Source: a virus
Length of the DNA: 64,000 bases
Virus record (IMG/VR): IMGVR_UViG_3300036826_000588
Location: 25,828-89,827 of that record
Direction: 5' to 3' (one strand)
Below the pieces are notes generated by a model that had not been told where the DNA came from, searched no databases, and was given only the letters and a program-made list of their open reading frames with translations. Position 1 is the first letter of the stretch; each line of letters starts with the position of its first letter. This document shows positions 1-64,000 of the stretch, piece by piece. The position numbers and the translations under genes are program-made.

Positions 1-404
1 GGGAGCGGCGCGGCGGCTGGACGCGGTACGAGCTGTGCCTGGGCGGCCACGTGCACCGGCACTCGCCGCGGTGCAGCAGCCTCCACCCGACCAGCGCCAC
101 CGTCATCCTGGCCGAGCTGACGGACCTCACGGAGCGCCGGGTGGTGGAGCTGAAGGGCTTCGCCGCGTGCACGATCTGCTTCCCCTGGGCGCCCACGGTT
201 CCGGCCTTCCAGGCCGGCCAGAAGGCCAGCGAAGAGGCCGAGGCAGCCAAGCAGGCCGGCCGCTGCCCCGGAAGCGGCAAGTGGTTCCAGAACCCCACCC
301 GCCGGCTGTACCTCCCCTGCCCGGACTGCGGGACGCTGATGAGGCCCACCCCCACCGGAGCGGTTCGGGCGCACAACAAGCCGAAGGCGAAGGCGGCGAA
401 GTAG
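1..404 (+). CDS. Zinc-ribbon protein, 5' end outside window
   Basis: An open frame runs in from the left edge (first full codon at base 3), so the start lies outside the window; an internal GTG at 51 is unlikely to be the start because clean coding sequence precedes it. About 133 residues are visible. The C-terminal half holds a CPGSG motif followed about 20 residues later by CPDCG and a basic tail, an arrangement common in small zinc-finger proteins of actinophages. Function unknown; nucleic-acid binding is an inference. A hairpin terminator follows directly. Confidence 0.75.
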   Translation, partial: ERRGGWTRYELCLGGHVHRHSPRCSSLHPTSATVILAELTDLTERRVVELKGFAACTICFPWAPTVPAFQAGQKASEEAEAAKQAGRCPGSGKWFQNPTRRLYLPCPDCGTLMRPTPTGAVRAHNKPKAKAAK

Positions 405-417
405 CCGCCCCCGCCCG

Positions 418-458
418 GCGCCCCGGTTGCCAAAAGGCGGCCGGGGCGCTTGCGTTTT
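418..458 (+). terminator. Intrinsic terminator
   Basis: A perfect 9-bp inverted repeat (GCGCCCCGG / CCGGGGCGC) is separated by 14 bases and followed by a short T-rich stretch. It separates the first gene from the leaderless gene at 485. Confidence 0.75.
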
Positions 459-472
459 CAGGGACCAGCGGC

Positions 473-478
473 TACAAT
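473..478 (+). promoter_or_regulatory. -10 box of a leaderless promoter
   Basis: TACAAT is preceded by GGC and followed six bases later by the ATG at 485, so transcription should begin at or next to the start codon. The same box at the same spacing precedes many genes in this window. Confidence 0.7.
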
Positions 479-484
479 TCGAAT

Positions 485-751
485 ATGAACGCTGCCGCTA
501 TGAAGCCGGTCCGGAAGCACAACTGCGAGGCTGAGACGAACCTCGTGCAGATCAGCGTCGAGTGGGCCGAGGACGGGCGCCACGTGCTCATCACGACCTG
601 GGGTTGCCGCAAGTGCCGGCGCACCTGGACGACCGAGTACGACCCGGAGAAGGTCGAGCAGGAGCGCCTGGAGCGGCTTCGCGCCGACGTGGCCAAGACC
701 GCCGCGCAGATGGCCGAGGAGCGGCGCTTGGAGCTGGAGGGAGTGGTATGA
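485..751 (+). CDS. Small zinc-ribbon protein
   Basis: 88 residues. The start at 485 is set by the leaderless promoter. An N-terminal HNC and a central GCRKCRR pair suggest one zinc ribbon; the C-terminal third is a charged, probably coiled-coil helix (EKVEQERLERL). It overlaps the next gene by four bases (ATGA), so they form an operon. Function unknown. Confidence 0.75.
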   Translation: MNAAAMKPVRKHNCEAETNLVQISVEWAEDGRHVLITTWGCRKCRRTWTTEYDPEKVEQERLERLRADVAKTAAQMAEERRLELEGVV

Positions 752-972
752 AGACGTACGAGCGGACGTTCCCGGCCACCCAGGAGCGCGACTGTTGGGT
801 GGCGGAGCAGCGGCAGGACGGTGGGCTGCTGGCCGGTTCTCGGGCGATGGAGGCGCCGGGCTGCTGCCGGCTTCGCGGCCGCCGGCAGGCCGGCATCTGC
901 CTCGACACCGTGACCCTGTTCCTGGCGAACGCGGATCCGGTACCGGCGGGCTTCCGGGAAGTGGGCCAGTGA
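748..972 (+). CDS. Hypothetical protein
   Basis: 74 residues starting in a 4-base overlap with the preceding stop. Four cysteines (C14, CC about 39-40, C51) may bind a metal, but they are not in a recognisable motif. Unknown function; translationally coupled in a three-gene cassette at 485-1325. Confidence 0.55.
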   Translation: MKTYERTFPATQERDCWVAEQRQDGGLLAGSRAMEAPGCCRLRGRRQAGICLDTVTLFLANADPVPAGFREVGQ

Positions 973-1325
973 CCGCCTACGCGCCCGAGCTGACCGACTC
1001 CGGCTGGGAGGTGGAGCTGATCCCTTCGGACGGCTACCTCCACACCGGCATCCGCAACCTCGGCGCCGCGAAGCGCTACCTGCGTCGGAAGTTCAATCGC
1101 GGCATCCTGGAGCCGCTCCAGCGGCGTCTTGGGGCCCGTTTCTACGTCACGGCGCGGCAGGGTCCGAAATCGGCCTTCCTACTGGGTCCTTACGCCAGCC
1201 ACATGATCGCGCTGATGAACGTTTCTCGCGCCGAGTCCCTTCTCCGCGAGCGCTACCCGCTGGAGCTGGTGGCCGTCGGCACGGCCAGCGCGCCAGAGAG
1301 CCGCAAGACCGTCTTCGGCCGGTAG
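969..1325 (+). CDS. Hypothetical protein
   Basis: 118 residues, GTG start overlapping the previous stop (GTGA). A mixed alpha/beta, basic protein without cysteines; not recognised. It is the last gene of the cassette and is followed by a 0.6-kb non-coding stretch. Confidence 0.65.
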   Translation: MTAYAPELTDSGWEVELIPSDGYLHTGIRNLGAAKRYLRRKFNRGILEPLQRRLGARFYVTARQGPKSAFLLGPYASHMIALMNVSRAESLLRERYPLELVAVGTASAPESRKTVFGR

Positions 1326-1640
1326 CGGGCCGCCAGGGGTGGGCCAGAGCGGCCCATCCCTGGGAAGGGGGCCAGAGAAGGGGGCCGCCAGAAGGGGCCT
1401 TTCCAGAGGCCCACCCAGAGAGGGGGCCTTCTACAGGCGCCTCTACAGAGGGGCGCTCTACAGGTGGGGCCAGGGAGAGGCGCTCTCTACGGGCCCTGGA
1501 GGGCAGAGGCGGCCAGAGAGGGCGCCTGTAGGGTGAGGGCGAGCAGTACGTGCTGCACAGTCGACGCGCGCCGTGCTGCGCGCCTCTGCGGGCCGCGCGG
1601 GCACGCAAGCGACAGGCCGGCTGGGGCAAGCGCATTTTCA
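1326..1640. repeat. GC-rich nested direct and inverted repeats
   Basis: A non-coding stretch built from short recurring blocks: CCAGAGAGGGGGCC-like units, TCTACAGG and CTCTACAG units, and GGCCTTTCCAGAGGCC-type palindromes. The frames through it are low-complexity and not convincing genes. It resembles a protein-binding or partition-type array, but no function can be assigned. Confidence 0.5.
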
Positions 1641-1923
1641 GGCGTTCCCCCCGAGCGGCCGCCCCGCATATATATGGCCAAATCGGCCGTACCCCTCCCC
1701 CCATATTTTTGTTCGTCCAATCTGGTCATCCAGGAGAGCCTCCCCGTAGCTCAAAATGCGGGTCCATTTCAGCCAAATGAGACCAGCAAAATTTGGCGGG
1801 AAATTTTCAGGCAAAACCCCTTCCTGGAACACCGTTGCTGCGGTGGAACGCGTGCCGAGCGGAGTATCGAAGGGCCAGAGAGGCCGGCCTGGACAGGTGC
1901 CGTGGAGGCGCGACAGAGCGATC
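1641..1923. other. AT-richer intergenic segment
   Basis: Composition drops sharply from the surrounding GC-rich DNA: CATATATATGG, CATATTTTTG, and a 7-bp inverted repeat AAAATTT-GGCGGG-AAATTTT at about 1790-1809. No gene is seen. Together with the repeats just upstream this could be an origin or a strong regulatory region (inference). Confidence 0.4.
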
Positions 1924-2604
1924 ATGGCGCGGATCAAGCTGGTGATGCGCCCGAGCGTCCTGAACCAGCCGGTGCCGATCGTCGCGCAGATGGTGAACGC
2001 GTGGTTGGAGGAGCGCGGCCAGGCGCAGGTTGACGAGCGGACGATCCGGCGCGATATCGACCGCGCGTTGGAGCTCCACCAGGAGCGAATCGTCGGTGGG
2101 GCGGAGTGGTACCGCGCGCAGTTCCAGGCCCTCTACGCCGACGTGTGGATGTCGATCGACGCGACGCCGCGCGGCAAGGATCGGGCCCCGCTGTACGCCG
2201 ATGCGATCCGGGTCCTGGAGGACATGGCGCGGATCGACGGCGTGTGGAACGCGGCGGCCGCGGGCGAGCTATCGGCACCGATGGTGGATGGCGACCTGGT
2301 GGACGCGCAGAGCCTGTACGAGCAGGGGCAGATCGGCGAGGAGGAGCTGCGCGCCTATCTTCTGGTCCTGCACCGCGAGACGGGCGGCATCGGAGCGCCG
2401 CGGCCCGCGGGCGGCGACGGAGAGGTTATCGACGCCGAGGCCACCGAGGTGCCGGTGCACTCGCGGCCGCGACCGAGCGCACTGCCGGCGGCGCGAAACG
2501 GGCACGGACCGAAGGCCAGTGCGATCCCCGGTGTGGGCCCGATGGGCGACGAGCTGCAACTCGACCTGGACGTGATCGAGTGGGCTCCGGACGACGACGA
2601 GTGA
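1924..2604 (+). CDS. HTH-containing protein, possible small terminase subunit
   Basis: 226 residues. ATG 1924 is preferred because the frame upstream is repeat-derived. Residues about 15-45 (VPIVAQMVNAWL... DERTIRRDI) look like a helix-turn-helix; the middle is helical and the C-terminus is acidic (PDDDE). Its position upstream of the terminase ATPase region fits a small terminase or DNA-recognition subunit, but this is inference from context only. Confidence 0.65.
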   Translation: MARIKLVMRPSVLNQPVPIVAQMVNAWLEERGQAQVDERTIRRDIDRALELHQERIVGGAEWYRAQFQALYADVWMSIDATPRGKDRAPLYADAIRVLEDMARIDGVWNAAAAGELSAPMVDGDLVDAQSLYEQGQIGEEELRAYLLVLHRETGGIGAPRPAGGDGEVIDAEATEVPVHSRPRPSALPAARNGHGPKASAIPGVGPMGDELQLDLDVIEWAPDDDE

Positions 2605-2623
2605 ACTGGATTGGAGAGAAGGC

Positions 2624-2848
2624 ATGGCGAACGTAGACCCCGGTGGGCCGGGAACGTTGATGCACGGCGACTTGGTAGCGACACGCTTCGGGCTGCTGTG
2701 GGTGGACAGGACCCTGGAGGCTCCTGACGGCCAGGTGGTGGGCTACGTCGGCCTGGAGCTGCCCGGCATCGTGCGCGAGATCCACGAGGTGCAGTTCGAG
2801 ACGGCCGACGTGGCGTGCCTCTACCGGCCCACCTGGAGGCGCCAGTGA
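2624..2848 (+). CDS. Hypothetical protein
   Basis: 74 residues, good ribosome-binding site (GGAGAG) seven bases before ATG. Small, beta-rich sequence without a recognised motif. First of ten tightly packed genes (2624-5386), nearly all joined by 4-base stop/start overlaps. Confidence 0.65.
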   Translation: MANVDPGGPGTLMHGDLVATRFGLLWVDRTLEAPDGQVVGYVGLELPGIVREIHEVQFETADVACLYRPTWRRQ

Positions 2849-3168
2849 TCGACCCGATCATGCAGCGCCGTTGCGAGGTCTTCATGGCGGCCGCCGGGCC
2901 GGCGTGCCCGAATCGGGCCACGCACGAGGCGCTCGGCACCGCGTACTGCTGCGACCACTTCAACCACGACTGGCCCGAACAGCGGCTCATCAACGGTCGC
3001 GAGTGCGAGTTCGAGCGGGTCGAGGTGCCGGTCATGGCGCCAGAGCCGCGGTGGCGCTGGCAACGGAAGCCCGAGGAGCCGGCCCGGGCGGGCCAGGCGG
3101 ATAGCGAACGTATGTTCGTCTCGGCCCGTGAACAGCGCGACACAGCGCTCGGAGCTGAGCCGTCATGA
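2845..3168 (+). CDS. Cysteine/histidine-containing small protein
   Basis: 107 residues, GTG start in a GTGA overlap. The N-terminal part has CEVF, CPNRATHE and CCDHFNHDW, a spacing typical of a short zinc-binding fold often seen in phage proteins. The C-terminus is charged and low in complexity. Function unknown. Confidence 0.65.
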   Translation: MIDPIMQRRCEVFMAAAGPACPNRATHEALGTAYCCDHFNHDWPEQRLINGRECEFERVEVPVMAPEPRWRWQRKPEEPARAGQADSERMFVSAREQRDTALGAEPS

Positions 3169-3338
3169 CGCCGGAGCTGCAAGAGGTGTGTGACCGCTTC
3201 GAGCGACTGGGCTGGGCGTTCGTGTGGGCGCTCTCGGAGCACTGGCGGAGCGGCTCCAACTCGCTCTACCGCCTCCGCGACTTGGCGCGTGCGCAGGTGC
3301 TGGCGCCGCCGACCGAGGCCGAGGAGTCGGAGGGTTGA
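3165..3338 (+). CDS. Small hypothetical protein
   Basis: 57 residues, ATG in a 4-base overlap with the previous stop and TTGA overlap with the next gene. Amphipathic, rich in Trp, Arg and Leu in the first two thirds, acidic C-terminus. Not recognised; the chain of overlaps is the main support. Confidence 0.55.
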   Translation: MTPELQEVCDRFERLGWAFVWALSEHWRSGSNSLYRLRDLARAQVLAPPTEAEESEG

Positions 3339-3499
3339 GCGGCTTCCTGCGTGGTGTCTGCGCCCGAGTGGCGCACGAGGTGCAGTACACGATCTGCATG
3401 GCTTTCGACCACAACCCGGCGTCTCCAGCGTCAGTGGTGTCGAAATGCAAGCGATGCGGCGAGCGAGTCGCTCGACAGCCCGGGGGCAGATGGTGGTGA
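3335..3499 (+). CDS. Small zinc-ribbon protein
   Basis: 54 residues from a TTG start that overlaps the preceding stop. The C-terminal half has CKRCG after a H..C pair (HEVQYTIC), a plausible single zinc ribbon. Start codon is uncertain (GTG 3368 is possible). Confidence 0.5.
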   Translation: MSGFLRGVCARVAHEVQYTICMAFDHNPASPASVVSKCKRCGERVARQPGGRWW

Positions 3500-4137
3500 A
3501 GAACCTGGAGCAGTGGTGCGACCTCCACTGGACCGTGGTGCGTCAGTCGATCGAGACCGGCGTGGAACCCATCAACGGCCTGATGGCTTCCGCGAAGCTG
3601 ATGCAGGAGTGGTTCGACCGGAAGGCGGTCGAGCTCGGCGACGAACTGCCTCGCCCGGGCATGCCCGGCGGCGCCGCCGCGATGAACGCCATGATCGCCG
3701 AGGACTCCCCGATCTGCTGCTACATCGGAGACGCGGCCATGGGTCGCATCTTCAGGGAGTCGGTGCTGCCGCCGGAGTACCGCCACCTGCCGGTCCGAGA
3801 GGGCCACGCCATGCACGTGCGCGACTCCAACGTCGAGAGCGCCGAAGAGGAGCGGTTCCGGCGCCTCTACGCCGCTCGATTCCGCATCACCGGTGAGGGT
3901 CCCGAATCGACCGTGCACGCACCGTGCCCGATGTGCGCATTCGACAGCTTCATGGTCTACCCGATCGCAGGCGTGGACCAGATGTTCAACCGCGACGTCA
4001 CGTGCGCCGGGTGCCGCCGCACGCTGCGCCTGGCGACGGCCGATGACGGCGGGGAGCTCGTGGTGGAGCTGGTGCAGGTGGACGGACCGGCGCCGCCGCC
4101 TTGGATGCCGGCGCCGCCGCGCAGGGTCGGTCGGTGA
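3496..4137 (+). CDS. Hypothetical protein with C-terminal zinc ribbon
   Basis: 213 residues. GTG 3496 is chosen because it makes the GTGA overlap used by neighbours; ATG 3490 is the alternative. Helical N-terminal half (residues 1-80), a CC pair near 74, and a CPMC...CAGC zinc ribbon in the last third with a proline-rich tail. Function unknown. Confidence 0.65.
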   Translation: MKNLEQWCDLHWTVVRQSIETGVEPINGLMASAKLMQEWFDRKAVELGDELPRPGMPGGAAAMNAMIAEDSPICCYIGDAAMGRIFRESVLPPEYRHLPVREGHAMHVRDSNVESAEEERFRRLYAARFRITGEGPESTVHAPCPMCAFDSFMVYPIAGVDQMFNRDVTCAGCRRTLRLATADDGGELVVELVQVDGPAPPPWMPAPPRRVGR

Positions 4138-4337
4138 CCGACGAGGCCGAGGCGCGAGCTGCGCGCGAGCTGCTCATGTCCACGCTGCCCTGGTGGTGGC
4201 TGCCTGGCCGCCGGCACCGCTTCATGATGCACGTTGACCGGTTCGCCATCGCGTACGCCCACTGGCGCGAGACGGCGCGAGAAGAGGCGAGGCAGCCACC
4301 GCCCAACCCACCCATCGAGCACTGGTCGCATCTGTGA
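4134..4337 (+). CDS. Small hypothetical protein, paralogue of 5015-5386
   Basis: 67 residues, GTGA overlap. The core LPWWWLPGRRHRFM followed by a helix ending in YAHW is matched by MPWWWRLRKVTFM...AYAHG in the gene at 5015, so the two are probably duplicates. Function unknown. Confidence 0.6.
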   Translation: MTDEAEARAARELLMSTLPWWWLPGRRHRFMMHVDRFAIAYAHWRETAREEARQPPPNPPIEHWSHL

Positions 4338-4501
4338 CCGAGTTCGCTGTCTTGGTCGCGATGATCGAGCACCTGCACCTCACCGCGGAGGATGAGCGGC
4401 ACGAGTGCATCGGTTGGCAGGAAGGCCAGGCGTGCTGCCTTGATCGCGTGAGAACGAGTCCGGAGTTCGCAGCCGCGAAGGCGGCGCTGGAGGCATCGTG
4501 A
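4334..4501 (+). CDS. Small hypothetical protein
   Basis: 55 residues, GTG start in a GTGA overlap at both ends. Helical, with C25 and a CC pair (QACCLD). No family recognised. Confidence 0.5.
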   Translation: MTEFAVLVAMIEHLHLTAEDERHECIGWQEGQACCLDRVRTSPEFAAAKAALEAS

Positions 4502-4761
4502 TCGAGCGAGCCATCATCCACGTGGCCGGGCCAGCGCAGCCCGGGTACCAGGAGTGCCGGCGCTGTGGCTACATCTTCCACGACTACCGCGACGGCAACG
4601 TGGCCAAGCTGGCCGACGACCCCCACGACCCGATGGAGTCCTGCTGGCCGGAAGGTGAGGAGGTGCTCGTCATTGGACATCCGCTCGGCGGCCGCTACAT
4701 GGCGCGGGTGAGCGGTCTCCGACCGGACCGCGAAACGAGTGACGAGGTGCCCTGTGGCTGA
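4498..4761 (+). CDS. Zinc-ribbon protein
   Basis: 87 residues, GTG start in a GTGA overlap. ECRRCGYIFHD gives a clear CxxC knuckle; a further Cys lies in ESCW. Function unknown. Confidence 0.6.
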   Translation: MIERAIIHVAGPAQPGYQECRRCGYIFHDYRDGNVAKLADDPHDPMESCWPEGEEVLVIGHPLGGRYMARVSGLRPDRETSDEVPCG

Positions 4762-5014
4762 ATCTGAGATGCGCACCCTGCGGTACGAGCAGCTCGTTCT
4801 GCTCGACAACCAGAACCGGCTGTGGTTCGAGGTGGCGGAGTACGAGGCCGGCGTGCGGTATGCGCGGCGCTGCGTCTTCGACGAGCTGGAGGCCGAGGGC
4901 GTGCTGGACCTGAAGCTGTTCCTCGGCCTGGCCGAAGAGAAGGTGGCCGCGCTCCAGGTGCTGGTGGAGGAGGCCGCCGCGCAGCGGCGCGCAGCGACTG
5001 CCGTGGAGGCGTAA
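4754..5014 (+). CDS. Hypothetical helical protein
   Basis: 86 residues, GTG 4754 (RYEQLVLLDNQ follows), overlapping the previous gene by eight bases. Largely alpha-helical and acidic, with a probable coiled coil in the last 35 residues. Not recognised. Confidence 0.6.
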   Translation: MAESEMRTLRYEQLVLLDNQNRLWFEVAEYEAGVRYARRCVFDELEAEGVLDLKLFLGLAEEKVAALQVLVEEAAAQRRAATAVEA

Positions 5015-5386
5015 GTGGTCGAAGAGAAGGTGGTCGAGGAGAAGGCCGGCTGGAGCGCGACGCTGAACGACCCGGTTGGTGTGGCCCTCCGGGCGCGAGA
5101 GGAAGTCTGGGCCCGGATGCCGTGGTGGTGGCGGCTGCGCAAGGTGACGTTCATGCAGGCGGTCGAGGTGTACGTGCAGAAGGTGCTGCGCGCCTACGCC
5201 CATGGCGCGATCGAGGGCTGGCCGCCGGGCCCGGACGGCCAGCCGACCATGGACACCGGACTGCTGCCGCGCTACCGAAGGCGCGTCATCCAGCCACGCC
5301 TGCGGGTGCCCGACCGACCAGCCGAGGTGGCTCCGCCGCGGCGGCCTGCGCCCGGGACGCCGCCCAGGGCTCCCGGGCAGCCGTAG
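5015..5386 (+). CDS. Hypothetical protein, paralogue of 4134-4337
   Basis: 123 residues; GTG start abuts the preceding TAA. Charged N-terminus (VEEKVVEEK), Trp-rich MPWWW core shared with the 67-residue protein at 4134, and a Pro/Arg-rich tail. Last gene of the 2624-5386 operon. Confidence 0.6.
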   Translation: MVEEKVVEEKAGWSATLNDPVGVALRAREEVWARMPWWWRLRKVTFMQAVEVYVQKVLRAYAHGAIEGWPPGPDGQPTMDTGLLPRYRRRVIQPRLRVPDRPAEVAPPRRPAPGTPPRAPGQP

Positions 5387-5723
5387 TAGGATGACGATGC
5401 TTCGTGCGGGAACGGTGACAAGAGCCCCCGGGCTCTGCCGGCTGGAAGAGGGCAACCGAACGCACGCATCCGCAAGGGTGGATCTGGCCGGGTAGCCGTT
5501 CCCCTCCTCGCGCCTCTGGGGGAGGGCCCGGCCGGGCAGTAGTTCGGGGCGCCGCTCCGCGGGCGCTGCGTCGCGCTCACCTCACCAGCTTCGCCTGCGT
5601 CCGTTCCTACTGCCAGGGCCAGGGCCTGAGCGTCTCTCCCTGGACGCATCTTCGCTATACCTTTCCAGACGTCACAAGCTCCCTGAATGACGCCGGCCGG
5701 GGCAAATTCGCTTCGTCTCGAAG
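5387..5723. other. Non-coding leader upstream of the terminase
   Basis: No convincing gene. It contains inverted repeats (AGAGCCC-CC-GGGCTCT near 5420-5440) and several GC-rich hairpins. Either a structured 5' leader of the terminase transcript or a terminator region; nothing further can be assigned. Confidence 0.4.
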
Positions 5724-6572
5724 GTGGGAGGCGTGGGTCAGGCTGCCCAGTTCGCGACACATCGACCGGAATACTGGGCGGACAAGGCTGCGCGGGCCTC
5801 TCGATCGTTCTACGAGTTCTTTGTTTTCGTGAGGGGCTACCTTCCGGCGGACCACCACATGGTCATCATCGAGCGGTTGCTGTACGGCGGCCGCCTGGAG
5901 TTGATCCTCGGCTGGCCCGACGCCGCGAAGTCGACAATCGGGATCGCGTGGCTGGAATGGATGCTGGGACGCGACCCGAACCTGCGGGTCCTGGTCGCGT
6001 CCGAAGTGGCGACCGGCGTAGCGACCACGATCGTATCGGACGTCGCCGGCACGATCGAGACGAACGAGCGCTACATCATGGCGTTCGGCGAGCTGAAGGA
6101 CCCGACCGGCCGCCAGCCGTGGTCCACACGCGAAATCTTCATCCGTCCGCTCGTCACCGCCGCCACCGCGCGCGGCATGAAGATGCCCGTCACGCCGAAG
6201 GCGCCGTTCCCGTGGCTGCCTCCGCGGGGACGCGACAGCCGGCGCACCGGCCGCCACGCCACCGTGAAGGCGGTGAGCCCGCAGACCGGCTACGCGGGCG
6301 CGCGCTGCGAGATCATCATCTGCGACGACCTCGTGTCCGACCGCGTGAGCCGGTCGCAGAAGCTGACGGATCAGGTGTTCGCCAGTACGCATCAGAAGCT
6401 CCTCGGCCGTATGACCCCCCACCCCTTGAACAAAATGGTCATCTTCGGCCAGCACTACGGGCCTCGCGACTTCTACACCCTCCTGCGGCGCGTAGGCGTC
6501 GTGGTCTACGACAACAACCCGGACATGGAGGGGTTGCACGCCCTGGAGCGTGACAACCGGGAGGCGGCCTGA
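5724..6572 (+). CDS. terL: Terminase large subunit, ATPase half
   Basis: 282 residues. The terminase motor packages DNA into the procapsid. Walker A is LGWPDAAKST (about residues 63-72) and Walker B with the catalytic acidic residue is IIICDD (about 197-202); GQHYGPRD near 240 fits the coupling region. The protein stops where the RNase-H-like nuclease domain should begin; the missing part is a separate gene 4.3 kb downstream (10856-11827), with 16 small genes between them. GTG 5724 and GTG 5733 are both possible starts. Whether the halves act as two subunits or this is an interrupted gene cannot be told from sequence. Confidence 0.85.
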   Translation: MGGVGQAAQFATHRPEYWADKAARASRSFYEFFVFVRGYLPADHHMVIIERLLYGGRLELILGWPDAAKSTIGIAWLEWMLGRDPNLRVLVASEVATGVATTIVSDVAGTIETNERYIMAFGELKDPTGRQPWSTREIFIRPLVTAATARGMKMPVTPKAPFPWLPPRGRDSRRTGRHATVKAVSPQTGYAGARCEIIICDDLVSDRVSRSQKLTDQVFASTHQKLLGRMTPHPLNKMVIFGQHYGPRDFYTLLRRVGVVVYDNNPDMEGLHALERDNREAA

Positions 6573-6824
6573 GTGGATATCTCACCGACCGAACTTCCAC
6601 CCGGGAGCGTCATCTGGAGGTGGAACATGCGGTACCCCGGCGTGGTGGAATGGGGCTACCCCGGAACGGCATTGCACAGCTTCCAGTGCGCGGCCTGCTA
6701 CCAGGCATGCGCGACGGCAGCGGCGCCGGTGGTACCCATGTCCATGCCTCCGCGAACGGAGCCGCCGCCGGGTGCATGCTGCTCTACGTGCGGCGGCCTG
6801 ATCCGCTCGCGGGGCTCCGGGTGA
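6573..6824 (+). CDS. Zinc-ribbon protein
   Basis: 83 residues, GTG start directly after the terminase stop. Two knuckles, CAACYQAC and CCSTCGG, about 30 residues apart suggest one zinc ribbon. First gene of the segment that separates the terminase halves. Confidence 0.6.
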   Translation: MDISPTELPPGSVIWRWNMRYPGVVEWGYPGTALHSFQCAACYQACATAAAPVVPMSMPPRTEPPPGACCSTCGGLIRSRGSG

Positions 6825-6937
6825 CGCCACCTCTCGCTACCGGTCGGACACGTCCCAGCCACCTGTGTCCCCGTCCTTACCGCTGGGCCGACCCTTCGCC
6901 GCGAAGAGGATATCGCGAGTTCGAATCGTGCTGTTGA
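6821..6937 (+). CDS. Very small hypothetical protein
   Basis: 38 residues, GTGA overlap with the previous gene and TTGA overlap with the next. Basic, ends in SCC. Supported only by the overlap pattern. Confidence 0.35.
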   Translation: MTPPLATGRTRPSHLCPRPYRWADPSPRRGYREFESCC

Positions 6938-7158
6938 CGGAAGCGCAGGCGGTTGGGCGCCAGGGATTCCACGGTTGCGGCATCGGGGCAGGCCCCAACT
7001 GCTGCGCGTTCCTGGTGGTCGGCGCAGACGGATTGGAGTGTGCTCGGCTGAGCGAAGTGGACGCGGAGATCCGCGGACGGGTGCTCGCCGGCTTGTTCAC
7101 CGCGCGCCGAATGCCCGATCGGCCCTTTCCGGCCTGTCAGGCAGAGGGGTGGGACTGA
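6934..7158 (+). CDS. Small hypothetical protein
   Basis: 74 residues from TTG 6934 (GTG 6928 also possible). GFHGCGIGAGPNCCAFLVV near the start is the most distinctive stretch; a Gly/Cys-rich turn followed by a beta strand. Not recognised. Confidence 0.5.
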   Translation: MTEAQAVGRQGFHGCGIGAGPNCCAFLVVGADGLECARLSEVDAEIRGRVLAGLFTARRMPDRPFPACQAEGWD

Positions 7159-7175
7159 TCTAGAAGGAGGCTGTC

Positions 7176-7475
7176 GTGATCGAGGGTTGGCGAGTTCAGC
7201 GCATCGAGTTCATGCACTGGCAGCGCGAGCACGGATGGACCGTGCGCGACGTCCTTTGCCGGCTGGGACTCCACTGGCCGCGGCGCTGGGAGCGCTCCGC
7301 CGAGGGTGACAGGGCTGGTATCGAGGAGCTCCTGTGCGAGGCGTGTCGCTACCGACTCGACATCCGGCCGGCGGCGCTGGCGCTTCCGGAGCGCCAGTGG
7401 ACTTCGCTGGCTGCCATTTCAGAGCTGAATCGGAGGGAAGAAGAGGCGCGTGAACCATCGAATCAGGCGAGCTGA
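7176..7475 (+). CDS. Hypothetical protein with CxxC
   Basis: 99 residues with a strong ribosome-binding site (AAGGAGG) before GTG 7176. Trp-rich N-terminal half, then LLCEACRYR giving one CxxC knuckle. Ends inside the following gene. Function unknown. Confidence 0.65.
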   Translation: MIEGWRVQRIEFMHWQREHGWTVRDVLCRLGLHWPRRWERSAEGDRAGIEELLCEACRYRLDIRPAALALPERQWTSLAAISELNRREEEAREPSNQAS

Positions 7476-7863
7476 GCGCTACGTCGCCCAGTCTGCCGCT
7501 GAGGAGCCGGAGAGGCCGGTTCCGCCGACCGTGCGCGCCTTCTTCGCGACGCCGAACATGCTGCCGCCGGCCGGGGTGTACGGCGCCGAAGACCTGGAGG
7601 GCCGGCCAGGCGTGCTGTGCTCCAGCGTCCAGGTGGAGACCATGCGCACCGTGTACGACGTGTCGTGCCCGGGGTGCGGTCGCGCGTTCGCGCTCGATCC
7701 CGACACGCAGCCGATCACCGGCAACCCGGGAGAGGGATACGCGACCGAGCTGTCGTGCGCCGTCGAGATCCGCTTCCGCGCGTGTTGTGGCTGGCACGGC
7801 CGGCTGGAGCGCGGGGTGTGGATCCCGTTCGGCCGGCAGGGGCAAGACACCCCCGCTGGTTAA
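7450..7863 (+). CDS. Zinc-ribbon protein
   Basis: 137 residues, GTG start with GGAGGGAAGAAG upstream, overlapping the previous gene by 26 bases. SCPGCGRAF and ACCGWHG provide the two halves of a zinc site. Function unknown. Confidence 0.65.
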   Translation: MNHRIRRAERYVAQSAAEEPERPVPPTVRAFFATPNMLPPAGVYGAEDLEGRPGVLCSSVQVETMRTVYDVSCPGCGRAFALDPDTQPITGNPGEGYATELSCAVEIRFRACCGWHGRLERGVWIPFGRQGQDTPAG

Positions 7864-7914
7864 CGTCGTGGACGGTGTGAGAGTGGCCCGTACGCCCCGA
7901 AGCGGGGCTCCCCG

Positions 7915-8418
7915 ATGAGCATGGTCCCCCTGGCCGGCCTCGTGGCCGACATGGCCGAGGAGAGTGTCCCCAGGGTGCCCGTAGCGTCGCTCGATCGTCC
8001 CCTGGCCGCGACCATGGACGATGGGCGCCACGTGTGGATCACGGCCATCCTGGAGCGCACCGCCGTCTACACCGACCAGTTGCAACTTCCCCTCGACAAT
8101 GCCGTACGTCAGCTCGCTGGGTTCCGTCGCTTCGTGGTCGAGTCCTCGGGGCTCAAGACCACGGAGCGGCGGGACCAGCAGCAGCAGCGTCGAGCCGCCT
8201 ACAACGGCCGCGAGGCCAGCAAGAAGGGCACCAAGAGTCAGCGACTCCAGCGTGCCGCGGACGCCGCGGCGCGCGAGATGGAGCGGCTCCAGCGCATGAT
8301 CGACAGCGATCCCAAGAACGCCAACATCGGCGCCGAGCTGGCCCAGCTCAAACAGCAGATGGCCGAGCTGACGGCCATCGCGGCGGCGCCGGTCCGCAGG
8401 ACAGCCGGCGCCGCGTAG
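7915..8418 (+). CDS. Coiled-coil protein
   Basis: 167 residues. N-terminal domain with a recurring acidic/aliphatic pattern; residues about 90-155 form a long charged coiled coil with a QQQQ run and MERLQRM/AELAQLKQQ heptads. A GCCCC-GAAGC-GGGGC hairpin lies just upstream. It faces the - strand block, so 8418/8436 is a convergent junction. Confidence 0.65.
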   Translation: MSMVPLAGLVADMAEESVPRVPVASLDRPLAATMDDGRHVWITAILERTAVYTDQLQLPLDNAVRQLAGFRRFVVESSGLKTTERRDQQQQRRAAYNGREASKKGTKSQRLQRAADAAAREMERLQRMIDSDPKNANIGAELAQLKQQMAELTAIAAAPVRRTAGAA

Positions 8419-8435
8419 GGGCCCGGAGTGGGCTC

Positions 8436-8621
8436 CTACAACGGCTCCATCGTGTCGCCGAAGCACGGGAACAGCGACACCTGCTCCCCGTCGTCCAGCC
8501 GGATCTCCCAGCACTCCTCGATCCCCAGCCACGCCAGCTCGAACACGCCCTCGCCCTTCAGCTCGGAGACGAGCTTGGCCGGCCCGGGATGACGGTGGAA
8601 GCGAACGCGCTGGCCGTACAC
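8436..8621 (-). CDS. Small hypothetical protein
   Basis: About 61 residues from GTG 8621; an upstream ATG at 8705 would add an unlikely, Thr/Pro-rich N-terminus overlapping the previous gene. Beta-rich with GIEECWEIRLDDG and a C-terminal FGDTMEPL. Last gene of the - strand block. Confidence 0.55.
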   Translation of the reverse strand: MYGQRVRFHRHPGPAKLVSELKGEGVFELAWLGIEECWEIRLDDGEQVSLFPCFGDTMEPL

Positions 8622-8652
8622 GGCCGGGATCGGGGGTACTGTCCCTTGACGC

Positions 8653-8871
8653 TCACTCGGAGTGGTCGTGATCGGCGGCCGCGTCGTCAGCGTGCAGCGC
8701 GGCATGCTCGCGCAACAGCCGGTCCACGGGCACCTGCTCGAATTGGGTGACGCCGTGGCTCAGGCGAAGGTGCGTGCGGAGCGCTTCGCGGAACCGCTCA
8801 CGGTAGGGGGTGTCGACCACGTTGAGCGGCAAGGGTAGCCGGCCCTCCGAATCGCCGGGTCTCAGTCGCAC
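8653..8871 (-). CDS. Small hypothetical protein
   Basis: 72 residues from GTG 8871, which overlaps the end of the upstream gene and has GGAGG nearby. Helical, ending in an Asp/His-rich tail (DDAAADHDH) that could bind metal. Function unknown. Confidence 0.5.
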   Translation of the reverse strand: MRLRPGDSEGRLPLPLNVVDTPYRERFREALRTHLRLSHGVTQFEQVPVDRLLREHAALHADDAAADHDHSE

Positions 8872-9011
8872 CCCTCCTCCTGGTGCTCCAGGAGGCAATC
8901 CGGGTGGAAGGGGCAGCCACAACTCTCGCAGTCGTTCGACTCAGCCGGGTCGATCAGGTGCGAGCAGTGCTCGCAGATGGCCCACTGGTCCTCGTTCTCG
9001 TCGTCAGGCAT
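8862..9011 (-). CDS. Mini zinc-finger protein
   Basis: 49 residues; ATG 9011 lies in the stop of the upstream gene. CEHC...CESCGCPFHPDC gives four to six metal ligands in under 35 residues, similar to a treble-clef or RING-like finger. Function unknown; nucleic-acid or protein binding is likely. Confidence 0.65.
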   Translation of the reverse strand: MPDDENEDQWAICEHCSHLIDPAESNDCESCGCPFHPDCLLEHQEEGCD

Positions 9012-9480
9012 GGCGCTCCTCGGCCTTGATGGCGGCCTCCTCGGCGCAGTAGCATTCCCACACGGGTGCGACCAGCGGGCCGCCGTGCTGATCGACGAGC
9101 GGTTCGCCCGCATTGGCGTTCACCATGATCCGCTCGTCCCAGCCGCAAAGCGCGCACAGGAAGAACGGTCCGAAGCCTGGCCCCTCGAACCAGACCGCGG
9201 TGGTCCCGCCGCAACGCGGACACTGGCCGCCATCGACGCAGGAGCACGGGTCGGAGCTGGGTGGTTCGTGGTAGCTGCCGCCGTAGAGGATGACGCCGCT
9301 GGATCCGCACTTCTGGCAGTACCGTGGCCACTTCGCCACCCACGCTTCCAGCGCGGCCCTGTCCGCGATGCATCGTGGGTCGTGCTCCACCTCGCTCGCG
9401 ACCTTGTCGATCGCCGCCTGCTGATCCAGCAGGAACGCGAGGACGCCGCGCTCAGGATCATTCACGTCAACGAACTCCAT
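9004..9480 (-). CDS. Multi-zinc-ribbon protein
   Basis: 158 residues with three knuckles: YCQKCGSSG, CSCVDGGQCPRCGG and CALCGWD, pointing to two zinc sites between residues 55 and 115. The N-terminal 50 residues are helical. A paralogue-like set of such proteins fills this block; role unknown. Confidence 0.65.
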   Translation of the reverse strand: MEFVDVNDPERGVLAFLLDQQAAIDKVASEVEHDPRCIADRAALEAWVAKWPRYCQKCGSSGVILYGGSYHEPPSSDPCSCVDGGQCPRCGGTTAVWFEGPGFGPFFLCALCGWDERIMVNANAGEPLVDQHGGPLVAPVWECYCAEEAAIKAEERHA

Positions 9481-9814
9481 CGGCGACCTCCTTCCGTTCA
9501 GCCAGGAACCGCACGAGCAGCTCCTTCATGACCCCCAGTCGGATGCTGCCGCAGGAAGCGTAGCCCGGGCGCCGGCACTCAGGCCGACAGGCGCCGTCAG
9601 CGTCCACGAGATGCCAGCGATCCTGGAACACTGTCTTCGACCACGGGTACGTGATGTGCTCGCCACTCCTCAACGTGCGGTGGCCCGTGAACTGCTTCTC
9701 GTACCAGCCGCCTCGCTTCGCAAGCAGCACGTCCTCTGGTCCACCGCGCAGCCTCCAGGAGGCTGGCAGCGAACCGCGCGTGAATCTTGGCTGATCGATT
9801 GCGGTGGCGTTCAT
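9467..9814 (-). CDS. Hypothetical protein
   Basis: 115 residues; ATG 9814 is set by a leaderless promoter. Trp-rich central region, then CRPECRRPGYASCGS as a possible metal site. Unknown function. Confidence 0.65.
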   Translation of the reverse strand: MNATAIDQPRFTRGSLPASWRLRGGPEDVLLAKRGGWYEKQFTGHRTLRSGEHITYPWSKTVFQDRWHLVDADGACRPECRRPGYASCGSIRLGVMKELLVRFLAERKEVADGVR

Positions 9815-10149
9815 GACTCCATTGTAGCCGCTGGCGCCGCCTTGCGAGCGGCTCTCTCGGCCTTGAGCCGATTCAGATCCTCGACCGCCCAGCCCCGGCC
9901 GACGTAGATCCGGCACTTGCGCAGCGTGGTCAGCGTCACGATCGGCAGCCTGTAGGAGAAGTCGCGCACGCTGGCGCGGTGGTAGACGCCCCAAGGTGTC
10001 CCCGGCTCCTCGAAGCGCTCGAAGTACCACTCACCGTCCAGCGTCTCGGCGCCCCACGTCTCCACGCGCCCGGAATGGAAGGTCGGAAAGCGGCGGGTCA
10101 CACGGATCGGGACGAGGTTGGGATCCGGCGCCCGTCGGGAGGCGGCCAT
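9811..10149 (-). CDS. Hypothetical basic protein
   Basis: 112 residues, ATG directly after the preceding TAG. Arg-rich N-terminus, beta-rich middle (GEWYFERFEEPGTPWGVYHRAS), Lys/Ala-rich C-terminal helix. No family recognised. Confidence 0.65.
   Translation of the reverse strand: MAASRRAPDPNLVPIRVTRRFPTFHSGRVETWGAETLDGEWYFERFEEPGTPWGVYHRASVRDFSYRLPIVTLTTLRKCRIYVGRGWAVEDLNRLKAERAARKAAPAATMES
9821..9826 (-). promoter_or_regulatory. -10 box of a leaderless promoter
   Basis: On the - strand TACAAT ends six bases before ATG 9814 and lies inside the end of the upstream gene. The same GGCTACAAT context occurs before the gene at 485. Confidence 0.65.
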
Positions 10150-10359
10150 CTACGCCACCTCCCGAGCGAACTCCGGGGCCGGTGCAGCGTCCGGGTCGTC
10201 CACGCATTCCAGGCAGACCGTCAACGGCATCTCGGGATCCACGTCCCAAGCGGCCAGTTCGATCGGCAGCTCGCGCAGGCAGCAGACGCAGGTGAACTTG
10301 CCAGGCTCAGCGGTCGGAACCGCGGCTGCGCAAGAATCGAGGGAAATCGGGCAGTTCAT
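10150..10359 (-). CDS. Zinc-ribbon protein
   Basis: 69 residues; ATG 10359 follows a TACGAT box by six bases (leaderless). CVCCLRELP and CLECVDD form a four-cysteine zinc site. Function unknown. Confidence 0.65.
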   Translation of the reverse strand: MNCPISLDSCAAAVPTAEPGKFTCVCCLRELPIELAAWDVDPEMPLTVCLECVDDPDAAPAPEFAREVA

Positions 10360-10383
10360 ACCCGAATCGTAGACGCACGAACC

Positions 10384-10620
10384 CTACAAAGGCAACATCG
10401 ATTGTGTCAGCTTTGGCTCGTGCGCAGTGCAGGTGCCGCCCTGGGCGTGCGCCCACCGCTCGACGTTTGAGATCGGCTGTCCGACGAACTTACGCATGAT
10501 CGGAGCGGCCTCGACGACCATGCCCCCAAGCACGATCACCCCGCAGTTGACGTACCCGTGCCGGCCGCGCGCGGGGAGCTCGACCGTGTAGATCGTCTCT
10601 CCGCGCAGCGGCAACGTCAC
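10384..10620 (-). CDS. Small hypothetical protein
   Basis: 78 residues, GTG 10620 in a GTGA overlap with the upstream gene. Beta-rich with GYVNCGVIVLGG. Ends just before the promoter of the next gene. Not recognised. Confidence 0.6.
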   Translation of the reverse strand: MTLPLRGETIYTVELPARGRHGYVNCGVIVLGGMVVEAAPIMRKFVGQPISNVERWAHAQGGTCTAHEPKLTQSMLPL

Positions 10621-10793
10621 CAGCCCCGGGTGGCGCGGCGTGCTGCCCGTCGCACCTCGTAGCCGGCCAGGTAGCCTGGCCCGCGACTGACGGCCCGGGC
10701 GAAGAAGAACAGGTGCACCAGCTCCCACAGCAGGCTGCGGCGGCGGCGCACCTGACGACGAGGGGTTCGGCGTCTCGTGGTGGCTCTGTTCAT
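10617..10793 (-). CDS. Small very basic protein
   Basis: 58 residues; Arg-rich N-terminus (TTRRRTPRRQVRRRR), a hydrophobic LLWELVHLFFFA core and a second basic segment, so it may bind membranes or nucleic acid. ATG 10793 follows the box TACGAT by six bases; the 17-base promoter/start sequence is identical to that before 58615. First gene of the - strand block. Confidence 0.6.
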   Translation of the reverse strand: MNRATTRRRTPRRQVRRRRSLLWELVHLFFFARAVSRGPGYLAGYEVRRAARRATRGW

Positions 10794-10855
10794 ACGAGAA
10801 TCGTAGGCGCGCGGCGCCCTTTGGGCAACGTCGTGTTCGACGCTCCCATGGAGGG

Positions 10856-11827
10856 GTGACGGATTTCACCCCGGCCCGGCGCACCCGGACGCCAACCGAC
10901 CAGGAGAAGCAGGGCCGGCCGTGGAACGTCACCATCCTGCGCGCCATCAGACCGGACGGAACGCTCACCTGGCCTGACCACAACCAGATCACCGACTACC
11001 AGGAGATTTGGGAGTCCGGTGGCAGCGCGTACTTCAACACGGTTTGGATGCAGGACCCTTCCGGCCTGGCCGGCGAGGTGTTCCGACCCGAGTGGTACTT
11101 GTACTACCAGCACCCGAAGTACAGTGAAGACCGCCCCAGTGCCACGCGCCCTGGCCAGCTCGTGACAGTTACTGCCACCGACCTCTTGGCCGAGGGCGAG
11201 ATCCACGCGATCATTCCCGACTTGCGCGAGATGTTCTCGCTCATGGCGTGCGACCTGGCGATCAAGCAGTCGGACACCGCCGACTGGTATGCCCACGTGA
11301 ACGCCTACGCCTCGCGCCAGGGAGAGCTGTTCATCGAGGACGTGTACCGCGGCCGCCACAACGAGACCGAGATGGTGGAGCAGATCCTGCTGGCAGCGGG
11401 GAAGTACAAGGCGAAGGCGATTGGCATCGAGAGCGTGGCCTTCCAGAGCCTGGTGTTCAGGATGGTGGCTCGCCGAAGCCAACGTCACTTCGTGGAGCTC
11501 GACCCCGCGAACCGCGACAAGGTGTTGCGTGCGCGGCCGCTCGCGGCAAGGTACCAGATGGGCAAGGTCTTCCACCTGTACGGCGCGCGTTGGCGGAAGG
11601 CGTTCGAGTACGAGCTTCAGGAGTTCCCAGGCGGGAAGTGGGATGACCAGACGGACGCGGCCGCCTACGTCCATGAGCTGGCCGTCCGGTTCCACCCGGA
11701 CACCTGGCGCGAGGTGATGGCCATGCAGTCCGAGATGCGCCGCCGCCGGCACCTGGACGACGTCGTGGTCAGCGGCTCCAAGCTCGCCAATGTCACCATC
11801 CCCCGCGGGCCCGGGCTGAGCGGGTAG
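10856..11827 (+). CDS. terL: Terminase large subunit, nuclease half
   Basis: 323 residues. The RNase-H-like nuclease of a large terminase, which cuts concatemeric DNA at packaging. Acidic catalytic positions are visible in MACDLAIKQSD (D about 133), IGIES (about 189) and DDQTDAA (about 263-267); FRPEWYLYY near 80 is a typical marker at the start of this domain. It has no ATPase domain; that half is the gene at 5724-6572. GTG 10856 starts 62 bases downstream of a divergent leaderless gene. It could be a natural two-gene terminase or a gene split by an insertion. Confidence 0.85.
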   Translation: MTDFTPARRTRTPTDQEKQGRPWNVTILRAIRPDGTLTWPDHNQITDYQEIWESGGSAYFNTVWMQDPSGLAGEVFRPEWYLYYQHPKYSEDRPSATRPGQLVTVTATDLLAEGEIHAIIPDLREMFSLMACDLAIKQSDTADWYAHVNAYASRQGELFIEDVYRGRHNETEMVEQILLAAGKYKAKAIGIESVAFQSLVFRMVARRSQRHFVELDPANRDKVLRARPLAARYQMGKVFHLYGARWRKAFEYELQEFPGGKWDDQTDAAAYVHELAVRFHPDTWREVMAMQSEMRRRRHLDDVVVSGSKLANVTIPRGPGLSG

Positions 11828-11882
11828 CCGCTTCCGGACGCGCCCGGACGGGCAACTTCCGGGCACCTCCAAGGTGAGCTGG

Positions 11883-12047
11883 ATGCTGACCTATCCCGAG
11901 CTGCTCCAGACCTTGAGCACGGTCTCTGGCTTCCTCGGGGCGGGCTGCGCCGTGTATGCGACCTTCCTGGCCCATCGCGTCCACGGGACCGTGCAAGAGC
12001 TGCACGAGACGATCAAGGACCAGCGCCCCTCGGAGGGAACCGCCTGA
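11883..12047 (+). CDS. Small membrane protein
   Basis: 54 residues; AAGGTGA precedes ATG 11883. One membrane segment (about residues 12-32), then a helix with HETIKDQR. It lies between terminase and portal and overlaps the portal start by one base. Function unknown. Confidence 0.6.
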   Translation: MLTYPELLQTLSTVSGFLGAGCAVYATFLAHRVHGTVQELHETIKDQRPSEGTA

Positions 12048-13870
12048 TGGCGCCCAAGAAGAAGTCTCTCGACGCAACGATGGCTGCGAAGCCGAACTTC
12101 CAGGAACTGGGCGTCTCGGGCACCAAGCTGTTCGCTGGCCTCATCAGCGAAGAGACGGTGCCCCAGCTTCAGGGGTTCCAGGCATACAAGAGCTACCAGG
12201 GCATGAGGCTCGATGCCACCGGTAGCGCGCTCCTCAAGGCGATCGAGCTTCCCATCCGTGCTTCGCGCTGGTTCGTGAACCCTGCGAGCGACGACCCGAA
12301 CGACATCAACATCGCCGACTTCGTGCACGACGTTTGCTGGACCTTTGGCTCCCAGTCGATGGACGACATCATGCGACTCGCCTTTGGGTGTCTCGCGTTC
12401 GGCTTCTCGACTCTGGAGATCATCTGGTCGGTCATTGACGAAGGGCCTTGGAAGGGCAAGGTCGGCTGGGATCGTTTGGCCTGGAGAAGTCAGGCCACCA
12501 AGTGGCGCTGGGAGATGGACTACGTCAACGGCAAGCGCCAGCTCGTCGGACTGGTGCAGTTGGCTCCGCCGTACTACCAGCAAGTACAGATTCCTCGCAA
12601 CAAGCTGATGCTTTGGGTGAACGATCTGGAAGGCGACAACTACGACGGTATCTCGTGCCTTCGCAGCGCCTGGAAGGATTACTACATCCGAGATCAGCTC
12701 TACCGAATCAGAGCGATCGGTCTGGAGCGCGGGTACATGGGTATTCCGGTCGCCACTGTGCCCGACGAGTTCAGTGACGAGTACGCCGGCATCGCGCGCC
12801 AGATCGTGGAGACGGTCCGGGCGGACGAGCAGGTGGGAGTGGTTCACCCGGCCAGCATGGACTTCCGTATCGAACGCTGGGAGCTGAACGGCCCGGCGAT
12901 GAACGAGGCCATTCACTACCACAACCGCCAGATGCTGGTCTGCCAGCTCGCGCAGTTCCTGGAACTGGGGTCCAAGAACGTCGGTTCGTTTGCGCTGTCA
13001 AGCGATCAGTCAGACCTCTTTCAGATGGCGATCAATGCCAAGGCGAACTACTTCGCCGAAGTGATGAACCTCCACCCTGGCATCCCGCAGTTGATCGGCT
13101 TCAACTTCCCCAACGTCACAGCGCAGAACCTGCCGCGCTTGCAGCATGGCGACATTGGGCAGCGGTCGCTGGACCGGCTGGGTCGCACGCTCATGGCTCT
13201 CGGCCAGTGGGGATTCCTGACGCCTGACAATGCGACGGAGGACCGGCTGCGCCAGATGCTGGACCTTCCCGAGCGCGAAGAGGCAATCACGAACCGCGCG
13301 CTGTACGACCTGATGCAGGAGATCGCACCCTCGGACGTTCAGCACGGACGCCTGCACACCATCGATCGGGTCGAGAGTCCGCTGGAGGTGGCCGCCGACA
13401 CCGCGAAGACGAAGCGTATGCAGGCGCTGAAGGCGCCAGCGCCCTCAGCCGCCAGCGCGCCGAAGGGAAGCGGCTCGCCGGAACAGCGCAACGCCAGCAC
13501 CCAGGACATGTCGGAGTACCACGCGAAGTTCGCCGAGAACCGAGCCCGGCTTGCCGAGCTCGTCGTACGCCGGCCGTGGACACGGCCGCAGGGTCGCCCG
13601 ACGGAGAACCAGCGGATGGCGATGCGCGCGACGGAGGCGATGGTCGAAGCACTCGACGAGTTCAAGAGCGCCGGTCAGCAACGCCCGGTACGGCCGAGCG
13701 TGTGGCACGCGATGCACCGGCGGCCGTACGAGGTCCGCTCGCACGGCGACGCGGTCCGCCTGGAGCCCGGGCGGCCGCGCACCGTGTTCACGCGGCAGAT
13801 GGGCCTGGCGCGCAACCACCGCGAGCCGCTTCGAGCGATCCTGCGGCCGCGCGCGACGGCGCCGGCATGA
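12047..13870 (+). CDS. Phage portal protein (Mu gp29/DUF935-like)
   Basis: 607 residues. The portal forms the dodecameric DNA channel at one capsid vertex and docks the terminase. Features typical of the DUF935/Mu gp29 type are GMRLDATGSALLKAIELP near 50, the long helical stem region around 190-330, and QFLELGS...SSDQSDLF near 305-320. The last 170 residues form an Arg/Pro-rich tail that is unusually long. Neighbours (terminase before, MuF protein after) are in the standard order. Confidence 0.85.
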   Translation: MAPKKKSLDATMAAKPNFQELGVSGTKLFAGLISEETVPQLQGFQAYKSYQGMRLDATGSALLKAIELPIRASRWFVNPASDDPNDINIADFVHDVCWTFGSQSMDDIMRLAFGCLAFGFSTLEIIWSVIDEGPWKGKVGWDRLAWRSQATKWRWEMDYVNGKRQLVGLVQLAPPYYQQVQIPRNKLMLWVNDLEGDNYDGISCLRSAWKDYYIRDQLYRIRAIGLERGYMGIPVATVPDEFSDEYAGIARQIVETVRADEQVGVVHPASMDFRIERWELNGPAMNEAIHYHNRQMLVCQLAQFLELGSKNVGSFALSSDQSDLFQMAINAKANYFAEVMNLHPGIPQLIGFNFPNVTAQNLPRLQHGDIGQRSLDRLGRTLMALGQWGFLTPDNATEDRLRQMLDLPEREEAITNRALYDLMQEIAPSDVQHGRLHTIDRVESPLEVAADTAKTKRMQALKAPAPSAASAPKGSGSPEQRNASTQDMSEYHAKFAENRARLAELVVRRPWTRPQGRPTENQRMAMRATEAMVEALDEFKSAGQQRPVRPSVWHAMHRRPYEVRSHGDAVRLEPGRPRTVFTRQMGLARNHREPLRAILRPRATAPA

Positions 13871-13983
13871 CGAGGGAGTTCCAGCACGTGGCGCCTGCGG
13901 AGCCGGCGCCGGAGCGCGAGGTGCTCTACACGTGGGATGCGCTGATCGAGCACTCCGTGCTGGAGGCCGAGGTCATCGGATGA
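13867..13983 (+). CDS. Very small hypothetical protein
   Basis: 38 acidic residues, ATG in a 4-base overlap with the portal stop. Not recognised; supported by coupling on both sides. Confidence 0.4.
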   Translation: MTREFQHVAPAEPAPEREVLYTWDALIEHSVLEAEVIG

Positions 13984-14063
13984 GGGACGGTCGCTACCCC
14001 CCTACGACTGTGTTCGGCTGCCATCCCTCACGGCGAGGAACCGCCCCTCGTGAGGCAGAGTAG
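13980..14063 (+). CDS. Possible 27-residue peptide
   Basis: A 27-codon frame coupled to the previous gene by ATGA. It also contains an inverted repeat (CCTCACG / CGTGAGG), so the stretch may instead be a structured spacer before the head gene. Confidence 0.25.
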   Translation: MRDGRYPPTTVFGCHPSRRGTAPREAE

Positions 14064-14066
14064 CCG

Positions 14067-16052
14067 ATGGACGCCGCCGTCATCAACCCGGCAGCGCGAG
14101 CGATCTGGCGTCGCGAGGACTGGCAGCGCATGGCCGCACTCCACCTTGTGCACCATGGCGGCCACGCAGTACGCGCCGCGGCGCGCATCCTGCGCCTGCC
14201 CAAGAGCACCATCCACGACTGGGTCCGCCAGGGACCGGCCAGCATCCGGGACGAGCGGCTGAGGGCCATCGCCCAGCGGATCATCGATCGCAATCCCCTG
14301 ACCGCCTCCGAGGAGAGCTTCGTCGCCGAGGTGCTCGCACGCGCCGAGCATGGGGAGCAGCAGCCCAACCTCCTCAGCGAGGCCGAGAGCGCCGGCTGCG
14401 GCTGCTGCGACGGCTGCCACGACGCCTGCTCGGGTGAGTGCTGCGACGGCTGCCAGCAGGCGCAACCCACCGGCGTCATGGTGGCGTTCTTCCTGCCGGC
14501 GGATGTCGCCCAGCAACTCGCCATGGACCGCGAGGCCGACCCCACCGCCATGCCGCCGGAGGAGCTGCACGTCACGCTCGCGTTCCTCGGCCAGGCGGCC
14601 GAGCTGGCCGACCCGGGCCGGCTGTGCCGGGTGGTGGCGGGCTTCGCCGCTGTCGCGCCGCCGGTGATGTGCGCGATCTCCGGCGCCGGCCGCTTCGCGG
14701 TGGGGGACCGGGTCGTCTACGCGTCGGTAGACGCGCCCCAGTTGCCGGCGTGGCGCCAGCGCCTGGTCGAGCACCTGGCCCTGGGCGGCTACCCACCATC
14801 GACGCGGCATGGCTTCACGCCGCACGTGACGTTGTGCAATCCGGACGGGCCCGTGACGCTCGACGTCCGGCCGATCGAGTTCGCCGCGACCACACTGACG
14901 GTCGCCATCGCGGGCGCGCGGTACGACTTCCCGCTGGAGGGCGAGAGCGCAACGTTCGCTGAACCGAAGCCTGACACGCCGCCGGCCCGTCCGGATCCGG
15001 ACTCCGCGGCGGCCGGGCAGGATCTCCTCGATGGCCTGGAGCAGGCGCTGAAGGCAGCGAAGCGCGTTGCGCAGAACCACAAGCCGGTGGAGGGGCCAGG
15101 CGAGCCAGGCGACGCCGAGGAGCACACGCGCGCAGAGACCGCAGACGACGAGCTGGACGAGATCCAGGAGCATCCGCCGACGCAGATCATGGACCGCCTC
15201 GCGCTGGAGGCGTGGCACCGCTACATCACCGCGCTGGCGAACGACTCCCCCCACAGCCGTGCCATCTACGTCGCGCGGAAGATCGACCCGGACTTCTTCG
15301 TGACGGACGAGCAGGGCCGGAAGCTCATCCACGCGTTGGGGAAGGGCGACGAACCGGTGATCTTCGGCTGGGCGCCAGGGAACGTGAAGCCGCCGCCGCA
15401 CGTCACTTCGGTCTTCGACCAGTTCGAGGGATCCGCGCAGCAGGAGCGCGAGCTGGCCAGCTACCTCTTCGACCTGGCCAAGGAGTCCTACCTGGAGGGC
15501 GTGAACGCCCAGCTCCTCGTGCTGGGGTTGTCGCTGGAGGCGGCCGTCACGGACCCGACCGTGCTGAGCGAGCTGGGCCAGGCGACGGCCTCGATCGCCC
15601 AGGGGATCATCAACAGCTACAACCGCGCGTTGGCGGCCGAGGTCTACTCCGCCTGGATCGAGCAGCGCAGCACGCTGGGCCGCCAGTCATCGCTCCGAAC
15701 GCTCTGGGAAGACGTCAATCGCTGGGCCGAGGCGCGCGCGCACGAGCGGGCGGGGATGATCTCCGCCACCGAGTACGGCCGCTGGTTCAACCGCGGCGTC
15801 CTCGACTTCCTCTCGCACAACGAGGAGCTGCTGGGCAGCGATGCGACCGTGTACGTCACGCCTGACGAGTGCCTGTGCTCGCTCTGCGCGACCGTCGTCG
15901 CCGGCAGCCCCTACACGCTGGCGGAAGCACAGCAGCTTGGCCTGCCGCTCCATCCGAACTGCGTGCACTTCGCCGAGCTCTCGATGTCACCGGTAGCCGA
16001 CCTCGCGGTGGACGTCCTCTGGACGGCTCAGCTCGCCGACGTCGCAGCGTGA
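14067..16052 (+). CDS. MuF-type head protein fused to a 2H phosphoesterase
   Basis: 661 residues in four parts. Residues 18-60 look like a helix-turn-helix; 108-133 is a Cys-rich cluster (CGCCDGC...CCDGC). Residues about 136-300 carry the paired HxT motifs of the 2H phosphoesterase/LigT superfamily, HVTLAF at 168 and HVTLCN at 253, spaced as in active enzymes. The C-terminal ~280 residues match MuF head morphogenesis proteins: a long helical region, then TPDECLCSLC and LPLHPNCVHF near the end. MuF proteins enter the capsid in some phages. A 2H domain could act on 2'-5' or cyclic nucleotides; T4 Acb1, an anti-CBASS enzyme, belongs to this superfamily. The link to defence is inference. Confidence 0.85.
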   Translation: MDAAVINPAARAIWRREDWQRMAALHLVHHGGHAVRAAARILRLPKSTIHDWVRQGPASIRDERLRAIAQRIIDRNPLTASEESFVAEVLARAEHGEQQPNLLSEAESAGCGCCDGCHDACSGECCDGCQQAQPTGVMVAFFLPADVAQQLAMDREADPTAMPPEELHVTLAFLGQAAELADPGRLCRVVAGFAAVAPPVMCAISGAGRFAVGDRVVYASVDAPQLPAWRQRLVEHLALGGYPPSTRHGFTPHVTLCNPDGPVTLDVRPIEFAATTLTVAIAGARYDFPLEGESATFAEPKPDTPPARPDPDSAAAGQDLLDGLEQALKAAKRVAQNHKPVEGPGEPGDAEEHTRAETADDELDEIQEHPPTQIMDRLALEAWHRYITALANDSPHSRAIYVARKIDPDFFVTDEQGRKLIHALGKGDEPVIFGWAPGNVKPPPHVTSVFDQFEGSAQQERELASYLFDLAKESYLEGVNAQLLVLGLSLEAAVTDPTVLSELGQATASIAQGIINSYNRALAAEVYSAWIEQRSTLGRQSSLRTLWEDVNRWAEARAHERAGMISATEYGRWFNRGVLDFLSHNEELLGSDATVYVTPDECLCSLCATVVAGSPYTLAEAQQLGLPLHPNCVHFAELSMSPVADLAVDVLWTAQLADVAA

Positions 16053-16063
16053 CTTGACCGAAC

Positions 16064-16101
16064 CCCTGGTAGTTCGTTACGGTGGTCTCGCGGGGTTCGA
16101 G
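16064..16101. terminator. Inverted repeat after head gene
   Basis: CGAACCCC and GGGGTTCG form an 8-bp inverted repeat about 25 bases apart in the gap between convergent genes. No T run, so its terminator role is tentative. Confidence 0.4.
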
Positions 16102-16220
16102 GCTCCGGGGGGGCTCGGGCAAAACCGGAGGGGACACCCTGGCTGATGAGCGGCTCAGCTTTGGAGTACCCAGGCCGTGACGCTGAGGGGTTAGCCGCGC
16201 CACAACCCCCAGCCCCGCTT

Positions 16221-16868
16221 TTACAAACCCCACCAGCGCACGTGGTCGCGGATCCAGAGGTAGGCGTGGCGCTTGCTTTCCCAGGCGCCGCGGATGTACT
16301 CCCACCCCACCACGCCAAGCACGGCGAAGACCAGGAAGGCGACGATCGTGCCGGCCAAGCTGGCTTCCTGCCGAGGGAAGAGATGGATGAGCTGGGGCCC
16401 CTCGGAGGCTGGAGTCGACCCCGAAGCAGCCGGCCCCTCGTTCGCGGCGCCCGAGCCCATCGTGGAGACGTTCTGCATCGTCAGCGATGGCGTCGAAGAT
16501 GGTGACGGAGAAGGCGAGGGCGCGGCGACGGCCGCCGCAGATGGAGGCGTCGGGAGCGCCAAGGGAGACGGAGTCGACTTGTGGCCAGACCCCGGCGTCG
16601 CCACCCCCAGGAGTTGAGTGCAATAGGCGAGCAGGGCTCTCTTGCGCTGCCCCTTCTCCGTGTTGGGGTCGCCAAGGAGTGCAGGATTGGCGGCGATCTC
16701 GGCGAGGAAGATCCGACACCACGCCCTTCCTGGCAGCGGCTGTGGCGTGGGGCTGGCCGACGGAGCGGCGGCGGAGGCCGGCGATGGCGTTGGAGTAGGA
16801 CCAGGAGTAGCGGCGATGAGCAACGGGGCCGCCACGAACAGCACGAGAACCATGAACGCGTGCACCAT
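16221..16868 (-). CDS. Secreted Pro/Ser-rich protein with C-terminal membrane anchor
   Basis: 215 residues. N-terminal hydrophobic signal (about 3-20), a Pro/Thr/Ser/Ala-rich linker, a small cysteine-containing helical domain (about 48-85), another low-complexity linker, and one membrane helix near 172-192 followed by a basic cytoplasmic tail. This is the architecture of a surface-displayed protein. It is downstream of the sortase gene, separated by a terminator. Confidence 0.75.
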   Translation of the reverse strand: MVHAFMVLVLFVAAPLLIAATPGPTPTPSPASAAAPSASPTPQPLPGRAWCRIFLAEIAANPALLGDPNTEKGQRKRALLAYCTQLLGVATPGSGHKSTPSPLALPTPPSAAAVAAPSPSPSPSSTPSLTMQNVSTMGSGAANEGPAASGSTPASEGPQLIHLFPRQEASLAGTIVAFLVFAVLGVVGWEYIRGAWESKRHAYLWIRDHVRWWGL

Positions 16869-17011
16869 TTTGGGGGGATCCTTCGGGATGGCAGGGTTGG
16901 CGCCGGCACGGGGGGTGCCGGGGTGGCCGGAGGGTACCGGCGTACTTCCAACGAGTGGAAGGGGGAAAGTACCTGCCTTTGTACCTGAATCGGGTCAGAC
17001 GAAGGAGGGGT

Positions 17012-17076
17012 TGGCCAGGAGCCCGAGAGAGGGGAAGGTCGGGGTAGACCGGGGGTTGGGCTCCTGGCCCAGGAGG
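17012..17076 (-). terminator. Long inverted repeat after sortase gene
   Basis: GGCCAGGAGCCC and its exact complement GGGCTCCTGGCC flank about 40 bases just past the sortase stop; likely a terminator. Confidence 0.55.
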
Positions 17077-17084
17077 AAGGACTG

Positions 17085-17699
17085 TCAGTTGGGGACCGGG
17101 TCTGCCTTGACCACCTGCCGGTGCGTGTACTGCGTCCCGTCCCACTTGCCGGTGCAGGTGATCAGGTACAGCTCCGCGGGCCCGCTCGTGCTGAACAGCT
17201 CGGGCAGGTTGGTGCCGGCCACGACGGACTTCGAGCTTGCAACCCGGTAGGAGAAGGTCAGGCCGTCCACGGTCATGACCTTGACGGTGGCGCCCACGAC
17301 GAGGCTGGAGAGCTTCCAGAAGACCGCCGGAGCGTCCTTGCCGTTCACCGGCCAGTCGAGGTGGCCGTCGAACGTGACGGCGCCGCTCGGATTACCCGGG
17401 GAGGCCCCGAGTGCGTACCAGCCTACGTTGACTGGTTTGGACGGCACGGCCATTTCGAGCGCCGCGGCGGCGCCCTTCGGGCGTGGGGACGCGAGCACTA
17501 CACCGAGCGCCTCCACGTCTGCGTTGACCCCGATTGAGTCGATCACCAGCCGCTGTGGCTGATGATCGACCGCGGGGGTGAGAGTTGCAGTTGGAGCGGC
17601 AGTCGGCGCGATCGGAGCGACCTTGGGCGTCCCAGCGGCCGCTTGTCCGCCACAGGCACCCAGGGCCAGGGCGGTCAGCAGCGCGACGACTCGCTTCAC
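17085..17699 (-). CDS. Sortase-family protein (lipoprotein-type N-terminus)
   Basis: 204 residues. Sortases are membrane transpeptidases that cut LPXTG-like signals and attach proteins to the cell wall. A signal with a lipobox-like LALGACGG (about 11-18) is followed by a Pro/Thr linker and a sortase barrel: catalytic His in GHLDWP (about 113), Cys in LITCTG (about 180) and Arg in YTHRQVV (about 192). The order and spacing fit class E/F sortases. GTG start lies four bases after the stop of its probable substrate gene. Confidence 0.85.
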   Translation of the reverse strand: MKRVVALLTALALGACGGQAAAGTPKVAPIAPTAAPTATLTPAVDHQPQRLVIDSIGVNADVEALGVVLASPRPKGAAAALEMAVPSKPVNVGWYALGASPGNPSGAVTFDGHLDWPVNGKDAPAVFWKLSSLVVGATVKVMTVDGLTFSYRVASSKSVVAGTNLPELFSTSGPAELYLITCTGKWDGTQYTHRQVVKADPVPN

Positions 17700-17703
17700 G
17701 GCT

Positions 17704-18516
17704 CTACGCCTGGCGGCCCGTGTCGGGCAGCCCGACCGAGGTGCTGGTCAGGACTGGGGTCGGAGTGGGCTCCGGAGTAGGCGTGCCGCTCGGCGTGGCC
17801 GTCGGCGTCGGGGTAGCCGCCACCTTGGGGGTCTCGGTCGCGCAGGCGTGCGCGAGCTTGATGGGCTTGCTGAGGTACTCGGTGAGCTTCAGGTGGGCCG
17901 GCACCGCAGGGACCCCAGGAATGGCAGGATGGCCCTGCGGGCCAGGGACCGCCGGCACGGCGGGGACCGCCGGCACTTCCGGCACGAAGTCCAGCCTGGG
18001 CAGTACGACCGTGGCGTCGGCGCAGTTCTCGTGCGCCGTGGTGCCGTTCACGATCTCGTTGACGAGCAGCTTCTCGCTCTCCCCGGCCTTCAGTGTTCCG
18101 ACGCTCCAGGCGCCGGTGCCGAGGCTGAAGGTGCCCTTCGTGGGGAAGGCGCCGCTGAAGAGGAGGTCCGCACCCAGGGAGGGCAGGACGTCGGCGACGG
18201 TGACGTTGGGCACGTCAAGCACCTTGCTCGGGTTGGAGACGGTGACCGTCCACTGGATCGTGTCCCCCACGGCGGGAGTGGCGTTGGAGACGGTCTTCTT
18301 GAGGTCGAGCACCTTGCACGCCGCCAACTGGTCTCCCAGCTTGGCGAGCTGCGCGGCCTCCAGGTCCGCGGGCGAGATGGCCGCTACGGTCTGGGCGTCG
18401 ACGACCCGACACAGCGTCGGGAGATCGTTCGTCGCCGTTGCGGCTGCCGGCGTGGCCCCCATGGCGAGGACCAGCGAAGCAGCGGCCGCGGAGGCGCTGA
18501 GAAGTCGTCGAATCAC
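17704..18516 (-). CDS. DUF11-like surface protein ending in LPDTG
   Basis: 270 residues from GTG 18516, chosen for the CAGGAGG ribosome-binding site. Signal peptide (about 1-28), helical domain (30-70), a DUF11-like beta domain (about 70-160; TVSNATPAVGDTIQWTVTVSNP), collagen-like VPAVP repeats (about 180-205), a Pro/Thr linker, and LPDTG five residues from the end. The hydrophobic stretch and basic tail that normally follow LPXTG are absent. The adjacent sortase is the likely partner. Confidence 0.8.
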   Translation of the reverse strand: MIRRLLSASAAAASLVLAMGATPAAATATNDLPTLCRVVDAQTVAAISPADLEAAQLAKLGDQLAACKVLDLKKTVSNATPAVGDTIQWTVTVSNPSKVLDVPNVTVADVLPSLGADLLFSGAFPTKGTFSLGTGAWSVGTLKAGESEKLLVNEIVNGTTAHENCADATVVLPRLDFVPEVPAVPAVPAVPGPQGHPAIPGVPAVPAHLKLTEYLSKPIKLAHACATETPKVAATPTPTATPSGTPTPEPTPTPVLTSTSVGLPDTGRQA

Positions 18517-19289
18517 GGAGATGGGAACCTCCTGACGTAGTGCCGCAGCTCGGCGGCCGCCGGCCGAGCGAACGACGTTGGCGAGAGGGTGGCGGCACAT
18601 GGTCTACCCCACAGGAAAGCCCTGCTGTCGTCACAACGCGGCCGAAGCCGAAAGGGGTACGTCCTGGACGACAAATCTTCACTCCGGCTTCGCAGGGAAG
18701 GCTTGGAAGGAAGGCGGCCGGCCGGCTCGGCTGGGAGAGACCGACCACCTTCCGGAGGGAGGGAGGGCATGTGTATACGGCCAGGTACCGGAAGGCACCT
18801 GACGATTGTCAGTTTCCCAACTCCCGGGAGACTGCGGATGCCTCCCGGGAACCGGGCAACCATGTTCAGGCGGAAGGTGCTGTTGAGCTTCCAAACCTTC
18901 CAGACGCTCCTTCTCGGGGATCTGGTCGGTGTTCCGAGAGAAAGATTTGCCCGACCAGGGTCCCATCTGGTATGGTCGCCGCCGCCTGGCCTGTTTGGGA
19001 GTGGGAGCGGACGAGCGAAAGGATGGAGAAGCAACGACTGGCGCCGCGGGGGAAACGCCGCAGGAGGTTGCACCACTGGCGGACCGGGGCGGACCGGAGG
19101 GGGACTCCTCTCGGGCCCGCTGATGTATGGCTACTGACTGTCACGCGCGCGCGAAACGTGTGTGCGATAGCACATCACCTTTGGAAAAGCAGCCCTCGAC
19201 ATTCCTTGACTCGTTCAGTTAATCTCCCGTTTGCAACTTTTACGCAACAGAGCAAGGGGCCCTCGGGAGGGCTGACGGGAGGTGGCCGT
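18517..19289. other. Long divergent intergenic region
   Basis: No convincing gene in 773 bases between the LPDTG gene (-) and the sigma factor (+). Inverted repeats are present: TCCCGGGAG/CTCCCGGGA with an 11-base loop near 18821-18850, and TGTGC-GATA-GCACA near 19160. A TTGACT hexamer lies at about 19206. Probably holds promoters for both directions. Confidence 0.45.
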
Positions 19290-19838
19290 GTGGTGAACGG
19301 CGAGGATTCGGCGTACGTTCAACGAACTCAGTTTGATGCCCTCTACACGTCCAACAGGACGCGGGTTTACCGGACGGTCCGCGGCATCGTGCTGGATCCG
19401 ACGGCCGCAGAGGATCTGACTCAGGAGACCTTCGAGCGGACGTTCCGCTGGATGCTGTCTCACGAGTCGACCGATGTCAACGCCCTCCTTCATCGGGTCG
19501 CGGTCAACACCTCGATCTCCCACCTTCGTCGCCAGCGCCTCACCCGCCTGCTACCCTTCAAGCTGGGCCCGATCGGCAATGCTTCTTCTGGACTTGAGCA
19601 GGTTGAAGCGCGTGACTTGGCAACGCAGGCGCTGGCAGCTCTCACGCCCAAGCTGAGGGTTGTCGTGATCCTTCACTTCTATAGCGACATGACTCGGGAT
19701 GAGATCGCCGCCACCCTGGGCATTCCGCCGAACACCGTGGCGTCGCGGATGGCCGCAGCGGTCAAGACGATGCGCCGGGTGATGGGTGGTGGCGCGGGCC
19801 CTACATGCCAGAAGGGGGCGGAAGGCAATGCGGGTTAG
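19290..19838 (+). CDS. ECF-type RNA polymerase sigma factor
   Basis: 182 residues from GTG 19290, with GGGAGGTG six bases upstream. Region 2 includes DPTAAEDLTQETFERTF (about 36-52); region 4 includes LTPKLRVVVILHFYSDMTRDEIAATLGIPPNTV (helix-turn-helix, about 118-152). It would redirect RNA polymerase to a small set of promoters, perhaps the envelope genes around it. The downstream overlapping membrane protein is the likely anti-sigma partner. Confidence 0.85.
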   Translation: MVNGEDSAYVQRTQFDALYTSNRTRVYRTVRGIVLDPTAAEDLTQETFERTFRWMLSHESTDVNALLHRVAVNTSISHLRRQRLTRLLPFKLGPIGNASSGLEQVEARDLATQALAALTPKLRVVVILHFYSDMTRDEIAATLGIPPNTVASRMAAAVKTMRRVMGGGAGPTCQKGAEGNAG

Positions 19839-20583
19839 TAGTCGTGCCGATACGGAGCTCGGTCAAGAGTTCCCCGAAGCGGAGATCCTCCGGCGGCGGA
19901 TTGCGAGCTGGCAGCCGACAGAGCGGCTGCCGCTCTACTGGTTGCGTGTACTACCGGATCCTCCATCGCGGAGAAGCCGGAGGCTGCGTACGGTGCTGGT
20001 CGTCGCGGTTGTGGCTGGCGCGCTCGTGCTGACCCTCTCGACCGTCGGCAGCTCCAACAGGATGAACCTGTGGAGTTCGATGCAAAACGCCGCCAACGAG
20101 GCGATGAAGCAGCTCGTACCGCCGAGCCCGGTCTCCTCGCCGCTGCCGTCCGACCGGCCGGTCGGGAGCGTGCAGTCGCCGCCGAGCCAGGCCGCCGCTC
20201 CAGCTCCGACGGCGGAGGCGGTCGCGGCGAATCCGCCGGCCCCGGCGGCGAGCGCGAGTGCCCCGAGCAGCCACGGTGGCGGCGGCACGGCTGCGCCCGG
20301 CCCCGTCAACGTCACGGTCACCTCCGTCCCTGCTGGCACGAAGGACCAGGGCGTTTCGGTCGGCGCGCCGCCGCAGGGCGTCATGACCGGCTCGGTCAGC
20401 GAGGGGCCCATCTACGCGGGCGGAACGATCTACCAGAACGGTGTGACCGGCTGCCTGGGTGTGATCGACCAGACCACCGAGACGATCGTCTGCGGCACGG
20501 TGGCGCTGCCGGTCGACGTTCCGCTGCCCACCCTGCCGGCGCCGAAGGTGCCCGACGCAACGAAGGTGACGTCTGCTCCGTGA
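19828..20583 (+). CDS. Membrane protein, possible anti-sigma factor
   Basis: 251 residues; ATG 19828 overlaps the sigma gene by 11 bases. A short cytoplasmic N-terminus (about 50 residues), one membrane helix (VLVVAVVAGALVL), then an extracellular Pro/Ser/Ala-rich region and a small Gly-rich beta domain with two Cys. Position after an ECF sigma gene is typical of an anti-sigma factor, but no zinc-finger anti-sigma motif is seen, so the role is inferred. Confidence 0.65.
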   Translation: MRVSSRADTELGQEFPEAEILRRRIASWQPTERLPLYWLRVLPDPPSRRSRRLRTVLVVAVVAGALVLTLSTVGSSNRMNLWSSMQNAANEAMKQLVPPSPVSSPLPSDRPVGSVQSPPSQAAAPAPTAEAVAANPPAPAASASAPSSHGGGGTAAPGPVNVTVTSVPAGTKDQGVSVGAPPQGVMTGSVSEGPIYAGGTIYQNGVTGCLGVIDQTTETIVCGTVALPVDVPLPTLPAPKVPDATKVTSAP

Positions 20584-20714
20584 AGCGGCTCCTGCGGATG
20601 GGGGGAGGCTTCGGCCTGGGATTCGTCATGGGGCTCCCGGCCGGCGCCATCATCGGCTTCGCCGTCTTCCTGGGCCTGATGTGCGCCCCCTACTCGGGCT
20701 GTCGCGCATGGTGA
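20580..20714 (+). CDS. Small membrane protein
   Basis: 44 residues, GTGA overlap. Almost entirely one Gly-rich membrane helix (FGLGFVMGLPAGAIIGFAVF). Coupled to both neighbours. Confidence 0.6.
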   Translation: MKRLLRMGGGFGLGFVMGLPAGAIIGFAVFLGLMCAPYSGCRAW

Positions 20715-21247
20715 CGCGCGCGCCCGCGGGCCTGCGCTGGCTCGCCACCGCTCTCGCTCTGGCCGCCTGCGCGGCACTCGTCGGTTGCTCTGGCGTGGCT
20801 ACTACCGCGAAGCGCGGTAGCGAGGTCGCCACGGCCACGCCGACTCCGGCGCCCAAGCCGCCGACCACCGAACAGATTCAGGCGGCGTTCAAGACGGCTG
20901 GCCTGCCCATCGATGGCTACACCGTGTTCACGGTGGAGAACGACGACAACCACCTCCTCGGCCGTCCGAACCAGTACGTGGCCAAGATGTCCTGGCACGA
21001 CTCCCGTCTTCGGGCGCCGCTGCACCCGGGCGACCTCACGGTCGAGGACGGCGGTTCCATCGAAATCTTCGCGGCCGCCGCCGACCGAGCGCCGCGAGAG
21101 AAGTACGTCCATGCCACCACCAGCGCCGTAAGCGCCTTCGCCGAGTACGAATACGACGTCGGCGAGTTCGCGTTCCTGCGCTTGACCCACTTTCTGACCC
21201 CCGACCAGGCTGCGGCGTACAAGGCAGCTCTCGCCGGGACCGCATAG
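20708..21247 (+). CDS. Lipoprotein
   Basis: 179 residues, ATG 20708 overlapping the previous gene. Signal peptide ending in lipobox LVGC (about 23-26), a short Pro/Thr linker, then a compact alpha/beta domain with no recognised family. Last gene of the sigma-factor operon. Confidence 0.7.
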   Translation: MVTRAPAGLRWLATALALAACAALVGCSGVATTAKRGSEVATATPTPAPKPPTTEQIQAAFKTAGLPIDGYTVFTVENDDNHLLGRPNQYVAKMSWHDSRLRAPLHPGDLTVEDGGSIEIFAAAADRAPREKYVHATTSAVSAFAEYEYDVGEFAFLRLTHFLTPDQAAAYKAALAGTA

Positions 21248-21300
21248 GCACCTGCCCGGGTCGCTTCGCGCGCGCGAGGCGGTAGCGTTGAAATTGGGTG

Positions 21301-21329
21301 TTGACCTCCGCTCCACCGTGGTGTATGGT
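21301..21329 (+). promoter_or_regulatory. Promoter of the first tRNA cluster
   Basis: TTGACC (21301-21306), 17-base spacer, TATGGT (21324-21329). The second cluster has the same arrangement at 32262-32290, including a GTG nine bases after the -10 box. Confidence 0.75.
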
Positions 21330-21338
21330 CAAAGCGTC

Positions 21339-21464
21339 GTGAGGACACAACCCTTCTTCGTCAACCAGCAGCCGTGCATCGCCCGTGTGGGCGATCCCAT
21401 GGCACCCTGGCATGCCGTCGAAGGCCAGGCCCTCGGGACGAAGGAGGTAGGAGCGGGTAGGTAG
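21339..21464 (+). CDS. Possible leader peptide of tRNA cluster 1
   Basis: A 41-codon frame opening with GTG nine bases after TATGGT, so nearly leaderless. It resembles no family. It contains one of two identical GCCAGGCCC copies that can pair with the terminator stem downstream, which suggests a leader ORF of an attenuator rather than a functional protein. Confidence 0.4.
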   Translation: MRTQPFFVNQQPCIARVGDPMAPWHAVEGQALGTKEVGAGR

Positions 21465-21526
21465 AGCTCCGAAGCTCCGGAACCCGCTCCCGAAGGGCCT
21501 GGCAGGACGCCAGGCCCTTCGTCGTT
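21424..21526 (+). promoter_or_regulatory. Attenuator-like RNA switch
   Basis: GGGCCTGGC (21495-21503) can pair either with GCCAGGCCC at 21509-21517, forming a hairpin followed by TTCGTCGTT, or with an identical GCCAGGCCC at 21424-21432 inside the leader ORF. The two pairings exclude each other, as in classical transcription attenuation. Confidence 0.55.
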
Positions 21527-21605
21527 GTAGGGGCGCGGAGTCGCCCCGATCGTCCGGCTGAACTTTGTCATCCGAATAGAGCGAAGAACACCAACGGTGG
21601 CGGCT

Positions 21606-21678
21606 GCTCGTGGGGCCCGCTGGCGTGGGCGCCTGCCTGTCGAGCAGGAACAGGACGGTTCGATTCCGTTCACGAGCG
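21606..21678 (+). tRNA. tRNA-Asp(GTC)
   Basis: Acceptor GCTCGTG/CACGAGC, anticodon loop CTGTCGA, T arm GACGG-TTCGATT-CCGTT, discriminator G, no encoded CCA. First tRNA of cluster 1. Confidence 0.9.
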
Positions 21679-21727
21679 CCGCCACCTCTTTTCAGCCATG
21701 CCGCATCGGGCTGTACCGTTCTCGGCA

Positions 21728-21952
21728 ATGGCTGACCAGAGTGAGCAGCAGACAGGAACGTTGGCCGCGCGCGTCGACGTGATGCTCGTGAGCACCGAGA
21801 AGGATGGGCCGCAAGGGTTGCGGACCTTCGTTTCGGTTCGGAGGACAGACTTCCTCCTGGAGATCGCGGAGGCGCTCCACACTGCGGCGGAGGCGATGGA
21901 AGACCACGCAACAGCGGGCTCTCCATCGCCTCCGCGACAGACGAACGACTGA
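21728..21952 (+). CDS. Small hypothetical protein
   Basis: 74 residues; ATG 21728 follows a TACCGT box by eight bases. Beta strands then an amphipathic helix (LLEIAEALHTAAEAME). Sits between tRNAs; unknown function. Confidence 0.5.
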   Translation: MADQSEQQTGTLAARVDVMLVSTEKDGPQGLRTFVSVRRTDFLLEIAEALHTAAEAMEDHATAGSPSPPRQTND

Positions 21953-21965
21953 CGGACGGTTCGGT

Positions 21966-22039
21966 TGGGGGGTGGCCAAGTTGGTAAGGCGCCGGGCCCT
22001 GAACTCGGAGACGCGGAGGTTCAAGTCCTCCTCCCCCAG
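21966..22039 (+). tRNA. tRNA-Gln(CTG)
   Basis: Acceptor TGGGGGG/TCCCCCA, D arm GCC-AAGTTGGTAA-GGC, anticodon loop CCCTGAA (C rather than T at position 33), T arm GGAGG-TTCAAGT-CCTCC, discriminator G, no CCA. Confidence 0.85.
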
Positions 22040-22056
22040 CCGAGCCGATCCGACAC

Positions 22057-22145
22057 TCCAGGGATGCTGTGACGGTATTGGCGGCCGGGCTTTGAACTCG
22101 GTGGGGCGAGAGCCCTCGGGGGTTCGACTCCCTCCCCTGGAACCA
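22057..22145 (+). tRNA. tRNA with anticodon TTG on a class II body
   Basis: Acceptor TCCAGGG/CCCTGGA, anticodon stem CCGGG/CTCGG with loop CTTTGAA (anticodon TTG, Gln), T arm GGGGG-TTCGACT-CCCTC, discriminator A, CCA encoded. The variable region is a long arm (GGGC-GAGA-GCCC), expected only for Leu, Ser or Tyr tRNAs. Amino-acid identity is therefore uncertain. Confidence 0.75.
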
Positions 22146-22225
22146 GCAGCTACCATGGATCCATGACGAAGCCACTGCTATGACGGCCCCGGACTGGCCG
22201 AGGCCGATCCACAGGAGGCTTTGCC

Positions 22226-22492
22226 GTGTACCGCATGACCCTCTTCCTCCCGCCTTGGGCCGTCAGCACCGATGACCAGGCGATGGAAGTCTGCGATCAG
22301 ATCGCCACGCTGTGCGACCAGCTCCTGGGCCGCCCCAGCTCGGGCGAGTCGAAGCTCACGTACGTCCTGACCAGCGAGGTCGACGAAGACGAAGATGACG
22401 ACGACGCCCAGGACCGGTGGATGCAGGAGAACCTGTTCCACCCGCGCGTGCGCGGCGTCATCATCCCGCGTCCGGTCGGCGAACTTCAGTAG
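22226..22492 (+). CDS. Acidic hypothetical protein
   Basis: 88 residues, GTG 22226 with AGGAGG seven bases upstream. Beta-alpha N-terminal part, then an EDEDDDD acidic run and a short C-terminal beta segment. Ends two bases before the next tRNA. Unknown function. Confidence 0.65.
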   Translation: MYRMTLFLPPWAVSTDDQAMEVCDQIATLCDQLLGRPSSGESKLTYVLTSEVDEDEDDDDAQDRWMQENLFHPRVRGVIIPRPVGELQ

Positions 22493-22493
22493 T

Positions 22494-22569
22494 GCGGGCG
22501 TAGCTCAGTTGGCAGAGCGCGGGCTTGCCAAGTCCGAGGCCGCGGGTTCGAGGCCCGCCGCTCGCTCCA
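22494..22569 (+). tRNA. tRNA-Gly(GCC)
   Basis: Acceptor GCGGGCG/CGCTCGC, loop TTGCCAA, T arm GCGGG-TTCGAGG-CCCGC, discriminator T, CCA encoded. Confidence 0.9.
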
Positions 22570-22574
22570 CCCGA

Positions 22575-22649
22575 GGGCTCGTAGCCGAGTCTGGTCAGGC
22601 ACCGGTCTGCAAAACCGGTACGACGCCAGTTCAAATCTGGCCGAGCCCT
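22575..22649 (+). tRNA. tRNA-Cys(GCA)
   Basis: Acceptor GGGCTCG/CGAGCCC, stem CCGGT/ACCGG with loop CTGCAAA, T arm GCCAG-TTCAAAT-CTGGC, discriminator T as usual for Cys, no CCA. Confidence 0.9.
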
Positions 22650-22666
22650 CCGGTGGAACCCTCTCG

Positions 22667-22978
22667 TCAGAGCGGCTGGATGACCAGGCGCGACGGTTTG
22701 CCGCTGGCCTCCAGGGCCGCGTTGACGAACGAGATCGCGTCGATGATGGCCATCGTGATGTCTTCCGGATCGTAGCCATGGAGGACGCTGGCGCTTCCAG
22801 CGCTGCTCTCGATGTCCTTGGCGCTCACGATGACGACGGCGCGCACGTCGGCGGCCTCCGGGCCGAGCTCCACGAGCACCTGTCTCATGTGATCGGCGAT
22901 GCGGCTCAGTCGGTTCGGCGGTTCGAACGCCTTCCAGGCGCCGGGCGTCAGGCCGTCAGGCACGATGAACTCGGTCAT
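22667..22978 (-). CDS. Hypothetical protein
   Basis: 103 residues; ATG 22978 follows a GATACT box by six bases. Two alpha/beta halves; conserved-looking MRQVLVELGPEA and a C-terminal helix. Its promoter overlaps the start of the tRNA-Phe gene on the other strand. Unknown function. Confidence 0.6.
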   Translation of the reverse strand: MTEFIVPDGLTPGAWKAFEPPNRLSRIADHMRQVLVELGPEAADVRAVVIVSAKDIESSAGSASVLHGYDPEDITMAIIDAISFVNAALEASGKPSRLVIQPL

Positions 22979-22996
22979 GTGACCAGTATCGACCAC

Positions 22997-23073
22997 GCCG
23001 AGGTAGCTCAGATGGTAAGAGCGCTCGCCTGAAAAGCGAGAGGCCGCTGGCCCGAACCCAGCTCTCGGCGCCA
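22997..23073 (+). tRNA. tRNA-Phe(GAA)
   Basis: Acceptor GCCGAGG/TCTCGGC, loop CTGAAAA, T arm GCTGG-CCCGAAC-CCAGC with an unusual loop lacking TT, discriminator G, CCA encoded. Confidence 0.85.
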
Positions 23074-23296
23074 CCTTCCCCGGTGGATCGGGTTTGCAGC
23101 TCCGCTGACGACGGATGGGACGATCGTCTGCCGGCGGCAACGTCGGCACCCGCGAACGCGGCATAGCCGATCGCCCTGGTCAGGCGTCGAGCTCGCCCGA
23201 TCCCCGGGGAAGGTGGTAGGATTGCAGCGTACGCCCCCGGTCCGCCTCTCACGGAAGCCGCCGGGGGCATGGCTTCTCCCTCCAGCGCTTCGCCGT

Positions 23297-23372
23297 GCCC
23301 GGGTAGCTCAGATGGGAGAGCGCCTGTGTCACATACAGGAGGCCACTGGTTCGAGGCCAGTCCTGGGCACCA
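23297..23372 (+). tRNA. tRNA-Val(CAC)
   Basis: Acceptor GCCCGGG/CCTGGGC, stem CCTGT/ACAGG with loop GTCACAT, T arm ACTGG-TTCGAGG-CCAGT, discriminator A, CCA encoded. Confidence 0.9.
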
Positions 23373-23475
23373 ATCCCTTCCGCATCTTCGCTGGGAGGAG
23401 CCGGACAGTAGTCGCTGACGAGCGGTGAAGGTGCCGACGAGCCGCCAGCTCGCTCCCTCCAGCGGCGATGCGTAC

Positions 23476-23550
23476 GCCCGAGTAGCTCAACGGTAGAGCG
23501 CCAGCATGACACGCTGGAGGCAGGAGGGTCGGCACCTCCCTTGGGCACCA
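23476..23550 (+). tRNA. tRNA-Val(GAC)
   Basis: Acceptor GCCCGAG/CTTGGGC, stem CCAGC/GCTGG with loop ATGACAC, T arm GGAGG-GTCGGCA-CCTCC with an atypical loop, discriminator A, CCA encoded. Confidence 0.85.
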
Positions 23551-23554
23551 ACAC

Positions 23555-23640
23555 TGGCAGGTGGCCGAGAGGTAAGGCGCCCGGCTGTTAACCGGAGACC
23601 ACCGAGAGGTGCGCGGGTTCAAGTCCTGCCCTGCCAGCCA
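23555..23640 (+). tRNA. tRNA with anticodon GTT on a Ser-like class II body
   Basis: Acceptor TGGCAGG/CCTGCCA, Ser-like D arm (GGCCGAGAGGTAAGGC), loop CTGTTAA (anticodon GTT, Asn), long variable arm CACC-GAGA-GGTG, T arm GCGGG-TTCAAGT-CCTGC, discriminator G, CCA encoded. Anticodon says Asn, body and G73 say Ser. Confidence 0.75.
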
Positions 23641-23668
23641 ATCCCTACAACCACGTTGAGCTGCTGAT

Positions 23669-23744
23669 CGGGCGGTGGCGCAGTAGGCAGCGCGCTTGGC
23701 TGGGGGCCAAGAGGTCGTCGGTTCGAGACCGACTCGCCCGACCA
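23669..23744 (+). tRNA. tRNA-Pro(GGG)
   Basis: Acceptor CGGGCGG/TCGCCCG, stem CTTGG/CCAAG with loop CTGGGGG, T arm GTCGG-TTCGAGA-CCGAC, discriminator A, CCA encoded. Confidence 0.9.
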
Positions 23745-23810
23745 GCAGCTCAACATCGGGGTCGAGCGGCGCCCTGACGGGGGTCGCTCGGCGCCGGCCC
23801 TTCACAACAT

Positions 23811-23888
23811 CGCGCGGCAGAGCAGTCAGGAGTGCTCGCTTGCCCCGGACGCAAGAGATCGGTGGTTCGAGTCCACCTCGCGCGACCA
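23811..23888 (+). tRNA. tRNA-Pro(CGG)
   Basis: Acceptor CGCGCGG/TCGCGCG, stem CTTGC/GCAAG with loop CCCGGAC (C at position 33), T arm GGTGG-TTCGAGT-CCACC, discriminator A, CCA encoded. Confidence 0.85.
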
Positions 23889-23937
23889 GCAACTTTCCTC
23901 CGCAGACCCTGGACGATCGGCGGTCCGTTTGAGTACC

Positions 23938-24087
23938 ATGCTCGCTGGCATGCGAATGGCAGCGTGGGCGTGGGTGGGTTGTGGCATTGGTGCGTTCTTG
24001 GCGGGTGTGGGCGTGGGCATGGTGCTCGGGTACTACGGCTTCATCCACGGCTGGTTCTGGATGCCACTCCCGCCGCCTGTGATGTAG
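23938..24087 (+). CDS. Small membrane protein
   Basis: 49 residues, mostly one Gly/Ala/Val-rich membrane segment with an aromatic C-terminus (YYGFIHGWFWM). Start follows GAGTACC directly. Followed by a strong hairpin. Confidence 0.5.
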   Translation: MLAGMRMAAWAWVGCGIGAFLAGVGVGMVLGYYGFIHGWFWMPLPPPVM

Positions 24088-24100
24088 GAATACACCCTCT

Positions 24101-24132
24101 CTGAGGCCGCCTGTGCGTGCGCAGGCGGCCTC
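24101..24132 (+). terminator. Long hairpin
   Basis: GAGGCCGCCTG and CAGGCGGCCTC form an 11-bp stem with an 8-base loop. Could terminate or mark a processing site between tRNAs. Confidence 0.55.
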
Positions 24133-24146
24133 GCTGAGCCTGAGCA

Positions 24147-24260
24147 TTGAGTAAGCTGAGGTCGCTGGTCGAGTTCGTCATCGCGCTGTTGGTCATGTGC
24201 GCGATCGTCGTTCTGGTTGTCCTGGTGGCTTCCTACTTCGGCGGCTTCCCAGCGTCGTAG
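24147..24260 (+). CDS. Small membrane protein
   Basis: 37 residues from TTG 24147, a single hydrophobic helix (FVIALLVMCAIVVLVVLVA) with a basic N-terminus. One of several such peptides between the tRNAs. Confidence 0.4.
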   Translation: MSKLRSLVEFVIALLVMCAIVVLVVLVASYFGGFPAS

Positions 24261-24273
24261 CCTCCGGTCCTGT

Positions 24274-24346
24274 CGGGCGGTAGCGTAGCGGTCAACGCGC
24301 GCGGTTTGGAACCGCGAGGTCCGGTGTTCGACTCACCGTCGCCCGA
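24274..24346 (+). tRNA. tRNA-Pro(TGG)
   Basis: Acceptor CGGGCGG/TCGCCCG, stem CGCGG/CCGCG with loop TTTGGAA, T arm CGGTG-TTCGACT-CACCG, discriminator A, no CCA. Confidence 0.9.
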
Positions 24347-24388
24347 CAGGCTCGCGGGGCAACCGAACAGGCCCGGTACTCCGGAGCC

Positions 24389-24550
24389 ATGATCTCCAGA
24401 TTCCTCTTCGGGCTCGCGGCGCTGGCCTTCCTGCTGGCGCTCGCTCACGTCACCCTCGGCACGCTCGATCTGCTGCCGCTGGGGCTGTTCCTTCTCGCGC
24501 TGGGGCTGCTGGCCGCAGACGTGCCGTGGCCGACCTGGCGCCGGCCGTGA
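24389..24550 (+). CDS. Small membrane protein
   Basis: 53 residues with two Leu/Ala-rich membrane helices and a basic end (TWRRP). GGTACT lies eight bases upstream of ATG. Ends just before tRNA-Trp. Confidence 0.5.
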   Translation: MISRFLFGLAALAFLLALAHVTLGTLDLLPLGLFLLALGLLAADVPWPTWRRP

Positions 24551-24554
24551 ACGC

Positions 24555-24630
24555 AGGGGTGTAGCTCAGCCGGCAGAGCGCTCGTCTCCAAAACGAGTGG
24601 TCGAGGGTTCGATTCCTTCCGCCCCTGCCA
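24555..24630 (+). tRNA. tRNA-Trp(CCA)
   Basis: Acceptor AGGGGTG/CGCCCCT, stem CTCGT/ACGAG with loop CTCCAAA, T arm GAGGG-TTCGATT-CCTTC, discriminator G, CCA encoded. Confidence 0.9.
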
Positions 24631-24653
24631 ACTTCCGTCGATCGCTCGATGAT

Positions 24654-24729
24654 GGGGACGTAGCTCACCAGGGAGAGCACCTGTTTCGCAATCAGGAGGC
24701 AGAGGGTTCGAGTCCCTCCGTCTCCACCA
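24654..24729 (+). tRNA. tRNA-Ala(CGC)
   Basis: Acceptor GGGGACG/CGTCTCC, loop TTCGCAA on stem CCTGT/TCAGG (one T-T mismatch), T arm GAGGG-TTCGAGT-CCCTC, discriminator A, CCA encoded. Confidence 0.85.
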
Positions 24730-24771
24730 TCGGGTTATCCGTCGCTCACGCTCATTGTCGCCATGCTTCAT

Positions 24772-24847
24772 GGCCCGTTCGCCAAGTGGTCAAGGCGCGG
24801 GACTTTCAATCCCGTATACGCGGGTTCGAGCCCCGCACGGGCTACCA
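24772..24847 (+). tRNA. tRNA-Glu(TTC)
   Basis: Acceptor GGCCCGT/ACGGGCT, stem CGGGA/TCCCG with loop CTTTCAA, T arm GCGGG-TTCGAGC-CCCGC, discriminator A, CCA encoded. Confidence 0.9.
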
Positions 24848-24939
24848 TTCGATTCGCGAACTCGACGGGAGGGGCGGCCCACGAGGCCGTCCACCCCTCG
24901 ACAGGGCAACTACGCCATCGATGGAACCTTGCCGACGGA

Positions 24940-25164
24940 ATGAGGTACCGCGGCACAATCACCCTCACGCTGCCGGTCGTGGCCGACCTGGCACCCGAGG
25001 TGAGCTTGAACCTCGTGGTCGGGCCGGTGCGCACGCGGCACCTCCAGCAAACCGCTTTGCAAGGAGAGCCGCGCGATGGCGACGACAGTTCAGCTCACCG
25101 ACGTCCAGGAAGTCCGGCTGTCGATCAGCCCGAAGGACAGCCAGGGGAACCTGGCGTCGGTTGA
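24940..25164 (+). CDS. Possible small protein
   Basis: 74 codons from ATG 24940. The first half (TITLTLPVVADLAPE) looks coding; the second half overlaps the next gene and is low in complexity. Low confidence. Confidence 0.3.
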   Translation: MRYRGTITLTLPVVADLAPEVSLNLVVGPVRTRHLQQTALQGEPRDGDDSSAHRRPGSPAVDQPEGQPGEPGVG

Positions 25165-25414
25165 CGGTGTCCCGACCTGGGAGTCGAGCGACGAGTCGGT
25201 CCTGACCGTCGCGGCCGTCTCCGACGACGGCCTGATGGCGGATGCCGTGACGGTCGGCCCGCTGGGAACCGCGACCGTGACGGTCACCGCCGACGCGGAC
25301 CTGGGCGACGGCGTCACCACGCTGAGCGACACGGTGGACATCACCGTCGTGGCGAGCCAGGCGTCCGCCCTGAACGTGGCGGTGGGCACGCCGACCGAGC
25401 GCCCGGCGGCGTAG
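25076..25414 (+). CDS. Ig-like (BIG2-type) beta-sandwich protein
   Basis: 112 residues, ATG with AAGGAG upstream. SVDGVPTWESSDESVLTV followed by TVGPLGTATVTVTAD matches the pattern of bacterial Ig-like domains that decorate phage virions. Without tail or capsid neighbours its place is unknown. Followed by a terminator. Confidence 0.7.
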   Translation: MATTVQLTDVQEVRLSISPKDSQGNLASVDGVPTWESSDESVLTVAAVSDDGLMADAVTVGPLGTATVTVTADADLGDGVTTLSDTVDITVVASQASALNVAVGTPTERPAA

Positions 25415-25474
25415 CGTCCATTCGGACCTGAAGACGGCAGTACCGGGCGTCCGGCCCGGGAAGGTGAAGTGCCG

Positions 25475-25504
25475 TCCGACGGCGGGGCACGGTGCCCCGC
25501 CGTC
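25475..25504 (+). terminator. Strong hairpin terminator
   Basis: CGACGGCGGGGCA and TGCCCCGCCGTCG form a perfect 13-bp stem with a very short loop, just after the Ig-like gene. Confidence 0.65.
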
Positions 25505-25605
25505 GCTTACTTGCTGCGGAGCCAGGCGGCCGCGGGGCCTCATAAGCCCTGCCGGGCTCGGTTCGACTTCCGGCCTCCGCAACCACTTCGACTCCAACCA
25601 AGCGT

Positions 25606-25684
25606 GCCGCGTTGGGCCAGTCTGGTTCAAGCCACCACTCCCTCAAAGTGGAGATCGCGGGTTCAAATCCCGCCCGCGGCACCA
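25606..25684 (+). tRNA. tRNA-Glu(CTC)
   Basis: Acceptor GCCGCGT/CCGCGGC (one mismatch), stem CCACT/AGTGG with loop CCCTCAA (C at position 33), T arm GCGGG-TTCAAAT-CCCGC, discriminator A, CCA encoded. Confidence 0.85.
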
Positions 25685-25856
25685 ACCTCAACATCGAACG
25701 AGCGATCCACGCGGTTACCCTTCAACACGAGAAGACCAGCACTCGCTCCGGGAAACCACTTCCCTGTCGGCCAGTCTTCTCCGCTGGCGGCCGGCAGGAC
25801 ACGGATCGCTCAGCCAGCAGAGTACGCGAGGAGGTGGACGACGTGCCCGGGTAGTT

Positions 25857-26045
25857 ATGTCGAAACGACCGAACTACCTTGGAACCTTCCTCTCCGACAT
25901 GAAGGAAGCACGTCGCTACTCGTGCGACTGGCGCAGCGCACCAGACAAGGCCGCCGCGCACCGCAAGTTCCGACGCCTGGCACGCCAGCTCCTACTCCAT
26001 CGCCAGGAGCCGCCAACGCGACTGGGCATGGGCTGGTACTGGTGA
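25857..26045 (+). CDS. Small basic protein
   Basis: 62 residues rich in Arg/Lys and Gln (KFRRLARQLLLHRQ), helical; may bind nucleic acid. Start ATG 25857 lacks a clear ribosome-binding site. Confidence 0.5.
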   Translation: MSKRPNYLGTFLSDMKEARRYSCDWRSAPDKAAAHRKFRRLARQLLLHRQEPPTRLGMGWYW

Positions 26046-26048
26046 GGG

Positions 26049-26171
26049 TCAGCGGCGGAAGAGGACCCAGGCGAGGGCCGCCGCCAGGAAGATCACCAGC
26101 GCCGCCAGTACGCCGATGGTGACGTACAGGCCGTTGAGGTAGCGGCCAATGCCGCGCCCGAGGTCTTGCAC
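26049..26171 (-). CDS. Small membrane protein
   Basis: 40 residues from GTG 26171, ending in a membrane helix (VTIGVLAALVIFLAAALAWVLF) and RR. GATTAC lies nine bases upstream of GTG. Upstream ATG starts would run through the tRNA-His gene. Confidence 0.5.
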   Translation of the reverse strand: MQDLGRGIGRYLNGLYVTIGVLAALVIFLAAALAWVLFRR

Positions 26172-26197
26172 GAGGGGAGCGTAATCGAACGTCAGCC

Positions 26198-26276
26198 GGG
26201 GTGGCCGTGGCCGAGAGGAGAGGCGCCACGCTGTGACCGTGGTATACGCGGGATCGTCGACCCGCCGGTCACCCCA
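26198..26276 (+). tRNA. Atypical tRNA-His(GTG)
   Basis: Stem CCACG/CGTGG with loop CTGTGAC gives anticodon GTG. The acceptor can extend to nine pairs (GGGGTGGCC/GGTCACCCC), the T loop reads ATCGTCGA without TTC, the discriminator is A and no CCA is encoded. Folding is plausible but abnormal. Confidence 0.6.
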
Positions 26277-26283
26277 GCGACGT

Positions 26284-26643
26284 TCAGGACTCACCGTCGT
26301 CCCCGTCGCCGTCCTCGTCATCGTAGACGGGCCGGTGTGGGTCGCGCAGGCGGAAGAGGATCTCCTGGGCCCTGAACAACGTGTCCATCATCGGCACGAT
26401 GCGCTGCCTGACCTTCAGGCTCTCGTACTCCTCGCGAGACGGGACGCTGTCCAGGAGCTGGTTCGCGCGCTCGCGCAGCGTGCCCGGCATGCGATCCACG
26501 CCCTGGAGGTTCAGGTCTTCGAGCTGGAAGAGTAGGTCGTCGATCCCGTGGATAACGCGGTCGAGCTGGTCCTTGCGCCACTTGCGGCGGATCTCCTCCA
26601 CGTGGAGACGTTCGATGTCGCGGTTGGCTTCCTGGATCATCAT
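26284..26643 (-). CDS. Hypothetical helical protein
   Basis: 119 residues, almost all alpha-helix with charged heptads (residues 5-95) and an acidic tail (DDEDGDGDDGES). ATG 26643 is directly followed by a second ATG. Unknown function. Confidence 0.65.
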   Translation of the reverse strand: MMIQEANRDIERLHVEEIRRKWRKDQLDRVIHGIDDLLFQLEDLNLQGVDRMPGTLRERANQLLDSVPSREEYESLKVRQRIVPMMDTLFRAQEILFRLRDPHRPVYDDEDGDGDDGES

Positions 26644-26685
26644 GGCCTACCGGAGATAGACGCTGCGGCATGTTGCCGCGGTCGG

Positions 26686-26892
26686 TCAGTCGTCGGTCGG
26701 CCTGAACGTCCAGATGTGCCCTTTGGTGCACCTCGCGATCCACTGGAGGGGGTCGTCGGTGATGTAGTCGCTGTCCAAGTTCACTTGGCCCGCGGCCACG
26801 CAATCCGGACAGAACGCCTTCGCGGCAGGGATGTCGCGACCGGCGATGGTGACGCTGGTGATCTCGCGGGTCTCCCCGCGGTTCGCAGCCAT
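26686..26892 (-). CDS. Zinc-ribbon protein
   Basis: 68 residues; ATG 26892 lies seven bases after a consensus TATGAT box. FCPDC and a later C..GH (ARCTKGHIW) form a zinc ribbon. Leaderless; located between two tRNAs on the other strand. Confidence 0.6.
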   Translation of the reverse strand: MAANRGETREITSVTIAGRDIPAAKAFCPDCVAAGQVNLDSDYITDDPLQWIARCTKGHIWTFRPTDD

Positions 26893-26915
26893 TCGGAAGA
26901 TCATACTCTCGACGT

Positions 26916-26992
26916 GCGCGGGTAGCTCAGCCTGGCAGAGCAGCGAGCTGATATCTCGAAGATCGGAGGTTCAAGTCCTCCCCTGCGCACCA
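26916..26992 (+). tRNA. tRNA-Ile(GAT)
   Basis: Acceptor GCGCGGG/CCTGCGC, loop CTGATAT, T arm GGAGG-TTCAAGT-CCTCC, discriminator A, CCA encoded. Confidence 0.9.
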
Positions 26993-27020
26993 ACTTGAAG
27001 TACCATCCCCGCTCTCACTT

Positions 27021-27094
27021 CCGGCGGTAGCTCAGGAGAGTAGAGCGGTTCCTTTATAAGGTTCAGGTCGCGGGTTCGAGGCCCGTCCGCCGGC
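27021..27094 (+). tRNA. tRNA with anticodon TAT (Ile)
   Basis: Acceptor CCGGCGG/CCGCCGG, loop TTTATAA on a stem GTTCC/GGTTC with two central T-T mismatches, T arm GCGGG-TTCGAGG-CCCGT, discriminator C, no CCA. TAT anticodons are rare in bacteria, which normally read AUA with a modified CAT anticodon. Confidence 0.7.
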
Positions 27095-27226
27095 TGAGAG
27101 CTGGGGGGTGGGTGGCCATGTAGCTCGCCCGCAGGGGACCATCCATCCGTGGGTTGGGAGGCCAGGCGGATCATCTCAGCCGGTCCACCGACGCGGCCAC
27201 CACCCCGCAGCCGCAGCGAAGTGTGG

Positions 27227-27255
27227 CAAACTGCGCCGTCCTTTGGTATAGGGCA
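27227..27255 (+). promoter_or_regulatory. Candidate internal promoter
   Basis: TGGCAA, 17 bases, TATAGG, about 50 bases upstream of tRNA-Arg(GCG). The -35 match is weak. Confidence 0.35.
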
Positions 27256-27304
27256 CGTGATCCGCCTTTGGGACATACGCCCGCCGCTTGGAATTCCCGA
27301 TCGT

Positions 27305-27380
27305 GCGCCCGTAGCTCACCGGATAGAGCGCCTCCCTGCGAAGGAGGAGGCAGCAGGTTCGATTCCTGCCTGGCGCACCA
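27305..27380 (+). tRNA. tRNA-Arg(GCG)
   Basis: Acceptor GCGCCCG/CTGGCGC (one mismatch), stem CCTCC/GGAGG with loop CTGCGAA, T arm GCAGG-TTCGATT-CCTGC, discriminator A, CCA encoded. Confidence 0.85.
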
Positions 27381-27440
27381 TCTCTCTTCACATAATTGGT
27401 GGTCGTGCGTCGTACCGCTTCGCTACCTTCCCGGCCCGGT

Positions 27441-27551
27441 ATGGCACAGTTCCTTGCAGGGCTCGCGATTGGTTTGATCGTCGGCGCGTGCGGCGGCGTG
27501 TTCGTCATGGCTGCTCTCGTCAGCAGCGCTCGTTCGGACCGGCCTGGATAG
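27441..27551 (+). CDS. Small membrane protein
   Basis: 36 residues, one Gly-rich membrane helix with a polar end (SSARSDRPG). Another of the tiny membrane peptides between tRNAs. Confidence 0.45.
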   Translation: MAQFLAGLAIGLIVGACGGVFVMAALVSSARSDRPG

Positions 27552-27564
27552 GTCGGCCCCTCAC

Positions 27565-27640
27565 GCCCTTGTAGCTCAGTGGTAGAGCAGCCGCCTTGTA
27601 AGCGGAAGGTCGGGGGTTCGATTCCGCCCCAGGGGCTCCA
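27565..27640 (+). tRNA. tRNA-Thr(TGT)
   Basis: Acceptor GCCCTTG/CAGGGGC, loop CTTGTAA, T arm GGGGG-TTCGATT with one extra base on the 3' side, discriminator T, CCA encoded. Confidence 0.85.
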
Positions 27641-27694
27641 TCTGCAAGTTTTGGCCGTCTCACCTCCCCTATATAGGTAGGAGGTGATTCCAGG

Positions 27695-27844
27695 ATGGCC
27701 CACCCGAAGTGCTGCGTTTGCGATCGACCGGCGGATCGGATCGACGAGGAGTATGGCGAGGCGTTCTGCCGCCGGTGCTGGGACAGCTACCCGCCAGAAG
27801 AACAAGGCCCATACCGCCTCATCGATCCTGACGAGGGCCTGTAG
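27695..27844 (+). CDS. Zinc-ribbon protein ending inside a tRNA gene
   Basis: 49 residues with a near-perfect Shine-Dalgarno (AGGAGGTGA) seven bases before ATG and TATATA upstream. CCVCDRP and CRRCWD form a zinc ribbon. Its last codons and TAG stop lie within the acceptor/D region of the following tRNA-Arg, so translation and tRNA maturation share one RNA. Confidence 0.65.
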   Translation: MAHPKCCVCDRPADRIDEEYGEAFCRRCWDSYPPEEQGPYRLIDPDEGL

Positions 27845-27911
27845 CTCAGCGGATCAGAGCGCCACGGTTCGAACGTGATGGTCGCGGGTTCGAGTCCTGC
27901 CAGGCCCTCCA
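27835..27911 (+). tRNA. tRNA-Arg(TCG)
   Basis: Acceptor GGGCCTG/CAGGCCC, loop GTTCGAA, T arm GCGGG-TTCGAGT-CCTGC, discriminator T, CCA encoded. Confidence 0.9.
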
Positions 27912-27974
27912 CTCATACCCTCACAAGCCTTGTCACTGGCGCGTTTCTGACAATGTGGCTTATAGTGGCCCTTC

Positions 27975-28361
27975 ATGGCAACGAGAACACGGCGGAGAAC
28001 GGCGGGCGCCGGTGAGAGCATCGCGGCTCAGATCCAGCAACTCGTGAAGGAGCGCGACGACCTCAAGGTCGAGAACGCGAACCTCAAGGCTCACTTGGAG
28101 GCGATCAGCTCAGCGCTGAGGCACGTGGGCGCCCAGGCAACGGGTGGTCGCGGGCGCGGGCGCAGCTCCGGGCTGGCAGCGGCTGCCCCGGTCTCCGAGA
28201 AGCGCAAGCGCCGGCCGATCACCGACCCGGAGGTGCTCGCGCGGCGTCATGCAGCACTCGCGAAGGCGCGGGCCGCGCGTGCAGAGCGCCTGGCGGCAGC
28301 TCGCGCAGCCGCACAGGGAGAGACGGCGGCGCCGGCCGAGCCCGCGGTGGTCGAGGCGTAG
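27975..28361 (+). CDS. Basic coiled-coil protein
   Basis: 128 residues; TATAGT lies eight bases before ATG (leaderless). Arg-rich start, a coiled coil (about 17-50; LVKERDDLKVENANLKAHL), then a Gly/Arg-rich linker and an Ala/Arg-rich helix. Looks like a nucleoid-type or DNA-binding protein, by composition only. Confidence 0.6.
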   Translation: MATRTRRRTAGAGESIAAQIQQLVKERDDLKVENANLKAHLEAISSALRHVGAQATGGRGRGRSSGLAAAAPVSEKRKRRPITDPEVLARRHAALAKARAARAERLAAARAAAQGETAAPAEPAVVEA

Positions 28362-28388
28362 AGCGCAACGCGTGCAGGACAGGTTGAC

Positions 28389-28464
28389 GCCCCCGTAGCT
28401 CAGAGGACAGAGCAGGGAGCTTCTACCTCCAAGGCCGGGCGTTCGAGTCGTCCCGGGGGCACCA
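28389..28464 (+). tRNA. tRNA-Arg(TCT)
   Basis: Acceptor GCCCCCG/CGGGGGC, loop CTTCTAC, T arm GGGCG-TTCGAGT-CGTCC, discriminator A, CCA encoded. Confidence 0.9.
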
Positions 28465-28485
28465 CCTGACTGCTACACTCCCTTC

Positions 28486-28692
28486 GTGAGCGGGGGACCC
28501 GGAAAGCTGCTCTCCAAGCCGCCGAAGACAGGCTGGGGGTCGTGGCTGCTGACGGCGGCGATCATCGCCGGGGCGATCGTGGCCGAAAGCCTCTTCCGTC
28601 CCCAGACAAACTCGATCATCCGCGTATGGACAGACATCGCGGGCCGACCCAGCGTTGAAGTCACCGAAAGCGAGCGTGACCATCGTGTCTGA
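28486..28692 (+). CDS. Small membrane protein
   Basis: 68 residues; GTG 28486 is six bases after TACACT (leaderless). One membrane helix (WLLTAAIIAGAIVA) and a polar C-terminal half. Unknown function. Confidence 0.6.
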   Translation: MSGGPGKLLSKPPKTGWGSWLLTAAIIAGAIVAESLFRPQTNSIIRVWTDIAGRPSVEVTESERDHRV

Positions 28693-28942
28693 GCCCGCCG
28701 CAGTCCCCGCAGCAGTGCCGACCGTTCAGGTTCAGGTGGGGCTGCACTTCAAGCTGGTCTTCATCGTCCTGACGCTGATGGTCGCGTTCCTCTTTCTGGC
28801 CGCCGGCTTCCTGGCCCTGTTTGGGAACCGCTGGGGTGGAGATCCGGGGGCCATTTCGTCCGTCACCAGCGCGCTGATGGAGGCGGAGAAGTACCTCGTT
28901 GGCGGACTCGTCGGCATGGTGGGCGGGAAGGCCGTCCACTAA
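28685..28942 (+). CDS. Small membrane protein
   Basis: 85 residues from GTG 28685 (GTG 28676 possible), overlapping the previous gene. One strong membrane helix (LVFIVLTLMVAFLFLAAGF) and a Gly-rich C-terminal segment. The overlap with its neighbour and similar layout suggest a two-component membrane unit, possibly holin-like (inference). Confidence 0.6.
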   Translation: MSEPAAVPAAVPTVQVQVGLHFKLVFIVLTLMVAFLFLAAGFLALFGNRWGGDPGAISSVTSALMEAEKYLVGGLVGMVGGKAVH

Positions 28943-28983
28943 GCCCCCAGGCGGCGTGCGGCCCGAATACAATGGGCCGCGGC

Positions 28984-29700
28984 ATGAGCAACGACCTCCC
29001 TCAACTGTCTCCTGATGGCAAGTGGCGCTGGGATGGCCAGCGGTGGGTTCCCAACGAGAGCGCTCCGCCAGGCGGGGCGACGAACAGCATGACGCCGCCC
29101 GTTGCGCCGGCCAGACGCAGTCGCCGCTGGCCCTGGTTCGTCGCCGTGGCTGCGGTGCTGTTCGTCGGAGTCTGCACCACCGCGGTCGCGAACTCGGGTG
29201 GCAGCGGACGCAAGGCTGCTGGCGTGTCGGCCACCCAGGCGCCGGCAGCGCCGACCCAGGCGCCCACGGCAAGGACTGCCCAGCCCGCTGCTCCGGCTCG
29301 CGACGGGTCCTGCTCGCCGCAGCCCTGCGCCAACGACAACTACGGCTGGATCGTCAACGTCAGCAGCTTCAAGTACGACGCGCCCAGCGGCAACGAGTTC
29401 GAGAAGCCCGAGGTCGGCAACGTGTACGTCACCCTCGCGGTGACCTTCACCAACAAGCTCGGCAGTGAGCAGCACGCGAACCCGCTCAACTTCGTCCTGC
29501 TGGACGGGGCCGGGGTCAAGCATACGGTCACGTTCACCGACGCCTGCCCCATCTGGGACGCCGTCAATCTCACGCCTGGCGCGTCGTTCGGACCGAAGTG
29601 CCTGGCGTTCGAGGCGACCGCGGGCAAGCCGGGCGGCCTGACGCTGGTCTGGACGCCGTCACTGCTCGGCGGCGGCGACTACGACATCAAGCTGAGCTAG
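28984..29700 (+). CDS. Membrane-anchored protein with DUF2510-like start and Ig-like domain
   Basis: 238 residues. SPDGKWRWDGQRWVP near the N-terminus is the short Trp motif of DUF2510-type regions; one membrane helix follows (WFVAVAAVLFVGVCTTA), then an Ala/Pro/Thr linker and a C-terminal beta domain (about 110-238) of the DUF4352-like kind with two cysteine pairs. TACAAT at 28968-28973 sets the start near ATG 28984. Probably exposed on the cell surface. Confidence 0.7.
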   Translation: MSNDLPQLSPDGKWRWDGQRWVPNESAPPGGATNSMTPPVAPARRSRRWPWFVAVAAVLFVGVCTTAVANSGGSGRKAAGVSATQAPAAPTQAPTARTAQPAAPARDGSCSPQPCANDNYGWIVNVSSFKYDAPSGNEFEKPEVGNVYVTLAVTFTNKLGSEQHANPLNFVLLDGAGVKHTVTFTDACPIWDAVNLTPGASFGPKCLAFEATAGKPGGLTLVWTPSLLGGGDYDIKLS

Positions 29701-29739
29701 CGCGCGACCCGAGGCGCGAGTACATCGATCCGTGAACGT

Positions 29740-29814
29740 GCGTCCGTAACTCAGCGGCAGAGTGGCGGCCTCTTAAGCCGAGCTGCGTGGGTTCGAGTCC
29801 CACCGGACGCACCA
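29740..29814 (+). tRNA. tRNA-Lys(CTT)
   Basis: Acceptor GCGTCCG/CGGACGC, loop CTCTTAA, T arm GTGGG-TTCGAGT-CCCAC, discriminator A, CCA encoded. Confidence 0.9.
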
Positions 29815-29908
29815 TCTTCAACTCGAATCCGACACCCCAGGCGGCGGCCCTGGTAGGCTCGCGGCGACGGGCGGTGGATGGCCTCCGATCTCCCTGGAGG
29901 TCTGCAAG

Positions 29909-30100
29909 ATGCAGAACATCATCGTCGGTCGCTATGAACCCACCGAGGGCCTGCTGCGCCCTGACGGCACCGTCGAGCGCGTGTGGGACGGGTGGATCGA
30001 GCCGGCGGACCGATCATGGATCGCCTTCGTTCGGACGGCGGACCACCTGCCGGAGGTCTACCTGAACCGCGACCCGGAGACGGGAGCTGTCATCGAGTAG
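29909..30100 (+). CDS. Small hypothetical protein
   Basis: 63 residues, GGAGG upstream of ATG. Beta-rich, DGWIEPADRSWIAF core, acidic end. Unknown function. Confidence 0.6.
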   Translation: MQNIIVGRYEPTEGLLRPDGTVERVWDGWIEPADRSWIAFVRTADHLPEVYLNRDPETGAVIE

Positions 30101-30113
30101 GTCCCCCGGGCGT

Positions 30114-30188
30114 GCCGGTGTGGCATAGGTGGCTGTGCAGTTGCCTTTTAAGCTCCAGACGCGGGTTCGACTCCTGCCGCCGGCACCA
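30114..30188 (+). tRNA. tRNA-Lys(TTT)
   Basis: Acceptor GCCGGTG/CGCCGGC, loop CTTTTAA on a weak stem (GTTGC/GCTCC), T arm GCGGG-TTCGACT-CCTGC, discriminator A, CCA encoded. Confidence 0.8.
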
Positions 30189-30417
30189 CCGCTTGCATCA
30201 CGCAGGCCATCTCCTCCATGGACATGGACGCCTGTTGGAGCGCTTTGAGGAACGGCCGCAAGTCCACCATCAGCCGGGCTGAATGGTCATGGCCGGCCAT
30301 TCGGAGCCAGGCCGCCCGATCGAGGCCGTGGAGCTCCGCAAGCCGTTGCTGTTCCTGCTGTTCGTGACGCGCGCGATCGGCGGCGGCGGCGGTGGCCATC
30401 TTGCTCTGGAACGTCAC
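30148..30417 (-). CDS. Helical hypothetical protein overlapping a tRNA
   Basis: 89 residues from GTG 30417 (or 83 from ATG 30399). Ala/Gln/Glu-rich helices; the last 14 codons are antisense to tRNA-Lys(TTT). Either a real gene with an unusual end or a frame truncated by the tRNA insertion. Confidence 0.45.
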   Translation of the reverse strand: MTFQSKMATAAAADRARHEQQEQQRLAELHGLDRAAWLRMAGHDHSARLMVDLRPFLKALQQASMSMEEMACVMQAVVPAAGVEPASGA

Positions 30418-30421
30418 GTAC

Positions 30422-30499
30422 GCCTCCGTAGCTCAGCGGACAGAGCGCCGGCATCCGAAGCCGGGTCCGTCGCAGGTTCGATTCCTGCCGGAGGTACCA
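30422..30499 (+). tRNA. tRNA-Arg(CCG)
   Basis: Acceptor GCCTCCG/CGGAGGT, stem CCGGC/GCCGG with loop ATCCGAA, T arm GCAGG-TTCGATT-CCTGC, discriminator A, CCA encoded. Confidence 0.9.
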
Positions 30500-30509
30500 T
30501 CCCGCCCAC

Positions 30510-30878
30510 CTACTGGCTGGGCGCGCTCTCCCGCTTCAGCTTCAGGTACGCCTCTCGCCACTGGTCGACGAGGCTGCCCGCCCTCGCCGCCTGGACGCGA
30601 GCGATCGCTGCGTTGTGCCAGGCGACGACGGTCCAGTGGACCACTGCCCACCCGATGATCGAGAGCGCGAACCAGAACATGGCCAAGCCGAAGACGAACC
30701 AGTCATGCTTGACGGCGGCCGCAACGGCACCACTGCCGTTGATGCTGGCAGCCAGGAAGAGGATCCAGCTCAAGATCGTCTGCGCCCGCCGGGCACGGGC
30801 CCACAGGTCAGCAAAGTCCGACTGCGAAGCTCGGACTTGGTCGGCATCGTCAGAGGAGAGGGGGAGGGAGTCAGCCAT
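30510..30878 (-). CDS. Two-helix membrane protein
   Basis: 122 residues from ATG 30878. Soluble N-terminus, two adjacent membrane helices (about 38-58 and 65-87), then a cytoplasmic charged helix. TATTGT lies about 11 bases upstream. Unknown function. Confidence 0.6.
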   Translation of the reverse strand: MADSLPLSSDDADQVRASQSDFADLWARARRAQTILSWILFLAASINGSGAVAAAVKHDWFVFGLAMFWFALSIIGWAVVHWTVVAWHNAAIARVQAARAGSLVDQWREAYLKLKRESAPSQ

Positions 30879-30935
30879 GGCTCCGCGGCACAATACAGGG
30901 TGGGGACCCGATCGCGCTACCTTTCAGATCATCGT

Positions 30936-31011
30936 GGCCCCGTAGCTCAGGGGATAGAGCGGCAGCGTCCTAAGCTGCGCGCCGGGGGTTCAAGTCCTCC
31001 CGGGGCCACCA
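30936..31011 (+). tRNA. tRNA-Arg(CCT)
   Basis: Acceptor GGCCCCG/CGGGGCC, stem GCAGC/GCTGC with loop GTCCTAA, T arm GGGGG-TTCAAGT-CCTCC, discriminator A, CCA encoded. Confidence 0.9.
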
Positions 31012-31036
31012 TCTTCTCTTCGGTACTATCCCCGAC

Positions 31037-31279
31037 ATGACGGCCGAACTGGAAACCGAGCTGGAGCCGGACCTGGAGCCGGCGGTGTGCCTGACAGAAC
31101 ACATCGCCCACCTGATCCGGCGCACGGAGCGCAAGGCCGTGTGCGGGGCCTCGCCAGTCCTGCGTCTCTCCTCGATGGAGGATTGGCAGACCGCCTGGCG
31201 CGAACAGGCGAACACCTGGGACATCTGCCCTGGCTGCGCGGCCGGAGCAGTCGACGAGCTGAACGCGGGCGTGGTGTAG
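31037..31279 (+). CDS. Zinc-binding hypothetical protein
   Basis: 80 residues; ATG is seven bases after TACTAT (leaderless). Acidic start (ELETELEPDLEP), later CGAS and CPGCA. Stop lies inside the next tRNA gene. Confidence 0.55.
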   Translation: MTAELETELEPDLEPAVCLTEHIAHLIRRTERKAVCGASPVLRLSSMEDWQTAWREQANTWDICPGCAAGAVDELNAGVV

Positions 31280-31340
31280 ACGGCAAGCACGGCGGTCTTC
31301 CAAATCGTCGGCACGGGTTCGAAGCCCGTCGCCCGCTCCA
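31265..31340 (+). tRNA. tRNA-Gly(TCC)
   Basis: Acceptor GCGGGCG/CGCCCGC, loop CTTCCAA, T arm ACGGG-TTCGAAG-CCCGT, discriminator T, CCA encoded. Last tRNA of cluster 1. Confidence 0.9.
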
Positions 31341-31455
31341 ACCTCTTCGCCTATTCGGATCCGAGACGCCCGACAGGCGCGTGATACCCTTCGAGACCTC
31401 CTGGATGGAGGCGCCGGGGTGTCATGCAGCGCCCCGGCGCCGCGGTTTCCCCAGG

Positions 31456-32184
31456 TCAGGACGCCGCGGCGAGCACGTCCTCCTTGGAGTAGCCCATCAG
31501 CTCGGCGGCCGTGAGCAGGAGGTTCTTCCACTCCAGCTCCAGCTCCAGCTCCTGTTCGCCCCAGCCACCGGCTGCGCGCTTGAGGGTCTCGATCAGCACC
31601 TTCGCCACCGGCAGGAACATCGCCGGCTGGACGCCGTAGCGGCGGTGCCGTTCCCCGAGTGCGCAGAGGTGCGTCTTCAGGTACTCCGGGTCCTCCAGGT
31701 GGAGCATCAGCTCGGCCATCTTCTCGCCGAACATCCGGACCTGGCCGTCCATGTTCCGCGGGAAGATGCGGCGCAACTCCGGGCACTCCTGGAACAGCGA
31801 CTCGTAGAAGTGCTGGACCAGCCGGCCGTCGCGGTTGACCGCTTCCTCGAACGACGTCCGCAGCAGTTGTACGTTCACGTCCCCTCCCGGTGAGCGGGGG
31901 TACGCCGTCCAGGGCTGCGGGCCACGCTCCACGCGCGCGACGCCAAGGGCTTCCCGGAGCTGCCAGTGCGCACTCCCAGCGCTGGCAGCCTCACCGGCGA
32001 AGACGAACTCCGCGCCCTGGTCATGCAGCGCCTGCATGACCTCGACGGCCTCGGCGCGCCCGCCCTGGCAAACGGTGGCCCACCAGCGAGGACCGATCCT
32101 CATGCAGACGTACGTCAAGCGCTGCCAGGCGGGTAAGAGGTCAAGCTCCTGACGCCTTTCGCCCAGCCGTTGAAGCCAGCGCAC
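31456..32184 (-). CDS. Globin-domain protein with N-terminal extension
   Basis: 242 residues. Residues about 105-235 match bacterial globins of the flavohaemoglobin/sensor type: VQLLRTSFEEAV, FYESLFQECPELRRIFP, then LGERHRRYGVQP with the likely proximal haem ligand His near 188, and a terminal helix LLLTAAELM. The N-terminal ~100 residues are not recognised. Such domains bind O2 or NO; a reductase domain is absent, so it may sense gas, detoxify NO with host reductants, or do something else. It lies alone between the two tRNA clusters on the opposite strand. Confidence 0.75.
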   Translation of the reverse strand: MRWLQRLGERRQELDLLPAWQRLTYVCMRIGPRWWATVCQGGRAEAVEVMQALHDQGAEFVFAGEAASAGSAHWQLREALGVARVERGPQPWTAYPRSPGGDVNVQLLRTSFEEAVNRDGRLVQHFYESLFQECPELRRIFPRNMDGQVRMFGEKMAELMLHLEDPEYLKTHLCALGERHRRYGVQPAMFLPVAKVLIETLKRAAGGWGEQELELELEWKNLLLTAAELMGYSKEDVLAAAS

Positions 32185-32215
32185 GCCGACTACCCCCTCT
32201 CGCTCACGATCGGGG

Positions 32216-32246
32216 GATTGAAGCGCAGTCGAGACCGCTGTGTCAA
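32216..32246 (-). promoter_or_regulatory. Promoter of the globin gene
   Basis: On the - strand TTGACA followed 18 bases later by TTCAAT, just upstream of the GAGGGGG ribosome-binding site of the globin gene. Confidence 0.45.
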
Positions 32247-32261
32247 GTTTCCGACACTGGC

Positions 32262-32290
32262 TTGACGAATGGGCAGAAGTGCGCTATGGT
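32262..32290 (+). promoter_or_regulatory. Promoter of the second tRNA cluster
   Basis: TTGACG (32262-32267), 17-base spacer, TATGGT (32285-32290), then nine bases and GTG. Near-identical in layout to the promoter at 21301-21329. Confidence 0.75.
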
Positions 32291-32299
32291 GACGATACC

Positions 32300-32347
32300 G
32301 TGTTCAGGTTGTATCTCTACTTGCTACTTAGTCGGTCATCCCTGTAG
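32300..32347 (+). CDS. Possible 15-residue leader peptide of tRNA cluster 2
   Basis: GTG nine bases after TATGGT opens a 15-codon frame, VFRLYLYLLLSRSSL, with five or more codons that are rare in this GC-rich DNA (TAT, TTG, CTA, CTT, AGT, TCA). Leu/Tyr/Ser-rich; tRNAs for these amino acids follow. A regulatory leader peptide is plausible. Confidence 0.4.
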   Translation: MFRLYLYLLLSRSSL

Positions 32348-32380
32348 CCCGCAAGGGCCTCTCGGGGATGCCGCTGTAGT

Positions 32381-32469
32381 GGGTGGTGAACATCGGACCG
32401 GCTCGGTGCTCCGTCTCGAAAACGGATGAGGCTGCAAGGCCAGGGGTTCAACTCCTCCGCCACCCGCCA
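32381..32469 (+). tRNA. tRNA-Ser(CGA)
   Basis: Acceptor GGGTGGT/GCCACCC, loop CTCGAAA, long variable arm, T arm AGGGG-TTCAACT-CCTCC, discriminator G, CCA encoded. Confidence 0.85.
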
Positions 32470-32510
32470 ACTGACTTCGCTTGCGTTCGTCGTGTTCATT
32501 CACAAGACGT

Positions 32511-32597
32511 CGGCGGGTGGCGGAATCTGGCAGACGCACCGGGTTCAGACCCCGGGCCGGAAGGCACCTGCGGGTTCGACTCCCGCCCCGCCGACCA
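32511..32597 (+). tRNA. tRNA-Leu(CAG)
   Basis: Acceptor CGGCGGG/CCCGCCG, stem CCGGG/CCCGG with loop TTCAGAC, class II variable arm, T arm GCGGG-TTCGACT-CCCGC, discriminator A, CCA encoded. Confidence 0.9.
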
Positions 32598-32608
32598 ATA
32601 CCTCTCTC

Positions 32609-32694
32609 GTCGGAGTGGCGGAACGGTAGACGCGCCGGGTCGAGAGCCCGGTGGGCACCAGCCCGTGGAGGTTCAACTCCTCTCTCCGACACCA
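32609..32694 (+). tRNA. tRNA-Leu(GAG)
   Basis: Acceptor GTCGGAG/CTCCGAC, stem CCGGG/CCCGG with loop TCGAGAG (C at position 33), class II variable arm, T arm GGAGG-TTCAACT-CCTCT, discriminator A, CCA encoded. Confidence 0.85.
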
Positions 32695-32695
32695 T

Positions 32696-32780
32696 GCGTG
32701 GGCTCGACTATGTGGCGAAGACAACGGGCTGTAAACCCGCCGTGAAAGCTGTGGTGGTTCGACTCCGCCCCCACGCACCA
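32696..32780 (+). tRNA. tRNA-Tyr(GTA)
   Basis: Acceptor GCGTGGG/CCCACGC, loop CTGTAAA, class II variable arm, T arm GGTGG-TTCGACT-CCGCC, discriminator A, CCA encoded. One base after the preceding tRNA. Confidence 0.9.
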
Positions 32781-32822
32781 ACACCCATCGCAACCGCGGC
32801 AATTTGCCGTAGAATCGGTGGC

Positions 32823-33074
32823 ATGACGAGAGCGATTCCCGAAGATGGCGAGGCCGAAGAGGCAGAGCAGGTGAAACACACGCTCCAGTTGCCGCTGAAG
32901 CTCTGGGAGGCATTCGGGCGGCGTGCGCGCCGGAGCGGCATTTCCAAAGCGGAAGCGCTGCGCAGAGCGGTATGGGTCTTCAACTTCCTGGCCGACAGAA
33001 TCGATGACGGCTCCGAGATCATCATTCGTGACAAGGATGGCAAGGAGCAGCGCCTGGTCATCTCGCCCTACTGA
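32823..33074 (+). CDS. Ribbon-helix-helix-type DNA-binding protein
   Basis: 83 residues; TAGAAT lies seven bases before ATG (leaderless). Residues 17-55 (VKHTLQLPLKLWEAFGRRARRSG...SKAEALRRAV) fit a strand followed by two helices of the MetJ/Arc fold. Acidic N-terminus and a basic strand at the end. It may regulate the tRNA region or its own gene (inference). Confidence 0.6.
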   Translation: MTRAIPEDGEAEEAEQVKHTLQLPLKLWEAFGRRARRSGISKAEALRRAVWVFNFLADRIDDGSEIIIRDKDGKEQRLVISPY

Positions 33075-33079
33075 TCGAC

Positions 33080-33157
33080 GCCGTCTTACCCCACGCTGGC
33101 AGAGGGCGCCGGCTCAAACCCGGTTCAGGGCGGGTTCGACTCCCGCAGACGGCACCA
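33080..33157 (+). tRNA. tRNA-Leu(CAA) with short variable loop
   Basis: Acceptor GCCGTCT/AGACGGC, Leu-like D loop (CTGGCAGA), stem GCCGG/CCGGT with loop CTCAAAC, only five variable bases (TCAGG), T arm GCGGG-TTCGACT-CCCGC, discriminator A, CCA encoded. A Leu tRNA should have a long variable arm. Confidence 0.75.
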
Positions 33158-33159
33158 AC

Positions 33160-33252
33160 GGAGCGGTGGCCGAGTGGCAAGGCAACGGTCTGCTACACCG
33201 TCGAGGGGGCCCGTAGAGGGTTCCTGCGCGAGTTCGATCCTCGCCCGCTCCG
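33160..33252 (+). tRNA. tRNA-Ser(GCT)
   Basis: Acceptor GGAGCGG/CCGCTCC, stem ACGGT/ACCGT with loop CTGCTAC, very long variable arm, T arm GCGAG-TTCGATC-CTCGC, discriminator G, no CCA. Last of 34 tRNAs. Confidence 0.9.
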
Positions 33253-33321
33253 CTCTCCCCCTGAGCGTCCGATGCCGGACAGTAGAACGCTCTGGAGAAG
33301 GGCACGCTGGCAGGACACCGC

Positions 33322-33570
33322 ATGTGGACAGCCATCAGCACCGCACCCGATACGGTCTCAGGCGCTGCCGCCCTGCTCGGCGGAGTGCTCGGGATGGTTG
33401 CCTGGAGCCTGGAGCTCCCGTTGGAGCCGGTCGCAGCGGTCGCCGGCCTCGTGACGCATGTCGTGGCCTGCCGGCTGGGTCATGCTGGCCCGGCCGGCCA
33501 AGCTCTCCATGCCGCCTGTGAAGCATGGCATGCTGGATGGCACGCGGTGGCCAGGCTGGCCATCGCGTGA
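33322..33570 (+). CDS. Small membrane-associated protein
   Basis: 82 residues, AGGA upstream of ATG. Two hydrophobic segments (GAAALLGGVLGMVAWSL and PVAAVAGLVTHVVA), then a His/Ala/Trp-rich stretch. Unknown function. Confidence 0.5.
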   Translation: MWTAISTAPDTVSGAAALLGGVLGMVAWSLELPLEPVAAVAGLVTHVVACRLGHAGPAGQALHAACEAWHAGWHAVARLAIA

Positions 33571-33743
33571 CGGTCTCCCTCAAAAAGGTCGAGCCCAAGC
33601 GCGGACGCCAGGGCTCGAACCAGGGGGGGAGGGATGTCGGATAGAGGGGGGACGGCTGGTCGGCCACCGGCGCCGGGCATGGACCGGGCCCGCAACCAAC
33701 CTGCCGGCGTCAAGTGTAGTGCGTCGGGCTATCTTGACGCCAC
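33571..33743. other. Intergenic region closing the tRNA module
   Basis: CGAGCCC and GGGCTCG form a hairpin around 33590-33619, a possible terminator of the tRNA cluster. TATCTT eight bases before ATG 33744 is a candidate -10 box. Confidence 0.4.
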
Positions 33744-34232
33744 ATGAGCAAGGCTGCGCTTCGGCGTCTGTACGACGAGCTTCCGACCATCGAGTGCCAG
33801 GGCCTGTGCCAGGACTCCTGCGGGCCGATCGGGATGTCTGATGAGGAGTACACGCTGATCTGCCGTCACCTCGGTCGGCCGATCCCCGACGCCGGGAAGG
33901 CTGACCAGGGCGTGCGTATCTGGCCGCCGCTGCCGGACCTGACGTGCCCGCTCCTGGGCGCGAACGGGCGGTGCACCGTCTATGCTCTGCGGCCGCTGAT
34001 CTGCCGCCTCTGGGGCGTCGTGGAGTCCATGCCGTGCCCGCACGGCTGCCAGCCCACGCCGCGGTACCTGACCAACCGGGAGGGGTTCGTGCTGCTCCAG
34101 CGCGCCGACGGGATGACCGCGGCGGAGGCCGAGGCGTTCATCGGCTACGGCGAGCACCGCGGGTTCCTGGGGGCTGTCGAGGAGCTCTATGGGCTGGCGC
34201 GGACGCCCATCATCCGGCCCCGCTCTGGATGA
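33744..34232 (+). CDS. YkgJ-type cysteine-cluster protein
   Basis: 162 residues. ECQGLCQDSCG near 17-27, then CPLLGANGRCTVYALRPLICRLWG and CPHGCQP give the spaced cysteines of the YkgJ/UPF0153 family, thought to bind a metal or Fe-S cluster. A paralogue lies at 59434-59868 with the same RPLICRLWGV core. Function of the family is not established. Confidence 0.75.
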   Translation: MSKAALRRLYDELPTIECQGLCQDSCGPIGMSDEEYTLICRHLGRPIPDAGKADQGVRIWPPLPDLTCPLLGANGRCTVYALRPLICRLWGVVESMPCPHGCQPTPRYLTNREGFVLLQRADGMTAAEAEAFIGYGEHRGFLGAVEELYGLARTPIIRPRSG

Positions 34233-34578
34233 GCTGCATCTGCCCCTTCAGTTCGCGCAGGCGGGCCCGGCGGCCGGCCGCCGTCAGGCGGTGGCGGATC
34301 CCCGAGCGCTCCAGGTAGCGGGCTTCGAGGTTGGGGCGGTACTCGGCGACCGCCTCCACCCAACCGGGCAGGGGATCGCCCCTACCCTCCTTGGCGCAGG
34401 CGAAGCACCAGGCCAGCGGCGGCTGCCCCTGAACACGGCGCTTCGCATTCAGGCTTCGGAGCAGGACTTCCCCGCCCATCGCGCCCGGCTCGGGCGCGAC
34501 CGTCATGTGCTCGAACGTGGAGAAGGGATTGACCCGGGTGTCGTGGACCGGACAGGTGTACTGGGCGACGTGGCTCAT
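34210..34578 (-). CDS. Hypothetical protein with Cys knuckles
   Basis: 122 residues; ATG 34578 overlaps the ParB-like gene stop. YTCPVHDTRV and WCFACAKE provide two cysteine pairs; the C-terminal 40 residues form a basic helix. Its end overlaps the + strand YkgJ-type gene by 23 bases. Confidence 0.6.
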   Translation of the reverse strand: MSHVAQYTCPVHDTRVNPFSTFEHMTVAPEPGAMGGEVLLRSLNAKRRVQGQPPLAWCFACAKEGRGDPLPGWVEAVAEYRPNLEARYLERSGIRHRLTAAGRRARLRELKGQMQLIQSGAG

Positions 34579-35576
34579 ACCGTGCGGCGGGGGCGGTACT
34601 CGGGGGACCGGCTGATGGTCTGGGCGGCCCGCGGCCGCTTCGGCTGCTCGAAGCGCGGCAGGACGTCGGCCGGCGGCAGGCCGGTGCAGTAGTCCTCGCG
34701 CAACAGCGCGGCGACCTTGCCCCACGCGGCGCGCGCGGTGTAGGTGTTGACGCTGACGACGCCGGCCATGGCAGCCGTCACCAGCTCGTCCGGGTCCTGC
34801 TCGTGGAGGAAGGCGGCCAGGTCTTCTCGGTCGAACCCGTGCTCGCGGTAGACGTGGACGAAGGCGCCGATGCCCAGCAGGACGTTGACCTTGTGGGCGG
34901 CAGTGCGCCGCTCGCGCGCCTCCAACTGCGCGTCCGTGTACGTGGCCTTCCCGGTCGGCGCCGGCCACGCCCGGTTGATGAGCCAGAGTGTCTCGTCGAG
35001 GACGTCCTCGCCCCACGCGAGCAGGTGTTCGAGCACCTGGACGCACGAGATCACCTCCGCCGAGGAGTGGGTGGCTACCTTCAGGTGGTGCCGGCTCAGG
35101 ATGTTGCGGATGGCGAGCGCCGCCGGGTCGCGCGAGATCAGCGACGCCTGGTAGCGATGGACGACGTGGACGGCGAGCCGACCACGGCCGTTGAGCTCCT
35201 TGAAGAGGTACGCCTCCTCGGCGACGCTGAGACCCTGGTGACCGAAGACCCAGATGCCGGGCACGACGCTGCCCTCCAGCTCGCCCGTCTCCACCAGCTC
35301 GTTGTGCAGCAGGGCAGCGGCCTGCCGCGTCGCGCCGTCGAACAGCCAGTACTTGCCGTCGCGGCGGAGGCTGCCGAACAACCCCTGACCGAGGATCTGG
35401 TTCCAGTTCCGCGCCATCGGCTCGATCCGACTCCGGCGTTGCCGGTCCTCCGGCTGGTAGGCACGGTCGACCTGGAACTCCTTGGGATGCACCCACTCCG
35501 GTTTCCCGGACTGCATAAGCATCGCCTGGAGATCGTTTGGACTCTCGGTGGTGATGGGGGCGGCCGCTAAAGCCAT
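34575..35576 (-). CDS. ParB/sulfiredoxin-fold protein (DUF6551-like)
   Basis: 333 residues; GAGGAGGGA lies before ATG 35576. After HPKEFQVDRAYQPED come FGSLRRDGKYWLFDGATRQAAAL (about 80-102), the ParB-type strand-turn-helix with a nucleotide-binding-like DGATR motif, and a long helical region. Related proteins occur on actinobacterial plasmids and phages. It may act in partition or as a nuclease/regulator; no HTH is obvious. Confidence 0.7.
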   Translation of the reverse strand: MALAAAPITTESPNDLQAMLMQSGKPEWVHPKEFQVDRAYQPEDRQRRSRIEPMARNWNQILGQGLFGSLRRDGKYWLFDGATRQAAALLHNELVETGELEGSVVPGIWVFGHQGLSVAEEAYLFKELNGRGRLAVHVVHRYQASLISRDPAALAIRNILSRHHLKVATHSSAEVISCVQVLEHLLAWGEDVLDETLWLINRAWPAPTGKATYTDAQLEARERRTAAHKVNVLLGIGAFVHVYREHGFDREDLAAFLHEQDPDELVTAAMAGVVSVNTYTARAAWGKVAALLREDYCTGLPPADVLPRFEQPKRPRAAQTISRSPEYRPRRTV

Positions 35577-35708
35577 GCGAGGTCCCTCCTCGGACGTGGA
35601 TGTGGTGGCTGACGCACGGCCGGGCACGGGCCGGGCCGGACGGTTTTCGGCGCGTATGCTAACTCGGCGCTCGCGTTTTGGTGCCCTGGTGTCGTAATAT
35701 TCCCGCCC

Positions 35709-35873
35709 GGACGGGCCGAACGGGGGGCCGTTAACGCTGATTGGTACAGCACCTCCCTCACAAGGAGTTCCACTCGGTTCGAATCCGGGGAACAGCCCGG
35801 CGCAAGCCGGGAAAACCGGTCGCCCAAAACCGTATGTCCGTCCGCCAACCCTCCGTCGACCAGGGGTTGGCGT
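35709..35873 (+). ncRNA. Y-RNA-like RNA with tRNA-like module
   Basis: Terminal helix GGACGG (35709-35714) with CCGTCC (35838-35843). Inside is a tRNA mimic: D arm GCTG-ATTGGTA-CAGC, a stem-loop CCTCC-CTCACAA-GGAG and a T arm CTCGG-TTCGAAT-CCGGG, but no proper 7-bp acceptor. CCCGGC-GCAA-GCCGGG follows, then CCAACCCT/AGGGGTTGG as a possible terminator. It lies 40 bases upstream of the Ro60 gene. Bacterial Y RNAs of the YrlA type carry tRNA-like modules and sit beside Ro60 (rsr) genes. A degenerate tRNA-Val(CAC) is the alternative. Confidence 0.6.
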
Positions 35874-35912
35874 CTTCGCGCATGGTGGGCATTTCGTGGG
35901 AGAAGGAAGTAG

Positions 35913-37697
35913 ATGCAGCGGTACACCGGCATGTTGTCGCGCACCCCTCAGCAGGCCCCGATTCCGGGCGTGCCTGGAATGGTGCCGAACCGTGCCGGTG
36001 GCTGGGGCTTCGAGGTCAGCGACCGCGTCCTGGCCGAGCGTTTCATCCTCCTCGGGACGGTCCACGGCTCGTACTACGCAGAGCCCGAGCAGCTCACAGG
36101 CCGGGCAATCGACGCGATCGACCGGCTGCTGGAGAGCGGCGACGGCGAGTGGCTGGTGCAGAAGATCGTCGAGATCAGCACCCTTGGCCGCGCGCCCAAG
36201 CAGGACCCTGGCATCCTCGCCCTCGCCCTGGCGCTGAAGACCGCCCCTGACCGGCGTACGCGCCGCCTGGCGGCCGACGCGGCTCCGCGCGTGTGTCGGA
36301 CCGTCTCCACCGCTTCGGACCTGGCTGACGCTCTCAAGGGCCTCGGGCCGGCGCCGGCGGCCGAAGGCCACAATCGCGAGAAGCCGGCCATCCGGTCGCG
36401 TGCCCAGCGACGCGCCATCGCAGGCTGCTTCGAGGCGTGGGCCCGCGATCCAGCACGGCTGGCCTACCAGCTCATCAAGTACGGGCGGGCCGCCGACAAC
36501 CGGCGCCGGGGGCCGGACGGTTCCCAGGGAGCCATCTGGCGCGCTGTCGACCTGGCGCGGCTGTCGCACTTCCGTGCCTCCAATCCAGAGGTCGACGCGC
36601 TGATGTCGTGGCTGCACGGCCGGAAGGTGGCCAACCTGCCCGCGCAAGTGCGGGCCTACGAAGAGGTGCAGCGCGTGGCGGCCGTGCCGGGGCAGCTCAG
36701 CGAGCACTTTGCTGGCGAGAAGTTCGCCACGGAAGCGCGCGCCAAGGCTACAGAGCGCATCGCCGAGCTCGTGCGCGAGCACCGGCTGCCCTGGGAGTGC
36801 GTCCCAAGCGAGTTCGTGAACCTGCCGAGCGTCCAGCGGGCCCTCTTCGAGGACATGCCCCTGCACACGATGATCCGTCAGCTCGGCCGGCTGACGGCGG
36901 GCGGTCTCTTCGACGCGCCTTCGAGCGTCCAGATGGCCGTCGACCGGCTCCGCGACGTCGAGCGGATCCGGAAGGCGCGCGTGCACCCGATGGCCGCCTA
37001 CCTGGCCGCCATGATCTACGGCAGCGGCCACGGACTGAAGGGCAAGGGCTCATGGCGGCCGGTCCCGGAGATCAAGGACGCCCTCATGGCGGCCTTCCTG
37101 GGTTCCTTCCGCAGTCTGAATGCCAGCGGCAGGCAGATCGTCGTCGGCGTCGACTGCTCCGGCTCGATGGTGCAGCACGACGTGCTCGGCATCCCGGGCT
37201 TCTCGGCACAGGAGGCCGCCTTCATCATGGCGTGGGCCACGGCACGCGTCGAACCGCGGGCCCGCGTGGTGGCCTTCGGCGAGCAGGCCGAGGAGATCGA
37301 GCTGCGCGACGTGCAAACGCTGGACGAGCTGCGGCGCCGGGCGCGCATGGTACGGATACGCCACAACAGGGGTACTGACTGCTCGCTGCCGATCCTCTAC
37401 GCCCTGGAGCGCCCAAACTGGGGCGAAGTGGATGCGTTCGTGATCTACACGGACGAGGAGACCTGGTACAGCCCGACGATCCACCCGATCGAGGCGTTGT
37501 GGCAGTACCGGGCCCGCTGGGAGCGGCGGACGCGGCTCGTCTCCGCCGCGCTCGTGGCCAACCACTACAGCCTCGTGAACACGGCGCCGGACCGCGGCGA
37601 GTCCGTTCAGGACGATGCCGGCGTGCTCGCGGTGACGGGCTTCGACTCGGCCGCGCCAGCGATCATCGCCGACTTCGTGCGCTCAGGGGACGGATAG
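35913..37697 (+). CDS. rsr: Ro60/Rsr RNA-binding protein (TROVE + vWA)
   Basis: 594 residues, ATG with GGAAG upstream. Residues about 15-375 form the HEAT-repeat TROVE ring that binds Y RNAs and misfolded RNA ends; 400-590 is a von Willebrand A domain with MIDAS DCSGS at 414-418 and GTDCSLP near 487. In bacteria Ro60 works with Y RNA and PNPase in RNA decay and rRNA/tRNA handling. Large tRNA-rich actinophages also carry Ro60. A candidate Y RNA lies directly upstream, and 34 tRNAs nearby could be clients. Confidence 0.85.
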   Translation: MQRYTGMLSRTPQQAPIPGVPGMVPNRAGGWGFEVSDRVLAERFILLGTVHGSYYAEPEQLTGRAIDAIDRLLESGDGEWLVQKIVEISTLGRAPKQDPGILALALALKTAPDRRTRRLAADAAPRVCRTVSTASDLADALKGLGPAPAAEGHNREKPAIRSRAQRRAIAGCFEAWARDPARLAYQLIKYGRAADNRRRGPDGSQGAIWRAVDLARLSHFRASNPEVDALMSWLHGRKVANLPAQVRAYEEVQRVAAVPGQLSEHFAGEKFATEARAKATERIAELVREHRLPWECVPSEFVNLPSVQRALFEDMPLHTMIRQLGRLTAGGLFDAPSSVQMAVDRLRDVERIRKARVHPMAAYLAAMIYGSGHGLKGKGSWRPVPEIKDALMAAFLGSFRSLNASGRQIVVGVDCSGSMVQHDVLGIPGFSAQEAAFIMAWATARVEPRARVVAFGEQAEEIELRDVQTLDELRRRARMVRIRHNRGTDCSLPILYALERPNWGEVDAFVIYTDEETWYSPTIHPIEALWQYRARWERRTRLVSAALVANHYSLVNTAPDRGESVQDDAGVLAVTGFDSAAPAIIADFVRSGDG

Positions 37698-37705
37698 GCG
37701 CTCGG

Positions 37706-37870
37706 ATGGGAGCCAGGCTGGAGCTTGCGCTGGCCGCGATCGGCACGGTCACGGTCCTGCTCGTCGTCATCGTAGGAGGCGTCCTCACGTTCTGCGTGCT
37801 CCGCGACCGCCTGGCGTACGGCCAATGGTGGTGGGATGAAGCCGTTGACGGGCTGGAGAGCGGCCAGTAG
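37706..37870 (+). CDS. Small membrane protein
   Basis: 54 residues, one membrane helix (AAIGTVTVLLVVIVGGVLTFCVL) and an acidic C-terminal tail. Eight bases after the Ro60 stop; probably in one operon with it. Confidence 0.6.
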   Translation: MGARLELALAAIGTVTVLLVVIVGGVLTFCVLRDRLAYGQWWWDEAVDGLESGQ

Positions 37871-37872
37871 GG

Positions 37873-38247
37873 ATGAGCCTGCGAGACCCTCTCACGCCTA
37901 CCGGCGAGCCTAAGCTGCTGCTGTCCATCCAGACGCGCAGCATCGAGACTGCGCGCCGCTTCTGGTCGGAAGCGGACGAGCGCGACGTCGGCGACCTGAA
38001 GCTGTACTGGAACTGGCGCAGCAAGAAGGAGGTCGCCGCCGCCAAGGCAGCGTTCGAGGCGGCGCACGCCGCTGGCATCCGCTTCTTCAGGCTTCTCAAG
38101 GGAGACGACCTGGAGGGAGAGCTGATCGAGAACTGGGACCAGGCCCTCGGCGCACCGGTGCGTCCCGGCCAGCCGGCGGTGGATCCGGCTCAGATGGCGT
38201 CGGCCGGCGGCCGCGTACAGGGCATCCCGCGCGTCAGCGGCGGATGA
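37873..38247 (+). CDS. Hypothetical protein
   Basis: 124 residues. Alpha/beta N-terminal domain with a helix of KKEVAAAKAAFEAAHAAGI, Gly/Pro-rich C-terminus. Overlaps the next gene by four bases. Unknown function. Confidence 0.65.
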   Translation: MSLRDPLTPTGEPKLLLSIQTRSIETARRFWSEADERDVGDLKLYWNWRSKKEVAAAKAAFEAAHAAGIRFFRLLKGDDLEGELIENWDQALGAPVRPGQPAVDPAQMASAGGRVQGIPRVSGG

Positions 38248-38516
38248 GTTCGCCCGCGCGCAAGCAGGGCCGGCCGCAGCGATCTAAGCGTGCCGGTCGA
38301 CCGCGGGCCTTCCCGACGATGCCCGGTGAAGTGCTCCGGGCACCAATGCCGGATGGTTCATATCTGGTGGCCTGCGACACGACGTGCCCGGAGTGCGGGA
38401 GCCATGACTGCGACCTGAGCCATCCCCTGCCGGAAGTGAAGTGTTGGGACTGCGGGACGATCTACGAGCCATTCGGTGAGGAAGGTCGCCGGATGACGTT
38501 CGAGCCGGCGCCTTGA
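38244..38516 (+). CDS. Zinc-ribbon protein
   Basis: 90 residues with a basic N-terminus (RKQGRPQRSKRAGRPR), then TTCPECGSHDC and VKCWDCGTI forming a clear zinc ribbon. Could bind RNA or DNA. Coupled to both neighbours (ATGA, TTGA). Confidence 0.65.
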   Translation: MSSPARKQGRPQRSKRAGRPRAFPTMPGEVLRAPMPDGSYLVACDTTCPECGSHDCDLSHPLPEVKCWDCGTIYEPFGEEGRRMTFEPAP

Positions 38517-39553
38517 GCTTCTACGCCTGGGAGGCGGCGCACCTGCCCGACGGCCGTCGGCCGCACCCGCACGTGCACGCCGTCTCGGTGAGCGAGCGGA
38601 CGAGCAACGACGGCAGCATTCGGCGCGGGGACCGGAACAGCAACACCTACTGCGGCATGTGGATTGGTCAGCGCACGGACGAGATCCGGTACCGCGACGG
38701 CTACCGAATCCACTCGCACCTCCAGCTCCACCGGGCAGCCGACATCGCCTGGCTGGAGCGTTGCCGGCGCTGTGTCGCGGCGGTCGAGCGCGGCCGCCAC
38801 TACCCCTACATCGAGGTGCGCCCGCAAGTCGAGTGGATCGATGACATGCCTCTGTTCCCGGGCGAGCCGGTGAAGCTGGACGTGCCCTGCGCGGCGCCCT
38901 GGCCGGTGTATTACCGCTACCGCGTCGAAGGAGCGCGCTTCTGGGTACCGGACGCCTCGTGGTTGGAGGCGGAGCCCCTGGAGGGTGAGCCATCGCCAGT
39001 CCGCGCGGCCGCCGCCACGATGTGCGCCGTCGGCATCGCGTTGTCGGCGGCGCCTGAGAGCGTTCCCCAGTGGCAGCGGGACGCGGACGCCTCGATCGAG
39101 TGGCACCGGCCGCGCCGGCTCGAACGGACGGCCGAGGAGCTGGAGTACGCGCGCCAGCGAGCGGTGCAGGAGCGACGCCGACGGGCGATGCGCGAGCAGT
39201 GGCAGGCCATCGAGCGCAACGACCCGGAGGTGCTGCTGGCGAACGCCACCGCGCTGCACCTGCTGGAGGACGTGGTGGGCAAGGAGCTGGTAGAGCAGCT
39301 CGCCCGAGAGGGTCACCTGGACATCGAAAGCCGGATCTTCCGCGACCGCGGTTACCGGATCCGGCCGTGGAAGCGCGTCGGCGCGCTGGAGCGCGGTTCG
39401 GACGGTGCCTGGCGGGAGCTGAACCGCTCGTGGTGCTTCCACCCGGACGACCTGTACCCGATGGCCGACGAGGTACTGACCGTCTACCTGTCGCTGCGCT
39501 TTGACGAGGTGGCCACCTTGAGGGTCGCCAACCTGCATCGCGAGGCAGCGTAG
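38513..39553 (+). CDS. Large hypothetical protein
   Basis: 346 residues from TTG 38513, which overlaps the previous stop. N-terminal half is beta-rich with conserved-looking SNDGSIRRGDRNSNTYCG; residues about 205-240 form a charged coiled coil; the C-terminal third is mixed. Not recognised. It belongs to the Ro60 operon by spacing. Confidence 0.65.
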   Translation: MSFYAWEAAHLPDGRRPHPHVHAVSVSERTSNDGSIRRGDRNSNTYCGMWIGQRTDEIRYRDGYRIHSHLQLHRAADIAWLERCRRCVAAVERGRHYPYIEVRPQVEWIDDMPLFPGEPVKLDVPCAAPWPVYYRYRVEGARFWVPDASWLEAEPLEGEPSPVRAAAATMCAVGIALSAAPESVPQWQRDADASIEWHRPRRLERTAEELEYARQRAVQERRRRAMREQWQAIERNDPEVLLANATALHLLEDVVGKELVEQLAREGHLDIESRIFRDRGYRIRPWKRVGALERGSDGAWRELNRSWCFHPDDLYPMADEVLTVYLSLRFDEVATLRVANLHREAA

Positions 39554-39585
39554 AAGCACGTTTGCTCAGCCCCAGAGTGAGGTAC

Positions 39586-39811
39586 ACTTCTGGTGCGGTT
39601 CCTGGGGCGAGAGCCCGCAAGGCGGGATACGGAGCAAGCCCCCGAATCCCCCGCTTCTGTTTCACTTTTCCAGGACTCGACATGGAGAGCCCCGAATGGG
39701 GAAGCCCAGCCGAGGTGCGCGAGAGCCTCTCGTCGCTTTACCTGAAGGGGTGGTGGCAGTTCATCAGGGACCAGACGGGGAACCGGGAGGAGGCCAGCCC
39801 TCCTCCCGGTT
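39586..39811 (+). ncRNA. Structured leader or small RNA
   Basis: TACACT at 39585-39590 is a good -10 box. Downstream are GCCCGC-AAG-GCGGG and other hairpins, and an end formed by a perfect 13-bp stem (39781-39811). A frame opening at ATG 39682 (ESPEWGSPAEVRESL) may encode a short peptide but has no stop before the hairpin. No riboswitch class is recognised. Confidence 0.4.
39781..39811. terminator. Bidirectional terminator
   Basis: AACCGGGAGGAGG and CCTCCTCCCGGTT form a 13-bp stem with a 5-base loop between the + strand RNA and the end of the histidine kinase gene. Confidence 0.7.
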
Positions 39812-39815
39812 CATC

Positions 39816-40535
39816 TCAGACCGCCGCCGCGGTCCGAACCCTACTCCTGCCCCCCAAGGCTGTGCGCGCTCCCTCTGGCGCCGCCGGCAGGCGTAGGACG
39901 AACGTGCTGCCGCTCCCCGGAGCGCTCTCCGCCAGCAGCAACTCCCCGTCGTTCATCGCCGCGACCTCGCGGCCGAGGGCGAGGCCCAGCCCCAAACCCG
40001 CTTCGTGGGTATCTGGGCCCCGCCGGAAAGGAAGGAAGACTTCGTCCTGGAACTCCGGTGCGATGCCGATGCCGCAGTCCGTGACCGCGAGCTCCACCGG
40101 ATCGTCGGCGCTGACCGAGATGCAGACCTCCGGACGCCCTTCGCTGTAGTTGATCGCGTTCCGCACGAGGTTGACCAGCACCCACCCGATCTGCTCGCGG
40201 TCGCCGAGAACCAGTACCGGCGAGCTTGGCGCCACCCGCAGCACGGCTGCCGGTGGCGCCTCGCAACGGCGGAGAGATTCGTGGGCGAGTTCGACGATGT
40301 CGAAGATGGTCGGGCACTGCGTCAGGTGGCCGTTCGCCACCCTGGCCGACACGAGGATGTCCTCGACCATCCGATCGGCCTCTCGGGTCTTGGTCAGGAT
40401 CGTGTGGAGTACGTCCGTCTGGAGCGAGCCGTGGATCTCGCCGCGGAGCAGCAGCTCAGCGTACCCGGCGATCACGGTGAGGGGGCCGCGGAGTTCGTGT
40501 GCGACCCGTCCGAGGGCTTGTTCGCTAGGTGTCAT
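39816..40535 (-). CDS. Soluble histidine kinase
   Basis: 239 residues. H-box RVAHELRGPLTVIAGYAELL near 10-30 with the phospho-acceptor His, N-box LVRNAINYSEG, G1 DCGIGI and G2 GLGLGLALG make a complete HisKA-HATPase module. There is no sensor or membrane domain and no response regulator nearby, so it may feed a host response regulator or act as a phosphatase. Overlaps the GreA-like gene by ATGA. Confidence 0.85.
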   Translation of the reverse strand: MTPSEQALGRVAHELRGPLTVIAGYAELLLRGEIHGSLQTDVLHTILTKTREADRMVEDILVSARVANGHLTQCPTIFDIVELAHESLRRCEAPPAAVLRVAPSSPVLVLGDREQIGWVLVNLVRNAINYSEGRPEVCISVSADDPVELAVTDCGIGIAPEFQDEVFLPFRRGPDTHEAGLGLGLALGREVAAMNDGELLLAESAPGSGSTFVLRLPAAPEGARTALGGRSRVRTAAAV

Positions 40536-40792
40536 CGGTCACTAGCGACCGAAACGATGCGCACCTCGCGCGCGCCTGCTGGTGTGCGGAAGCGTACGTT
40601 CTCGCCCGCCTGGTGATCCATCAGCGCACGGGCGAGGGGTGACTTCTCGCTGAGGTAGCCACGCAGCGGAGCCGCTTCAGGCGGTGCGACGATGGTGTAA
40701 CGCTCCTCCTCGGTTTCTCCAATGCCCATCACTACGACGGTGGATCCCGAGGTGATGACCTCCCTGTCTTCTACTACGGCGGTTCCGCTCAT
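40532..40792 (-). CDS. GreA/GreB C-terminal domain protein
   Basis: 86 residues from ATG 40792 (GAGGTATCG upstream). GSTVVVMGIGETEEERYTIV followed by LSEKSPLARALMDHQAGENVRF is the FKBP-like C-terminal domain of Gre factors, which binds RNA polymerase at the secondary channel. The coiled-coil finger that stimulates RNA cleavage is absent, as in Rnk-type proteins, so it may instead compete with Gre factors. Confidence 0.75.
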   Translation of the reverse strand: MSGTAVVEDREVITSGSTVVVMGIGETEEERYTIVAPPEAAPLRGYLSEKSPLARALMDHQAGENVRFRTPAGAREVRIVSVASDR

Positions 40793-41116
40793 CGATACCT
40801 CGCAAGGGGCCCTTCGTAGCCGCTGGAACTCGGCCACGTGCCCGCCATGCGATATGTGCTGTTGCGCCGCCGCGAGCGACAGCCGCTTCGCATCACCCTT
40901 CGAGGTGCGCGAACCCGCTCTTGCTCCTGGTCCCAGCAAGCAGCGCGTCAGCAGGGTTCAATCGTTACGACCCTGTTGCGGAAAGGCAAGGCCACCTGGC
41001 AGGCCAAGTTCGAGGCCAGATTGCACCGCGCGCACGGATCAGCGGTTCGGGTTACACTGCTCTACGCCGTTCGTGGGTAGGGAAAGGGCCTTTAATCAAA
41101 GACCCTGGAGACGAAC

Positions 41117-42463
41117 ATGGGTGCGGCCTGGAATGGTTGGATCTCTGATAGACGGAAGGAGTTGGGGCTCTCCTGCGGGGAGTTTGCCGAGCTGTTGCGG
41201 CGCCATGGTGCCACTCATGGAGTGGACGCGCGACAGGTCGGTCGGTGGGGGCGTGGCGAGATCGAGCCCGGCCCGACCAACAGAGCAGCCCTGAGAGCTG
41301 CTCTGGGACAACCGCCCTGGGAGGCCGTGACGGAAGTCCCGAAATCTTCGGACACACAAGCGGATATCCGCTGTGGTTTACTCACCGCCGTGGAACGACG
41401 CGACTTTCTGGCGGCGTGTGCCGCTGCGGGGTTGGGGTTGCCAGCAGACCAGCTACATAGGCTGCTGGGGTCGGTAGCAAGGGAATCGGCCGTTCACGCG
41501 GCCGAGACGGAACTCTCCAACGTGGGACCGGTGGCGCTGGAGCAGCTCCGCGAGGACGTGAGTCGACTGGCTCACGCGTACGTCGCGGGACCCCCACAGC
41601 CTCTCATCGCTGAGATGATCCTCACGCTGGACGAGGTGAAACGGCGGCTGAAAGGCCACCAGTGGCCGGCGCAGACCGCCGACCTGTACCTGCTCGTCGG
41701 GCAGCTTCAGTGCCTCTTGGCCAACGCCAGCCTCGACTTCGGCGACCTCGGCTCGGCGGCCACCCAGGCACGTTCGGCTTGGGCATACGGCGAGGTGATC
41801 GGCCACGATGGCCTCCGGGCCTTCGCCCGGGGGATGGAGTCCATGATCGCCCGCTGGGCCGGCCGGCCGGCGGAGGCGGCGGAGCTGGCCCGCTCCGGTC
41901 AGATGTACGCCTCTTCGGGCACGCCGCGCGCTCGCCTCTACGCGCTCGAAGCGCGCGCCCTGGGCAGCATGGGGGCGGCCGAAGAGGTGGCGTTAGCCAT
42001 CGCCCGGGCGGAGGAAGCTCTTGGTCTTGGACATGATGATCTACACGACGGCGTCCGCGGGGAATTTGGGCTCCCCGAGGCGCGTCTTGCCTATATAGCG
42101 GGTGGTGCGTTTACCCAAGCAGGTGACTTCCGGCGAGGAGCTGAACAGGCCGGTCGCGCCATCAATCTTTACCAGTCCGGGCCGGCGGTCGAGCGCTCGT
42201 ACGGCTGCGAGTGCCTCTCATACATCGATCGCGCGCGCGCGCACGTGGGCGATGGCGAGTTGGAGGGCGCAATCGTCGTACTCCAACCGGTCTTCCAGCT
42301 CCCGCAGACTCACCACCTGACCATCTTCGCCCACGGCATGGCCGAGCTCCAGGGGTTGTTGCGCCGTCCGGTCTACCGGAACGCCGGGCGGGCCCGCGAG
42401 CTGCTGGAGGCAATCGAGGACTTCCACGACGGCCTCCCCGCCCGGCGAGCTCTACCAGCTTGA
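41117..42463 (+). CDS. HTH/TPR transcriptional regulator
   Basis: 448 residues. N-terminal XRE-like HTH (about 8-55; LSCGEFAELLRRHG...DARQVGRWGRGE), a VERRDFLAACAAAGLGLP segment near 92, and a long TPR-like helical array. This arrangement is common in actinobacterial regulators and is shared with the gene at 62658-63878. GGAGACGAAC precedes ATG. Confidence 0.75.
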   Translation: MGAAWNGWISDRRKELGLSCGEFAELLRRHGATHGVDARQVGRWGRGEIEPGPTNRAALRAALGQPPWEAVTEVPKSSDTQADIRCGLLTAVERRDFLAACAAAGLGLPADQLHRLLGSVARESAVHAAETELSNVGPVALEQLREDVSRLAHAYVAGPPQPLIAEMILTLDEVKRRLKGHQWPAQTADLYLLVGQLQCLLANASLDFGDLGSAATQARSAWAYGEVIGHDGLRAFARGMESMIARWAGRPAEAAELARSGQMYASSGTPRARLYALEARALGSMGAAEEVALAIARAEEALGLGHDDLHDGVRGEFGLPEARLAYIAGGAFTQAGDFRRGAEQAGRAINLYQSGPAVERSYGCECLSYIDRARAHVGDGELEGAIVVLQPVFQLPQTHHLTIFAHGMAELQGLLRRPVYRNAGRARELLEAIEDFHDGLPARRALPA

Positions 42464-42565
42464 CCCGTATCCCCGCTGCCGGAGGGCCGGGCTCCCGCGT
42501 GGGCTCGGCTCTCCCTGCCATTACTGACAGGCTTCCCTCGGGAGTGCGTGCTACAGTAGGCCCCG

Positions 42566-42690
42566 TCGAAGGCGTGGTGAAGGGGGCCGGGACCTGGGGT
42601 CCGGCCCCCTTGGTCGTTCCTGGAGGAACGGCGGGACACAGCAGGAGGGGCGCCGGTGCGGCCGGCGCCCCTCCTCGTCTACGGGAACGG
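42566..42690. terminator. Two strong hairpins between convergent genes
   Basis: GGGGGCCGG/CCGGCCCCC around 42581-42610 and GGAGGGGCGCCGG/CCGGCGCCCCTCC around 42645-42677 lie in the convergent gap between the regulator and the YpsA-like gene. Confidence 0.65.
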
Positions 42691-43269
42691 TCAGAGCAGC
42701 GTTGGCTGAGACGTTGCGAGGTCGTTTGCAGGAACGGCGGGCGCCGGCATGGTCAGGGCCTGTACGAGGAAGTTCGCGACGACGGGTGCGATGCCTGCGT
42801 GAGCGTTGCCGGCGACGTTGAGGGTCTTGATGCGGTTGCGGTGCAGCCACACGGGGAACTCGATCAGCTCCACTCCGTGGGCCCACACCTCGAACGTCTC
42901 CCCGTCCCACTCGTTGCGCATGGGGTCGTACCCGGGACGGGTCAGAACGATGTCGTAGTGGGGCTTCCCGAGCTGGCGGCAGCAGCGGAGGGTGAGGCGT
43001 TCGCCCGCGCTGTCGAAGTCATACGCGAACCGCACGGTGCCGTCCGAGTGCTCGACGTTGAGCCTGGTGCGGTACTGGTATCCCCACTCAGGGGTCTCCG
43101 TGAGGCCATACAGCGCGACGAGATCCGGACGTTGGCCGTTCGCGGTACGGCCGCCGCGGGGGATGTAGCCGCCTGTCTCCAGGCCGAGCTGACGGAAGGC
43201 GCGAAGCCCACCCTCGTCAGCGCCGATCTGGCACCCCGAGATCCCCTTGCGGACGAGCAGCTCAGTCAC
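42691..43269 (-). CDS. YpsA/molybdenum-carrier-like Rossmann protein
   Basis: 192 residues from GTG 43269 in an overlap with the upstream gene. GCQIGADEGGLRAFRQLG (about 9-26) and ETGGYIPRGGRTANG resemble the nucleotide-binding start of the YpsA/SLOG and PF12694 putative molybdenum-carrier proteins; LRCCRQLGKPHYDIVL and LNVAGNAHAG complete the pattern. SLOG proteins often bind nucleotide-derived signals in phage conflict systems; exact role unknown. Confidence 0.7.
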   Translation of the reverse strand: MTELLVRKGISGCQIGADEGGLRAFRQLGLETGGYIPRGGRTANGQRPDLVALYGLTETPEWGYQYRTRLNVEHSDGTVRFAYDFDSAGERLTLRCCRQLGKPHYDIVLTRPGYDPMRNEWDGETFEVWAHGVELIEFPVWLHRNRIKTLNVAGNAHAGIAPVVANFLVQALTMPAPAVPANDLATSQPTLL

Positions 43270-43555
43270 GAGGGGAGTCTTCCCAGCCCATCGGCTCCTC
43301 GGCAATGGCCGCCTCGTGCGCGGCGATTTCCCGGCCGGCGAATTCGTCGTACAGCTCCTCCATGTCCATGCCGGTCATGGCGCAGATGGCGCGCATGATG
43401 CCCTGCCGGTACTCCGTCGCGAGATCCCTCTTCACTCGGTCCTCGGCGTTTCGGACCCGTATGCGGCGGGCGCGCGCGAAGGCGTCATCCAGCAGTTCGA
43501 TCGCAGCAGGGGTGAGGGGGGCCGGCTTTGGCTTCTCGGTGGCGGCATCGTTCAT
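43262..43555 (-). CDS. Helical hypothetical protein
   Basis: 97 residues; ATG 43555 lies seven bases after TACAAT (leaderless). Charged helices with CAMTGMDMEELYDEF. Coupled to the YpsA-like gene. Unknown function. Confidence 0.65.
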   Translation of the reverse strand: MNDAATEKPKPAPLTPAAIELLDDAFARARRIRVRNAEDRVKRDLATEYRQGIMRAICAMTGMDMEELYDEFAGREIAAHEAAIAEEPMGWEDSPRD

Positions 43556-43686
43556 GCCAGCTATTGTAACACTACCGCCGTTGCTGTGCAGGGGTGCGCG
43601 CGGCTCGATGCGTTTCCCCCGCTTGGCTGAGATTCACCAGCCGCGAGCCGCACGCCAGGCTATTATACCGAACAACAGTTCGGGGG

Positions 43687-43714
43687 TTGCGTTCCGCGGC
43701 GGTATCGTTATAAT
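43687..43714 (+). promoter_or_regulatory. Consensus-like promoter of the structured RNA region
   Basis: TTGCGT (43687-43692), 16 bases, TATAAT (43709-43714). The best -10 match in the window and not followed by a gene. Confidence 0.65.
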
Positions 43715-44418
43715 TGGAGGCGTCGGGCGGGGCGCGGCTCCGATCGAAGGAACCTCCGCCCCGACAAGAACCTTCCAAAGTGAAGACCGACTCCCCCGGG
43801 AAGGGGAGGTGCACCGCATGGCCCTGGCGCCAACGGCAGGGTGTGAGGTAGCTGAACTGGCTATCCTTGCACCTGACAGGGGGCGGCCGTGGATAGTCGG
43901 CAAGGGACAAGCACCCCACCCCTTCCCGGGGGACCAACTTTGACTTCACCCCCGCAGCCATGCTCGGTGGAGGCGCGAGGAGGGCTTGCCCTCCTCGCCC
44001 GCCCCGAGCGGCGCGGGTGTTATATGAGGGACTGGGAGCGCCCGCAAGCCCCGTTGCGGGAGTAGAGCTGAAAGGGCAGGCCCGCTCGCGGCGCCGGTCG
44101 GTTCTCCCAGGTACAGCCTGGGCGCCTCCCGGCACTCCCTCATCGACCTCCCAGGGGAGGGGAGCCACTCGACGTGACCGACGGAAATGCGAGCGCTGCC
44201 GCAGTGCTGTGCGGCCAACAGCGAAGTGCACGCGCCGAGGTCATAGGACTGGAACGGGGGATGCACGTACTCCCTGAAGGCCAGTTCAGATCGCGGGGTG
44301 GAAGGGTCATGGGTTACGGCCGACCCTCCGCCCCCGGTCACGTCGGGGATGGCCTCCCGAGGAACCGGGGATTGGCCGCGTGGAACCCGTCCGCCACAGG
44401 GATCGGGGTAACGCGGTA

Positions 44419-44508
44419 GCGGTGGATGCAGGTGGTCGCAAGGGGAGCACGCCCCTCGCAAGGGGGAAGTGACCCGTTCGAATCGGGTCTCTGTATCCGT
44501 CCAACCGC
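44419..44508 (+). ncRNA. tRNA-like element on an extended helix
   Basis: T arm ACCCG-TTCGAAT-CGGGT, a GC-rich stem-loop CCCCT-CGCA-AGGGG in the anticodon position, and a closing helix GCGGT-GGATGCAG / CTGTATCC-GTCCA-ACCGC that is far longer than an acceptor stem. Not a normal tRNA; similar in plan to the Y-RNA-like element at 35709. Confidence 0.5.
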
Positions 44509-44509
44509 T

Positions 44510-44589
44510 GGGGCACAGAAGGGTTCGACGGGGCTGAACGCCGAAGTGCACGGCTCCGGAGGTCGGTTCGACACCGACGTGCTCCACCA
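44510..44589 (+). ncRNA. Short tmRNA-like RNA
   Basis: 80 nt. Acceptor GGGGCAC/GTGCTCC, discriminator A and CCA; after the 5' strand comes GAAGGGTTCGACGGGG, the stemless D-loop signature of tmRNA; T arm GTCGG-TTCGACA-CCGAC. In place of the mRNA domain and pseudoknots there is one hairpin GCCG-AAGTGCA-CGGC. If read as a tRNA the anticodon would be GTG (His), but no D stem can form. Confidence 0.55.
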
Positions 44590-44956
44590 ACGTGATCTCG
44601 GATCAGAGGCCGGGAAGCTGCGAAAGCCCGTGGGCGTGCTGGGCACTGGCCTGGTGAGCGGCGCCGGCCTCCGATCCGGGGGCACCCGGAACGAGAGGCG
44701 CTGGTTCCCGTAACGGCAAGAGGGCAGAGCCCGGTCAGACGTCACCGGTGACGCGCCCCACCAGCTTCGACGGCAGTCGGGAAAGAGCGTGGAGCGGCTC
44801 GGCCGGCGCCTCTCACTCAACCTTCGTACGCAAAGGGCGGGACAGCCCAAAGCGGATGGGGCCCCGGGGCCGGCAAAGTCCGGCCCCGCCTCCCGCTGGG
44901 AGCTGGTGAGTTCTGTGGCGGGCCTCGCCGGTTCCCAACGGGTGGAGAGAAAGGGC

Positions 44957-44991
44957 AGAGCCCGGGTGCACATCGGATGCGCCCGGGCTCT
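44957..44991 (+). terminator. Terminator at the end of the structured RNA region
   Basis: AGAGCCCGGG and CCCGGGCTCT form a 10-bp stem followed by CTGCGTTTC; lies immediately before the end of the convergent gene at 44999. Confidence 0.65.
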
Positions 44992-44998
44992 CTGCGTT

Positions 44999-45421
44999 TC
45001 AAGCGCGCGCGCGGATGCTGTCCACGTACCGCGTCAGCCCAACCCACGCCACTCCGGCGTGCCGGTTCGCGTACTCGACGCCGCGGCGGGCGTCAGCGTG
45101 CTCGCGCATGCGGACCGTGGCGCCGGCCGCCCACTCCTGGTCCAGGCCACCATCAGGCCCGAGCAGCAGCTCGATGTCCTCCAGGTCCATCAGGGGCAGA
45201 CCCTGCGGGCACGCCACGGGGATCGAGCGCTTCGCATCCCAGCCGGCTTCGTAGACCGCGTGCAGCGCCGCTCGTGCGCCCGTGCAGGCAACGCAGCCGG
45301 CGGCGTGTCGCAGCCAATCCAAAGGGCCGGGCCCCGAGGATCCGAGAACGCGGAGACGTGGCCGCTCCTCCTGGTCCCCCAGAAGGGGGAGCTGACTGAA
45401 TGTCGCTGCTGCAACTGCCAT
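44999..45421 (-). CDS. Hypothetical protein
   Basis: 140 residues from ATG 45421. CVACTGARAALHAVYEAGWDA and an acidic LMDLEDIELLLG segment; remainder mixed. Likely promoter upstream: TTGTAC-17-AATACG. Unknown function. Confidence 0.6.
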   Translation of the reverse strand: MAVAAATFSQLPLLGDQEERPRLRVLGSSGPGPLDWLRHAAGCVACTGARAALHAVYEAGWDAKRSIPVACPQGLPLMDLEDIELLLGPDGGLDQEWAAGATVRMREHADARRGVEYANRHAGVAWVGLTRYVDSIRARA

Positions 45422-45489
45422 CTCTGCCGCCTTGTCGTATTGGCTGTTGAGCCATACAGTACAACAAGACGGCGCATGCGGCTACTGCT

Positions 45490-46452
45490 TCAGATCGAAA
45501 CCTTGCTCGCGGCGTTGTTGTCGAACAGCCCACGGCGGATGTAGCCGCCCGCGACACGGGAGGACTTCCAGCGTCCCTGGGCCATGATCGCCGCCAGGCT
45601 GGCACCTCCAGCGTCTGCGCTGGTCGCCATGCCGGCCCGCAGGCTGTGGCCGGCGTAGTCGGCCGGATCCAGGCCGATGCGCCGGCAGCCACGCTTCACG
45701 ATGAGCGCAACCGCTTCTGGGGTCATTCGGTCTTCGCCGACGTGGTCCCACCTGCTGACCGGGTGCCAGATGGCACCTGAGTTGATGCCGGCGCCGTCGA
45801 GCCAGGCGCGCAGGGCTCGCACCGGGCACGTGGCCGCGTCCGAGCGCCGTGGTACCGCCACACGCTGGCCCAGGGCCTCCTGGTCGGTCTTGCTCCGCCC
45901 CAGGAGGATCACCAGGCCGTCCTCCAGCCACTCAACGTCCTCGACGTCCTGGCCGGCCAGCTCCGAGCGCCGGAAGCCGCCGAGCAGGCCGACGAGCAGC
46001 AGCGCTCGATCGCGGCGGCCGGCGTGCGTGTCGGTGGGGACCTCTTCCAGCAGCAGGCGGAGCTGCTTGCCGGTCAACGCCTTCTTCGGCTTGGGCGCGC
46101 CGCCCTTCTGGCGCCGGATGCCGGCCATCACCTCCTGGACCCGCCGGTCACGGGTGGGGGAGTTGTGGCCGGCCGTCTCGTGCGCCTTCGCCAGCGCCGC
46201 GAGCCGGCGGCTGATGGTCGCCGTGCTTCGTCCGAGCTGGGCCAGGTGGGTGATGTAGCCCGCCACCGTCGCCGGGGCGGCCGGAAGTGGATTGCGGCGC
46301 CGCTCGGCGCACCAGGCGATGAAGCTCTCCCAGTCGCTGGTGTATGCGCGCCGGGTGTTCCCGGCCACAGCGGCGGCCGCGTACTCGGCCATCTGGTGCG
46401 CGAGCGCGGCCGACATGGGGTGCTCGGCGCGTTGCGCCAGCTCCTCGGTCAT
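45490..46452 (-). CDS. Tyrosine recombinase (integrase)
   Basis: 320 residues. N-terminal SAM-like core-binding domain (about 20-100), then a catalytic domain with Arg in GGFRRSEL (about 190), Lys region, HSLRAG (His and second Arg), GRWKS and the nucleophile Tyr in GGYIRRG near 305. All catalytic residues are present. XerD-like enzymes integrate phage genomes; no att site could be located by eye. Confidence 0.85.
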   Translation of the reverse strand: MTEELAQRAEHPMSAALAHQMAEYAAAAVAGNTRRAYTSDWESFIAWCAERRRNPLPAAPATVAGYITHLAQLGRSTATISRRLAALAKAHETAGHNSPTRDRRVQEVMAGIRRQKGGAPKPKKALTGKQLRLLLEEVPTDTHAGRRDRALLLVGLLGGFRRSELAGQDVEDVEWLEDGLVILLGRSKTDQEALGQRVAVPRRSDAATCPVRALRAWLDGAGINSGAIWHPVSRWDHVGEDRMTPEAVALIVKRGCRRIGLDPADYAGHSLRAGMATSADAGGASLAAIMAQGRWKSSRVAGGYIRRGLFDNNAASKVSI

Positions 46453-46670
46453 CGCCAGTCGACCTCCACCTCGTTGCCCCCGAGACGCTCGTAGATGTCC
46501 CGAGCCCAGCCGCGGCGGTCGGAGCTGACGGCCTCGACCCACGCGATGCGGAGTTCGTCCTCGCTGAACGCTCCCCTCTCCTCCTCGCAGGCGACCATGA
46601 AGCGCGCCAGCGTCGGGATCGGGGACGGCCCGGAGCGTCCCGGTCGGCTGGACTTGGTGGCATCGCCCAT
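46449..46670 (-). CDS. Small hypothetical protein
   Basis: 73 residues; ATG 46670 follows TACAAT by six bases (leaderless). Helical (LARFMVACEEER, ELRIAWVEAV). Overlaps the integrase start by four bases and may control it. Confidence 0.6.
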   Translation of the reverse strand: MGDATKSSRPGRSGPSPIPTLARFMVACEEERGAFSEDELRIAWVEAVSSDRRGWARDIYERLGGNEVEVDWR

Positions 46671-46674
46671 GCCG

Positions 46675-46908
46675 CTATTGTAGCGGTATCGCTGACGCCG
46701 GGCGTCCGAAGTGGGGGGCTGGCGGGGGATAGGCGCGCCCGAAGGCACCACAGTCAGGGCAGTTGAAGCGGAAGCCCTCGACGGCGGCCGCTTTCACCTG
46801 GACGCCTGCCACCGGCGCAAGCCCGGTCACCACCAAGCCTGCGGTCACGGTGCAGTTGCGTTCGCCGCAGTTCGGGCACGGCGGAAGCGTAGCGTCGTTG
46901 TCAGCCAT
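46675..46908 (-). CDS. Zinc-ribbon protein
   Basis: 77 residues. PPCPNCGERNC and FNCPDCGAF are two classic zinc-ribbon knuckles about 35 residues apart. Its end lies over the promoter of the next gene. Unknown function. Confidence 0.65.
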   Translation of the reverse strand: MADNDATLPPCPNCGERNCTVTAGLVVTGLAPVAGVQVKAAAVEGFRFNCPDCGAFGRAYPPPAPHFGRPASAIPLQ

Positions 46909-47275
46909 CAGACCCTCCCGTCGCGAACTGGTGGTGCGGGCACTTCCCGGGCCACCCGCACGTGCAGCCGCGGTAGTGGCCGTGCACGTCGGCGCTGCGC
47001 AGCTCGCCGCATTCGGCGCACGCCGTCTCGGGCAGGAACCGCAGGCTGTCATCGGCGACCTGGAGGCGGATCTCTGGCGGCGCTCCGAAGAGTTGAGCGT
47101 TCTTGGTCGTAAGCGCCCGGACCGTGACCGTGCCCGGCATCTGGAAGGCGGCGTGGGGGTCGAACATCACGCGGGCGCCGGCCGGCAGGACGCCCAGGTC
47201 ACCGCTGGTCAGGAAGATCGCAAACACTGGCGTCGCGACCGTACGCCAGTCGTCGCCTGCGGTGTCTGGCGTCAT
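46901..47275 (-). CDS. Zinc-binding hypothetical protein
   Basis: 124 residues. Beta-rich N-terminal domain (VATPVFAIFLTSGDLGVLPAG), then CAECGEL and CTCGWPGKCPHH near the end. Coupled by overlaps to its neighbours. Confidence 0.65.
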   Translation of the reverse strand: MTPDTAGDDWRTVATPVFAIFLTSGDLGVLPAGARVMFDPHAAFQMPGTVTVRALTTKNAQLFGAPPEIRLQVADDSLRFLPETACAECGELRSADVHGHYRGCTCGWPGKCPHHQFATGGSDG

Positions 47276-47556
47276 CGCGCCGCCGCCCTGGCCGCCGCGG
47301 CCGCCCGGATCAACGTTGCGTGGCGGGCCACCTCGCCGGTGGGCAGGATCATCCAGGCCGCGTAGTTGCCGAACCTGGCGGCCGATGTGGTCCACACGTG
47401 CCGGAACGCCTCGAACTGGTCCGGGCTGATCCAGCCCAGGCGATGCCACTCCTCCACCTGGGCCAGCGTAGCGTTGGCCAGGTAGTGCGCATCGCACTCC
47501 TCGCACCGGCCGAGGAAGTGGTTGGTGTCGGCGCCGGGCAGGTAGTGGGTGCTCAA
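47272..47556 (-). CDS. Zinc-binding hypothetical protein
   Basis: 94 residues from TTG 47556 in a TTGA overlap. RCEECDAHYL knuckle near the start, Trp-rich helical middle, Ala/Arg-rich tail. Unknown function. Confidence 0.55.
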   Translation of the reverse strand: MSTHYLPGADTNHFLGRCEECDAHYLANATLAQVEEWHRLGWISPDQFEAFRHVWTTSAARFGNYAAWMILPTGEVARHATLIRAAAAARAAAR

Positions 47557-47894
47557 GCGGTGGCTCCGGTCACGAGCAGGTCGAACGGCACCCGCGGCAG
47601 CCGGCGCAGCATCTGGCCCAGTCCGTCCACGCTGGAGGCGTTGTACCAGAAGACGCGCCGGGCCCAGCCGTTGTCGGACGAGTGGTCGAACCAGACCAGC
47701 CGGGAGCCGTCGCGGCTCTGGACCCGCATGATGCACACGCCCAGCGGCGTCTTGGCGACCACTGTGCCGCCGTCGACAGCCACGTGGGTCGCATGGTAGG
47801 CGTCTGCGCAGAGATCCTCGCGCATCAACTCGTGTTCGGGCGACTCGCCGAGCGTGATGGCAGGAACGGTCCAGCGGGCCGGCAGGGCGCTCAC
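47553..47894 (-). CDS. Hypothetical protein
   Basis: 113 residues, GTG start in a GTGA overlap. Beta-rich central part (GVCIMRVQSRDGSRLVWFD), similar in style to small phage adaptor domains. Not recognised. Confidence 0.6.
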   Translation of the reverse strand: MSALPARWTVPAITLGESPEHELMREDLCADAYHATHVAVDGGTVVAKTPLGVCIMRVQSRDGSRLVWFDHSSDNGWARRVFWYNASSVDGLGQMLRRLPRVPFDLLVTGATA

Positions 47895-48115
47895 TGCCTC
47901 GCCTCGTACTCATCGGCCACCTGGGCGGCCAACTCGAAGAACTCCCCGGGCACCTCGTATTCCTCGGGCGGGCCGAAGGCGTTGAAGTGCTGACAAGCAT
48001 CCTCGGCCAGGTGCGTCGCATCGACCGTATGGATAATCACGTGGTCAGCGGCCACGGAGCGCATGTAGCGGAGAACGGCGTCCGGGTCGAGTGGGTTGGC
48101 AGTGGCAGCGTTCAT
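47891..48115 (-). CDS. Small acidic protein
   Basis: 74 residues; ATG 48115 is six bases after TACAAT (leaderless). Helix-rich and acidic (GEFFELAAQVADEYEA). First gene of the 45490-48115 run. Confidence 0.6.
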   Translation of the reverse strand: MNAATANPLDPDAVLRYMRSVAADHVIIHTVDATHLAEDACQHFNAFGPPEEYEVPGEFFELAAQVADEYEARQ

Positions 48116-48141
48116 GCTCTAATTGTAGCCGCGTGCCCCGT

Positions 48142-48555
48142 TCAAGGCAACAGCTCTTGGAAGCCCTTGGGTCCCAGGTGCCTCCACCGCGGCCGGCCGC
48201 CCTCGACCCACACGAGATCGAAGGTCTCGTCGTGGAGGGGCTGCCGGTAGCTCCCGCTGTCGTAGTGCTCGACCATCGCGAACTGCGTGGTGTCGAGCCG
48301 GCGCGCCACCGCGGCCCAGACGTGCTCGGCGGCGTTCGTGATGCTCATGCCCGAGTTGCTGGCCAGCTCGGTCACCAGGGCGACCTGGGCGCCGTCGCGG
48401 CCGCGGTACACGCGCAGCCGGCAGTGCGTTGGCGCCTGGCTCGGGAAGGCGTACGGCGACCGGACGTAGAGGTCGGCGTCCAGCTCCGGAGCGTCGAGAG
48501 CTGCAATCGTGCTCATGGGCAAGGTGGACTCCTTCTTCAGAGGGTGGCCGTTCAT
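48142..48555 (-). CDS. Hypothetical protein under operator control
   Basis: 137 residues; ATG 48555 is six bases after TATAAT (leaderless), with an 11-bp palindrome directly upstream. Mixed alpha/beta sequence with DLYVRSPYAFPS and a Trp-rich end (VWVEGGRPRWRHLG). Unknown function. ATG 48516 with AAGGAG is an alternative start. Confidence 0.65.
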   Translation of the reverse strand: MNGHPLKKESTLPMSTIAALDAPELDADLYVRSPYAFPSQAPTHCRLRVYRGRDGAQVALVTELASNSGMSITNAAEHVWAAVARRLDTTQFAMVEHYDSGSYRQPLHDETFDLVWVEGGRPRWRHLGPKGFQELLP

Positions 48556-48561
48556 GCCCCA

Positions 48562-48567
48562 ATTATA
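48562..48567 (-). promoter_or_regulatory. -10 box TATAAT
   Basis: Perfect -10 hexamer six bases before ATG 48555 and touching the palindrome 48568-48595. Confidence 0.7.
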
Positions 48568-48595
48568 ACTCGTGATAACGGTCATTATCACGAGT
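48568..48595. promoter_or_regulatory. Operator palindrome
   Basis: ACTCGTGATAA-CGGTCA-TTATCACGAGT, a perfect 11-bp inverted repeat with a 6-base centre, covering the -35 region of the gene at 48555. A dimeric repressor or activator site. Confidence 0.75.
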
Positions 48596-48649
48596 TAGTA
48601 ACGGGCCGGGGGAGGAGCCTCGGAGCAGGCCGCTGTGGCCATCTAGCCG

Positions 48650-48892
48650 TTACGCCCATCGGCCTATCGCGGCAGCTTGCCGTTGAGCAGCATCGATCTT
48701 TTGCTCAAACTCCCGCTGCTGGATATGCCAATGCAGGCATCGGCGCTCCGGGATAATCGCCAATTGGCACAATTCGCATTGCTGTTGATGCGCCCAATCG
48801 GCCCATTGGCGACCCCACCGCCAGAGCACGACGATCAGCCGGGCCAGCGGCGGCGCCATGAGCCGGTACGCGAGCCTTCCGACGCCCGTCAT
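48650..48892 (-). CDS. Small membrane-associated protein with CxxC
   Basis: 80 residues from ATG 48892. Hydrophobic MAPPLARLIVVLWRWG, then CELCQLA and an amphipathic Gln-rich helix. Unknown function. Confidence 0.55.
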   Translation of the reverse strand: MTGVGRLAYRLMAPPLARLIVVLWRWGRQWADWAHQQQCELCQLAIIPERRCLHWHIQQREFEQKIDAAQRQAAAIGRWA

Positions 48893-49566
48893 GGGAGCTG
48901 GATCTCGGAATCGATTCGGGTGTCGCGCGTGAGCAAGCTTCGGCCGAGCGGCGTGATGGTCGCTCGGTTCAGCCACAGGCGTTTGTCGAGCTCCACCAGG
49001 CCGAAGGCGAACAGCCGCGCCAGGTAGACGCGTGGTCGCAGGGGCGCCGTGCTCGCCGGCCGGATGCCGGCGACGATGTAGAGCACCTCGAAGTGCTCCA
49101 GCTCCAGGTTGGCCTCGCGCCATTCGAGCTGGCCAGGACTCTGGCCGCCGCGGCCGGGTGGCCGGCTCGTCAGGTGCCACCAGCCGCAGGCCGAGCACGG
49201 GTAGATCCCACGGACCGGTGCTCCGGAGCGCCACTTCGACATCAAGGACTGAACCGCGTAGTCCAGCGACCGCTTCACCTTCCCGGAAGCCGGGCAGACA
49301 TCGCGCGTGGCGGGATCAGCGACTGGAACCCTTGGAACCCTGCCGGAGCCGCGGCTTCCTCGCCGCCGGGCACGAGTTCGCGCGGTGACCTTGGGAGCTA
49401 CCGGGATTCCGTAGGTGCCGAACTGGTCGACGTGACACGCCTCGCACCAGCGGAAGCGGCCGACGAGGTCGCCGTACTGCCACCGCCAGAGATGCCAGCG
49501 GCCGCCGAGTCGGCAGAGCGTTTGGCGCCGGATCCACATCCACACGTGGTAAACGGTCAGGACCAT
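48889..49566 (-). CDS. Hypothetical protein with zinc sites
   Basis: 225 residues; AAGGGAG lies about ten bases before ATG 49566. WCEACHVDQFG near 48 and YPCSACGWWHL near 130 are two cysteine pairs; the last 80 residues look like a winged helix (LFAFGLVELDKRLWLNRATITPLG). Possible DNA-binding protein. Confidence 0.6.
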   Translation of the reverse strand: MVLTVYHVWMWIRRQTLCRLGGRWHLWRWQYGDLVGRFRWCEACHVDQFGTYGIPVAPKVTARTRARRRGSRGSGRVPRVPVADPATRDVCPASGKVKRSLDYAVQSLMSKWRSGAPVRGIYPCSACGWWHLTSRPPGRGGQSPGQLEWREANLELEHFEVLYIVAGIRPASTAPLRPRVYLARLFAFGLVELDKRLWLNRATITPLGRSLLTRDTRIDSEIQLP

Positions 49567-49610
49567 GACAAAGTGGCTCCCTTTCGGGTGTCGGCTATGA
49601 TGTGCCGCGC

Positions 49611-49760
49611 ATGAACATGCTGCTGACCGTCTTGGCGCCTGCGATGGCCACCTCTCTGGCCTTCGCCGTTGCACGCCTGGCGCCCGCCCTGGCCGAGCGA
49701 ATCAGCCGGCCGGCCTGTACGTGTCAGCGTCCATCGGAACCCGACCAGACCGCTTCGTAG
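49611..49760 (+). CDS. Small membrane protein
   Basis: 49 residues; TATGAT nine bases before ATG. One hydrophobic segment (LLTVLAPAMATSLAFAVA), C-terminal CTC. Unknown function. Confidence 0.5.
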   Translation: MNMLLTVLAPAMATSLAFAVARLAPALAERISRPACTCQRPSEPDQTAS

Positions 49761-49799
49761 TCGGGCCCGGAACCCAAGAAAGGCTGTGAGGAGAGTCCC

Positions 49800-50162
49800 A
49801 TGATCGCGCGCTGCTACCTCTTCAACGGAGACGTCCTCGACATGCTGGCGCAGGACGAGGACGACGTCCGCCGCATCGGCAGGGAGATCGCTGTGCTCCA
49901 AGCACAGCAGACCCTGGGGGCCAGCATGATCGCCCAGATGAACCAGATGGGCAAGGTGCTGCGCAACGTGCTGCCGCCCGACGACATCGAGGAGCTGCTG
50001 CACGACAAGCAAGCAGCCAACGTGCTCCAGGACATCGTGTCGGCGCCGGAACCGGCGACGGAGTACGAGTACACCAAGCCCGACGGGCTGCCTGGCGTGC
50101 TCGATCCGGCCGGCTGGGCGAGCGTGCTCTATGTCGAGGCCGAAGAGGACGAGGACGAGTAG
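49800..50162 (+). CDS. Acidic helical protein
   Basis: 120 residues, GAGGAGAG upstream of ATG. Helical with a Met/Gln-rich stretch (MIAQMNQMGKVL) and an acidic tail (EAEEDEDE). Unknown function. Confidence 0.65.
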   Translation: MIARCYLFNGDVLDMLAQDEDDVRRIGREIAVLQAQQTLGASMIAQMNQMGKVLRNVLPPDDIEELLHDKQAANVLQDIVSAPEPATEYEYTKPDGLPGVLDPAGWASVLYVEAEEDEDE

Positions 50163-50179
50163 CCTCCTCCCCATCGCGA

Positions 50180-50377
50180 TCAGTGCCCCTCCACGGCCAC
50201 TTTGGCCAGGCAGTAGAACGTGGCGCTGAGGATGCCTACGAAGAAGACCTCCCACAGGGGCACCACGCGACCGCGGGCTTCCAGGACCAGCCAAACCGCG
50301 TCCGAGGCGAGGATCGCCAGGCACACGATGGCCGCCGAGATGCGTTGGGGCCACGTGTAGCGGCGGAGTTGCGTCAC
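50180..50377 (-). CDS. Small membrane protein
   Basis: 65 residues, GTGA overlap with the upstream recombinase-like gene. Two membrane helices. Unknown function. Confidence 0.6.
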   Translation of the reverse strand: MTQLRRYTWPQRISAAIVCLAILASDAVWLVLEARGRVVPLWEVFFVGILSATFYCLAKVAVEGH

Positions 50378-51126
50378 GCCAGGTAGCGCTCCAGCGGGCG
50401 GACGTCAGCGGCCAGCGTCAGCGAGGGCACTTCGACGCCGGCCGCGCGGCCCAGGGCCTTCACGGTCCTCCAGACGTCGCCGCGCGCCATGCGTCGGCCG
50501 GTGCTGGTGACGAACAGCGGGTCGTGAAGCGCGAGCTCGCGGGAGAGCTGGGCCGCGATGACGTCGGCGCGCAGCTCCAGGTGGCGTTGTAGCACCTGGA
50601 GCGTGCCGGCGGTCAGGAGCAGCCCGCGGGCACGGCGACCGGGGACCTGGAGCGAGCCGTCAAGGGCGAGGTCCACGTTGCCGACCGACAGAGCGCCCAC
50701 CTCGGTCGCACCCAGGCTGTGGATCAGCAGGAGCCGCATCAGGGCCTCCTGCTGGACGCCTGCTGCCCGAGCAGCGCGCAGCAAGGCCCGTGCCGTCTCC
50801 ACCTGGAGGCGTGGGAGCTTCTGGCGCGTCACGGCCGGCGGCGGCCGCACGCCCTCGGTGGGGTTCCGATGGAGGAGCCCTTCCTCCTGGGCCATCCGGA
50901 AGAACGCCCGGATCGCGGCCAGCCGACGACGTACGGTGTGGCCCGACTCTCCTGATTCGTCCACCCACCGCTGCACGTCTTCGCCAGCCGCGCGCACGAC
51001 CGAGAAGCCTTGCGCGTTGCACCACTCAGCGAAGACGCCCAGGTCGCGCCTGTACGCGGTCCAGGTGGCGCCGCTCAGGTGAGTGCGTGCTGCCTCCAGG
51101 ATCCGCAGCTCCTCGGCCGAGATCAC
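50374..51126 (-). CDS. Degenerate tyrosine recombinase
   Basis: 250 residues from GTG 51126. The N-terminal SAM-like domain is normal (TWTAYRRDLGVFAEWC, VRRRLAAIRAFFRMAQEEGLLHRNPTEGV) and the catalytic domain begins as in XerC/D, but the first catalytic Arg position reads LGATEVGAL and the protein ends before the HxxR, H/W and Tyr motifs. Probably catalytically dead: a DNA-binding regulator or a decaying integrase. Confidence 0.7.
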   Translation of the reverse strand: MISAEELRILEAARTHLSGATWTAYRRDLGVFAEWCNAQGFSVVRAAGEDVQRWVDESGESGHTVRRRLAAIRAFFRMAQEEGLLHRNPTEGVRPPPAVTRQKLPRLQVETARALLRAARAAGVQQEALMRLLLIHSLGATEVGALSVGNVDLALDGSLQVPGRRARGLLLTAGTLQVLQRHLELRADVIAAQLSRELALHDPLFVTSTGRRMARGDVWRTVKALGRAAGVEVPSLTLAADVRPLERYLA

Positions 51127-51467
51127 GAAGCCTCCTTCAGCAGTTCGAGCAGCTCGTGGCGAGCTTCGGCCGACGTGACCTCGTCGGCGAGGCATGACCG
51201 GGCCCACTCGCGCGCCGCGTCGTTCTCCCCGGCCTTCATCAGCAGCGAGCAGGCCGAGACTGCGATGGCTCCGCGCGTTCGTGGCAGGTTGAGCGGGATG
51301 GCGTCGAATGCGGCGCGCTCCCAGCGGGCGGCGAAACGCCGCGCGGCGGCCAGCAGGCGCCGGTCCTCTGAGCCGAGGACGTCTGCCATGCCCATCCAGT
51401 ATTCGGCGCGCCGGTGCAGCGACAACGAGTCCGTGACCGGATGGTGCTCGCCACTGGCATTCGTCAC
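51123..51467 (-). CDS. Helical hypothetical protein
   Basis: 114 residues, GTG in a GTGA overlap. TPR-like helices (AARRFAARWERAAFDAI, KAGENDAAREWARSCLAD). Unknown function. Confidence 0.6.
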   Translation of the reverse strand: MTNASGEHHPVTDSLSLHRRAEYWMGMADVLGSEDRRLLAAARRFAARWERAAFDAIPLNLPRTRGAIAVSACSLLMKAGENDAAREWARSCLADEVTSAEARHELLELLKEAS

Positions 51468-51922
51468 CCCCTCCCTCCCTCGTGCTTCTTGTGCCACCGG
51501 TAGTGCGGCGTCGGCATCACGCGCTCGCGGTCGACGATGGCGTAGCCCCGACCGTCGATGGTCATGATGGCGAGGGGGTCCGGATCTGCGTCGAGCACCG
51601 CCAATCGCTGCTCGGCGCCGGGGGGTTGGTGCACGATGCGGATTGGTTCACCGCAATACTTGCACGACGTCACCGCGGCGGGGCAGGCGTGCTTCACGTA
51701 CTGCCCGTCTCCGTGCGCCACGAAGACAATCTCACCTCCGAAAAGGGCCATGTTGGACTGCCCGTCGTCGGCCTGGACCCCACGCTCCAGCTTTATGATC
51801 CAGCCCAGGTGTCGGCGCATTCGCTCCGCGGCGGCCGGCGAGAGCGGCGCGGTCCAGATCAGCGTGCCGCACGCGTTACAGAATTGCTCGCGGATCCCCG
51901 CCGGCAGCACGTCAGCCGTCAT
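51464..51922 (-). CDS. Zinc-ribbon protein
   Basis: 152 residues from ATG 51922. FCNACGTLIW near 15 and SCKYCGEPIRI near 87 frame a zinc-binding fold; the end is basic. Unknown function. Confidence 0.65.
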   Translation of the reverse strand: MTADVLPAGIREQFCNACGTLIWTAPLSPAAAERMRRHLGWIIKLERGVQADDGQSNMALFGGEIVFVAHGDGQYVKHACPAAVTSCKYCGEPIRIVHQPPGAEQRLAVLDADPDPLAIMTIDGRGYAIVDRERVMPTPHYRWHKKHEGGRG

Positions 51923-52385
51923 CGCGCACCTCATAGGAGACCAGGGCGGCCAGCACGCGCAGGCACGTCTCCGGATCGACGTCCGTGCGCTCGGCCACTC
52001 GGGCGGCCGACGCCGAGAGGAAGCCCAGGGCCTCGTCGCTCATCGTGGCGGAGCCGCCGGCCGCCAACACGATCGAGCCCACCTCGTTCTTGTCCAGCTT
52101 CAGCTTGAGCGGGTGCAGCAGCCGGGCGACGCGGTCGATGCGACCGAACCACCGAACGCCCGCGAGCACTGCGTTCTCGCGGACCTTCGACTCTCCCTTG
52201 TGGATCAGCCCCGCCTCTTGCTCCAGCTTCTTCGCGGCACTGGAGAGGTCGCCCGCCTTGTCCCAGAGGTAGTGCCAGTTGCCGTCCCTGATGGCCATCG
52301 CGCAGCGCCCCATGTAGTCGCAGACCCACAGGTACTGCTCGACCAGGCGCAGCTCGGGGGTGGTCAGCGTGGGCTCTCCGCTCAT
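51912..52385 (-). CDS. Helical hypothetical protein
   Basis: 157 residues. Long helices (ELRLVEQYLWVCDYMGRCA, LSSAAKKLEQEAGL) and an Ala-rich C-terminal bundle. Not recognised; coupled on both sides. Confidence 0.65.
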   Translation of the reverse strand: MSGEPTLTTPELRLVEQYLWVCDYMGRCAMAIRDGNWHYLWDKAGDLSSAAKKLEQEAGLIHKGESKVRENAVLAGVRWFGRIDRVARLLHPLKLKLDKNEVGSIVLAAGGSATMSDEALGFLSASAARVAERTDVDPETCLRVLAALVSYEVRDDG

Positions 52386-52654
52386 GGCAGCCTCGGGAAC
52401 GAGCCGGGCTTCACGTGCTCGCGCGAGTGCAGGAGAGCCGTCTCCACCGGGATCCAGTCCTGCCGGTAGTCGCATGCGGGACACCAGAGGTAGACCGCCT
52501 GGCGCTCCGCGTCCCAGCAGGGCAGCAGCAGGGGCCGGTGTTCGCTCTCGTTGGCGCACGTGAGCGGGTGAACCAGCGTGTCGAGCTGCCAGCGCGCGAG
52601 CGCCTCCATGAGCGTCAGGCTCTCTGCCAGCTTCTTGGGGTCCGGAGCGCTCAT
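52382..52654 (-). CDS. Zinc-ribbon protein
   Basis: 90 residues; ATG 52654 overlaps the upstream stop. Cys in LTCANE, LPCWDAE and WCPACDY; helical N-terminus. Unknown function. Confidence 0.6.
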   Translation of the reverse strand: MSAPDPKKLAESLTLMEALARWQLDTLVHPLTCANESEHRPLLLPCWDAERQAVYLWCPACDYRQDWIPVETALLHSREHVKPGSFPRLP

Positions 52655-52845
52655 CGAGACGAGCTCCATGGGTAGTGCTGGCCGCGGCGGCAGAACGCCT
52701 CGCCGCCCTTCCACACGGTCGGCCAGGAGGGGTGGACGAGGCAGTCCATGCCTGTCGGTGCCGGCAGTCGCTGCCCGTTCAGGACAATGAACTGCCCGTC
52801 CTTCGACGGCGGCGTGGGTGGATCGGGTCGGTTCGTCGTCGTCAT
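52651..52845 (-). CDS. Small hypothetical protein
   Basis: 64 residues, Pro/Thr-rich N-terminus, then LNGQRLPAPTGMDC and WKGGEAFC. Coupled by ATGA overlaps. Unknown function. Confidence 0.55.
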   Translation of the reverse strand: MTTTNRPDPPTPPSKDGQFIVLNGQRLPAPTGMDCLVHPSWPTVWKGGEAFCRRGQHYPWSSSR

Positions 52846-53279
52846 CCTCCTCCTCGCCGCTCGGCACGCTCTTCGGCCGTCAGCGGCCCAAGAACGAACG
52901 CCATGGCGTTGTGGGCCGCTCGTAGCTCCACCGCCGCCTTCTCGATCGTATCGCTCCCGCCGGCCATCGCCACCAGTACGGTCGCGATGCTGGTCTCCAG
53001 GTCGCGGCCGCGCTCCACATCGAGCGTGCCCCGGTTCTGCTCGCGCTTCAGCCAGTCGCGCATCCCGTCGAGCGCCTGTGGCATCCGCTCCAGGACGTAG
53101 GCGAGCGAGGCGACAAGGTCGTACACCTCGCTCGCGTGCTGGAGTGTGCCCAGCGAGTGGTTGACCTGACGCAGGCTCTCGCCGGCCAGGTTGGCAGCGC
53201 GGTGGGTGGTGCTGCGCCCGGCGTACCCGAGCGCGGTCCAGGGCGGCGTGTCGAGTTGCAGCCTCCGATCTTCCGTCAT
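52842..53279 (-). CDS. Helical hypothetical protein
   Basis: 145 residues, four to five predicted helices (VYDLVASLAYVLERMPQAL, AAVELRAAHNAMAFVLG). Unknown function; coupled to the NADAR gene. Confidence 0.65.
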   Translation of the reverse strand: MTEDRRLQLDTPPWTALGYAGRSTTHRAANLAGESLRQVNHSLGTLQHASEVYDLVASLAYVLERMPQALDGMRDWLKREQNRGTLDVERGRDLETSIATVLVAMAGGSDTIEKAAVELRAAHNAMAFVLGPLTAEERAERRGGG

Positions 53280-53797
53280 GCAGCGACTCCTTGAGGACGA
53301 GAGAGCTTCAGAAGCATCTCGTCCACCTTCTCCGGCGGCAGCGGCGTTCCGTTGCGGATGTCTCGCCTCACTTTCTCCAGGCAGCGGCCCAGGTAGTTGG
53401 TGCCGATCCACTGCTGCCCATCCCACCGGGCACCCCAGATAACGTCTGGCCGTCGTCGCCGGGTCGTGTCCTCGATCAGCGGTGCATCGCCGGTCGCGAG
53501 CAGGCAACGGGCGAGGTGCGCGTTGCCGAACTTCTTCCGCAGCAGGAGGAGCATGATCGGGACCTTCACTTGCTCCCAGTCAGGGCGGAGCTCCAGGCAG
53601 CGCCCGAGGTACTTTGCCCGACTCGGGTTGGGCGCGGCCGCGATTTCCAGGCGCTTCGCTCGATCGAACGTCTTCAGCGCCTGGAAAGGATGCTCGACCA
53701 TCGGGTACTGGATCTCGTCGATAACGAGACGCGAGGGCGAGAAGTTCGAGAGGAACAGGTAGGGCCCGTCGAACTGCGTGATGGGGAGCGTCACCAC
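53276..53797 (-). CDS. NADAR-family protein (DUF1768/YbiA-like)
   Basis: 173 residues from GTG 53797, with GAAGGGAGGGG upstream. FLSNFSPSRLVIDEIQYPMVEHPFQALK (split here by position: about 15-42), GDAPLIEDTT and WGTN-like QQWIGTNYLGRCL match the NADAR fold, which binds and removes ADP-ribose. Some NADAR enzymes reverse guanine ADP-ribosylation made by DarT-type toxins, so a counter-defence role is plausible. Confidence 0.75.
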   Translation of the reverse strand: MVTLPITQFDGPYLFLSNFSPSRLVIDEIQYPMVEHPFQALKTFDRAKRLEIAAAPNPSRAKYLGRCLELRPDWEQVKVPIMLLLLRKKFGNAHLARCLLATGDAPLIEDTTRRRRPDVIWGARWDGQQWIGTNYLGRCLEKVRRDIRNGTPLPPEKVDEMLLKLSRPQGVAA

Positions 53798-54027
53798 CGC
53801 CCCTCCCTTCGGTCTCGCCTCCGACGTCCGTCCCAGCCGGCTCGTGCGGCCTCTGACCGAGAACGTCCGAGTTGCCTGTGCTGGACGATGGGCGGATCTG
53901 GCCGCTCGCGACGTTCCGTGAGTGACGAAGTGCATGTCACGCAGATCGAGAAATGGATCACGCCATGGGGACAGACGCCAGTGGCGACCTCCTCGGGTGT
54001 GCGTCGAACCCAAGGCGCGTCAGTCAT
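53791..54027 (-). CDS. Small zinc-binding protein
   Basis: 78 residues from ATG 54027. GVCPHGVIHFSICVTC is a compact zinc knuckle; the C-terminal half is very basic (GWDGRRRRDRREGRW). Overlaps both neighbours. Confidence 0.55.
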   Translation of the reverse strand: MTDAPWVRRTPEEVATGVCPHGVIHFSICVTCTSSLTERRERPDPPIVQHRQLGRSRSEAARAGWDGRRRRDRREGRW

Positions 54028-54289
54028 CCCCAGCCTCCTCTTGCTCACTACACCAGGCGCACCAAGCCACGTGGGCGGCGGTCGGCGTCATGTAGCGCTT
54101 CACGTAGACCGGCAGGCCCGGACCTGGAAGTCGCTGCTCGCGTTCCTCGATGAGCCCCTTCCGCACCAGGGCCCGCAGCGTGGCAGGGTGGTGGCCGGCG
54201 TCCTCGTTGATGGCGATGAATCCGAGCACGTCACGCTGCCGCTCCGTCAGGGCGGCAATGTCGCGGACGGTGACCACCTGCTCAGCCAC
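54020..54289 (-). CDS. Winged-helix protein
   Basis: 89 residues. IAALTERQRDVLGFIAINEDAGHHPATLRALVRKGLIEER (about 9-50) is a typical winged-helix DNA-binding pattern; CAWC near the end. Probable small transcription regulator. Confidence 0.65.
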   Translation of the reverse strand: MAEQVVTVRDIAALTERQRDVLGFIAINEDAGHHPATLRALVRKGLIEEREQRLPGPGLPVYVKRYMTPTAAHVAWCAWCSEQEEAGDD

Positions 54290-54650
54290 GAGGCGACCGC
54301 GCCCGCGGAGCCGGCGGCGGCTGACCCGCCAGCGCTGCCTTCAGCACCCGCACTGCGTACTGCGTGGCGCGCCTGTTTACGGCGCCATCGCCGATCCGCA
54401 GTATCGCCTCCATGGTCTCGTGCTCCTGCGCTTCGATCACCCGCTGGGCCGCCTGCATGAGATGGGGCAGGCCCAGCGGGCGGTTGCACCAGCCGGCCAT
54501 GATGTCGAGCGCGCTGCGCACCCGCTCGTCCAGCGTCTCGGGCAGCTCCGCCGTGCCCAGCTCGTCGAGCACGTCGTACACGAGAGCCAAGCCAGGGTGC
54601 GTGGGGCGGTGCCCGTCGTCGCTCATCTTCGCCTCCAGCCGATCCGTCAC
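54282..54650 (-). CDS. Helical hypothetical protein
   Basis: 122 residues from GTG 54650 (ATG 54626 possible). Helical throughout, Pro/Arg-rich tail. Coupled to the NYN gene. Unknown function. Confidence 0.6.
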   Translation of the reverse strand: MTDRLEAKMSDDGHRPTHPGLALVYDVLDELGTAELPETLDERVRSALDIMAGWCNRPLGLPHLMQAAQRVIEAQEHETMEAILRIGDGAVNRRATQYAVRVLKAALAGQPPPAPRARSPRG

Positions 54651-55597
54651 GATGTGGCCGCCCGCCGTCGCGGCGCCTCCTCGCGGAACACCTCCCAGAA
54701 GGTTCTCCGTGCGACCGGCTTCAGCTCGGGCCGTTCCCACAGGTGGTTCCCGATGCGTCGATCCGTGAACTGCAAGAGCTTTCCGTCCAGCTCGGTGGGC
54801 ACCTGCCAACCGGTGTTCTGGAGCACCCGATCGATATCCGGGGGCGTGGCGTCCTCCAGCAACTCCCGAGCGAAAGCGGCGCCTGCCTCCTTGGCCTGAA
54901 CCATGAAGGAGTCCACCTCCGTCTCGACGGTTTGCAAAAGCGCAGCCGCTTCAGGGTGACGGGCGGCGGCTGCCGCGAACGCTGCGACCATGCCAGGGTT
55001 CGGAGGCGCCTGGTGTCGGACTCGTGGCCGCTCCGCCGCACCAGCCTGCGCGAACACAACCGCTGCGGCGCGCGCAGTCGGTCGGAAATGCGCCTTCCAG
55101 AACGCCTCGGACAGCTCGCAGCGGCTGTCCGCCTGCTGGCGCAGCAGAAGGCTCTGGTTGATCCCCGGCACGCCGATCAGCGAAACACGTACGCCGTGGT
55201 CCTGCGCTTCCGCGACCCCTTCAACGAGGTCTTCGTCGCCCGCCACGAGGTGAATCTCCACGACCGCGTCGTCGCGGGCCAGAACGATCAGGTCGCGCAC
55301 GATCTGGCTGTCCACGCCCTTCTGTGCACCGCGGACCAGGCGGCCCAGGCGCAGGCGCACGCCGGGCTCGTCGGCCAGCACCTGCTGGTCATGCTCAGGC
55401 TGGCCGCTCAGGCTGGCGTCGTACCAGTACGTGCGCAACAACGGCAATGAAGTGAAGTCGGAAACCTTGGCTGTCAGCGCCTTGACGAGGCCGCTCAGGT
55501 CGGCCGAAATCAGGTGGCGGTCGGGGGCACCGGCCACGAGCTCGCCCACCGAGGCGAACACGTAGCCGGCGTCGACCAGGATGGCGCACCTATCCAT
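54647..55597 (-). CDS. NYN-domain (LabA-like) putative RNase
   Basis: 316 residues. Acidic residues in VDAGYVFAS (about 8-10), GVDSQIVRDLIVLA (about 92) and LVAGDEDLVEGV (about 118-123) are the conserved metal-binding set of NYN/PIN-like nucleases. The C-terminal half is an unrecognised helical region. A free-standing RNase in a tRNA- and Ro60-bearing element may act in RNA turnover or host RNA cleavage. Confidence 0.75.
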   Translation of the reverse strand: MDRCAILVDAGYVFASVGELVAGAPDRHLISADLSGLVKALTAKVSDFTSLPLLRTYWYDASLSGQPEHDQQVLADEPGVRLRLGRLVRGAQKGVDSQIVRDLIVLARDDAVVEIHLVAGDEDLVEGVAEAQDHGVRVSLIGVPGINQSLLLRQQADSRCELSEAFWKAHFRPTARAAAVVFAQAGAAERPRVRHQAPPNPGMVAAFAAAAARHPEAAALLQTVETEVDSFMVQAKEAGAAFARELLEDATPPDIDRVLQNTGWQVPTELDGKLLQFTDRRIGNHLWERPELKPVARRTFWEVFREEAPRRRAATS

Positions 55598-56030
55598 CGG
55601 TGCCCGTCAGCTCCCTCTGCCGGCGCTTCAGGTCTTCCTCATCGCGCCACAGGCCCATGATCGAGCCCCAACGCCTCTCGGCCTTGGCCAGATCGGCCAG
55701 CGTGAGTGCACCGCCCCAGTCGCCGTTCTGGACGGCAGCCAGCAGCTCATCCAGCCCCAGCGCGATCAGCCGGGATTCCTCCTCCTCGACAGCGATCGGA
55801 CGTGGTTGCGACCTCGTCGCCCGGTGCCGCACCGGGTCGGCCTGGTACTCGCCTTCCGCCAGCTCGTGCAGCTCTCGAAGCTCGGCTCCTGTGACAGGCT
55901 CGCCATCGATCGAGATCGGGTTGCCGTCGATTGACAGCCGGTCGGGGAGTCGCTCGACACTGCCGGCCAGGCCGCGAATCAGCACCTGGATGATGGCGCG
56001 CTGGCGTGCGTTGAGGCGCCTACTCGACAT
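55590..56030 (-). CDS. Hypothetical protein
   Basis: 146 residues. A beta segment with repeated SIDGNPISIDGEP, helical C-terminal half with an acidic EEEES stretch. Unknown function. Confidence 0.65.
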   Translation of the reverse strand: MSSRRLNARQRAIIQVLIRGLAGSVERLPDRLSIDGNPISIDGEPVTGAELRELHELAEGEYQADPVRHRATRSQPRPIAVEEEESRLIALGLDELLAAVQNGDWGGALTLADLAKAERRWGSIMGLWRDEEDLKRRQRELTGTDG

Positions 56031-56766
56031 CTTCGCGCTCCACCAGCTCGCGCAGCCGCGCCAGCACCATGTAGGGCACCGAGATGGCCGGCCGTTCCGG
56101 CTCCATCATCGACTCGGGGTACTGGATGCCGGCGCCGTACGACACCACCTCGCGCGCGGCTCCCTCGACGAGGACCAGCCGCACCTTCGCATCCGCCTTG
56201 TCGTTCGCGTGTGGAGCGCGGTCCACCTCTTCCAACTCGTCCATCAGGTGCTGTGTGACCGTCAGCGCCTCCGCGGAGTTGACGCGGTTCCCGTCGAACT
56301 CCGCTCGACGGTCGGTCTCGTACGCCAGGCTGGCGACTTCGTGCGCCCCCCTCACGATCCGCTCCAGGTCGGCTGCCCGCCGGCCGCTACGCCGGGCGAG
56401 ATCCTCCATGCGGTCGATGACCTCTCCGTCCCGCATCTTCGATGCGAGTAGCAGATCGGCCAGTGCCTGGCAGCTCTCCTCCAGCTCCGTGAAGCGGGCG
56501 CGGATCTCGGTCGCTGCGACGTTCGCGCTGACCGGATCCTCGCGTCCTTCGAACACGAGCTCCAGGCGGCGATCCAGGTCGAAGTGCTCGCCATACCGTA
56601 GCCGGCCCTCCACACCGTTCGGGCCGTGGAAGCCGGCTGTCGCGAACGGACCGCAGCCCGGCTTGGGATGGAAGCCCGCGACACGCTCGGCCTGGATGTA
56701 CTCGTCCTGCGTGACCTCGCGCCATTTGTCGCTGGGCCCGTTGCGGAGGAAGAAGCGGTTAGCCAC
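56020..56766 (-). CDS. Hypothetical protein
   Basis: 248 residues. N-terminal 60 residues resemble no known domain; residues 60-190 are helical and charged, possibly coiled coil; C-terminal beta/alpha part. Unknown function. Adjacent to dnaN. Confidence 0.65.
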   Translation of the reverse strand: MANRFFLRNGPSDKWREVTQDEYIQAERVAGFHPKPGCGPFATAGFHGPNGVEGRLRYGEHFDLDRRLELVFEGREDPVSANVAATEIRARFTELEESCQALADLLLASKMRDGEVIDRMEDLARRSGRRAADLERIVRGAHEVASLAYETDRRAEFDGNRVNSAEALTVTQHLMDELEEVDRAPHANDKADAKVRLVLVEGAAREVVSYGAGIQYPESMMEPERPAISVPYMVLARLRELVEREDVE

Positions 56767-56773
56767 GAACCAC

Positions 56774-56815
56774 CTCCAGAACGGAAGGACCGGCGGAGGC
56801 CGGTGACCTTGCGAT
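56774..56815 (-). terminator. Hairpin between dnaN and the next gene
   Basis: GCCGGTGA and TCACCGGC form an 8-bp stem around an 8-base loop in the short gap. Confidence 0.4.
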
Positions 56816-58011
56816 CACCGGCTACCGCCTGCGCCCGGGGCCGTCATCGGCATGATGGTGTGCCGATACACGATCGGCTGGGACTCCGGCACCAGCATTC
56901 CCGGGGCGGTCGGGCTCAGCAAGTGCAGCTCGACGTTGGCCGTGTCCATCGAGCCCAGCGCGTCCAGCAGGTAGAGCGCATTGAAGCTGATCTGCATCGG
57001 AAAGGCGGCGCCGTCGGTCTTGATGGCTACCTTGGCCTTGCTCTCGCCCAGTCCCTGGCGCTGACACGTCAGCCGCATGGAGTCCTGTTCGATCGCCACC
57101 CTCACCACGTGGGCGTCCTCACTGGTCGGCAGCACTACCTTCAGCGCCTGCTTCAGCTCGTCGGCGCTGACGGTGACCTTGAGCCACGGGTCCGTGGGAT
57201 GGGGCACCTGGGGGAAAGCCTTCGCGTAGTTCGGGAACGTGCCGTCGAGCAGCCGCGAGTTCATCTCGGTCGTAGGCGTGCGGAACGCCACGAGATTGCC
57301 CGCGCCCGCCACCAGGATCTCGACGTCGCCGCTCTCGCCCTTGAACGTGCGAGGCAGCTCGCGGATCGCCCGGAGGGGCACGATGATGCGGCAGTCGACA
57401 CCGTCGGCGTTGACGTGGAACTGGCGCTCGGCCAGTCGGTGGTTGTCCACCGCCGCCAGCGTCAGCGTGCCGCCCTGGAGGACGAACAGCGCGCCGGCTC
57501 GCGAGGGGGTGTTCTCCTTCTCGGGGATCGCCTCGTCGATCTGGCTGATGCCGTACAGGAGGTCCACCAGCGGCACCGTGACCTGATCGCGGGGCACGAT
57601 CTCCTGGCCAGGCGGGAACTCGGAGGCGATCGTGCCGATCATGCGGGTCTCGTAGTCGCCGCACGACAGCACGAGGGTCAGCATCTTGTCGTTGTCGGGG
57701 TCCTGCTCCAGAGTCAGCTCCAGCAGCTCGCTGTTCGGCAGGTTGCTGACGAAGTCCGCCAGCGGCTTCGCGAGGACGCAGACGCTGCCCTCGGTGCTGA
57801 CCACGGCCTCCACCAGCTTGCGAAGGCCGGTCTCCAGGTTGGTCGCGCGCACGTACAGCCCGTCCTCCGTGGCCTCCAGGAGGACGTTGTTCAGGGCGGC
57901 TGAGACCGCGCGCGGCGGGATGATGCGCAGAGCGGCTCCCAGCGCCGTGGAGAGCGCTCCCGGCTGCGTGGTGAGCTGCATGGTGACGATGGGGGTGTAC
58001 GTGGTCGGCAT
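56815..58011 (-). CDS. dnaN: DNA polymerase III beta clamp
   Basis: 398 residues, slightly longer than bacterial clamps. Three tandem clamp domains; markers include RIIPPRAVSAALNNVLLEA near 30-48, AAVDNHRLAERQF near 190, and a C-terminal VYRHTIMPM where host clamps have the PMR-like end. The sliding clamp tethers polymerase to DNA. The ATG 57978 (QLTTQPG) start is possible. With SSB and the initiator-like gene it forms a replication module. Confidence 0.9.
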   Translation of the reverse strand: MPTTYTPIVTMQLTTQPGALSTALGAALRIIPPRAVSAALNNVLLEATEDGLYVRATNLETGLRKLVEAVVSTEGSVCVLAKPLADFVSNLPNSELLELTLEQDPDNDKMLTLVLSCGDYETRMIGTIASEFPPGQEIVPRDQVTVPLVDLLYGISQIDEAIPEKENTPSRAGALFVLQGGTLTLAAVDNHRLAERQFHVNADGVDCRIIVPLRAIRELPRTFKGESGDVEILVAGAGNLVAFRTPTTEMNSRLLDGTFPNYAKAFPQVPHPTDPWLKVTVSADELKQALKVVLPTSEDAHVVRVAIEQDSMRLTCQRQGLGESKAKVAIKTDGAAFPMQISFNALYLLDALGSMDTANVELHLLSPTAPGMLVPESQPIVYRHTIMPMTAPGAGGSR

Positions 58012-58014
58012 CGC

Positions 58015-58485
58015 CTAGAAGGGGATGTCGTCCGGGTCGACGTCGCGGACGCCACCGGCGAACTGCGACTCGTCGTCCGAGGCGAACCCAGCGCCAACGC
58101 CGGCCGGCTGCGGCTCGCGCTGGCCGCTCTCGCCGCCGCCGCGGCCGTCCAGGAACTGCACGTCGTTGGCGATCACCTCTGTGGTGCGCCGCTTCTGGCC
58201 GTCCTGACCCTCCCACGAGCGGGTTTGGAGTCGGCCCTCGATGTAGACGAGGGAGCCCTTCTTCAGGTACTGCGCGACGATCTCGGCCAGGTTTCGCCGG
58301 CCGATGTTCCAGGCCACGATGTTGTGGAAGTCGGTGAACTCGCGCCTCTCCCCGCCGTTCGGATCGGCCTGGTAGCGGTTGGTCGCGAGGCCGAAGCTGG
58401 TCATGGGCTGCCCGCTCGGCAAGTAGCGCATCTCCGGATCGCGCGTCAGCCTGCCGATGAGCATGACCTTGTTCAGGTTGCTCAA
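58015..58485 (-). CDS. ssb: Single-stranded DNA-binding protein
   Basis: 156 residues. OB fold (NKVMLIGRLTRDPEMRYLPSG ... SWEGQDGQKRRTTEVIANDVQFLD, about 5-108), Gly/acidic linker and the conserved acidic tip DDIPF that binds partner proteins. TTG start with an exceptionally strong Shine-Dalgarno AAAGGAGG. Directly upstream of dnaN. Confidence 0.92.
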   Translation of the reverse strand: MSNLNKVMLIGRLTRDPEMRYLPSGQPMTSFGLATNRYQADPNGGERREFTDFHNIVAWNIGRRNLAEIVAQYLKKGSLVYIEGRLQTRSWEGQDGQKRRTTEVIANDVQFLDGRGGGESGQREPQPAGVGAGFASDDESQFAGGVRDVDPDDIPF

Positions 58486-58552
58486 GTGTGATCCTCCTTT
58501 GTCGCAACTACGGCTCTGGTCAAGCCTCTCAAGTGTACTACGAAAACGCCTG

Positions 58553-58615
58553 TTACGTACCGTTCAGGAGTGCGCCCAACAGCATCGATTCCGACGGCAA
58601 GATGGTAGCGCTCAT
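58553..58615 (-). CDS. Possible 20-residue leaderless peptide
   Basis: ATG 58615 lies six bases after TACGAT, with the same 17 bases as the start of the gene at 10793. The peptide SATILPSESMLLGALLNG is short; it lies about 70 bases upstream of ssb and may be a leader ORF. Confidence 0.4.
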   Translation of the reverse strand: MSATILPSESMLLGALLNGT

Positions 58616-58661
58616 ACGAGAATCGTAGCCGCGCGTCCCGCGTCCAGCAAGCCCGCGCACA

Positions 58662-59024
58662 TCAGCCCTGGTGAAACACGTTGCACTTGCCGCAGAAGCG
58701 GTGCCGGACGTCGTTCGCGTTCCAGCTCGCGAGACCGCATCGCGCACAGGTGATCGCAGGCAGCTCGGGAAAGATGAGGCACCCGGGCTGCCCGAGCCGC
58801 GGGAACCCGATGTCAGTGTTGGAGCCGCTGAGGCCGTGCAGCGCCAGGTAGTACCGGGCGACCACGAAGCTCTCTTCTCCTACAGTCCATGTGAGGGTCG
58901 GTCCGTGCCGGTGGACCATCTCCTCGGTGAACCGTTGCGCGTCCGGATCCCTGAAGTGCGCCCACGCTTCACCACAGGGGCAGTGCTCCAGGATGATGCC
59001 CCTCGGTCGCCCCCCGCCCGTCAT
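58662..59024 (-). CDS. Zinc-ribbon protein
   Basis: 120 residues. HCPCGEAW near 15 and TCARCGLAS...RFCGKCNVF in the last 30 residues; the latter is a full zinc ribbon. Unknown function. Confidence 0.65.
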   Translation of the reverse strand: MTGGGRPRGIILEHCPCGEAWAHFRDPDAQRFTEEMVHRHGPTLTWTVGEESFVVARYYLALHGLSGSNTDIGFPRLGQPGCLIFPELPAITCARCGLASWNANDVRHRFCGKCNVFHQG

Positions 59025-59437
59025 CCGGCATCCTCCAGTCGCTGCGGACCCGGCCGCCGGTAGCCGTACATGTCCGGCTCGACGTCGGGCAGCGTCACGA
59101 GGGTGGACAGTTCGCCCAGCGTCTCCAGCGGCTGTCGGTAGAGCCAGGTCAGGAACGCCTCGAACAGCACGCAGACGTGGATCTGGTGTCGGTCCAGGTC
59201 CGCCTTGGCGAGGCCGCCGTGTCGGAAGCAGGCACCCTCGCCGGTCGCGAGATCCAGCACCCAAACGTGCTGCCGGCTCCAGCCACATCGGGCGACGAGC
59301 GAGCGGTCCAGGCCCTGGTCGCCGTCGAGGATGCAGCGCTGCGCCCACTCGTGCTCCTCAAAGACCCCCGCCAGGAACTTGCCGTGATTGAACCCTCCGC
59401 GGCGCTTCTGCGTAGCTTCGAATATGAACGTCTTCAC
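59021..59437 (-). CDS. Hypothetical protein
   Basis: 138 residues, GTG in a GTGA overlap. Mixed sequence with GFNHGKFLAGVFEEHEW and LDLATGEGACFRHGG. Unknown function. Confidence 0.6.
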   Translation of the reverse strand: MKTFIFEATQKRRGGFNHGKFLAGVFEEHEWAQRCILDGDQGLDRSLVARCGWSRQHVWVLDLATGEGACFRHGGLAKADLDRHQIHVCVLFEAFLTWLYRQPLETLGELSTLVTLPDVEPDMYGYRRPGPQRLEDAG

Positions 59438-59868
59438 GACTGTCGCGCCGCCATCTGAGCGAACTCCAGCGCGGCCGCCGGCTCCAGCGGGCCGCAAGCG
59501 AAGGCGCCGCTCCGCGCCAGCAGGACCAACGCCTCCACCTCGGTCAGGTAGCGTTCGGGCCGGCAGCCCCACGGGCACATCATCGTCTCGGTCACGCCCC
59601 ACAGCCGGCAGATGAGCGGCCGGAGGTCCCGGACGCTGCACAGCCCGGCGTCCGTGAGCATCGGACACCGGTCTGGGCACGTCGGGTCGCTTCGCGGCGT
59701 GTAGCCCAGTTCGGCGATGATCCGGTCGAACTCCGGGCCAGCCATCCAGATGTTCTCGCAGTAGCGCTGGCATCGCTGCTGGCACTCGATCTCGGGGACG
59801 GCGGCGTAGAGCTCCGCGAGCACCTCCGGGGTTGCGAGCTTCGGGTGGCGGCCGACGCGAATCGTCAC
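59434..59868 (-). CDS. YkgJ-type cysteine-cluster protein
   Basis: 144 residues from GTG 59868. ECQQRCQRYCEN, CPDRCPMLTDAGLCSVRDLRPLICRLWG and CPWGCRPERYL match the 162-residue paralogue at 33744 almost motif for motif. Likely metal or Fe-S binding; function unknown. Confidence 0.75.
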   Translation of the reverse strand: MTIRVGRHPKLATPEVLAELYAAVPEIECQQRCQRYCENIWMAGPEFDRIIAELGYTPRSDPTCPDRCPMLTDAGLCSVRDLRPLICRLWGVTETMMCPWGCRPERYLTEVEALVLLARSGAFACGPLEPAAALEFAQMAARQS

Positions 59869-60347
59869 TGCGGAACGTCCTCCTCCATGCACCGCGTAGG
59901 ATGCCATGTCGATTCGGTCGCGTGGTATGCCTGCCGGTACGCCTGGTCCCCGGCCACCTGGACTTGCTCCTGGCCGGCTCCACGGCCTACCGCTTCCTGG
60001 CGAGCGTTCCTGGAAGCGACCGCGGCGCTCTGTCGACGGGCCCTCTCTTCGCGCCGGGCAGAAACCACCATGGCGGCCTCTGCCGGCGTCATGAACTCCG
60101 CAAGGGGGCGTGCCAGAACAGCTCGGTTTGCCGTATCGGCAGCACTACTCGCCTGGCGTCGATCTCCTCCGATGGCCCTCGCCGCAGTCTTGGCTTCTCG
60201 TGCAGCTTGGCTGGCTGCTCGGGAACGTGCCTTGATAGCACCTCGGACAGCGGCCCCCGCCGCTGTCCGGCGCGGAGGGGGCGGCAGGCGCTCCTCCGCG
60301 CCGGACACGTCCAAGCACAGGCTGAGCTGGCGTTCGTTCTCGTCCAT
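59865..60347 (-). CDS. Helical basic protein
   Basis: 160 residues, rich in Ala and Arg with long helices (RSRAASQAAREAKTAARAI, ASRNARQEAV). Overlaps the initiator-like gene stop by one base. Unknown function; may bind DNA. Confidence 0.55.
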   Translation of the reverse strand: MDENERQLSLCLDVSGAEERLPPPPRRTAAGAAVRGAIKARSRAASQAAREAKTAARAIGGDRRQASSAADTANRAVLARPLAEFMTPAEAAMVVSARREERARRQSAAVASRNARQEAVGRGAGQEQVQVAGDQAYRQAYHATESTWHPTRCMEEDVPQ

Positions 60348-61168
60348 CAGCTCGAACTCCGGGTTGTGGATTCCTTGCTGGCCTCGTACTCAGCCCGGAC
60401 ACGCTCCTGAATCGCCTGGAGTTCCTCGGGCTTCCAGCATCGGCGGACTTCAGGAGGGGGGCTCGGTACCGGACGGACGGACGGACGGGGAGGAGACGCT
60501 TCTAGCGCTGCGGGGATGATCGCTACGGCGCGGTGAAGGTTCGGGTCGGCCGGCGGGCCCTCCCGCTCGGCGCCTGCGGCAGCCTGCTGTGCGCGCAGGG
60601 CGGCCGCCCGAGCGCGCAACTCGGCGGCACGCTCGGCAGCTTGGTCAGCGCGGCTGAGCCGGCGACGTGGCCGACCGTTCCTCGCTCCGCCGCCGTCAGA
60701 GGCCCAACGCAGTGGGGTCACCCCCCTCAAGGGGGGTAGGGGGGGTCTCTCTGTTCCCTGACTGTTCTCTTCCTGATTGTTTGGGTCCGGCTGCTGGATA
60801 GGAGGGGTATCCGGGATCTGGATAGGGGGGTCCGGCTGCTGTATAGGTCGTGAACCGACATATCCGGCTCCCGGATAGGTCGTGGCGGCGTCTTCGGCGG
60901 GCCCCTGGGGCATCACGAGCCGGTAGGAGACGATGCCCCGGCTCCCCTCCCCCTCCGGCGCGATGAGGCCCAGATCCTTCAGTCGGCTGAGAGCGGTGAA
61001 GACGGTGCTGCGGGCGAGCCGGGTCTCCTTGGCCAGGGTCGCGGTGCTCGGGAAGGCGTGGGTGCCGTCGTCGTGGGAGTGGTGCGCCAGAGCCACGAGC
61101 ACGAAGGCGTCAGCGGTGTTCGTCACGGGGGCTTCGGTGAGTGCCCAGCGCACGGCCTGGAAGCTCAT
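60347..61168 (-). CDS. Replication-initiator-like HTH protein
   Basis: 273 residues. N-terminal winged helix (about 15-75; AFPSTATLAKETRLARSTVFTALSRLKDLGLI) as in phage replisome organizers, a Pro/Gln-rich middle (about 97-130) encoded by repeated DNA, and an Ala/Arg-rich helical C-terminus. Position upstream of ssb/dnaN genes supports a replication role. Confidence 0.7.
   Translation of the reverse strand: MSFQAVRWALTEAPVTNTADAFVLVALAHHSHDDGTHAFPSTATLAKETRLARSTVFTALSRLKDLGLIAPEGEGSRGIVSYRLVMPQGPAEDAATTYPGAGYVGSRPIQQPDPPIQIPDTPPIQQPDPNNQEENSQGTERPPLPPLRGVTPLRWASDGGGARNGRPRRRLSRADQAAERAAELRARAAALRAQQAAAGAEREGPPADPNLHRAVAIIPAALEASPPRPSVRPVPSPPPEVRRCWKPEELQAIQERVRAEYEASKESTTRSSS
60784..60879. 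repeat. Four iteron-like repeats inside the initiator-like gene
   Basis: Imperfect copies of GGTCCGGCTGCTGGATAGG at 60784-60802, 60806-60826, 60829-60847 and 60859-60879, spaced 22, 23 and 30 bases. They lie in the low-complexity middle of the gene, as the origin lies inside gene O of phage lambda. Confidence 0.55.
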
Positions 61169-61260
61169 CGGGTTGGCACCGTTGCCAGTGTCCCGAAGCT
61201 GATCTGTGGCGCTTCCGAACTCGAAAGGGGCTTGATTGGAGCAGGGACGTAGAGGTACAC
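61169..61260. promoter_or_regulatory. Divergent promoter region
   Basis: On the + strand TTGATT, 18 bases, TACACT (about 61231-61260) points to the small RNA candidate downstream. The initiator-like gene starts on the other strand at 61168. Confidence 0.45.
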
Positions 61261-61264
61261 TGTG

Positions 61265-61408
61265 CTTGGTCGCACCGGTATTCGACTCCTTACACGACGG
61301 TTGCGACGGGGACTCGGTGCCCCGATCGGAGGGTGGTGGTACACCCTCTGGTCACTCCCGAGGCTGCCGGCCTCGCTGATTGGATCCAGCGAGGCCGGTT
61401 CCTTTGAA
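61265..61408 (+). ncRNA. Small RNA candidate
   Basis: Begins just after TACACT and ends in a perfect 12-bp stem CCGGCCTCGCTG/CAGCGAGGCCGG followed by TTCCTTTG. An inner hairpin GAGGGTGGTGGTACACCCTC is present. No gene fits; about 140 nt. Confidence 0.5.
61371..61408 (+). terminator. Terminator of the small RNA
   Basis: 12-bp stem with an 8-base loop and a T-rich tail (TTCCTTTG). Confidence 0.65.
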
Positions 61409-61472
61409 CCGGGTTACGGGGTAGCGTACCCCTTTGCCCCGACTACCGCAACAGTATCGCTACTGGTGGGGG

Positions 61473-61500
61473 TAGCCCTGGGGCCGAAGCCCCAGGGCTT
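61473..61500 (-). terminator. Hairpin after the coiled-coil gene
   Basis: GCCCTGGGG-CCGAA-GCCCCAGGGC just past the end of the - strand gene at 61508. Confidence 0.6.
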
Positions 61501-61507
61501 GCGGGGC

Positions 61508-61885
61508 TCAGGCCCCCTGCCCGCTCGCGCTGACGGGGCTCGCCGGCCTCCTGGCCCTCGGCGCACGGCCACGCCCGCGGCCGTTGCTCGACGGCTCGCC
61601 CTCGGCGCGCGGCTTCCGGGTGGCCCGCGGTCGGGCGGTGCGCCCCATGAGGGCGTCCTGGATGTCGTTCTGGGTCCGGAAGGCGGTGGTCACGGCGTCG
61701 GTCGCCTCCTGGAGCTTCGCCCGCGCCTCGGCGACGAGCCGTGCCGCGGCCTGCTCGGCCTCGGTGACGGCGAGGTCCGCGCTGCGCTTGCGGTGGATCG
61801 CCGCGTTGACCGCCTGCTGTGCCGCCTCCAGGTCGGTGAGCGACGGCCCGGCGTTCGGCGGGGTTGCCTCGATCTCTTCGGTCAT
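61508..61885 (-). CDS. Coiled-coil basic protein
   Basis: 125 residues from ATG 61885 (AGGAGGG upstream). Residues 15-80 are Ala-rich heptads (AEQAAARLVAEARAKLQEA); the C-terminus is Arg/Gly-rich. Resembles nucleoid- or scaffold-type proteins by composition only. Confidence 0.6.
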   Translation of the reverse strand: MTEEIEATPPNAGPSLTDLEAAQQAVNAAIHRKRSADLAVTEAEQAAARLVAEARAKLQEATDAVTTAFRTQNDIQDALMGRTARPRATRKPRAEGEPSSNGRGRGRAPRARRPASPVSASGQGA

Positions 61886-61956
61886 GCAGAACCCTCCTGG
61901 TCGTGAAGTTGGACGGGAGAACACCCCGGGCACCCCTTGTCCGGCGCCCGGGGGTA

Positions 61957-62661
61957 TCAGCGCGGCTCGGCCGTAGCCGAAAGCTCATCGGCCCGCTGGG
62001 GCCGGTAGCGCAGCAACGCGATGTCGCCGATGGAGCGAGCCTCGACCAGCTCCATCCGGTGCAGCGCATCCTGCGGGAATGCCGTGGCGTTCACGAACCG
62101 CGGCGCGTTGGCGTCACCCACGAAGAACGGAGCGACCGCCAGTTGAATCTCGTCCGCCAGGCCGAGCGCCAGGAACTGGGTGTGAATCTGGCCGCCACCC
62201 TCGACCATGAGCCGGCGCACGCCGCGGACGCCAAGGTTGTCGAGCATGGCGGGGAAGTTCACCCGCGCGCCCAGCCCGACCACCTCGGCGAGCTCCTTGA
62301 GCCGCTCTTGCAGCATCGGCACCGCCGAGGACGGGCAGTAGACCACCTTGTGGCCGCCGTGGTGCCAGAACTTCAGGTCTGGACTCATGGCCGCGGAGGC
62401 CGTCACGGTCACCTTCAGCGGGAAGGCCGGCAGTCCGCGGGCGATTCGCGCGGCGCGCCGGTCCTCGGAGTTGACCAGCAGCCGAGGGTTGTCGCGGCGG
62501 AGCGTCGTGGCGCCGATCAGGATGGCGTCGCTCCGCGCGCGCTCCGCGTCGACGCGGTCGAAGTCGGCCTTGTTCGAGAGCAGCAGGCGCTCCGGCGAGG
62601 TGTCGTCGATGTAGCCGTCCACCGACATCGCGCAGCTCAGCACGACGTACGGCCGGCTCAC
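61957..62661 (-). CDS. RibD C-terminal/DHFR-like reductase
   Basis: 234 residues. MSVDGYID near 12, DAILIGATTLRRDNPRL near 45 and VRRLMVEGGGQIHTQFLA near 145 are the NADPH-binding markers of the riboflavin-specific reductase domain (RibD-C). It could reduce a pyrimidine/pteridine substrate; the deaminase half of RibD is absent. GTG 62661 overlaps the upstream regulator stop. Confidence 0.8.
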   Translation of the reverse strand: MSRPYVVLSCAMSVDGYIDDTSPERLLLSNKADFDRVDAERARSDAILIGATTLRRDNPRLLVNSEDRRAARIARGLPAFPLKVTVTASAAMSPDLKFWHHGGHKVVYCPSSAVPMLQERLKELAEVVGLGARVNFPAMLDNLGVRGVRRLMVEGGGQIHTQFLALGLADEIQLAVAPFFVGDANAPRFVNATAFPQDALHRMELVEARSIGDIALLRYRPQRADELSATAEPR

Positions 62662-63878
62662 GAAGCCACCTCGGCGATCTGGGAGTGGAACTCGCGGACC
62701 ATCGGCACAGCCCTCCAGTCGTTCAGGGCCGCGGCGAGGCGCGACAGCTCGTTGGCGATGCGTCCGGACTGCGTCTCGACAGCGATCGCCAGCGCCTGGG
62801 CTCCCACCTGCGCGGCCTGTTCGGGTTCGCGGCTGCCAGCGTGGGCGAGCGCTTCGCGTGCGAGGTAGACCCCGCGGTCGCGGCGGAACGTGGGCGGGAG
62901 ATCACGGATGGCGTCTTGGAAGAGGCCGATCCCGCGCTTGGGCACGCCCAGCCAGGTGAAGCACTGCGCGCGGTGGACGTCCACGTAGCCGGTGTCGAGC
63001 CACGGGGCCCACCGCCCGTTCGGGTCCCGGTCCATGGTCGCCAGCAGCTCCTGCGCATCGTTGAGCGTGCGTAGGCACTCGGTGTTCCGGCCGGCGAGCG
63101 CTTCCCCCTGGGCGCCGTAGGTGAGCGCCAGGGCATGGAGCGTGGATCTGGCCTGAGCGAGGTGGCGAGCGGCCGCAGCGCAGTCGATCGCCGTCATCGC
63201 GTCGCCGAGCTCGCCCGCGAGCTGGCTCTTGCGGGCGAGGACGTACGTAGCCATCTCGGTGTCGCCGACGGCGTGCGCCCACTCCAGGGCGCGATCCAGC
63301 CAGCGCTTGGCCGCCTCGGTGTCTCCAGCGTCCTGGTAGAGCCAGGACGCGAACTCGGCGAACCTTCCGCGCATCCGCAACAGCTCGACGTTGTCGGCGC
63401 CGCTCCGGCTCGCTCGCAGGTGCTGGATCAGCTCGATGTGCTGCACCACCTGCGGGATCGCGTGGTGCGGGCCGAGGAGGTTGTCCGCGTCCACGAGGAC
63501 CGCCCGGACGCGAGCGAGGTGCTCGATCGGGTTGATGTCGCGGAACTGGACCACCTTCGACCCCGCCGCCTGAACGGCCGGAAGCAGGTGCTGAACGGGA
63601 GCGAGCGCCCCCGCGGCGGCGATGGTGCCAGCGGCGCGAAGGAAGTCGCGCCGGTTCACAGGGCCACCTTCGTCGGAGACGCCCATGAGCCAGTCGCGCG
63701 TGACGCTGAGCGCCTCGGCCAGGATCGGTACGTGGCGCTCGTGGACGACGGCCGAGCCGCGGCCGCTCTCGATTCGCCTGAGCCATTCGATGGACATCCC
63801 GCAGGCGTCAGCGATGACGCGCTGGGACTTCCCGCTCTTGTCTCGTGCGAGTCGGATCCTTGCGCCGATGTGGTCCAT
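62658..63878 (-). CDS. XRE-family regulator with TPR region
   Basis: 406 residues. XRE HTH (about 3-60; GKSQRVIADACGMSIEWLRRIE), then VNRRDFLRAAGTIAAAGALAP near 75-95, which looks like a twin-arginine segment but is common inside these cytoplasmic regulators, and a TPR-like C-terminus. Three GACCGGTC sites upstream suggest autoregulation. Confidence 0.8.
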   Translation of the reverse strand: MDHIGARIRLARDKSGKSQRVIADACGMSIEWLRRIESGRGSAVVHERHVPILAEALSVTRDWLMGVSDEGGPVNRRDFLRAAGTIAAAGALAPVQHLLPAVQAAGSKVVQFRDINPIEHLARVRAVLVDADNLLGPHHAIPQVVQHIELIQHLRASRSGADNVELLRMRGRFAEFASWLYQDAGDTEAAKRWLDRALEWAHAVGDTEMATYVLARKSQLAGELGDAMTAIDCAAAARHLAQARSTLHALALTYGAQGEALAGRNTECLRTLNDAQELLATMDRDPNGRWAPWLDTGYVDVHRAQCFTWLGVPKRGIGLFQDAIRDLPPTFRRDRGVYLAREALAHAGSREPEQAAQVGAQALAIAVETQSGRIANELSRLAAALNDWRAVPMVREFHSQIAEVAS

Positions 63879-63931
63879 CTACGGCAGGTGTGACTCATTC
63901 GGGGCGCAGCCTACGGGCCCATGCTCCCGAC

Positions 63932-63965
63932 GACCGGTCAAAAGTGACCGGTCGTTTGACCGGTC
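63932..63965. promoter_or_regulatory. Three GACCGGTC palindromes
   Basis: Copies at 63932-63939, 63946-63953 and 63958-63965, spaced 14 and 12 bases, 54 bases upstream of the XRE regulator start. Likely its own operator. Confidence 0.6.
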
Positions 63966-64000
63966 GGGGTGTGCGGGCCAAAAAAAACACGACCCAAGTT

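Follow-up and report, generated by a model that had tools for sequence, protein, structure and literature searches.

A tag-less tmRNA within a structured noncoding locus of a tRNA-rich actinophage

Genomic setting

The stretch of DNA that was analyzed (the window, 64 kb) is part of an 89,827-bp virus record of IMG/VR. Phage genes found in it include a Mu-like portal, a terminase, a sigma factor, a tyrosine integrase, and a Ro60/TROVE protein. Aragorn called 34 tRNAs in the window, 33 of them within an island at 21.6-33.3 kb, and the relatives of the Ro60 protein were mostly actinophage proteins. The source virus is a tRNA-rich actinophage. No SmpB gene (PF01668) was detected in the record by profile search. 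In the head-gene region, a 661-aa protein (window 14067-16052) carries a LigT/2'-5' RNA ligase domain, and its C-terminal part matches a portal PHROG. The features of the locus and of the related sequences are listed in Table 1.

Table 1. Position of the features in the window and in the compared phage sequences
Feature	Sequence	Position	Strand	Remarks
Ro60/TROVE RNA-binding protein (phage RNA-management gene)	window	35913-37697	+	PF25045 1e-34, PF05731 2e-14; phrog_850
Perfect palindrome CCGAAC-AACA-GTTCGG, candidate operator	window	43668-43683		between two divergent TATAAT boxes; putative role
Candidate promoter TTGCGT-16-TATAAT	window	43687-43714	+	-35 at 43687-43692, TATAAT at 43709-43714; start near 43721
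5' structured domain	window	43721-44416	+	z -6.5 to -6.8 vs dinucleotide shuffles
Predicted long-range closing helix, 5' strand	window	43938-43950	+	partner 44941-44953; spans 1016 nt
tRNA-like three-way junction	window	44418-44509	+	z -3.06; 0/200 shuffles equally stable
Tag-less tmRNA (tRNA-like domain only), by sequence	window	44510-44589	+	held-out covariance model 74.5 bits, E 3.5e-15
3' structured domain	window	44590-44956	+	z -3.7 to -4.2
Terminal GC hairpin	window	44957-44997	+	14-nt arms, 93% complementary; z -3.9
Tyrosine integrase	window	45490-46542	-	PF00589 6e-10, PF02899 5.3e-6
GOLLD-like RNAs	L094; L095	8961-9417; 13351-13807		67-70 bits vs Rfam cut-off 150
ROOL RNAs in phages with tag-less tmRNA	L096; L097	8990-9609; 8571-9178
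Tag-less tmRNAs of BoomerJR, Warpy, MulchMansion	L135; L136; L137	3646-3726; 2872-2951; 3313-3392

Gene-free region and its limits

The first-pass annotation had described positions 43560-44998 as a gene-free, highly structured region between a promoter and a terminator. The absence of genes was borne out. The region has no codon-phase GC signal, unlike its neighbors, i.e., the spread was 0.03-0.20 across the region and 0.3-0.5 in the adjoining genes, and the ORFs of up to 219 aa in the region are a chance product of GC-rich DNA.

The two limits stood in part. The promoter sequence is present, but its -35 box is weak (3/6) and the consensus scanner did not list it. At the other limit, a strong GC hairpin was found (44957-44991), but it has no T-run and the terminator scan did not list it; the hairpin is probably an intrinsic terminator without a U-tract. 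Between these limits, 43721-44997 is a structured noncoding locus.

The TATAAT box has three copies in the 64 kb, both strands counted. Two of them are divergent, lie within 43662-43714 and flank the perfect palindrome, and the third is placed at 48562. The boxes at 43709 and 48562 are followed directly by the same TGG. The palindrome occurs once in the window when up to one mismatch is allowed, with a chance mean of 0.31.

Tag-less tmRNA

The tmRNA is the ribosome-rescue RNA of bacteria. The tmRNA-like element that had been noticed in the region proved real, and its limits are exact, i.e., it consists of the tRNA-like domain (TLD) alone. The score in Table 1 comes from a covariance model (R1) trained on 13 further TLD-only RNAs of phages and not on the present element, and the best-scoring tRNA of the window reached 30.4 bits under the same model. 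The acceptor stem GGGGCAC/GTGCTCC-ACCA has 7/7 pairs, the alanine identity pair G3:U70, discriminator A, and an encoded CCA. A D-loop-like TTCGAC is followed by a P2 stub of 7/7 bp, and the T-stem has 5/5 pairs. Only 16 nt lie between the P2 strands. On these sequence features, the element is a tag-less tmRNA.

Other forms of tmRNA were searched. The standard tmRNA model (RF00023) gave nothing above the gathering score, and the element was absent among its matches in the sequence holding the region even at E<=10. A tag frame outside the element was ruled out, since no tag end of the form Ala/Val-Ala/Val-stop was found in any frame of the whole RNA. A permuted two-piece tmRNA was rejected as well, the element being in standard order from the 5' strand of the acceptor to the CCA. 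RF04321 showed a weak match of 15 bits, which covers only the T-arm half of the element.

Distribution of tag-less tmRNAs in phages

Relatives were collected from viral contigs by sequence patterns. The first pattern required only TTCGACNGG, the T-loop, and CCACCA, and demanded neither acceptor pairing nor G3:U70. It gave 76 viral loci. Once chance matches had been discarded, 37 unique sequences were left, including the present one, and all of them had 7/7 acceptor pairs and G3:U70. A second pattern, in which CCA was not required, added 21 loci, 18 of which were genuine by helix or model score; nearly all of these 18 are without an encoded CCA. The unique relatives in viral contigs number about 54 in total. 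One match to the TLD pattern, in a Frankiaceae MAG (L085), was set aside with 28.5 bits under R1, which is the level of a tRNA. The Rfam tmRNA model reads most of the relatives of about 80 nt as tmRNA with the entire middle deleted.

Covariation was strong in all three helices of the 13-sequence alignment, from which the present element was held out. The covariation score of the family was 0.711 vs 0.172 when shuffled, and 10 of the 19 pairs were changed on both sides. The paired cells in the family alignment amounted to 98.8%, compared with 42-57% when slid.

Divergent, unannotated tag-less tmRNAs were also found in three cultured phages of Streptomyces, namely BoomerJR (MK359351, positions 86245-86325), Warpy, and MulchMansion. 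These have tRNA-Val/tRNA-Leu on either side and all carry G3:U70. In the other phages, the TLD mostly stands alone in or near the tRNA array, outside any large structured region.

Several observations were made beside the family. A smaller type of tag-less tmRNA, of 65-66 nt with an almost loopless P2 and G3:U70, occurs in more than 20 contigs (L006, L011, L012, L014, L029, L081, and relatives). In L062, Aragorn calls a tmRNA about 400 nt upstream of the tag-less one. Pistol ribozymes lie within 2-3 kb of tag-less tmRNAs in L035 (13302-13377), L042 (1621-1716), and L049 (5916-6012). In L118, an unrelated GC-rich phage contig, a tag-less tmRNA (2315-2395) is placed directly before a probable terminase gene, as judged by reading. 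The stretch upstream of that TLD (890-2312) is noncoding and structured on both strands, and has no sequence similarity to the present region.

Mycobacteriophage DS6A has been reported to carry a TLD-only tmRNA (PMC4131195), and a tmRNA database of 2025 holds nine unique genes of the kind 'standard, no CDS' (PMC11915505). Compared by description, the DS6A tmRNA and the present one are both from actinophages, and both are a complete TLD without the message part and with little beyond it. Unlike in DS6A, the present TLD is central in a structured noncoding region of 1.28 kb and adjoins another tRNA-like element. The element thus belongs to a known, rarely recorded kind, whose breadth in phages exceeds the published record; the family is widespread and for the most part unannotated.

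The conservation of the family also bears on the integrase, which is encoded 0.9 kb from the TLD. tRNA and tmRNA genes are common targets of actinophage integrases; one of them is ssrA, which is attB-9 of M. smegmatis, and the 30-45-bp att cores contain the gene's 3' half (PMC10865867). In this way, the integrase could use the 3' half of the TLD as its attP core to integrate into ssrA of the host, and the rest of the region would be regulatory or intergenic. We consider this improbable, because the 5' half is dispensable for an attP core, yet on that side the acceptor strand, the D-loop-like region, and P2 have all been kept and show covariation in the family. Moreover, DS6A, which is TLD-only, integrates at tRNA-Lys and not at tmRNA (PMC10865867).

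tRNA-like element

The embedded tRNA-like element, next to the TLD on its 5' side, was upheld as a structure, i.e., a stable junction with a T-arm, but it obtained no tRNA score from Aragorn or Rfam RF00005. It has a basal stem AGCGGT/ACCGCT, an acceptor-like stem of 8 bp (GGATGCAG/CTGTATCC), and a canonical T-arm, ACCCG-TTCGAAT-CGGGT, at 44472-44488. It may be a degenerate tRNA or a YrlA-like mimic of tRNA. In YrlA, a bacterial Y RNA, a basal stem is likewise combined with a tRNA-like module, and the phage encodes Ro60; unlike YrlA, the element is not beside the Ro gene. A better YrlA candidate is found at about 35700-35850, directly upstream of that gene. At this place Aragorn calls a second tRNA-Val(cac) (35727-35798), with the D-arm GCTGATTGGTACAGC and the T-arm CTCGGTTCGAATCCGGG. 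Positions 35680-35870 of the window thus hold a likely YrlA-type Y RNA, although its folding energy is not unusual.

Folding of the region

The claim of a highly structured region was supported by folding of the predicted RNA (43721-44996). The full-length MFE was -703 kcal/mol, with z of about -8.1 against dinucleotide shuffles. This z was the most extreme among the 50 windows of equal length tested, the runners-up being -7.05 and -6.84, and the + strand folds more stably than its complement (-703 vs -655). Caution is needed with these energies, because z of -4 to -7 was also reached elsewhere in the same folding test, in some cases by largely coding windows, and a GOLLD-like region matched by its model (L094) gave only -1.1. 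Folding energy is therefore suggestive of a structured RNA and no proof of it.

In the 5' domain, a stem (43792-43812/43911-43933) and a hairpin (43952-43984/43989-44016) were predicted with probability of about 0.99. The predicted features of the 3' domain are hairpins at 44866-44887 and 44597-44680 and an inverted repeat at 44654-44669/44801-44816. Several stems of both domains had a predicted probability near 1. The long-range helix, whose strands lie in the two flanks, showed a mean pair probability of 0.94 as a prediction from a single sequence. A second copy of the TLD at 44217, suggested by the repeat CGAAGTGCACG, was dismissed as chance; exact direct repeats of at least 11 nt occurred in 89 of 200 shuffles.

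Homologs of the region were searched at several levels. BLASTn of the region against phages at E 1e-5 and E 10 gave short unrelated matches only. No homolog of the region was detected when 24 kb of context was included in a megablast against phages and plasmids, or when 395 Actinomycetes genomes were searched at the DNA level. In IMG/VR, searches anchored on proteins (Ro60, the 448-aa neighbor, TerL, integrase, and portal) gave no relative carrying the RNA. A single 4-kb IMG/VR contig from these searches was 91-96% identical at the portal and TerL, and the RNA is absent from it. Since no flank homolog was found, the predicted structure of the flanks is based on folding energy from a single sequence.

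The region could be read as a decayed remnant of the tRNA island, i.e., an array spacer with a degenerated tRNA and tmRNA and incidental structure. The tRNA-like element is not recognized as a tRNA, and other spacers of the tRNA region of this phage are long, noncoding, and moderately structured. However, every helix and invariant position of the TLD is preserved. The region also lies 10 kb away from the tRNA array, with a promoter-like site and an end hairpin of its own, and its structure signal is stronger than that of any array window. Decay is thus a very improbable explanation.

Comparison with giant phage RNAs

None of the Rfam models for GOLLD, ROOL, OLE, and tmRNA matched the region at any useful score; the first-pass annotation had named these RNAs and allowed for a new class. 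GOLLD (RF02032) had no match at E<=10 in the sequence holding the region and none at E<=5 in the region, and ROOL (RF03087) had no match at E<=10. For OLE, raiA, and all other families of Rfam 15, a whole-library scan at gathering score and at E<=5 gave only weak, chance-level matches.

The same models worked on positive controls. The GOLLD model finds GOLLD-like RNA in the TLD-only contigs G001 and G005, and the ROOL model finds ROOL in the TLD-only contigs G018 and G021. Both GOLLD-like RNAs (L094 and L095) share a tRNA array with the TLD, and that of G001 (L094) has an internal tRNA-Ser. In L096, the TLD is 1.5 kb from ROOL. A giant RNA and a TLD-only tmRNA were found together in four contigs among the 26-29 searched, although G001 and G005 are near relatives and the independent cases are fewer than four. 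This co-occurrence in tRNA-rich phages is a real, small pattern.

GOLLD is a large structured noncoding RNA of tRNA-rich phages and is built of a 5' domain, a linker able to hold tRNAs, and a 3' domain, as is the layout here. The present region differs in being longer (1.28 kb), in having a tRNA-like element and a tag-less tmRNA as its insert, and in matching no model. ROOL is similar as a large structured phage RNA near tRNA islands and accompanies a TLD-only tmRNA in two other phages, whereas the present region is twice as long, has embedded tRNA-type modules, and does not match its model.

From these likenesses, the whole 1.28 kb may be a single giant ornate RNA that represents a new class. 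The tRNA-like and TLD modules would sit in a linker in a GOLLD-like layout, the RNA would probably be oligomeric, and the TLD would stay covalently attached, e.g., as an alanyl or ribosome-binding handle. The region being the most structured of the 50 windows, the predicted helix across 1016 nt, and the promoter at one limit with the hairpin at the other agree with a single RNA. Its order of 5' domain, tRNA-type insert, and 3' domain matches that of the GOLLD-like RNA with the internal tRNA-Ser, and GOLLD linkers sometimes contain tRNAs (PMC12286853). Against this, no flank homolog was found in phages, IMG/VR, plasmids, or the 395 Actinomycetes genomes, no Rfam match exceeded chance at E<=5, and single-sequence folds of GC-rich RNA are unreliable. 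Because z was -1.1 for the GOLLD-like L094 and -6.0 for ROOL, folding energy neither proves nor excludes membership among the giant RNAs. We regard a single giant RNA as possible, though unlikely. A more specific form of it is doubtful, i.e., a new class of giant phage RNA of about 1.28 kb with two built-in modules between its two structured domains. These modules, a tag-less tmRNA able to accept alanine and bind SmpB and a further tRNA mimic, would dock on or sequester the ribosome-rescue components of the host.

Possible function of the locus

The best explanation, to which we give about an even chance, is a noncoding RNA locus carrying an alanine-chargeable decoy for SmpB and EF-Tu, directed against the trans-translation of the host. 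A molecule like that of DS6A, whether chargeable or not, strongly inhibits E. coli tmRNA, perhaps by titration of SmpB (PMC4131195). Because this similar message-less form blocks tmRNA rescue elsewhere, the present tag-less tmRNA is, by analogy, probably a decoy as well.

The decoy could act as follows. One transcript would start near 43721, run rightward, and end with the hairpin (44997). RNase P of the host would free the 5' end of the TLD, and the alanyl-tRNA synthetase (AlaRS) of the host would charge the encoded CCA end with alanine through G3:U70. The TLD would then bind SmpB and EF-Tu of the host. Because it lacks a resume codon, a tag, and a stop codon, trans-translation could not be completed, and the TLD would therefore compete with the host tmRNA for SmpB and stalled ribosomes, damping host ribosome rescue during infection. 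The flanks may be a carrier, stabilizer, or scaffold of the TLD payload, as GOLLD may be for its linker tRNAs. The predicted long-range helix could keep the two flanks together after excision of the TLD.

Several points speak against this explanation. Release by RNase P would split a single RNA of 1.28 kb in two. The G3:U70 pair would also fit a role other than a decoy, and the similar molecule inhibits in either state of chargeability. In addition, the embedded placement is atypical of the family.

The literature consulted records the tag-less phage tmRNA for essentially one phage, DS6A, whereas the family reported here covaries and comprises about 54 unique sequences from viral contigs, in addition to the copies in cultured Streptomyces phages. 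The breadth of the family suggests that blocking or remodeling of trans-translation is a common strategy of phages. A TLD in a GOLLD-like layout, together with the ROOL and GOLLD-like RNAs in four other TLD-only contigs, is a lead on the function of giant phage RNAs, which may be tied to the biology of tRNAs and ribosomes.
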